Below are positions 1 to 23,127 of a stretch of 23,127 bases of DNA, piece after piece. Each line of letters begins with the position of its first letter. Position 1 is the first letter of the stretch. Position numbers and translations under genes: made by a program. Source of the DNA: a virus. Where the stretch lies: IMG/VR virus record IMGVR_UViG_3300037882_002427, positions 1 to 23,127 of that record. One strand, 5' to 3'. The notes beneath the pieces were generated by a model. It searched no databases and had not been told where the DNA came from. It saw only the letters and a program-made list of their open reading frames with translations.

Positions 1-471
1 ACCGCCGCCGCGCTCCGTGGTCAGCTTGGGCTCACCTTCAGCCGGGCGGAGACCATTGCGCGCACCGAGACCATCCGTGCCTACCGTGAGGCCAGCCGCC
101 TCTCCTACGACGCCAACAAGAGCGTGGTCAAGGGCTACACGCGCCTCTCTGCCATGGACACCCGCACGTGCGCCGCGTGCTGGGCACTGCACGGCACCGA
201 GCATCCCACCAGTGACATCATGCCCTCTCACCCGAACTGCCGCTGCGTCATGGTGCCTAAGGTGGTCGGTGGGCCGGACATCCCGGATCGCGACACCGCC
301 TTTGCTGCACTGGGTGAGGTCGGTCAGCGCAGTGTGTTGGGCTCCGGTGGCTACGACCTCTTTGCCCAGGGCACGCCCCTCTCCTCGTTTGCGGTGGTCT
401 CGACTGACCCGCGCTTCGGCCCCACTGCTCGGGTCGCTACTCTCTCTGAACTCGGAGGAACTTCTTCATGA
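1..471 (+). CDS. Phage head morphogenesis protein, MuF/SPP1 gp7-like (5' truncated)
   Basis: Frame 1 is open from the first base, so the start lies upstream of the window; 156 residues are visible. An internal ATG at 124 is not the real start, because the residues before it (SRAETIARTETIRAYREAS) are the helix typical of the MuF/SPP1 gp7 family. Further on, CAACWALHG and HPNCRCVMVP form the conserved Cys/His signature of the family (CxxC, then HPNCRC). These proteins are minor head components bound near the portal and are sometimes ejected with the DNA. The last codons overlap the next gene as ATGA. Position directly before a prohead protease supports the call. Confidence 0.85.
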   Translation, partial: TAAALRGQLGLTFSRAETIARTETIRAYREASRLSYDANKSVVKGYTRLSAMDTRTCAACWALHGTEHPTSDIMPSHPNCRCVMVPKVVGGPDIPDRDTAFAALGEVGQRSVLGSGGYDLFAQGTPLSSFAVVSTDPRFGPTARVATLSELGGTSS

Positions 472-1463
472 ACACGTTGATCGCACTGGGAGACGCCATC
501 AAGGCCACGCCGACGGGGCTTGTCTCAGGCTACTTGGTGCGCTTTGGTGACGAGACCAACACCGACCTCACCGGGGACTTCTTCACCAAGGACACGGACT
601 TCGGCAGGCCTTTTGTCAAGGGCGTGCCTCAGCCGCTGAACCTCTACTACGCCCATGGGTTCGATCCCGTGATCGGCAAGAAGGCCGTGGGCACCGGCAC
701 GATCAAGATGGACGAGGTGGGTCTCTGGTTCGAGGCGCAGATCAACCAGAGCGACGCCTACCGCAAGAAGCTGGCAGAGATGGCCACCATGAAGAGCCAG
801 GTGGACAGTGCGCCCGTGCTGGGCTACTCCTCCGGGGCCGCGTCCCACCTAGTGGAGCGTGTCCCGATCAAGGACGCCACCGGCAACGTCAAGGCCAGCC
901 GCATCGCCTCGTGGCCACTGGGAGAGGGATCGCTGACCCCGCGCCCCTGCGAGTCTCAGAACACGGTGGAGGGCAAGTCGCTGCTCCTGACCGAGGAGGA
1001 GATGCGTGCCAGCCTCAACCAGTCCCGCAAGTCGCTCAAAGGCTACCTGTACACGGACGATGATGAGGCCGCAGCGAGCATGGCCATGGCGATCCTCACC
1101 CGTGCCCACGACCGCCTGTACTCCACCTTCTACGACGTGGTGCGCTACAACAACGCCCCACGGGAGCAGAGGCTTGCCGCGCTGGAAGAGGCGCTAGATG
1201 AGTTCGAGGACATCTGCCTGCGCTACGCCGGGGCCGTGCTCATGGGCACCGCGCAGGAGACTCCTGAGGAAGCAGGCGAAGGCATTGAGGCGATGAAGAC
1301 CGCACTCAAGGGACTGCCCACGACCAAGACAACCCCGGAGGCGGCACCACCCGTCGCCTCCCTTCTCGACATGCGCCGGGCGGAATCCCACGCGCTAGAC
1401 GGTTGGGCCATGCGCCAAATCGTCGAACTGGCCACACCCGTGGCACCATCAACCGCTCCTTAG
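468..1463 (+). CDS. Prohead protease, HK97-like, with long C-terminal extension
   Basis: 331 residues. Start ATG 468 overlaps the previous stop and follows GGAGGA. HK97-type prohead proteases mature the capsid by cutting the N-terminal delta domain of the major capsid protein and then themselves. Visible signatures are LYYAHGFDP (candidate catalytic His63), LGYSSGA (Ser121/Ser122, one being the likely nucleophile) and the W-x-L-x-E-x-SLTPRP segment near residues 149-160, which closes the family core. Residues after about 170 are a helical, charged, then Pro/Thr/Ala-rich extension outside the usual core. It could help scaffold assembly, since no separate scaffold gene is seen. The gene lies directly before the major capsid gene, as in most HK97-like phages. 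Confidence 0.8.
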   Translation: MNTLIALGDAIKATPTGLVSGYLVRFGDETNTDLTGDFFTKDTDFGRPFVKGVPQPLNLYYAHGFDPVIGKKAVGTGTIKMDEVGLWFEAQINQSDAYRKKLAEMATMKSQVDSAPVLGYSSGAASHLVERVPIKDATGNVKASRIASWPLGEGSLTPRPCESQNTVEGKSLLLTEEEMRASLNQSRKSLKGYLYTDDDEAAASMAMAILTRAHDRLYSTFYDVVRYNNAPREQRLAALEEALDEFEDICLRYAGAVLMGTAQETPEEAGEGIEAMKTALKGLPTTKTTPEAAPPVASLLDMRRAESHALDGWAMRQIVELATPVAPSTAP

Positions 1464-1486
1464 TAGGGGCACAGGTAAGGACAAAC

Positions 1487-2848
1487 ATGAACGAGCAAAT
1501 GAAAGCCCTACTCGCTGACTACGAGGCTAAGGGCAAGGAGCGCGACGCACTGCTGGGCAAGGGCGCGGGCTTCACGGCGGAGGATGACGCCAAGGTCAAG
1601 AGCATCAACGAGAGCCTTGTGCTTATGAAGTCGCGGTTCGAGGGCATGAAGGCGGCGGCAGACGACGACTTCCTCAAGAGCACTGCCCCCAAGCTGGAGC
1701 TACCTACCAGCACCTCTGAGGTCAAGGGCATTCTGGGCTGGACTCCTGAGGCCACCAAGGACAGCGAGATCGTCGGGCCTGCGCTCAACTACTACGACGT
1801 CAAGAGCGCCGTGCTGGCGGAGTTTGGCGAAGACCGCGCGAATGTCTTGGTCAGCAAGAACTACAAGGCAGCGTTCTTCAAGATGGTCATTGGCGGCTTT
1901 GCAAGCCTCGGAGCCACCGAGCGCAAGGACTTGGAGGCGGGGCTTGATCCTCAGGGCGGCTACACCGTCCCCGTGGATCTGATCAATCGCCTCGTGCAGC
2001 GCAAGGCCACCCCGACCCGCCTCGCTGGTCTGGTAATGGGCATTGGCACGGGTAGCAATGCGGTGGAGATGCCTCTGGTCAGTGGCGGGGACAGCACCTA
2101 CCCCACCGGCATCCGCACCTCATGGGTGGGCGAGAAGCCTGCGAGCAAGGCGGATCACCGCGTCAACGATACCGACATGTTCGGCAAGAAGCGCATTGAC
2201 ATCCACCAGCTCATGCTCTCCATCCCGCTCACACAGAGCCTGATCGAGGACAGCAGCTTCGACCTTGAGGGTTGGGTGGCAGCACGCTTCTCCGAGGCCA
2301 ACGACTTGGAGACCGACCGGGTGATCCTGGCAGGGTCGGGCACCAACCAGCCCCACGGGATCATCACCCGTGCCCGTGCCGCCTACACGGGGCTCACGGT
2401 GGTCAACACCGGGGCAGGTGCCGCGCTCACCTACGACGGGCTCGTGGAACTCTCCGAGGGACTGCCCGAGCAGTACGACGAGAACGCTCGCTGGACATAC
2501 GCCAAGACCACCACGGGTGTGGCGCTGCGCAAGCTCAAGGACGACAACGGGGAGCCGCTGTTTGTCTACGGCTACGGCGACAAGGGCGCAGCAGGCGGAC
2601 GACCCCGTCAGCTCCTCGGCTACGACTACGCATGGTCGGGCTTCCATGAGAGCGTCGCGGCCAACAACTATCCGATCATCTTCGGAGACATGTCGGGCTA
2701 CACCCTCGCCCGCCGCATCGGGTTCAGCGTACAGGTGCTTCGTGAGCGCTATGCCGAGGAGGGACTCATCGTCCTACTCGGACGCAGCCGCTTCGGCGGC
2801 GACGTCGTCGAGCCCTGGAAGATGCGCGTGCAGAAGGTCAGCGCCTAA
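1487..2848 (+). CDS. Major capsid protein, HK97 gp5 fold
   Basis: 453 residues from ATG 1487, preceded by GTAAGGACAA (AAGGA ribosome site). An in-frame ATG at 1403 lies inside the protease gene, has no ribosome site, and is rejected. The first roughly 110 residues (MNEQMKALLADYEAKGKERD and on) are charged and helical, as expected for the scaffolding delta domain removed by the protease. From about residue 150, LDPQGGYTVPVDL and then PTRLAGLVMGIGTGSNAVEMP are typical of the HK97-fold capsid family, as is the C-terminal VLRERYAEEGLIVLLGRSRFGGDVV. The protein forms the icosahedral shell. It is followed by a hairpin (2891-2923) that may separate its expression from downstream genes. Confidence 0.9.
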   Translation: MNEQMKALLADYEAKGKERDALLGKGAGFTAEDDAKVKSINESLVLMKSRFEGMKAAADDDFLKSTAPKLELPTSTSEVKGILGWTPEATKDSEIVGPALNYYDVKSAVLAEFGEDRANVLVSKNYKAAFFKMVIGGFASLGATERKDLEAGLDPQGGYTVPVDLINRLVQRKATPTRLAGLVMGIGTGSNAVEMPLVSGGDSTYPTGIRTSWVGEKPASKADHRVNDTDMFGKKRIDIHQLMLSIPLTQSLIEDSSFDLEGWVAARFSEANDLETDRVILAGSGTNQPHGIITRARAAYTGLTVVNTGAGAALTYDGLVELSEGLPEQYDENARWTYAKTTTGVALRKLKDDNGEPLFVYGYGDKGAAGGRPRQLLGYDYAWSGFHESVAANNYPIIFGDMSGYTLARRIGFSVQVLRERYAEEGLIVLLGRSRFGGDVVEPWKMRVQKVSA

Positions 2849-2861
2849 CGCATTCACGTAG

Positions 2862-2884
2862 GGCACCCTCCCTGTGTCGGTGCC
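2862..2884 (+). other. Small hairpin after the capsid gene
   Basis: GGCACC (2862-2867) pairs with GGTGCC (2879-2884) across an 11-nt loop, just upstream of the larger hairpin at 2891-2923. It is a weak stem with no T tract. It may be part of the same 3' structure of the capsid message or may be chance. Confidence 0.3.
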
Positions 2885-2890
2885 GCACTT

Positions 2891-2923
2891 GCCCCGCTTG
2901 GCTTCCTAGGAGCTAGGCGGGGC
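2891..2923 (+). terminator. Hairpin between capsid gene and next gene (attenuator or RNA-processing/stability element)
   Basis: A 13-bp stem (GCCCCGCTTGGCT with AGCTAGGCGGGGC, two G-U wobbles) encloses a 7-nt loop TCCTAGG. It lies in the 98-base gap after the capsid gene, the largest gap in the structural region. No T run follows, so it is not a classic full terminator. It could partially terminate transcription or protect the capsid mRNA 3' end, which would raise capsid output over the genes downstream. The function is inferred. Confidence 0.5.
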
Positions 2924-2946
2924 ACCTTCAGAGGAAAACAACCCTT

Positions 2947-3396
2947 ATGCAAAACTTACTTCGCAACATTAAGCTCGACCTGGTAGACCCGGACAGCGGG
3001 GCAGCAGGCACCAAGACCCTGAGCGCAGGCACCTCCGACAAGACCAGCGAGTGGGTGCTCGTCCAGGGCGTTGCTACCTTCGCCTTCCTCGTTGCCATTG
3101 GCGCGATCACTAGCACGGGCACCATCAACTTCGGCATTGACTTCAGCGATGACCAGACCACCGTCGTGGAGGAGACGGGCATCTCTGTCAATGTGACCGA
3201 CGCCGACGGCTCTAAGCTCGTGGGGCTGGAGGTCACCAACCCGCAGTACAAGTGGGCTCGCCTCAACACCGACCGGGGCACGGCGAACTCTGCCATCAAC
3301 GCGGTGATCTTCCTGGGGGGCAATCCTGCGGATGCACCCGTCACCCACGATGCCAGCGTTTTGGCGATTGACCTCTGCCAAGGGATCGCCAACTAA
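2947..3396 (+). CDS. Small beta-rich capsid-associated (decoration-type) protein, putative
   Basis: 149 residues; start ATG 2947 with GAGGA about 12 bases upstream. The sequence reads as a compact beta-sandwich: VLVQGVATFAFLVAIGAITSTGTINFGIDFSDDQTT, then LVGLEVTNPQYKWARLNTDRGTANSAINAVIF. This resembles the small all-beta proteins encoded just after the capsid gene in many siphoviruses and often thought to be decoration or auxiliary structural proteins. No transmembrane segment or signal peptide is seen; the hydrophobic stretch is a beta core. The role rests on gene order and general resemblance, so a tail-related role cannot be excluded. Confidence 0.5.
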   Translation: MQNLLRNIKLDLVDPDSGAAGTKTLSAGTSDKTSEWVLVQGVATFAFLVAIGAITSTGTINFGIDFSDDQTTVVEETGISVNVTDADGSKLVGLEVTNPQYKWARLNTDRGTANSAINAVIFLGGNPADAPVTHDASVLAIDLCQGIAN

Positions 3397-3405
3397 GGCA
3401 CCGCC

Positions 3406-3897
3406 ATGCTGACCCGCACCCAAGCCCTGGCCGCCCTGACCGCAAACGTCGCTCTGACGGAGAGCCTCCCGTGCCTCACCGAAGTAGAACTCGGTGAGGT
3501 GCTGGATGCCAACGCCCGGGCAATTGTGTGGGCAACGGCTACGGTGGTGGTGCCGGGTCAGCTTCTCGTGCCGCCCGTGGCCTCCTGGAACGGACGGCTC
3601 TACCGGGTGATTGAGGGCGGAGCGATCCCCGCCACCGCGCCCACGTGGCCTACGATGCGCGCGGCCTACATAGACCAGCAGGTGAGCAGCTCCCCTATCG
3701 TCTTAGAGGACAACGGCCCCGCCTTCCCCGAGCTGTACGACCTACGGGGAGCCATGGGCGATGCCTGGCTCCTGAAGTGCCAGCGGGCAGCGGTGCAGCA
3801 CGACTACAGCGGCGGCGGTGGCAAGACCAACGCGAGCCAGATCTTTGAGCACTGCGTCACCATGGCCAAAGCCTACGGAAAGGTCTATGTCGGATGA
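3406..3897 (+). CDS. Head-tail connector/adaptor-type protein, putative
   Basis: 163 residues; ATG 3406 follows TAAGG. The C-terminal half (ELYDLRGAMGDAWLLKCQRAAVQHDYSGGG, then QIFEHCVTMAKAYGKV) is a helical, conserved-looking segment seen in proteins lying between the capsid gene and the head closure gene in siphoviruses. The stop overlaps the next start as ATGA, pointing to coupled translation. Gene order (capsid, decoration, this gene, head closure, gp10-like) fits a protein that docks under the portal. I do not recognise a catalytic motif and base the role on position. Confidence 0.45.
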   Translation: MLTRTQALAALTANVALTESLPCLTEVELGEVLDANARAIVWATATVVVPGQLLVPPVASWNGRLYRVIEGGAIPATAPTWPTMRAAYIDQQVSSSPIVLEDNGPAFPELYDLRGAMGDAWLLKCQRAAVQHDYSGGGGKTNASQIFEHCVTMAKAYGKVYVG

Positions 3898-4298
3898 GCT
3901 GCACACCTACGGGCACCTGCTCCCTCCGAGGCGCTCAGCTCTCTACCAAACTGATGCAGATGACGGCACGCGCCGATGTCATCCGCTCTGTGCGCACCTC
4001 AGACGGCGCAGGGGGCTTCACTCAGGCACGGGACGAGGTGGAAGCCGGGCTCTACTGCCAGATCGGACGGCCCCGCAACCTCCAGGAGCTGGGCGGTGAG
4101 AACCCCCAGGCGGTGCAGACCATCCCTGTAGAGATCGTCCACGCTATCCGTCTCCCGGAAGAGCTAGACGTGCTCCCCAATGACGTGCTGGAGGTGACCA
4201 TCGGGACGGCGCTGCACACCTACCAGGTGATCGGCACCGACAGCGGCACCACCGACGCCCTCACGCTCACCTGTGACTGCGAAAGGATCATCCGGTAA
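3894..4298 (+). CDS. Head closure / head-tail joining protein
   Basis: 134 residues; ATG 3894 overlaps the upstream stop and has AAAGG upstream. An in-frame ATG pair at about 3954-3960 lacks a ribosome site. From residue about 24 the pattern TARADVIRSVRTSDGAGGF, AGLYCQIGRPRN, VEIVHAIRLPEELDVLPNDV, YQVIGT and LTLTCDCERI matches the beta-barrel head-tail joining family (PF05521 type). Such proteins form a ring that closes the DNA channel after packaging and receives the tail. The unusual Cys/Thr-rich first 20 residues may be a poorly conserved N-terminus. Confidence 0.65.
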   Translation: MSCTPTGTCSLRGAQLSTKLMQMTARADVIRSVRTSDGAGGFTQARDEVEAGLYCQIGRPRNLQELGGENPQAVQTIPVEIVHAIRLPEELDVLPNDVLEVTIGTALHTYQVIGTDSGTTDALTLTCDCERIIR

Positions 4299-4717
4299 TG
4301 GCTACACGCGTGATCTCTCTCAAGAGCGTGGACGTGGGCAGGAGCCTGCGCAGTCAGCTCGTGCAGATCGTGACTGCCACCACCTTCGCCGTGGAGGCCG
4401 AGGCCAAGGTGCGTGCCCCCATTGATAAGGGCATCCTGCGCAACTCCACCCAGGCCAACGTAGACCACGCAGAGAGCAAGCTACTCGGCTACGTGGAAGT
4501 GGGCGCGGAGTACGGGCGTGCCGTTGAGGAAGGCACGCGGCCTCACAAGATCCGGCCTAAGGGGAAGAAGGCCTTGTACTGGAAGGGAGCACGCTCGCCC
4601 GTCCGGAGCGTGAACCATCCGGGCACTGCGCCCCAGCCCTTCATGCGCCCGGCTGCCAAGGTGGTGCGCTCTCGCATTGGGCAGATCGCTAAGAGCATCA
4701 CGGGAGGTGCACACTAG
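4298..4717 (+). CDS. Tail completion protein, HK97 gp10-like
   Basis: 139 residues; start ATG shares one base with the preceding TAA. The family signature is clear: APIDKGILRNSTQA near residues 47-60, then GYVEVGAEYGRAVEEGTRPHKIRPK, and HPGTAPQPFMRPAAK. The order APxDxGxLRxS, YxxxVExGT, QPFxxPA defines the HK97 gp10-like family (PF04883). Members sit at the head-tail interface or help complete the tail. It lies between head closure and tail terminator-like genes, the usual place. Confidence 0.85.
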   Translation: MATRVISLKSVDVGRSLRSQLVQIVTATTFAVEAEAKVRAPIDKGILRNSTQANVDHAESKLLGYVEVGAEYGRAVEEGTRPHKIRPKGKKALYWKGARSPVRSVNHPGTAPQPFMRPAAKVVRSRIGQIAKSITGGAH

Positions 4718-5199
4718 TGGCAGTCCCGACCCTCTCGGTGATCCCGCGTCTGGCTAAGTTCCTGGCACAGCAGATGCTTGCCGACGATGACCTCACCGAC
4801 CTGGTGGCAGATCGCATCTACGAGGCGCAGGCCAGCGGTGCCGTGTCGCTGCCTGCCCCCGGTGATCCCAAGCCGTGGCCGGAGTCCCCGAGCTTCCCTT
4901 GCGTGCGCTTCAAGGTCTTTGCTGCACCGCACACCCGTGGCAATGGAGCACGACGCGGCCCCACCAAGGCCACGGTGCTGATTGAGGGCATTGACAGCGG
5001 TGAGAGCCTCCAGGCGCTCCAGCCTATCGCGGATCGCCTCACCGCCCTCTTTGCCTTTCGGGCAGAGGGCACGGTGGACGGCCTCACCATCTGCGGCTCG
5101 CACATGGTGGAAGACCGCGACGTGACGGACGACAACCTCCCCCAGACCTACAAGCGCCTGGGTGGATTCTTTGAATTCTTCTGCCACCAAGCAGAGTAA
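4717..5199 (+). CDS. Tail terminator-like protein, putative (GTG start)
   Basis: 160 residues. The GTG at 4717 overlaps the preceding TAG by one base (TAGTG), with GGGAGG upstream, which decides the start. The arrangement VIPRLAKFLAQQMLADDDLTDLVADRIYEA, FPCVRFKVFAA, ATVLIEGIDSGESLQALQPIADRLTALF and KRLGGFFEFFC follows the alpha/beta pattern of small tail terminator and tail completion proteins: an N-terminal helix, a central beta sheet, a helix, and a final strand. Position between gp10-like and tail tube genes supports a role in capping the tail tube and joining it to the head. Family assignment is by pattern only. Confidence 0.6.
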   Translation: MAVPTLSVIPRLAKFLAQQMLADDDLTDLVADRIYEAQASGAVSLPAPGDPKPWPESPSFPCVRFKVFAAPHTRGNGARRGPTKATVLIEGIDSGESLQALQPIADRLTALFAFRAEGTVDGLTICGSHMVEDRDVTDDNLPQTYKRLGGFFEFFCHQAE

Positions 5200-5210
5200 G
5201 GACGGATGAT

Positions 5211-6290
5211 ATGAGTGGAGAGAACGCCGCCATCTTGCGGCAAAGTCAGATCGGAGTGCAGGCCGATGGTGCGACCGGAGCGGAAGCCAATGTCCTGCTC
5301 CAGAGCCGCAGTTACATGGCGGTGCCTGTCGAGCCCACCGACATGCGGCGGGCACGGGGCAAGCGTGTGGCCACAGCGCAGGTAGGCATGCGGGGCATAG
5401 GGAGCACGGTCACGCTAGAGGGCTACATGGCCTACAACGATGAAACCTACACGCTCCAAAACCTCTTTGGCGGGGGCACCGTGGCCACACCGGGCGGGGC
5501 CACCAACACCCGTGACTGGACATGGGTTCTGGTGAGTGGGGGCTGTCTTGCACCGAAGTACTTCAGTGTGGAGAACGGCATTGACTGCTCAGGGTTCTCC
5601 GAGCGCTGGAGTCGCTTTGTGCACTCGCTCCTCAAGTCCCTCACCTACGACTTTGATGCGTGCACCGTGAGCGGGTCGGGCTTTGGCTCACGACTGGCGG
5701 AAGAGGGTATCACCCACACGGATGCGCCCACCGCCATTGCCGACGTGCCCATGAGCCCGGATATGGTGGACGTCTACGCGCACGGCACGCTGGCCAACCT
5801 CTGGGACGCAGGCAGTGTACTAGACGACATCTACAAGACCTCGTTTGAGATCAACGACGTGCGAGGAGAGCGCTTCCCGACACGCAGCACGCACCCGGTG
5901 GCGTGGGTGGACACGGCGCTGCGTGCCTTTGTGCACCTGGAGATGGAGCAGGGCTCTGTGTCCAATGACCGCATGACGCAGCTACGCACCCGTGGCACCA
6001 AGTACATCGGCATCCAGGTCAAGGGGCCGGTGATCGAGGGAGCGTTCAGCTACCGCTTCCGGGTCACGCTCGCCTTCAAGGTGAACAACCCCGGACGGCA
6101 AGACGCGGACGATCTCTACCAGGGCATGTACGACCTAGAGGCCGTGCACGATGCCACGCTGGGCGGCTACGGGAAGATCGAACTGCGCAACAAGGTCGCC
6201 GCACTGCTCGCCACGTCGGGCGATCTAGCAGCGGAGGAAGACCCGAGCGATACGGACGATGGCCCCATTGACGATGTGCCGGTGGTGTAA
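5211..6290 (+). CDS. Major tail (tube) protein
   Basis: 359 residues; ATG 5211 preceded by AAGGACGGATGAT. The protein lacks membrane segments and is rich in beta strands. The ILRQSQIGVQADGATGAEANVLLQSRSY opening, GSTVTLEGYMAYNDETYTLQNLF, and LRTRGTKYIGIQVKGPVIE near the C-terminus resemble tail tube proteins of siphoviruses. It ends in an acidic tail (EEDPSDTDDGPIDD). Tube subunits stack as hexameric rings around the tape measure protein. The position just before the frameshifted chaperone pair is the standard place for this gene, which is the strongest support. Confidence 0.75.
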   Translation: MSGENAAILRQSQIGVQADGATGAEANVLLQSRSYMAVPVEPTDMRRARGKRVATAQVGMRGIGSTVTLEGYMAYNDETYTLQNLFGGGTVATPGGATNTRDWTWVLVSGGCLAPKYFSVENGIDCSGFSERWSRFVHSLLKSLTYDFDACTVSGSGFGSRLAEEGITHTDAPTAIADVPMSPDMVDVYAHGTLANLWDAGSVLDDIYKTSFEINDVRGERFPTRSTHPVAWVDTALRAFVHLEMEQGSVSNDRMTQLRTRGTKYIGIQVKGPVIEGAFSYRFRVTLAFKVNNPGRQDADDLYQGMYDLEAVHDATLGGYGKIELRNKVAALLATSGDLAAEEDPSDTDDGPIDDVPVV

Positions 6291-6301
6291 GGAGCAAGAC
6301 G

Positions 6302-6709
6302 ATGGACATTACACAACTGCGAAAAGCACGCGCGACAAAGACCACGGTAGACCTCTGGGGCAATGCCGTGGCGATCTGGTACGTCCCCAAGAGCATCAAC
6401 CCCAAGATGCTCCGGGAGCTGCGGGAGTCCCAGGAAGCGCCTGCGCCTCCTGCCGAGGGAGAGTCCATCACCGAGGCCACCGTCCTAGAGAGCCTCGAAG
6501 GCGCACAGGGCAGCGTGACGGCACTGCTGACCACGTTCCTCTCGATCGTGACGGACTGGGACTTAGAGCGCGGCGGGGTGAAGATCCCGCTCACTCCTGA
6601 GGGACTGGACGAGCTGGAGCTTGACATCCTCAGTGAGATCCTGCGGCAACTGCGGGAGACGCAGAGCCCAAACGACGTGTCCGGGATGCCTACCGAAAGG
6701 CCCTCTTAA
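6302..6709 (+). CDS. Tail assembly chaperone, short (gpG-like) product
   Basis: 135 residues; ATG 6302 with GGAGCA upstream. It lies directly after the tail tube gene and carries a slippery heptamer near its end. The short product would be made by most ribosomes, ending at TAA 6707-6709. As in lambda G/GT, it is expected to coat the tape measure protein before the tube polymerises around it. The sequence (MDITQLRKARATKTTVDLWG, PEGLDELELDILSEILRQL) is otherwise poorly conserved, as usual for this class. Assignment rests on gene position and the overlapping second frame. Confidence 0.75.
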   Translation: MDITQLRKARATKTTVDLWGNAVAIWYVPKSINPKMLRELRESQEAPAPPAEGESITEATVLESLEGAQGSVTALLTTFLSIVTDWDLERGGVKIPLTPEGLDELELDILSEILRQLRETQSPNDVSGMPTERPS

Positions 6710-6909
6710 CTGAGGGTAAGCAGGGGGCAGTCCCGGACTGGGTCAACGACATCCACGCGGCGAAGTACCTGGGGTGCTCCGTGCTGGAGCTAGAAGAGGC
6801 CCCGCTCTACTGGCGAGAGCGGGCACTCATGGCGATAGGAGTAGAGGCCGAGGTCAAGCCGATCTTGGAGGAGCGCACTAGGCGAGCACAGGCGCGAAAG
6901 GCACGCTAG
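6302..6909 (+). CDS. Tail assembly chaperone, -1 frameshift fusion (gpGT-like) product
   Basis: Reading is join(6302..6673, 6673..6909), about 202 residues. The heptamer CCCAAAC at 6667-6673 is in the correct phase for slippage (C CCA AAC). After a -1 shift the ribosome reads CGA CGT GTC and continues open for 78 residues: RRVRDAYRKALLTEGKQGAV, then PDWVNDIHAAKYLGCSVLEL, and YWRERALMAIGVEAEVKP, ending at TAG 6907-6909. The second part has no start codon with a ribosome site before its middle, so it is translated only by the shift. The WVNDIHAAKYLG and YWRERAL stretches look like the T-domain that recruits tape measure protein. A weak hairpin (6701-6716) surrounds the zero-frame stop. Confidence 0.8.
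6667..6673 (+). promoter_or_regulatory. -1 ribosomal frameshift slippery site
   Basis: C CCA AAC in the zero frame fits the X XXY YYZ rule for tandem slippage. The zero frame ends 36 bases downstream and the -1 frame stays open until 6909. A short hairpin (CCCTC 6701-6705 with GAGGG 6712-6716) lies about 28 bases downstream. The lambda G/GT pair is the model for this arrangement. Confidence 0.8.
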
Positions 6910-6934
6910 CTTAGAGAAAGACGCGGAAAAAAAC

Positions 6935-7255
6935 ATGCCGACACGAGAACAATTTAAGGCAGTGATCGCAGCCCTCTTCAGTACACCTGAGTGGGCCAAC
7001 CTGACGCAGGAGCAGAAGCGCGGTGCGGTCGAGGAGGCCCTGAAAAACTGGCCCACCCTCTGGGGATGGATCAGTGGGCTCACCACCGGAGCGCTGGAGT
7101 TCCTGCTGGACTCCATCGCGGAGTTTGGTGCGCTCCCCTTCAACATGGACGCGATGGCGGACTGGTTTGAGGGCTGGTGGCAGGATACGTTCGATACCAG
7201 CCTGCCCTGGGAGCAAGTGCCCGATGGGCCGGGGTTTGCGGGAGATACCCGCTAG
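6935..7255 (+). CDS. Unknown Trp-rich small protein
   Basis: 106 residues; ATG 6935 behind GGAAAAAAAC, a weak ribosome site. I do not recognise a family. The sequence is acidic and Trp-rich (EWANL, NWPTLWGWIS, DWFEGWWQDTF) with a moderately hydrophobic helix near residues 45-70, too polar for a certain membrane segment. Its stop overlaps the next start (TAGTG), so it appears to be the first gene of the lysis cassette transcription unit. It could be an accessory lysis protein or an additional tail assembly factor. Usually the tape measure gene occupies this place. Confidence 0.7.
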   Translation: MPTREQFKAVIAALFSTPEWANLTQEQKRGAVEEALKNWPTLWGWISGLTTGALEFLLDSIAEFGALPFNMDAMADWFEGWWQDTFDTSLPWEQVPDGPGFAGDTR

Positions 7256-7743
7256 TGGCCTGGTATGGGGCTAAGCTCCCTTTTCTCCAGCAGCTCACCG
7301 GTGGCGGAGCTAGTGAGCCGCTGACTCTGCATTTTCCGGAGGCTCCCATCGTGATACTGCCACCCTATCTAACAGTGCTCTGTGTTCTCTCGGCCATCGG
7401 CGGCGCGTTTGGCCGCGTGCTGCTCGAAAACCGACGAGCCACACGCTCCAACCGCGCCAACTGGAACACGTTTTGGCTCTGCGCTATCTTTGGCGTCCCC
7501 CTTGCCGGTGCGCTCTGCGAGTGGCTGTTTCGCACTCAGCCATGGGCACGCACCAGTAGCTGGACGTTCTGCGCACTGGCCCTACTCATTGGCTCCAACG
7601 GTCAAGGGCTCGCCATGGAGATGAGCGAGAGCGTCGCTGCCTTTGCGCACGAGGCTGGCCAAATCGCCATTGCCAAGGGTAAGCAGCTTACCTCTGCCCT
7701 TTTCTCCCCCGTCGCAAAAGAGAAAGACGAGACCGATACATGA
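7255..7743 (+). CDS. Small membrane protein, three TM segments, holin candidate (GTG start)
   Basis: 162 residues from GTG 7255, which overlaps the preceding TAG by one base; GCGGGAG lies about 16 bases upstream. An earlier in-frame ATG (7177) would be buried in the previous gene and is rejected. Predicted membrane helices are about 38-57 (YLTVLCVLSAIGGAFGRVLL), 72-92 (FWLCAIFGVPLAGALCEWLF) and 102-120 (SWTFCALALLIGSNGQG), followed by an amphipathic, Lys-containing C-terminus. Three helices with a charged tail upstream of an endolysin fit a class I-like holin, which forms the timed lesion in the inner membrane. No family name is assigned. Confidence 0.65.
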   Translation: MAWYGAKLPFLQQLTGGGASEPLTLHFPEAPIVILPPYLTVLCVLSAIGGAFGRVLLENRRATRSNRANWNTFWLCAIFGVPLAGALCEWLFRTQPWARTSSWTFCALALLIGSNGQGLAMEMSESVAAFAHEAGQIAIAKGKQLTSALFSPVAKEKDETDT

Positions 7744-7964
7744 AAACTCTGTCATGGGCGCTGATGCTCCTAGGCATTGTCTGCGCCATGCTTGCCTTCT
7801 ATACCCACTATGCACCTCTCACTGTGGGAGGATTATTACTGGCGTGGGTCGGGGAAGTCATTCCCCGCTCCGCCACTCACTTAATGCCCGCTCCGCCTGC
7901 ACGCCCCGAAGTGCGCCGCAAGGTGGAAAAGGCTATGGAAAAGACTCAGGAGAAATCCGCATGA
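7740..7964 (+). CDS. Small membrane protein, two TM segments, holin/antiholin candidate
   Basis: 74 residues; ATG 7740 overlaps the previous stop as ATGA. Two hydrophobic helices, about 5-22 (SWALMLLGIVCAMLAFYT) and 26-42 (PLTVGGLLLAWVGEVI), are followed by a Pro-rich then strongly basic/acidic tail (RPEVRRKVEKAMEKTQEKS). This size and topology match class II holins, but antiholins and spanin-like partners can look alike. Tight coupling to its neighbours on both sides indicates a joint role in lysis. It could equally be the main holin in place of the upstream three-TM protein. Confidence 0.6.
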   Translation: MKTLSWALMLLGIVCAMLAFYTHYAPLTVGGLLLAWVGEVIPRSATHLMPAPPARPEVRRKVEKAMEKTQEKSA

Positions 7965-8266
7965 ACTGGCTAAAAGACCTCATCAACAAAACCTACCTTG
8001 CTCGTGCAAAGGCTCCTCTTTTGCGGGAGATTGACCGTGCCGTGGCTAAGCTCCGAAGTGGCGAGACCGCCGCCACCGTTGTGCCTGCGCTAGAGCTAGG
8101 CTTTAGCCGTGCGCTCGCAGGATGGCTTCCCAGTGCAGTAGCGATGCTTCTCCTGCCTCTTGTGCTGGGCAATGTGGACTGGCTTGGTCTAGTGACCATG
8201 ACGACGAACGAGCTGGCCAGCTTCTTATCGGGCCTGCGCACCAAAGTGGAGGGAGCCCGGCTATGA
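7961..8266 (+). CDS. Small membrane protein, lysis cassette
   Basis: 101 residues from ATG 7961, which overlaps the previous stop (ATGA) and follows CAGGAGAAA. An upstream in-frame ATG at 7643 lies within other genes and is rejected. The first 45 residues are basic and amphipathic (MNWLKDLINKTYLARAKAPLL), then a hydrophobic region about 52-78 (LAGWLPSAVAMLLLPLVLGN) forms one, possibly two, membrane helices. Its stop overlaps the endolysin start. The function is unknown; position suggests lysis control. Confidence 0.6.
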   Translation: MNWLKDLINKTYLARAKAPLLREIDRAVAKLRSGETAATVVPALELGFSRALAGWLPSAVAMLLLPLVLGNVDWLGLVTMTTNELASFLSGLRTKVEGARL

Positions 8267-9162
8267 GCAAGACGGACTCATCACTGATCCCTGCCGCGTG
8301 GACACCGCCCAGCTCCATGAAGCGCATCATCGCGCACTGGAGTGAAGGGCGGCACAAGGCCAACGACACCGACCGTGAGCACTACCACGTGCTGGTGGAG
8401 GGTGGCAAGACGCCCCGGCTGGTGCGCGGTGAGCACAGCATCGCGGACAATGCCAGCACGGGCGACGGAGTCTACGCCGCCCACACGCGGGGCTGTAACA
8501 CGGGCTCCATCGGCATCGCCTTGTGCGGCATGATGGGCTGCGAGGAGTTTCCCTTCGAGGCGGGGCCAGAGCCTATCACCGAGGCGCAGTGGCATCTCAT
8601 GGTAGACGCCATCGCGGTGCTCTGCCAGCGCTACGGCATCCCTGTCACGCCCCAGACCGTGCTCTGTCACGGGGAAGTGCAGGCGAACCTGGGCATCAAG
8701 CAGCGGGGCAAGTGGGATCCGATGCGCTGGCCTTGGGCTTCTGAAGTGCCCGGTCACCGCATCGGCGATCTGCTCCGCGCGGCGGTGCGTGATGCGCTCA
8801 TGGGCGGCGGAGTGCCGGACACCAAGGTGCACAGCGCCCCTGTCTCTCGCACCGTGCACCTGCCCGGTGGCAAGAGCCTGGCCACCGGGCAGGTGCATGT
8901 CGAGGACGGTGAGACCTTTGTGGCACTGCGTCCCCTCTGTGAGTTGCTGGGCTGGACGATCAGCGGCGTGCGCAAGAGCCGGGCTGACCTGGTCCTCCCT
9001 CTTCAGGATGGTCTGACCGCAATGCCGTTGCTCGTGGAGGGCGGCACGGGCTTTGTGTCGGTCCGCGATGTCGCTAAGGTGCTGGGCGCATCGGTGGCGT
9101 GGGACAGCAAGACAAAGAGCGTGACGATTTCCCTGCCAGCGACGACCAAGACGGAGAACTAA
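8263..9162 (+). CDS. Endolysin: N-acetylmuramoyl-L-alanine amidase with copper-amine-oxidase-N-like C-terminal domain
   Basis: 299 residues from ATG 8263 (ATGA overlap, GGAGGGA upstream). In-frame ATG 8122 is inside the previous gene. Residues about 20-170 form an amidase_2/PGRP-type zinc amidase that cuts the bond between MurNAc and L-Ala. Candidate zinc ligands are His25 (IAHWSEG), His136 (LCHGEV) and Asp152 (KWDP); YHVLVEGG and GCNTGSIGIALCG are typical core strands. Residues about 205-299 (VEDGETFVALRPLCELLGW, FVSVRDVAKVLGASVAWD, KSVTI) resemble the copper amine oxidase N-terminal domain repeat (PF07833 type), probably a cell-wall targeting module. No signal peptide is seen, so export needs the holin. 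A perfect inverted repeat lies in the linker (8855-8897). Confidence 0.85.
   Translation: MSKTDSSLIPAAWTPPSSMKRIIAHWSEGRHKANDTDREHYHVLVEGGKTPRLVRGEHSIADNASTGDGVYAAHTRGCNTGSIGIALCGMMGCEEFPFEAGPEPITEAQWHLMVDAIAVLCQRYGIPVTPQTVLCHGEVQANLGIKQRGKWDPMRWPWASEVPGHRIGDLLRAAVRDALMGGGVPDTKVHSAPVSRTVHLPGGKSLATGQVHVEDGETFVALRPLCELLGWTISGVRKSRADLVLPLQDGLTAMPLLVEGGTGFVSVRDVAKVLGASVAWDSKTKSVTISLPATTKTEN
8855..8897 (+). repeat. Perfect 17-bp inverted repeat in the endolysin linker
   Basis: TGCACCTGCCCGGTGGC (8855-8871) is the exact reverse complement of GCCACCGGGCAGGTGCA (8881-8897), with a 9-base spacer. It encodes VHLPGGKSLATGQVH at the junction between the catalytic and C-terminal domains. Such a stem would be very stable in RNA or as a DNA cruciform. 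Confidence 0.85.
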
Positions 9163-9166
9163 CTAA

Positions 9167-12100
9167 ATGACACCTATCGCCCCCACAGTTTATACTGACT
9201 TCTCCTCTGCGCTTGGTGCGGCTTGGTCGGCTCATGGCGTTTCTATCGTGGGAGGCAAGCTCACCGGCACGGGCACGCTCCGCACGACCGCAGACCTGCC
9301 TGCCGACGTGCTGGGCATTGCCACCTGGGACGCCGCAAGCGCGGGATCTATTCAGCTTGGCCTACGCAACTCCGCCACGGGCACGCCGTCCGACGTCGGC
9401 GACTGTATGGTGCTGCTGCTCTCGCTGGAGGGCGGATTCTACACCACGGTGCGCGTGCTGGACAATACGGCGGGTGGCTTTACTCCCGAGCGCCTCAGTC
9501 TCATTGCCGTTGAGCCGGTCGCCGCCGCGAACACGTACTTTCTCGCTACGGGCGTGGCGTGGAGATTGGTGGGCTCTGCTGGCGGGGGCACCGCGACATT
9601 AGAGATTGCTCTTCGGAATCCCAGCGGCCAATGGGTTTGGCGCTATACCGCAAGCAACCACGGGCGCTTCTCGCGAACCGTGGGGAACTTTGCGGGACGA
9701 AAAGCCGCGATCCGGTTAGACGGCCTCTCGCTTACCTCGTTCGGCCTTTATCCGTCGGATGCCTGGCTGGTTCCTCACACGGGCTACCACCCCGAAACGC
9801 TGGCCGACTCCAGCCCCGGCGTGCGGGACACGCTCAACAGAGACGCCTACACCACTCAGACACTCCAGCAGATCGTGGACATTGATGGGCACTGCGTCGG
9901 GCCGAACCTCACAAAGTGGCCTCAGACCACGGGCACGGACGGCAGTGTCGGTGTCAAATTGGACAGCCCCGTAGACCCCACGCAGTACAGTCTGCGAATC
10001 GTCCCCAATAAACAATGGACGCTTCAATGGTGGATGCGCCCAAGCGGGGGGACTCTCTCCGAGAACGCGCATATCATTAAATGCTCGAACGGACTGACCA
10101 GCTCGCTCTTGCAGTGGAGTAGTGGCCTAAAGATCGCTTACACAAACAGCGTTCAGTCCAGCAGCACGCTACACGCGGCGAGTGTCCCAGACTTGCCCGA
10201 TGGTGAGTGGGCGCAGTTCCTATGGGTGAACACAGGCACGACGCAGGAATTGTACATGAACAATATCCTCGTCGCGGTCTGGACGGGCATGGAGACAACT
10301 CCAGAGACGTTCTACCCGGTCGCACTAGACGGGCGTGTGGGCATCAGCTTGCTTGGTGGTGGCGGTCAGCAAGTATGGTCAACCAAACTTGAGATCGCCG
10401 GTATGCGCGTGCTCAGTGGTGAGTATCGCCCGATCAGCGGCATCACGAACGGCGACACCGGGCTGGTGACGATCACTGACACACCAGCGAATGAAATCCC
10501 ACAACTAGCCGTGCTGCACCTGACGGGCACGAGCCTACCCACCAGTGCGCTCGCTATCGAGGCACTCGCTGAGGTGGGAGGCACGACGAAGGTTTGTAGG
10601 ACGGACAAGTTTGTCGCAAGTGTGGACTACGGCACGGCGAGCGCAAGCCGAACCTATAAAGCGGCAAGCGCGACGGGCTACATCAACCCGGCCATCTTAG
10701 ACAGGCTGATCTTTCTCGCTGACGCTGCGGGTATCGGAACTCTCTGGCTTGCTCCCGATAGCTGCCCTCAGCACGTCGGCGGCTCCACTCCTCCTCTCTC
10801 TACGGCGGCGGCGGCAACGTGGTACCCCGGCTCTGACGGTTTCGATCCTGCTGTTCCTAACGATTATGACGACTGGATTGACCACATGAAGAGCGTGGTC
10901 AAGTATCTTGAAGACAACTATTCAGGAGAGATCATCTGGTCAACGTGTAATGAGCCGGGTTGTGCACCTGGCGATGCGTTTTTCATAGGGACGGTCAATG
11001 AGTTGACTGACCTGTACTACAGGTTTTATGAGGAGTGTGTTGTCCCTGTTCAGGGTGCTACTCCGAAGTTCGGATTCGGCGAGACACCCCACTGGCAGAC
11101 GAGCTCTAGGGATCTAATCAACTCCTTTCTGACCAAGTTCGACGCTGAGGGGTTGACTACCGCGCAGTGGAATAACCTGTGGCCCTGTGTCCACTTCTAC
11201 GACGGCTCTTATTCTATCGGTGCATATATGCAAAGCGACGTTGACGCAATGTGTACCGCGCTCAGTCGGCCTACGAGACCACTCACGTTCACAGAATCCT
11301 CTACGGCCTCCCACGCAGCCCAGAGCAACGTGACCTACCCCGCGACTCTTTCGGGGCGGGATACGACGGACTCCGGCGGTGTTGCCGACTGGGTCAACGC
11401 TCTCCAGGTCTGCCAGCGCATCAATGGCTTGCCGGGCGCTATTACCGGGCTGCCCATTGGCCTCGTAGATTTCGATTACGGGCTGTATGAGTACAGCTCC
11501 TGGATTCGTGACGACGGCACGCGCAAGCCCATTACGCACCTTGTGGAGTTCCTCTCCCGCATGGCTCGCTCAAATGCCGTCGCCGTCAACAGTGGCGTTC
11601 AGGTCGTTTCAGGGCTGGCCTCGGACAATGCCGGGGCGTTGGCCTTGGCGCTTGGGAACTCTTCCTGGTACGACCAGACCATTGATCTGGCATGGGTCGC
11701 AGCGGCGGGCTACTCCTTCGTGTCCTACACGATTTCGCCTAGCTCCAATACCGGCGAAACACTCACCGAGGACGCGAGCAGTGTCGTGTTCGACGGGTCA
11801 GGCGAAACTACCGTCACCATCCCGGCGCGATCCGCGATCTTCCTAGAGGGCTCAGGATCTGTCGTGGAGACAGTCACGGCAAGCACGTCGGCTATTCAAA
11901 TCGTCCCCGGTGGCAGGGTTCCCCTCTTTGCCACGGTGCTGCTGGACACTCTGGCACCTGCATCGGGGCGCACCGTGTCGGCCTCGCTCTCACCTACCGT
12001 GTCGGGCCTGAGCATCGCGTCCACGGTCACAACGGACAGCGAGGGCATCGGGCTATTCACAGACGATGATGGACTACGTTGTACGTCGGCGGTTCCAACG

Positions 12101-12466
12101 GGGGCAGGCAGTAATACGACACTCACCCTGACGTGCTCAGGGATTACTGCGGAGATTGCCGTTGAGGTGGTCGCCTCGATCAGTGGCGGCGGAGGAGAAG
12201 AAATTATGCAGGTAGACGATACGAACGTGGTGGAAACGACGGGCGCATGGAGCGCGGGGCTGGCGGGATCAATCAGCATTGACCTACAGCCACTGGAGGG
12301 CGATCTGTACTACCAGGTCGGCACAGCGCCACCTGCCGCAGGAGCCAAGGGCAAGTTCGTGCGCAGTGCCAACAGCAAGGCGGTCAGCGTGCCCACGGGC
12401 AAGACGCTCTACTGGCGATCCAAAGAGGCGGCGGGAACGCTGGCCTACGACATCAAGAACAGCTAG
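9167..12466 (+). CDS. Tail fibre-like protein with LamG-like and clan GH-A glycosidase domains
   Basis: 1099 residues; ATG 9167, GGAG about 12 bases upstream. Residues 1-240 are beta-rich and unassigned. About 272-425 looks like a concanavalin/LamG sandwich (QWTLQWWMRPSGG, LYMNNILVAVW). About 460-800 resembles a TIM-barrel glycosidase of clan GH-A: STCNEPG gives the acid/base Glu596, and LTFTESS gives the nucleophile Glu710, 114 residues later. About 795-905 is a beta sandwich (NAGALALALGNSSWYD) as often follows such barrels. About 905-1010 is Ig-like, then a Gly-rich hinge (SGGGGEE) leads to an 86-residue end domain. It probably binds and cleaves a host surface glycan. The enzyme family and substrate are not determined. 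Base composition drops within the barrel. Confidence 0.7.
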   Translation: MTPIAPTVYTDFSSALGAAWSAHGVSIVGGKLTGTGTLRTTADLPADVLGIATWDAASAGSIQLGLRNSATGTPSDVGDCMVLLLSLEGGFYTTVRVLDNTAGGFTPERLSLIAVEPVAAANTYFLATGVAWRLVGSAGGGTATLEIALRNPSGQWVWRYTASNHGRFSRTVGNFAGRKAAIRLDGLSLTSFGLYPSDAWLVPHTGYHPETLADSSPGVRDTLNRDAYTTQTLQQIVDIDGHCVGPNLTKWPQTTGTDGSVGVKLDSPVDPTQYSLRIVPNKQWTLQWWMRPSGGTLSENAHIIKCSNGLTSSLLQWSSGLKIAYTNSVQSSSTLHAASVPDLPDGEWAQFLWVNTGTTQELYMNNILVAVWTGMETTPETFYPVALDGRVGISLLGGGGQQVWSTKLEIAGMRVLSGEYRPISGITNGDTGLVTITDTPANEIPQLAVLHLTGTSLPTSALAIEALAEVGGTTKVCRTDKFVASVDYGTASASRTYKAASATGYINPAILDRLIFLADAAGIGTLWLAPDSCPQHVGGSTPPLSTAAAATWYPGSDGFDPAVPNDYDDWIDHMKSVVKYLEDNYSGEIIWSTCNEPGCAPGDAFFIGTVNELTDLYYRFYEECVVPVQGATPKFGFGETPHWQTSSRDLINSFLTKFDAEGLTTAQWNNLWPCVHFYDGSYSIGAYMQSDVDAMCTALSRPTRPLTFTESSTASHAAQSNVTYPATLSGRDTTDSGGVADWVNALQVCQRINGLPGAITGLPIGLVDFDYGLYEYSSWIRDDGTRKPITHLVEFLSRMARSNAVAVNSGVQVVSGLASDNAGALALALGNSSWYDQTIDLAWVAAAGYSFVSYTISPSSNTGETLTEDASSVVFDGSGETTVTIPARSAIFLEGSGSVVETVTASTSAIQIVPGGRVPLFATVLLDTLAPASGRTVSASLSPTVSGLSIASTVTTDSEGIGLFTDDDGLRCTSAVPTGAGSNTTLTLTCSGITAEIAVEVVASISGGGGEEIMQVDDTNVVETTGAWSAGLAGSISIDLQPLEGDLYYQVGTAPPAAGAKGKFVRSANSKAVSVPTGKTLYWRSKEAAGTLAYDIKNS
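12191..12466 (+). CDS. Possible internal start: C-terminal domain of the fibre as a separate 86-residue product
   Basis: Inside the fibre gene, GGAGGAGAAG (12191-12200) lies just before an in-frame ATG at 12206. This is one of the strongest ribosome sites in the window. Initiation there would make an 86-residue copy of the final beta-rich domain (MQVDDTNVVETTGAWSAGLA to the shared stop at 12466). Internal starts that add extra copies of a C-terminal domain are known for some phage receptor-binding proteins. The same purine run also encodes the Gly/Glu hinge (GGGGEE), so it could be a by-product of the coding sequence. The listed start includes the ribosome site. Confidence 0.4.
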   Translation, partial: GGEEIMQVDDTNVVETTGAWSAGLAGSISIDLQPLEGDLYYQVGTAPPAAGAKGKFVRSANSKAVSVPTGKTLYWRSKEAAGTLAYDIKNS

Positions 12467-12480
12467 CGAGGTAGGTAGAC

Positions 12481-15400
12481 ATGGCTGTAGAAATTGAACG
12501 GCTCCGCATCGTCATTGAGGGAGACGACGGAGGCATCAAGAAGATTGATGCTTCCGTGGACGATGCGCGCAAAGGTTTCCGCAGGCTCGGAGACGACGCC
12601 AAGAAGGTGCTGGCGGACATCCGCACGTCTGCGGCGGCGGCCTCTGCGGAGATCGCTCGCAGCCTCCATGAGAACGTTACCCGGCCCATGCTGGACGCCG
12701 CGAAGGGCTGGCTAGAGGCGGGCAGTGACATGCAGGAGCAGCTCTCCAAGGTCAACACCCTGCTCGGTCAGTCCGGCAAAGAGGTGGACGCCTGGAGCAA
12801 GCAGACCGCTGCGGCGCTGGGCGTCTCCCGGCGTGAGGCGCTCACCTTCGCCGGGACGTTCGCGGGGATCTTCACCCCCATGGGCTTCAACCAGCAGACC
12901 ACCGCCAAGATGAGCAAGACGCTGGTGCAGTTGGCGGCAGACATGGCCAGCTTCAGCAACACCAGTGTGGACGATGCGCTCCAGGCACTCCAGAGCGGCA
13001 TCAACGGTGAGAGTGAGCCTCTCAGGCGCTTTGGCGTGAACATCACGGAGCTGACGGTCAAGCAGGAGGCACTCAAGCTCGGGCTCATCAAGACGCTCAA
13101 GGAAGGCTTGAGCCCCGCCCAGAAGGCAGCAGCCTCCTACTCGCTCATCTTGAAGCAGACCAGCATTGCCCAGGGGGATGTGGCACGCACGGCGGGTGGG
13201 CTGGCCAACCAGCAGCGCATGCTCAAGGCGGAGGTGGCAGACCTCACGGCGGAGATCGGGGCACGGCTGGTGCCCGTGGCGCTCTCGGTGGTGCACGCCG
13301 GGCGGGAGTGGCTGGCGGTGTGGGGCGCGATCCCTGCCCCGCTCCAGAACGTGGCGCTCGCTGTCGTGGCTGTGGTCGCAGGCATCGGGCCGCTGGTGCT
13401 AGGCTTCAAGCAGCTTGCCTTCGTGGCGGCAGAGGTCAAGGCGGTCTTTGCAGGCATCGGGCCGCTGGTCAGTGGCGTCGCCGCGGCGATCGGGCTCAGC
13501 CTCGGGGAGCTACTGGCGATCGTGGCGTCGGTGGTGCTTGCCGTGGGCGCTCTGTACCTCGCCTGGCGTGAGAACTTCGGCGGACTGCGTGACCTCACGG
13601 ACGCGGTGGTCAAGGCCGTGCAGCCCTACTTAGACGGGCTTGCTCAGTGGTTCGCCCAGACCCTGCCTACGGCTCTGGCGGCGGCATCGGTGGGCATCAA
13701 GCTCGCACTCCAGGGCTGGCAGTACATCGGTCAGTCTCTCGGCACGGCATGGAAAGACTTGCGGCAGTTCGCCGGGCTCTTTGTTGCGTGGGTCAAGAGT
13801 CAGATTGAGGCCGCGCGTGTGTTCGCACACGGCGTAGGCGAGGCGTTCTCTTTCCTCTGGGGCTATATCCTCGACACCACGCCGCTGGGCAGTCTGCTCA
13901 AGATGTTCCAGGGCACGTTCAGCGCCATCAAAGAAGTCGTGATGGACTCCATCCAGAGCATCGTTAGCACACTCAGTACCTTCTTTGGCACGCTGGCTAA
14001 GGCGTCAGGGGCGGACAAGTGGCTCAAGGAAATGCGGGGGGCGCTCTTAGGGATAGAGCTTGGCCTTGGCATCGCGCTTGATGTTGAGCGTAAGAAAGTC
14101 GTCAAGGGACTCGACAGCATCAAAGGCACCTTTGCAGGCTTCAAGCTGCCCGCCCTGCCCAAGCTCCCGGGCCTGGCCACCGGGCTAGACTTCAAGGGCA
14201 TGAACCTGGAGGGACTGCCCGAAGACGGGAGCAAGAAGGACAGCGCGGCCAAGAAACACGCCGACGACATCAAGCGGCGCATGGAGCAGCTCACCGAGGA
14301 GCTGATGCGCCTCACGCTGGATCGCTACCAGTTCGAGCGCTGGCAGGCGAAGCAGCGCTACGACGAGGACATCCAGCTCGGCATAGACCGTGTGCGTGCC
14401 CAGGAGATCTACAGCGCCCAGCTCAGAAAGATCAACCAGGAGGAAGGCGCGGCCCACCAGAAGGCCATTGAGGGCTGGCTAGAGGCGGAGCAAGACGCAC
14501 ACAGCAAGCAGCTCAAGGGCGCGGAGAAGGTCAAGTCCGCTCTGGAGAAGGCATGGAAAGGCTACAACGACTGGGTAGCCAAGGCCAACAAAGAGACCGC
14601 AGACGCCTTTGTGCGGGAGCAACGTGACGCAGCGGAGGCAGTGGCGAAGGGCTTGGAGGCCACAGCCGCCACCAGTGGGCGCATCAGTGAGGCCATGAAG
14701 GATCTCGCCGGGCAGTTCGACACCGTGGGTGGCAGGGCTTCCTACTTTGAGGACACGCTCGCCAAGCTCAACCTCCAGAACGAGGCGCTCACCCAACAGC
14801 AGAGAGACGCGGTGCAGACCTACGCCAATGCCTGGCAGGAGCTAGACCGCATCCAGGAGCGGCAGAAGCTCGTGCAGCAGACCGCAGGCGAGCTCCAGGG
14901 CGTCTTCAAGAGTGCGTTCACTAGCGGACTGCGTGATGCTCGCACCTTCTTCCGAGAGATTGAGCGTGGGCTCAAGGAGGCGGTGCTGCGTCAGATAGCG
15001 GACATCGCTGCCTCTGCCTCGGTCAAGTGGCTCATGGGCGCGTTTGGCATGAAGCAGAACGGACTGGCGGAGAGTGCCCGTAGTGCTCGCAATGATATCC
15101 TGATCGCCTCTGCTGCCCTCTCGCTCTCGGCAACGGCGCTCAAGGAAGCCGCCAAGGACGCACGCAAGGCAGGAGAGACCAAGGCGCTGGTAGCCGGGGC
15201 AGGTGCTGCCTTTGGCCCTATTGGTGCCGGGGTCGCTGCCCTCTTCTCTGGCTTCTTTGCCGAGGGCGGACATGTTCCCGCCGGGCAGTGGGGCATTGCA
15301 GGGGAGAACGGCCCGGAGCCTATCTTCGGGGGCAAGACCGGGGTGGACGTACTGCCCAACTCCAGTATGCGAAGCCAGCCCACGCCTCAGGGTGAGGGCA

Positions 15401-15531
15401 TGGGTGATGTCTCGGTGAACCTCACGGTGCACGGGGGCATCAACAACATGGGCGGGGTAGATCAGCTCTCCCGGGTGGTGACTCGCTCAGTGCGCAGTGG
15501 TCTGAGAGTGCGCCGGGGAAGGACAGCCTAA
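12481..15531 (+). CDS. Tape measure protein
   Basis: 1016 residues; ATG 12481 with GAGGTAGG upstream. It is long, mainly helical and Ala/Lys-rich. An N-terminal coiled-coil part is followed by the typical WLEAGSDMQEQLSKVNTLLG, ALGVSRREALTFAGTFAGIF and ALQALQSGINGESEPLRRFGVNIT, a signature of phage tape measure proteins. Hydrophobic segments at about 290-365 would line the tube or insert in the host membrane on ejection. A long coiled coil (about 590-830) and a Gly-rich end (GFFAEGGHVPAGQWGIAGENGPEPI) follow. At about 0.15 nm per residue it predicts a tail near 150 nm. It is unusually placed after the fibre and lysis genes. Confidence 0.9.
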   Translation: MAVEIERLRIVIEGDDGGIKKIDASVDDARKGFRRLGDDAKKVLADIRTSAAAASAEIARSLHENVTRPMLDAAKGWLEAGSDMQEQLSKVNTLLGQSGKEVDAWSKQTAAALGVSRREALTFAGTFAGIFTPMGFNQQTTAKMSKTLVQLAADMASFSNTSVDDALQALQSGINGESEPLRRFGVNITELTVKQEALKLGLIKTLKEGLSPAQKAAASYSLILKQTSIAQGDVARTAGGLANQQRMLKAEVADLTAEIGARLVPVALSVVHAGREWLAVWGAIPAPLQNVALAVVAVVAGIGPLVLGFKQLAFVAAEVKAVFAGIGPLVSGVAAAIGLSLGELLAIVASVVLAVGALYLAWRENFGGLRDLTDAVVKAVQPYLDGLAQWFAQTLPTALAAASVGIKLALQGWQYIGQSLGTAWKDLRQFAGLFVAWVKSQIEAARVFAHGVGEAFSFLWGYILDTTPLGSLLKMFQGTFSAIKEVVMDSIQSIVSTLSTFFGTLAKASGADKWLKEMRGALLGIELGLGIALDVERKKVVKGLDSIKGTFAGFKLPALPKLPGLATGLDFKGMNLEGLPEDGSKKDSAAKKHADDIKRRMEQLTEELMRLTLDRYQFERWQAKQRYDEDIQLGIDRVRAQEIYSAQLRKINQEEGAAHQKAIEGWLEAEQDAHSKQLKGAEKVKSALEKAWKGYNDWVAKANKETADAFVREQRDAAEAVAKGLEATAATSGRISEAMKDLAGQFDTVGGRASYFEDTLAKLNLQNEALTQQQRDAVQTYANAWQELDRIQERQKLVQQTAGELQGVFKSAFTSGLRDARTFFREIERGLKEAVLRQIADIAASASVKWLMGAFGMKQNGLAESARSARNDILIASAALSLSATALKEAAKDARKAGETKALVAGAGAAFGPIGAGVAALFSGFFAEGGHVPAGQWGIAGENGPEPIFGGKTGVDVLPNSSMRSQPTPQGEGMGDVSVNLTVHGGINNMGGVDQLSRVVTRSVRSGLRVRRGRTA
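13378..13469 (+). repeat. 20-bp direct repeat within the tape measure gene
   Basis: GCAGGCATCGGGCCGCTGGT occurs at 13378-13397 and 13450-13469, 72 bases apart and in frame. It encodes the repeated peptide AGIGPLV in the hydrophobic region. It is a likely slippage or recombination point for changing tape length by 24 codons. Confidence 0.7.
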
Positions 15532-16268
15532 TGTACCAGTACGGAAGCTACACCTACAGCAAGTGCGTCATCGAGGAGCACCCCGAAGAGATCGTCGCCC
15601 GGTTGCGGACGGCGGAGACACCGGGACGTGACGGCGGCATGACACAAGGCGGCGTGCTCGGGATGCGGCGCGTGACGCTCTCTGGCATACTAATCCCCCT
15701 GCCTGCCGATGACCTAGAGGCGCTCTGGGATGCGTTCAAGGCGGCCCATGCCCCCGGCCTGCCCAGGCAACTGGTGGTCGGGGTGGCGGATCGCTACGTG
15801 CTGGCAGAGGTGGAGAGTGCCCACGACGTGAACGCGGCCAACTATCCCAGCTCTCGGCCCTTCGAGGTGACCTTCCTGGTGGCCAATCCCCCGCTCTGGC
15901 TGGCGAGCACGGCGGACACCACGCCCCTGGGCACCACGGGTGATGATGTTATCCTAGGGGGCACGGCTCCTGTCCCGCCTCAGATCAGCGTGGTCATGGA
16001 CAGCTTCCCTCTGGCCAGTACGCTGGTGCTCACCAACACGGAGACGGGTGAGGCACTGGCCCTGGAGGGAGACGGTGCCACCCTGGAGTTCCTTATTGAC
16101 TGCGACACCAAGCAGATCACCGACCCCGGTGGAGCAGACCGCACGGGGCTCTGGAGTGCCGGCAGGTTCTGGCGACTGGCACCGGGCACCAGCACCCTCA
16201 CGGTCAGTGCGGCAGGCGGTGCCGTCGTGGACAGCGTAGAGATCACCGTCCGGGAGAGGTGGTACTAG
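15531..16268 (+). CDS. Distal tail protein (Dit-like)
   Basis: 245 residues; ATG 15531 shares a base with the tape measure stop (TAATG). The N-terminal half (VARLRTAETPGRDGGMTQGG, RRVTLSGILIPLPADDLEALWDAFKAAH, RYVLAEVESAHDV, RPFEVTFLVANPPLWLAS) has the pattern of the siphovirus tail/distal tail family (PF05709 type), which forms the hexameric ring at the tail tip. The C-terminal part from about residue 140 is a galectin-like beta sandwich (LVLTNTETGEALALEG, STLTVSAAGGAVVDSVEI). Its place between tape measure and hub genes is standard. Confidence 0.75.
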   Translation: MYQYGSYTYSKCVIEEHPEEIVARLRTAETPGRDGGMTQGGVLGMRRVTLSGILIPLPADDLEALWDAFKAAHAPGLPRQLVVGVADRYVLAEVESAHDVNAANYPSSRPFEVTFLVANPPLWLASTADTTPLGTTGDDVILGGTAPVPPQISVVMDSFPLASTLVLTNTETGEALALEGDGATLEFLIDCDTKQITDPGGADRTGLWSAGRFWRLAPGTSTLTVSAAGGAVVDSVEITVRERWY

Positions 16269-18494
16269 ATGTACGAGGTGCGCTTCTTTGACAAGACCAC
16301 GGGCAAGCGCAAGGGCGTGGAGGCCGCGCTCATTGGTCCGTGTTCCTGGAGTGTCGAGATTGCAGGTGGCTTTGGCCAGTTCACCCTCCCGATGCACGCA
16401 CGCCTCACCGAGCTGGCCAACCTCGCCGCCGGGGACGTCGTCGAGGTCTGGGACACGGGCATTGGTGCGAGCCCCGACATCTTCCACTACCGAGGGGAGA
16501 TCGAGGAGCGCGGCAGGCAAGAGGCAGAGCCGGAGCTGCTGGAGCTGCGGGGCTTTGGCTTCATGGCCAAGGCGGCGCGCACTTCGGTGGGCAGGATGCT
16601 GCGGGGCGGTGACATCGCGACCCTGGTTCTCAAGGTCTGTGAGCTGATGCTGGACACGCTGGGACTCACGGGGGACGTGGTGCTAGACATTGCCAGCACG
16701 ACTGGCATCACTAGCGAGATCTACGATGGGCGCGGGGTGAGCTCTCAGCAGGCCCTGGACGACTTGGTTAATCTGACCGGGGGGCTGTGGCACTGGGGAG
16801 TAGATCGCGATCCTGCCACCCAGAAGAGCCGCCTCTACCTGCGGGAGACGCGGGTGAGCACCACGCACCTGGCTCCGTCGTCTCCTGAGGTCAGCGCGGC
16901 GTCTGGGGGCGAGGACACCAGCCAGATCGTGAATCGCGCGCGCATCGTGGGAGACGCCTTGAAGCTCGGCGGGAACCTGATCAAGAACGCGGACTTTGAG
17001 GCCGTGATCCCCTCGGGCCTCATCAGCGGCAACGATGCGTCGGTGGCGGGAAACCTGCTGCAGAACCCTGGCTTTGAGTTTGGCAGTGTGGTCAATGGAG
17101 GCACCAGCGTCTGGACACTCACGGGCGGGGCGACGTGCAAGCAGCGCGGGGTAGGCGGTGAGCCCGACCCCAACACAGGCGACTGGCATGTCGAGACCGA
17201 CGACACAGGTGAGGGCTTCAACCAGCAGCAGACCCTCACGATGGTGCCGGGGCATCGCTACCGCCTGCTCTGCTACGCCCGGCCTGAGGTGTCGCCGGGA
17301 GCTGAGGGCACGGTGCAAGTGTTTTGGCTCACGTCGGGCGCTCCGGTCGCTGCCAGTGAGGGCACGCTGGCGGTCTCGTGCTTTGTGGCGGCCTACGAGC
17401 AGTTCAGCAAGGACTTTGTGTGCCCGGTGGGAGCAGTAGGCTTTCGCATCGAGGTGGAGCAGTTCGCGGGGTCGCTGGACTGGGACGACTTTGCCTTCTA
17501 CGATGCAGACGACCTTGCCCAGGAGGGCTGGGGGCTGGTGCTCGGCGACGGTGCCGCTGCAACCGCGTATTGGTCTGAGGAGACCGACAGCAAGCACGGC
17601 GCGTACCATGTCAAGGTGGACGTCTCGGCGACCGGCACAAGCGACACGGACGATGTGATCCTGAGGCCACAGGAGAGCAGCCCGATCAAGCCCTCCGGTA
17701 AATACGTCTTCTTCGTGTGGGCAAAGGCGGACAACCCGCACGCAGGCACGCTTGACCTGAAGTTCCTCAAGAGCGACGGCACCCAGAGCGGGGCGACGCG
17801 CCGGTATGAGTTCAGCGGTACAGGTCTCCCCACCTGGGACATGGGCTTTGTCTTTGCCACGGCTCCCCGTGATGCCGTGGCGGTGCTGCCCCTGATCCGC
17901 ATGCGCTCCGTGGGCGTGTGGCGCTTTGATGCCCTCACCCTGGCAGACGATCGCGAGCTGGCCCAGTACGTTGCGGCGGGGGAAGCACCCGGGCAAAGCG
18001 TGGACAGTCCCTACCTACCCGATGGGCCTCTCACCCTGGAGCTCAGGGCAGAGGACTTGGTGAGTGCACTAGAGGATGCCGACGTGCACGACTCCGCCAC
18101 CAACTGGGGGCCGCGCTGGTCTGATGGTGACCTTGCTGCGCCGGGGGTGGCCAGCGTTGCCGTGGCCAAGGCGCTGGCCAAGGCAAAGTTCCTGCGCTCG
18201 GGCAAGCCCGAGCGCAGGGTGGAGGTGACTCTTCCCGGTGGCAACCGCCCCCTCTGGGTGGGCGATGGTCTGCGCCTGATCGAGCCGGAGGGCGTGGCGA
18301 TGGCGGGGCCGGTGGCCTTACCCATCGTGCGCATCCGGGGGAGTGTGGACGATGCCGGGCTGATCACCCGCACGATCGAGGCGGGTCAGGAGGCCGTGAC
18401 GCTGGAGTCCCTGATCGCAAGCACGGTGCGCTCTACCGGGTTTGGCACACCCGGTCGTAGCGCGGTGCCTGCCCTGAGTATCGCCGGGTCGTAG
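16269..18494 (+). CDS. Tail-associated hub/Tal-like protein with inserted carbohydrate-binding-like modules
   Basis: 741 residues; ATG 16269 follows the previous TAG directly, with GGGAGAGG upstream. Residues 1-230 (MYEVRFFDKTTGKRKGV, SWSVEIAGGFGQFTLPMHAR, DVVEVWDT, LELRGFGFMAKA) resemble the N-terminal hub domains that cap the tail below Dit. Residues about 261-415 (NLLQNPGFEFGS, GFNQQQTLTMVPGHRYRLLCYAR, DWDDFAFYDAD) look like a CBM4/9-type jelly roll. A second, weaker copy lies at about 416-555 (YHVKVDVSATG, KYVFFVWAKADNPHAG, WRFDALTLADD). Hub-like sequence resumes after about 575 (LVSALEDADVHD, RRVEVTLPGGNRPLWVGDGL). The modules probably bind host glycans. No peptidase motif is seen. Confidence 0.7.
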   Translation: MYEVRFFDKTTGKRKGVEAALIGPCSWSVEIAGGFGQFTLPMHARLTELANLAAGDVVEVWDTGIGASPDIFHYRGEIEERGRQEAEPELLELRGFGFMAKAARTSVGRMLRGGDIATLVLKVCELMLDTLGLTGDVVLDIASTTGITSEIYDGRGVSSQQALDDLVNLTGGLWHWGVDRDPATQKSRLYLRETRVSTTHLAPSSPEVSAASGGEDTSQIVNRARIVGDALKLGGNLIKNADFEAVIPSGLISGNDASVAGNLLQNPGFEFGSVVNGGTSVWTLTGGATCKQRGVGGEPDPNTGDWHVETDDTGEGFNQQQTLTMVPGHRYRLLCYARPEVSPGAEGTVQVFWLTSGAPVAASEGTLAVSCFVAAYEQFSKDFVCPVGAVGFRIEVEQFAGSLDWDDFAFYDADDLAQEGWGLVLGDGAAATAYWSEETDSKHGAYHVKVDVSATGTSDTDDVILRPQESSPIKPSGKYVFFVWAKADNPHAGTLDLKFLKSDGTQSGATRRYEFSGTGLPTWDMGFVFATAPRDAVAVLPLIRMRSVGVWRFDALTLADDRELAQYVAAGEAPGQSVDSPYLPDGPLTLELRAEDLVSALEDADVHDSATNWGPRWSDGDLAAPGVASVAVAKALAKAKFLRSGKPERRVEVTLPGGNRPLWVGDGLRLIEPEGVAMAGPVALPIVRIRGSVDDAGLITRTIEAGQEAVTLESLIASTVRSTGFGTPGRSAVPALSIAGS
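18191..18218 (+). repeat. Perfect 13-bp inverted repeat in the hub gene
   Basis: CCTGCGCTCGGGC (18191-18203) and GCCCGAGCGCAGG (18206-18218) are exact reverse complements separated by AA. They encode LRSGKPERR in the C-terminal hub region. No T run follows, and it lies about 280 bases before the stop, so it is not a terminator of the late operon. Confidence 0.8.
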
Positions 18495-18508
18495 TCTCTA
18501 GGTTGGGC

Positions 18509-18925
18509 CTACTGATGGTAGAGCTGTTCCCGGTGACCGTCGGCAAAGAGCCTCCAGACTCCGACCACGGCCCGGCGCTTGGTGTGGACATAGACCAAGT
18601 AATGCACCAGCGCCCGCGTGGTGACTTCCTTTCGGGTGCCTTCTGCCCAGTCCGGCGCTTCTTCGATGGCCTTGACCGTGCCATACTCGGGGTGCTTCTC
18701 AAAGAACTGTGTCACGATTTCAGAAGAAGACTCCGGGGCAGTGCGTGGCTTGGTCTTACTTGCTGCACGTGGGACAGGCTTAGGGCTGGGCTTGGGCTCT
18801 AGTGCAGGCTTATTAGGCAGCAGCCATCCCAGAATAAAGAGGAAGAACAGCCCGCCGCATCCGATCGCACCGCACGTCAAGAAGGGCTTTGACCGTCGTG
18901 AGGGAGGAGTAATGTTAGTGGTCAT
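18509..18925 (-). CDS. Small single-pass membrane protein of unknown function
   Basis: 138 residues, convergent with the hub gene and only 14 bases from it. The start ATG at 18925 has a poor ribosome site (CCGGGG). A short basic N-terminus (MTTNITPPSRRSKPFLTC) leads into one membrane helix, about 20-37 (AIGCGGLFFLFILGWLL), then a Pro/Lys-rich spacer (PNKPALEPKPSPKPVPR), and a folded domain of about 70 residues (EIVTQFFEKHPEYGTVKAIE, LVHYLVYVHTKRRAVVGVWR). Topology suggests a domain held outside the membrane. It may be a lysogen-expressed accessory gene, for example in superinfection exclusion, but that is only inferred from its place. Its start lies in a hairpin (18925-18954). Confidence 0.6.
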   Translation of the reverse strand: MTTNITPPSRRSKPFLTCGAIGCGGLFFLFILGWLLPNKPALEPKPSPKPVPRAASKTKPRTAPESSSEIVTQFFEKHPEYGTVKAIEEAPDWAEGTRKEVTTRALVHYLVYVHTKRRAVVGVWRLFADGHREQLYHQ

Positions 18926-18954
18926 GCCCCGGATTCTACGCTGAGTCTGGGGCA
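18925..18954 (-). promoter_or_regulatory. Hairpin over the start of the small membrane protein gene; possible -10 in its loop
   Basis: On the leftward transcript TGCCCCAGA pairs with TCCGGGGCA, a 9-bp stem with one G-U pair and a 12-base loop. The paired 3' arm contains the only candidate ribosome site (CCGGGG) and touches the ATG. Read-through RNA from the array would therefore hide the start. The loop and stem also contain TAGAAT, a possible -10, about 8 bases before the ATG, which could give a nearly leaderless transcript with the site exposed. Confidence 0.4.
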
Positions 18955-18960
18955 GAGTGC

Positions 18961-19172
18961 AATGTCACCCCCACGTGTGTGGGGAAAGCCCTCCCTCAGA
19001 TCCGGCAGGCTATGAAGGCGGCGGTTCACCCCCACGTGTGTGGGGAAAGCTCAGAGCCTTAAATGGAACCTTGAATTTCATGCGGTTCACCCCCACGTGT
19101 GTGGGGAAAGCTCCGCGAGCTGGTTGATCTCCTCCGCGCTCACCGGTTCACCCCCACGTGTGTGGGGAAAGC
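18961..19172 (-). CRISPR. Cas-less mini-CRISPR array, type I-E-like repeat, 3 spacers
   Basis: Four 29-nt repeats lie at 18961-18989, 19022-19050, 19083-19111 and 19144-19172, separated by three 32-nt spacers (18990-19021, 19051-19082, 19112-19143). The last three repeats are identical; the first differs in its first four bases (AATG for CGGT). Each contains CCCCAC and GTGGGG arms. Read on the minus strand, the repeat ends in GTGAACCG and forms a 6-bp stem with an ACAC loop, as in type I-E repeats. The degenerate repeat is then the leader-distal end, giving leftward transcription. Only 28 bases separate the array from the stop of the upstream gene, with no AT-rich leader and no cas genes in the window. 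Processing would need Cas proteins from the host. Confidence 0.93.
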
Positions 19173-19200
19173 CCTAGTGCTCGTCCAGGAGGTCCTCAGG

Positions 19201-19476
19201 CTAGTGCTCCGCCAACCACGTGCAGCCTGCCTTGCACCCGTCCAGCATCGGGCGGTAGTCCACGGTGCGCACCACCAGTCCGCGCACCGTCCACTCACCG
19301 AGCGTGCGGAAGTGATCCTCTTTGTACGTGTCGCCTCGCTTCTCCTTGGGCAGGATCAGCGTGGCGGCTACCACCTGCTGGCACTGGGGGCAGAGTCCCA
19401 CCCAGGCAACGTCCGGCCCGACAGCAAGCTCTAGCGGGAGTGCTTGCTGCGTGGTCGCTATCTGCGTCTCTGTCAT
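19201..19476 (-). CDS. Small zinc-ribbon-like protein, unknown function
   Basis: 91 residues; ATG 19476 overlaps the upstream stop (ATGA) and follows AAGGGAAAG. Four Cys in two pairs (Cys29/Cys32 in GLCPQCQ, Cys81/Cys85 in GCKAGCTWLAEH) suggest a zinc ribbon. Its last residues CxxxCTWLAEH resemble the zinc-binding end of the first gene of this operon (CxxxxCSWIGEH). It is the last gene before the CRISPR array, whose first repeat begins 28 bases after its stop. In-frame reading past the stop meets a second TAG after PEDLLDEH, with the last nine bases duplicated. Confidence 0.7.
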   Translation of the reverse strand: MTETQIATTQQALPLELAVGPDVAWVGLCPQCQQVVAATLILPKEKRGDTYKEDHFRTLGEWTVRGLVVRTVDYRPMLDGCKAGCTWLAEH

Positions 19477-19727
19477 GATTTCTTTCCCTTCAGCTTGAGC
19501 GCCTTCTGCCGTCTGGCTTCCAGTGCGTGCAGGGAGATGATCTCTCCTGCATCGGGGACCTCGGTAATCCCCTGGGCATTCAGCGCACGCACCAGCGCCT
19601 CGTAGCGCTCCAGGGTATCGAGGGCAACGGCGGCGACGGCTTCGATATCGGACTGCACCATGGCGGCAAGGACACCCCGGTGCATGGGGTTGCGCTCGGT
19701 GAGGAGCATAGAGAGTTGTGCGTTCAC
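19473..19727 (-). CDS. Small helical protein, unknown function (GTG start)
   Basis: 84 residues. Start GTG at 19727 overlaps the upstream stop (GTGA) and is preceded by GGGGAGGAAG. The protein is helical (DIEAVAAVALDTLERYEALVRALNAQG) with a basic end (RRQKALKLKGKKS). No recognised motif. It is translationally coupled to both neighbours, so it belongs to the leftward accessory operon. Confidence 0.65.
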   Translation of the reverse strand: MNAQLSMLLTERNPMHRGVLAAMVQSDIEAVAAVALDTLERYEALVRALNAQGITEVPDAGEIISLHALEARRQKALKLKGKKS

Positions 19728-20131
19728 GGCTTCCTCCCCAACTCTCTGGCCTTCATGATCGCCAGTGTCCAGCGCTCTGGGGTCATGGTGGGCCGGTCAG
19801 AGCGCACGCCACAGAGCAGCTCGTTGGCAAAGCGAGCAACCTCACGCTCGTCGTAGTGCCGCCTGCCCGCACCATCCACCGTGAAGTCCGTGAGTGCCGG
19901 GTCGGTCTGGCCGTGGTGGCGAGCTTGGGCGATGAAGGCGTGCATGTTGTGGTTGACCCCGACACGTTTGGTCGTGGACTCAGGCTCAGGTGTCTCGGCA
20001 GGAAACACCAGATCCTCACGCAGGGCACGGGAGCGCTCGGTGGCCTCCCGGATCCGCAATGCCTCTGCCTCCGAGACTGCCCGGTCTTGCAGCACCTCCG
20101 ACTCACTGAAGAGGTCAAGGGTCAGGTTCAT
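19724..20131 (-). CDS. Unknown protein of the leftward operon
   Basis: 135 residues; ATG 20131 overlaps the upstream stop as ATGA. The N-terminal third is acidic and helical (MNLTLDLFSESEVLQDRAVS), a Pro/Glu/Thr linker follows (PAETPEPESTTKR), then a globular part with HNMHAFIAQARHHGQTDPAL, GAGRRHYDEREVARFANELL and TPERWTLAIMKARELGRKP. I do not recognise a family. The Arg/His-rich region might contact nucleic acid, but no helix-turn-helix is evident. A long ORF on the opposite strand here looks like a shadow. Confidence 0.65.
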   Translation of the reverse strand: MNLTLDLFSESEVLQDRAVSEAEALRIREATERSRALREDLVFPAETPEPESTTKRVGVNHNMHAFIAQARHHGQTDPALTDFTVDGAGRRHYDEREVARFANELLCGVRSDRPTMTPERWTLAIMKARELGRKP

Positions 20132-20409
20132 CCGGCCCTCTGCAATATCTCTTCCGCTGTCCAGTCCCTACTGGATATCCCCATTGCTTCATTGGCGGCT
20201 CGTGCCTGCGCCTCTCGCTCGGCTTGGTGCTCCCCTATCCAGGAGCAGGCCCGGGTACCGCACACGCGGGTGAGCTTGCCGCCGCGCATTGCATCACGGG
20301 TGCTGGCTCCGCACTCAGGGCAAAGGTCTGGCTCCTTGCCCATAGAAGCACGGTTAGTGAGAATGGTGTGGTGCAGCAGCTCTGCACGGGTAAAGCCTCG
20401 GTTCGTCAT
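20128..20409 (-). CDS. Small zinc-ribbon protein, unknown function
   Basis: 93 residues; ATG 20409 with CGGAGGG upstream. A zinc ribbon is likely from Cys30/Cys33 (DLCPECGAS) and Cys50/Cys55 (RVCGTRACSWIGEH). An amphipathic C-terminal helix follows (HQAEREAQARAANEAMGI). It is the first well-supported gene after the leftward promoter at 20589-20616, and its stop overlaps the next start. Such proteins in phages are often DNA-binding or adaptor proteins; no specific role can be read. Confidence 0.65.
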   Translation of the reverse strand: MTNRGFTRAELLHHTILTNRASMGKEPDLCPECGASTRDAMRGGKLTRVCGTRACSWIGEHQAEREAQARAANEAMGISSRDWTAEEILQRAG

Positions 20410-20546
20410 ACTGCCCTCCGCGTCGTGGTCACATCTGGTACAATCGTCGTGGTCGTCATCTCATGGCACCTTCCAGGCTGGGAGCAGGTCGCATCTGCCC
20501 CGGCCTCTTTGTTTTTCAGGGAGAGCGAAGCTACCAAGATTCGCAT
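20406..20546 (-). CDS. Possible leader ORF of the leftward operon
   Basis: 46 residues from ATG 20546, stop overlapping the next start as ATGA, which is the operon's usual coupling. The ribosome site is weak (GAGAG 4 bases upstream). The peptide (MRILVASLSLKNKEAGADAT, later MTTTTIVPDVTTTRRAV) has no recognised motif and a Thr-rich end. A shorter start at the MTTTT segment is also possible, with AAGG upstream. It may be a real short gene or simply leader RNA about 175 bases long. Confidence 0.3.
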   Translation of the reverse strand: MRILVASLSLKNKEAGADATCSQPGRCHEMTTTTIVPDVTTTRRAV

Positions 20547-20588
20547 AGGACTCTCATCCCCACTCCTTATCTTTCCCTGTCTGCATCC

Positions 20589-20616
20589 ATTATACAACTA
20601 AAAGTTGTAATTTCAA
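20589..20616 (-). promoter_or_regulatory. Leftward sigma70-type promoter
   Basis: On the minus strand, TTGAAA (20616-20611) and TATAAT (20594-20589) are separated by 16 bases. The -10 is a perfect consensus in a local AT-rich patch within GC-rich DNA. Transcription would start near 20582 and read the zinc-ribbon operon and the CRISPR array. Confidence 0.7.
20593..20609. promoter_or_regulatory. Operator-like perfect palindrome between divergent promoters
   Basis: TACAACT-AAA-AGTTGTA is a perfect 7-bp inverted repeat with 3-base spacer. It fills the -10/-35 spacer of the leftward promoter and covers the -35 of the rightward one, so a bound repressor would block both. The regulator is not in the window. 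Confidence 0.6.
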
Positions 20617-20633
20617 ATAATTAGTTATATAAT
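20605..20633 (+). promoter_or_regulatory. Rightward sigma70-type promoter
   Basis: TTGTAA (20605-20610) and TATAAT (20628-20633) with 17-base spacing. Transcription would start near 20640 and read the five-gene rightward operon. Its -35 overlaps both the operator palindrome and the edge of the leftward promoter. Confidence 0.6.
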
Positions 20634-20702
20634 AATTCTGGTGGCGTGAAGCCATCGCCGGATGCGACCCGGCAGGGAGAGAGCCTCCCGGAAGGAGTGG
20701 GG

Positions 20703-20918
20703 ATGAAGATTAGTGAGATTGAGATTGACTACCAGGTGACGCGCTCGCGGGACTTGCAGAGCGTGCGCCTCGGTGGCTCGGTGAAGATGCAGATCACCGA
20801 GGGCGACGACAAGAAGGAGTGCGTGGAGAAGGCCCGGCGCTGGCTGGCCGGTCAGCTCAATGCGGCGGCACAAGAGGAGCTAGAGATCGTGCTCTTTGGC
20901 CCGAAGGGTGGTGTGTGA
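20703..20918 (+). CDS. Small protein, first gene of rightward early operon
   Basis: 71 residues from ATG 20703, chosen because AAGGAG lies 5 bases upstream; an in-frame GTG at 20646 has no ribosome site. The sequence MKISEIEIDYQVTRSRDLQS, VRLGGSVKMQITEGDDKKEC and ARRWLAGQLNAAAQEELEIV has strand-strand-helix character, with the helix rich in charged residues. Small proteins of this pattern occur in phage early regions, but I cannot assign a function. Its stop overlaps the next start (TGATG). Confidence 0.75.
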   Translation: MKISEIEIDYQVTRSRDLQSVRLGGSVKMQITEGDDKKECVEKARRWLAGQLNAAAQEELEIVLFGPKGGV

Positions 20919-21214
20919 TGCCTAAGACCAAGTTCACGCAAGGCCGTTGGTGGGTCACAAAGCCGGGGTATGTTGCCTCGGACTACGACAATGACCGCTT
21001 CCACGGCGTTGCTGTCACTCTCTCACCCGATGGCTCGGTAGAGTCCGAGGCGGATGCTCACTTGATCGCCGCCGCTCCGGATCTTTACGCCGCACTGGAG
21101 AAGATCGTAGGGACGCTCATTTTTGAGGATGATGAGGGGCTTGTCACCTACTCGGAACAGGTGATCGCCGCCCGTGCCGCCATGGCTAAAGCGAGAGGAG
21201 AAGTGACCACATGA
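20918..21214 (+). CDS. Small early phage protein with AxLIAAAPDL motif
   Basis: 98 residues from ATG 20918, overlapping the preceding TGA by one base; GAAGGG upstream. An earlier in-frame start at 20819 lies inside the previous gene. The segment VESEADAHLIAAAPDLYAALEKIV is a motif met in many small phage and prophage proteins of unknown function. The N-terminal part (FTQGRWWVTKPGYVASDYDN) is a typical strand-rich start. No catalytic or DNA-binding motif is visible. Confidence 0.75.
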   Translation: MPKTKFTQGRWWVTKPGYVASDYDNDRFHGVAVTLSPDGSVESEADAHLIAAAPDLYAALEKIVGTLIFEDDEGLVTYSEQVIAARAAMAKARGEVTT

Positions 21215-21489
21215 GCGCACCCCTACCTCGCATCAAGAGCCGCACCGCGCGGGAGAACATTATGGAACTGGTGCTCCATCTCGCCACCGTGACCCGTCAG
21301 ACAGTGGACTCTGTGGAAGGACGCAGCCCCATCACCTACGAGTCTCCCGAGTTCGACAAGCTCATAGACCACAGTGTGGACATTCAGTGTGACATTCTTT
21401 CCTGGGTGGAGTGGGACAGGGACACACCCGAGGAGCGCAAGGCCAAAGCAGAGGCTGCAAAGAAAGCAGAGGGGGATTCCCATGGCTAG
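21211..21489 (+). CDS. Small helical early protein, unknown function
   Basis: 92 residues; ATG 21211 overlaps the upstream stop as ATGA, with GAGAGGAG upstream. It is acidic and helical (RENIMELVLHLATVTRQTVD, DILSWVEWDRDTPEERKAKA). No motif recognised. It overlaps the next gene by 8 bases. Confidence 0.65.
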   Translation: MSAPLPRIKSRTARENIMELVLHLATVTRQTVDSVEGRSPITYESPEFDKLIDHSVDIQCDILSWVEWDRDTPEERKAKAEAAKKAEGDSHG

Positions 21490-21877
21490 CTCTAGCGCTC
21501 ACCAATGCCTCCACTGCGGAGCGGATCTAGTCGGTATCTCTTCCCGTGTCAAGTTCTGTAGCGTGCATTGCCGGGAGGAGCGTGAGCGTGCTCAGGATCG
21601 CGTGCGCAAAGCTCTTGGGGAGTGGAACGGTGCCACTGCTCGTGAGATGGCTCTCACCAAGAAGTGTCCCATCGTCACCCCGGTTGCGGACGGGGTCTGG
21701 GTGATGTACCCGCCTAAGCCCGGCGAGCTGGTGCGCGGTGGCTATCCGGCGCACTCTGCCCAAGAAGCGCTGGCAGCCACCAGTCACATCGCTCTGCGTG
21801 TCTGGGGCATTGCTCCGATCATCGTGAGCCGTGAGATCACCAAGAGCGCACTGGCTCAGGAAGGAGCACCCGAGTGA
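21482..21877 (+). CDS. Small zinc-finger protein of early operon
   Basis: 131 residues from ATG 21482, preceded by AGAGGGGG; the earlier in-frame ATG (21374) lies in the previous gene. Cys9/Cys12 (CLHCGADL) and Cys26/Cys30 (RVKFCSVHCREE) form a treble-clef-like zinc finger of the CxxC...FCSxxCR type. A charged helix follows, then a second domain (KKCPIVTPVADGVWVMYPPK, YPAHSAQEALAATSHIALRV) that looks like a small alpha/beta fold. Function unknown; DNA or protein binding is plausible. The stop overlaps the next start (GTGA). Confidence 0.7.
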   Translation: MASSSAHQCLHCGADLVGISSRVKFCSVHCREERERAQDRVRKALGEWNGATAREMALTKKCPIVTPVADGVWVMYPPKPGELVRGGYPAHSAQEALAATSHIALRVWGIAPIIVSREITKSALAQEGAPE

Positions 21878-22062
21878 AGTACATCCGTGCCACTCCTTCA
21901 CGGCGCAACCCTAGCCCTCTCTGGCACATAGAGCGCGGTGGGAAGTCTGCCTGCCGCGTCCCGATCAAGGACACGGAGGAGGCCACCTCACCGCCACGAG
22001 AGCATATCTGCCCAAACTGCACGCACTCTATTCGTATGCTCCAGAAGCTCGGTAGGCTGTAG
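21874..22062 (+). CDS. Very small zinc-binding protein (GTG start)
   Basis: 62 residues. GTG 21874 overlaps the upstream TGA and follows AAGGAG at suitable distance, which decides the start. Likely ligands are His18 (WHIERGG), Cys27 (SACRV) and Cys46/Cys49 (ICPNCT), a pattern seen in many tiny phage zinc proteins. The basic end (HSIRMLQKLGRL) may bind nucleic acid. It is the last gene before the terminator. Confidence 0.65.
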   Translation: MKYIRATPSRRNPSPLWHIERGGKSACRVPIKDTEEATSPPREHICPNCTHSIRMLQKLGRL

Positions 22063-22072
22063 AAGACTAGCC

Positions 22073-22106
22073 CCTTCCCCCCGGAGTCCGGGGGGAAGGT
22101 TTTTTT
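22073..22106 (+). terminator. Strong intrinsic terminator of rightward operon
   Basis: CCTTCCCCCCGG (22073-22084) pairs perfectly with CCGGGGGGAAGG (22088-22099) over a 3-base loop, followed directly by seven T. It works for rightward transcription only. It also marks the boundary with the leftward recombinase gene ending at 22116. Confidence 0.93.
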
Positions 22107-22115
22107 ATGCCAGAG

Positions 22116-23127
22116 CTAAGCCAGCAGCTTCTTCTGTAGCTCCGGGAGGTTCCACTCGGTGACCATCTGCTGTATTAGATTGATCTGCCCTTCGGGCTGG
22201 GTATCTCTACTACAGTTAGACGGTGAGAACCGGAACCGGATCACGATATCCGCCTGTGCCTGGGTCGTCGTCACCGTGATCCGCTCTACCAGCGCTTCGA
22301 TGATCGTGCGCCGATCGGCCCGGCTTGGTGTCTCACCAAGCCTCTGGGAGAGCACTAGGAGCGCCTCGGTAGACTCCCGAATCTGCCTGCTGATTTCCGT
22401 TGCCATCTGCTCTTGCTGGCTGATGCGCACGAGCTCGCTCCGAAGGAGCGCCTCTTCCTGCCCGATCTCCTCCAGCATCGTCTCCGCTGTGTCGTCGTTG
22501 TAGAGCCCCCGCCGGTGCGCCCGTGCCACACGTGCCCGCTCCTCCTGCTTGCTGGCCAGCCCCGCCTGGAGCCTATCGCGTTGCGCTTGACTACTCTCTC
22601 CCTGCGCCCCGTTGCCCGAAGGCACGGGCGCACTCTCCAGCATCGCCTTTACTTCCTCGGGGCGCTCCAGCCAATAGCGGCACGCCTCCCAGATCGTGGT
22701 CTCCAGCGAGCCTGGCACGCTCTTAGAGACCGTGCACGTGCGGCCTTTGTAGGTCTTGGCGTTGCAGCGATACAGCACGCCGCGCTGGTGGTCGGTGGCA
22801 TCGGCCACGTCTTTGTAGCCGGGGAGGGTGAGCCCGGTGTAGGCGCTCCCACAGTGCCCGCAGAAGATCAGCCCACGGAGCAGGTAGTCCCGAGCCTCGG
22901 CAGTGCGTGAGAGACGCCGGTTACGCGTGAGCGCTTCATTGGCCGCTTGCCACACGTCGGGCGGCACCAGAGCCGGGGCCGGAGTGCTCAGTCCCGCCAG
23001 GTCGCTGGTGGCTCCGATCTCATCGCCGTAGACATGGGTGCCCTTGTAGACGGGGTTGTGCACCATGCGGGTGATGACCGCACCCGACCACGCCCCACCC
23101 CGCGCACTGGGCACTCCCTGGGCAGTG
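22116..23127 (-). CDS. Large serine recombinase (phage integrase), C-terminal part, truncated by window end
   Basis: 336 residues are visible and the frame stays open to the window edge, so the catalytic Ser domain is outside. The visible start (TAQGVPSARGGAWSGAVITR, MVHNPVYKGTHVYG) is the end of the recombinase domain that contacts att DNA. A zinc ribbon follows (LIFCGHCGSAYTG, then YRCNAKTYKGRTC; four Cys). Then comes a charged coiled-coil region (RDRLQAGLASKQEERARVAR, ISQQEQMATEISRQIRESTE) like the synapsis motif of phiC31-type integrases, and an end rich in basic/beta sequence (ALVERITVTTTQAQADIVIR). It would integrate and excise the phage, which implies a temperate lifestyle. attP is not identified; it could lie beyond the window. 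Confidence 0.9.
   Translation of the reverse strand, partial: TAQGVPSARGGAWSGAVITRMVHNPVYKGTHVYGDEIGATSDLAGLSTPAPALVPPDVWQAANEALTRNRRLSRTAEARDYLLRGLIFCGHCGSAYTGLTLPGYKDVADATDHQRGVLYRCNAKTYKGRTCTVSKSVPGSLETTIWEACRYWLERPEEVKAMLESAPVPSGNGAQGESSQAQRDRLQAGLASKQEERARVARAHRRGLYNDDTAETMLEEIGQEEALLRSELVRISQQEQMATEISRQIRESTEALLVLSQRLGETPSRADRRTIIEALVERITVTTTQAQADIVIRFRFSPSNCSRDTQPEGQINLIQQMVTEWNLPELQKKLLA

Follow-up and report, generated by a model that had tools for sequence, protein, structure and literature searches.

A cas-less, leaderless mini-CRISPR array of type I-E character in a phage, with two spacers that probably match the tape-measure gene of other phages

Genomic setting and anatomy of the array

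The window, by which we mean the whole stretch of DNA analyzed here, corresponds to a 23,127-base virus record with a GC content of 63%. It encodes a capsid protein of the HK97 type, a tail module, an endolysin and a large serine recombinase that is truncated by the contig end (Table 1). The recombinase suggests that the phage is temperate. No terminase or portal gene was recognized in the window which, together with the truncated recombinase, indicates that the phage genome is incomplete. Two domains, Amidase_2 and a copper amine oxidase N-terminal domain, are combined in the endolysin ORF (positions 8122–9162).

Four 29-nt repeats and three spacers (S1, S2 and S3), each exactly 32 nt long, occupy positions 18961–19172 with an in-register spacing of 61 nt, which confirms, with exact coordinates, the repeats and spacers that a preliminary description had reported in this phage DNA. 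Read on the minus strand, three of the four repeats are identical, while the leader-distal copy agrees at 25 of 29 positions and ends in GTGACATT where the others have GTGAACCG, as is typical of terminal repeats. Three identical 29-mers at a fixed distance, with unrelated 32-mers between them, exclude a chance arrangement, and the array is real. The repeat is predicted to fold, as RNA, into a seven-pair hairpin with a CCCCAC/GTGGGG stem. As the hairpin is retained in the terminal repeat, processing of all three spacers would be possible. An Rfam search of the window gave no match.

Table 1. Coordinates of the array and of the phage genes and sites discussed in the text.
Feature	Position	Strand	Description
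Major capsid protein, HK97 type	1403–2848	+	Best relatives in Armatimonadota prophages
Tape-measure protein of the phage itself	12481–15531	+	PHROG tape-measure families; no TMP_3 match
Leftward ORF past the array	18509–18925	-	Start codon 35 nt beyond repeat 4; no function assigned
Repeat 4, leader-distal, terminal	18961–18989	-	Last five bases degenerate; hairpin intact
Spacer S3	18990–19021	-	CCGCCTTCATAGCCTGCCGGATCTGAGGGAGG; reverse complement reads LPQIRQAMKA; matches tape-measure motif, antisense
Repeat 3	19022–19050	-	Identical to repeat 1
Spacer S2	19051–19082	-	CATGAAATTCAAGGTTCCATTTAAGGCTCTGA; open as MKFKVPFKAL (sense) or RALNGTLNFM (antisense)
Repeat 2	19083–19111	-	Identical to repeat 1
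Spacer S1	19112–19143	-	GTGAGCGCGGAGGAGATCAACCAGCTCGCGGA; reads VSAEEINQLAE; matches TMP_3 tape-measure motif, sense strand
Repeat 1, leader-proximal	19144–19172	-	GCTTTCCCCACACACGTGGGGGTGAACCG; hairpin -11.7 kcal/mol
Gap, ORF 4 stop codon to first repeat	19173–19200	-	28 nt
Leftward small ORF 4	19201–19476	-	4-nt overlap with ORF 3; stop 28 nt before the array
Leftward small ORF 3	19473–19727	-	4-nt overlap with ORF 2; no function assigned
Leftward small ORF 2	19724–20131	-	4-nt overlap with ORF 1; no function assigned
Leftward small ORF 1	20128–20409	-	No function assigned
Promoter-like site TTGAAA-16-TATAAT (11/12)	20589–20616	-	Upstream of the leftward gene run with the array
Large serine recombinase (integrase)	22116–23114	-	Cut by contig end

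As described previously, the array lies between small leftward genes, and the flanking coding sequences are 28 and 35 nt away. The ORFs preceding it overlap by 4 nt each, and a promoter-like site is present upstream of the run (2 such sites were found in the scanned region, compared to 0.4 expected). No terminator-like site was detected in the region scanned around the array operon. The simplest reading of this arrangement is that the array forms part of a polycistronic transcript. A 14-nt near-duplicate (CTAGTGCTCGTCCA / CTAGTGCTCCGCCA, at 19174–19187 and 19201–19214) is located beside the leader-proximal end, with one copy spanning the stop codon of the upstream ORF, and is possibly a trace of the array's arrival.

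Since the contig is metagenomic, a bacterial array could have been fused to a phage contig during assembly. We regard such a chimera as highly improbable, as the array sits within one run of leftward small ORFs, at these short distances from coding sequences and with phage genes on both sides, and similar mini-arrays are found on other viral contigs (see below).

The preliminary description had noted no cas gene in the window, which is borne out by a search with the Cas6e profile (PF08798; no match in the window) and by PADLOC (no match among ten flanking ORFs). As the contig is incomplete, this result applies to the window rather than to the whole phage, although cas genes elsewhere in the phage genome are unlikely. 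A type I-E cas operon occupies about 8 kb. The missing terminase and portal genes and the recombinase cut at the contig end leave room for a full phage-encoded type I-E system, with its cas genes outside the sequenced contig. Such an operon would, however, normally adjoin an array with a leader, and phages of ordinary size seldom encode full CRISPR systems (PMC11656645); we therefore give this explanation very little weight.

Repeat kinship and CRISPR type

The exact repeat is absent from the collections of viral contigs and genome contigs that were searched. A degenerate pattern of the repeat is present in 47 genome stretches, many of which belong to Chloroflexi and to Chthonomonas (represented by genome G002), which we take to be a member of Armatimonadota. 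The nearest repeats, identical at 28 of 29 positions, are those of the Armatimonadota genome G673 (GCATTCCCC...), which is in the same phylum as the Chthonomonas genome G002, and of the Chloroflexi genome G001 (GTTTTCCCC...), which contains more than 100 copies. Cas6e was found in all six cellular genomes tested, including these two. The cas6e gene of G673 is located inside a Cascade-like gene run with Cas1- and Cas2-like ORFs at its end, directly before the array; the run and these ORFs were identified from their translations and not by profile.

The 29/32-nt geometry, the CCCCAC/GTGGGG hairpin, the 8-nt handle (GUGAACCG) and the 28/29 repeats in genomes with cas6e support the assignment of the phage array to type I-E. 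The type I-E character proposed earlier therefore holds, and host repeats of this type similar to the phage repeat, for which a comparison had been suggested, do exist. The type I-E loci of Armatimonadota (G673, G672 and G447) resemble the phage array in their repeats (27–28 of 29 positions identical) and 32-nt spacers, with Cas6e present in the hosts. In contrast, cas genes adjoin the host arrays, while none is found at the phage array. The G673 and G672 loci also have a recognizable leader, and the 28-nt stretch preceding the first phage repeat is, by eye, unlike either. By this comparison the phage array is leaderless, in the sense that it has no host-like leader. The cas operon of G672 itself contains a leaderless mini-array, which lies between its cas6e and cas1 ORFs. 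With two repeats, the second of them degenerate, this array might give a CreR-like regulatory crRNA.

Host of the carrier phage

Relatives of the capsid protein were identified among 291 Armatimonadota genomes with E-values down to 3.5e-81 and 38–39% identity, compared to a best E-value of 1.2e-41 in an equal-size sample of Chloroflexota and an identity of about 29% to sequenced phages. The 28/29 repeat of one Chloroflexi genome had made Chloroflexota a candidate host phylum, which ranks below Armatimonadota on this capsid comparison. As the closest capsid relatives are in Armatimonadota, an armatimonadote that has a type I-E system is the most likely host. Thus, judging from sequence relatedness, the phage probably infects Armatimonadota.

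Spacer targets

In blastn searches of phages and plasmids, as had been proposed, S1, S2 and S3 had chance-level matches only (E 4–5), and a combined query of S1 and S3 with three Ns between them gave E 2 or worse. A tblastn search of phages with the 22-residue S1-S3 peptide, a query too short for that search, gave no match, and strict S1 and strict S3 patterns were absent from the viral contigs. For S2, no target was found by blastn or by back-translation in two frames over the viral contigs. Homologous sites for S1 and S3 were nevertheless identified in tape-measure genes of the TMP_3 family.

The best non-self match of S1 among the compared loci is in a prophage of the Armatimonadota genome G487, a locus that had entered the comparison through its capsid gene. 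The site is inside a tape-measure gene (Pfam TMP_3, E 7.5e-19) and reads VSAEEINQIAE, compared to VSAEEINQLAE for S1. Within Armatimonadota the exact protein motif is confined to G487 among 291 genomes, and the S1 motif is found in at least 120 viral contigs among the matches listed. The antisense reading of S3 (LPQIRQAMKA) fits the residues that follow in the conserved TMP_3 motif (...VSAEEINQ[LI]AER[LV]PQIRxxMxxAFGT...). The S1 and S3 sites thus adjoin each other in this motif, 3 nt apart, in frame and on opposite strands.

As the contigs had been selected by S1, the S3 match provides an independent test. The translated score of S3 is 42 of 48, whereas 200 shuffled versions compared near the motif averaged 23 and never exceeded 31. 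Scores of 30 or more occur at 20 places in 2.2 million peptide positions, 19 of which are at the site adjoining S1. By nucleotide mismatches alone S3 matches weakly near the S1 motif (9 mismatches, equaled by 2 of 300 shuffles), so that it is the translated, in-register match that supports this target.

Individual sites differ in their distance from the spacers and in the adjoining bases. AAG is the canonical type I-E PAM. In the closest joint site (contig L125), which has 4 mismatches to S1 and 9 to S3, AAG adjoins both protospacers; another contig (L113) has 3 mismatches to S1. Over the homologous, inexact sites as a whole, AAG (30 of 87) or AAA (47 of 87) precedes S1, and CTT follows S3 in 14 of 87. 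No exact protospacer was found, the nearest sites differing at 3 of 32 positions for S1 and 9 of 32 for S3, which implies that the source phage of the spacers is absent from the data. Some of the contigs with TMP_3 share other genes with the carrier phage: the capsid gene in one (L173; 38%, E 2e-78) and a tail-completion gene in two (L205 and L210; about 60%). Thus, two of the three guides appear to match a TMP_3 tape-measure motif of other phages at homologous sites.

The tape-measure gene of the carrier falls into other PHROG families; it has neither a match to TMP_3 nor the S1/S3 motif. Elsewhere in the window, outside the array, every site has at least 10 of 32 mismatches to S1 and to S3. 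As the carrier's tape-measure gene is of another kind, S1 and S3 do not target the phage that carries them. Conversely, the spacers of I-E-like arrays in the compared loci match the window with 8 mismatches at best, which is chance level. The preliminary description had proposed a role in conflicts between viruses, and this idea gains from the match of two of the three spacers to the tape-measure motif of other phages and not of the carrier. It had also held that a lack of protospacers in any related phage would speak against it; such sites do occur, as homologous rather than exact sequences.

Proposed function

We consider it likely that the locus is a cas-less, leaderless type I-E mini-array that uses the type I-E proteins of the host to exclude competing phages, with a temperate siphophage of Armatimonadota or a close neighbor as the carrier that best explains the data. 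The array would be transcribed by read-through from the promoter of the leftward phage operon. Cleavage of the repeat hairpins by host Cas6e would then yield three 61-nt crRNAs, each composed of the 8-nt GUGAACCG handle, the 32-nt spacer and the hairpin, which could be loaded onto the Cascade of the host. At least two of these guides would steer Cascade-Cas3 to the tape-measure gene of TMP_3-type competitors. Incoming or co-infecting TMP_3 phages would be destroyed, keeping rivals out of lysogens or mixed infections, and the carrier would be spared through its different kind of tape-measure gene. Without a host-like leader, spacer uptake by normal adaptation is probably impossible, and the array probably originated by recombination with a host array, an origin that has been proposed for phage mini-arrays (PMC6858448, PMC7099407). 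Counting against this interpretation are the lack of an exact protospacer, the lack of a target for S2, the absence of the exact repeat from any genome searched, and the incomplete contig.

Some of the same observations could also be accommodated by a passive relic, in which a piece of a host array was caught by illegitimate recombination and is unexpressed or unused, with spacers that are old memories of the host. The missing leader, the degenerate terminal repeat, the lack of exact targets and the unexplained S2 are all compatible with such an origin. A relic is, however, at odds with the three identical repeats and their perfect spacing, with a promoter-like site upstream and no terminator-like site, and with the location of two of three spacers at one conserved motif that is absent from the carrier. 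On balance, we find it unlikely.

Solitary type I-E repeats, including RacrIE1 and RacrIE2, are known to function as RNA anti-CRISPRs (PMC10651486). An array acting in this way would produce crRNA-like decoys that occupy Cas6e and Cas7 and blunt host immunity, and its spacers would matter little. That working type I-E examples are known (PMC10651486) favors this possibility, as do the intact hairpin and the degenerate handle of the last repeat. Yet those are solitary repeat units, whereas four repeats, three complete 32-nt guides and intact handles are present here, and a match of two guides, in register, to one conserved phage gene would be needless for a decoy. A decoy function thus seems improbable to us.

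Within the preferred reading, exclusion of TMP_3 phages by host type I-E proteins, the target itself may have further consequences. Two guides at adjoining sites would make escape harder, and the conservation of the motif would widen the range of targets. A tentative extension, which we put forward as a possibility rather than an expectation, is a broad-range exclusion device with paired opposite-strand guides on the most widely conserved TMP_3 motif, by which many unrelated siphophages would be blocked. If so, single escape mutations would be insufficient, and the carrier would be immune through its other tape-measure family.

What is new here is that S1 and S3 have a recognizable, if predicted, target in the tape-measure gene family TMP_3. 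Concrete targets are rarely assigned to phage-borne mini-arrays, and in this array a single named gene family is indicated by two of the three guides. The conflict idea thereby becomes testable with type I-E Cas proteins, the array and a TMP_3 tape-measure fragment as the only components. In addition, a cas-less type I-E array is here connected with a probable phage of Armatimonadota, a group whose phages are little known, and the locus suggests the tape-measure motif as a point for broad phage-phage attack.

Comparison with other mini-arrays

Several other viral contigs carry arrays of a similar kind. A 44.7-kb contig (L053, 6526–6676) has three repeats that differ by one base from the repeat of the window and are separated by two spacers; an AT-rich palindrome immediately precedes the array. 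A 38.7-kb contig (L052, 5494–5768) has five I-E-like repeats and four spacers, near a tyrosine-recombinase-like ORF. No Cas6e match was found on either contig. Two further contigs (L051, 12024–12113; L054, 4974–5063) contain an I-E-like mini-array of two repeats and one spacer, in frame within an ORF for a phage Mu F-like head protein (PF04233). The sequence that immediately follows this array, DEGAPEDRLLDV, is similar to the spacer (DEGDPSRILDV), as would be seen if the array had inserted into the very site that it targets. The phage record MT835722.1, a GenBank 'Bacteriophage sp.' from human feces, was considered as a case of the same repeat and rejected, since its repeats are of another sequence (5 mismatches in the best copy). 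It contains at least nine I-E-like repeats in the 700 bases read, and this longer array could be either bacterial sequence or genuinely phage-borne.

Phages are known to carry cas-less mini-arrays whose repeats are of the host type and whose spacers are directed against related viruses, and these form an established class (PMC11656645, PMC6858448, PMC7099407). The array described here is best read as a member, by mechanism and context, of the leaderless and cas-less phage mini-arrays. As far as the mini-arrays of phages and prophages of Faure et al. (2019) are described in PMC6858448 and PMC7099407, they are alike in lacking cas genes and a host-like leader, in having repeats of the host type, and in their spacers, which target relatives of the carrier phage but spare the carrier itself. 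According to the same accounts they have one or two spacers, compared to three here, a difference of size convention and not of mechanism. Against these descriptions, the present array is distinguished by its position within an operon, by two spacers whose sites lie next to each other in a single, widely conserved tape-measure motif, by its occurrence in a phage of a little-studied phylum, and by a nearest host repeat that is not identical but matches at 28 of 29 positions.

The archaeal portogloboviruses SPV1 and SPV2 likewise carry cas-less arrays that target other viruses and avoid self-targeting (PMC6858448). In these viruses the arrays possess host-like leaders, and their spacers match protospacers in co-occurring viruses exactly (PMC6858448), whereas the phage array has no such leader and homologous sites only. 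Racr elements, including RacrIE1 and RacrIE2, share with it phage-borne type I-E repeats that are not accompanied by cas genes, but they are solitary repeats (PMC10651486), in contrast to an array with full-length guides.
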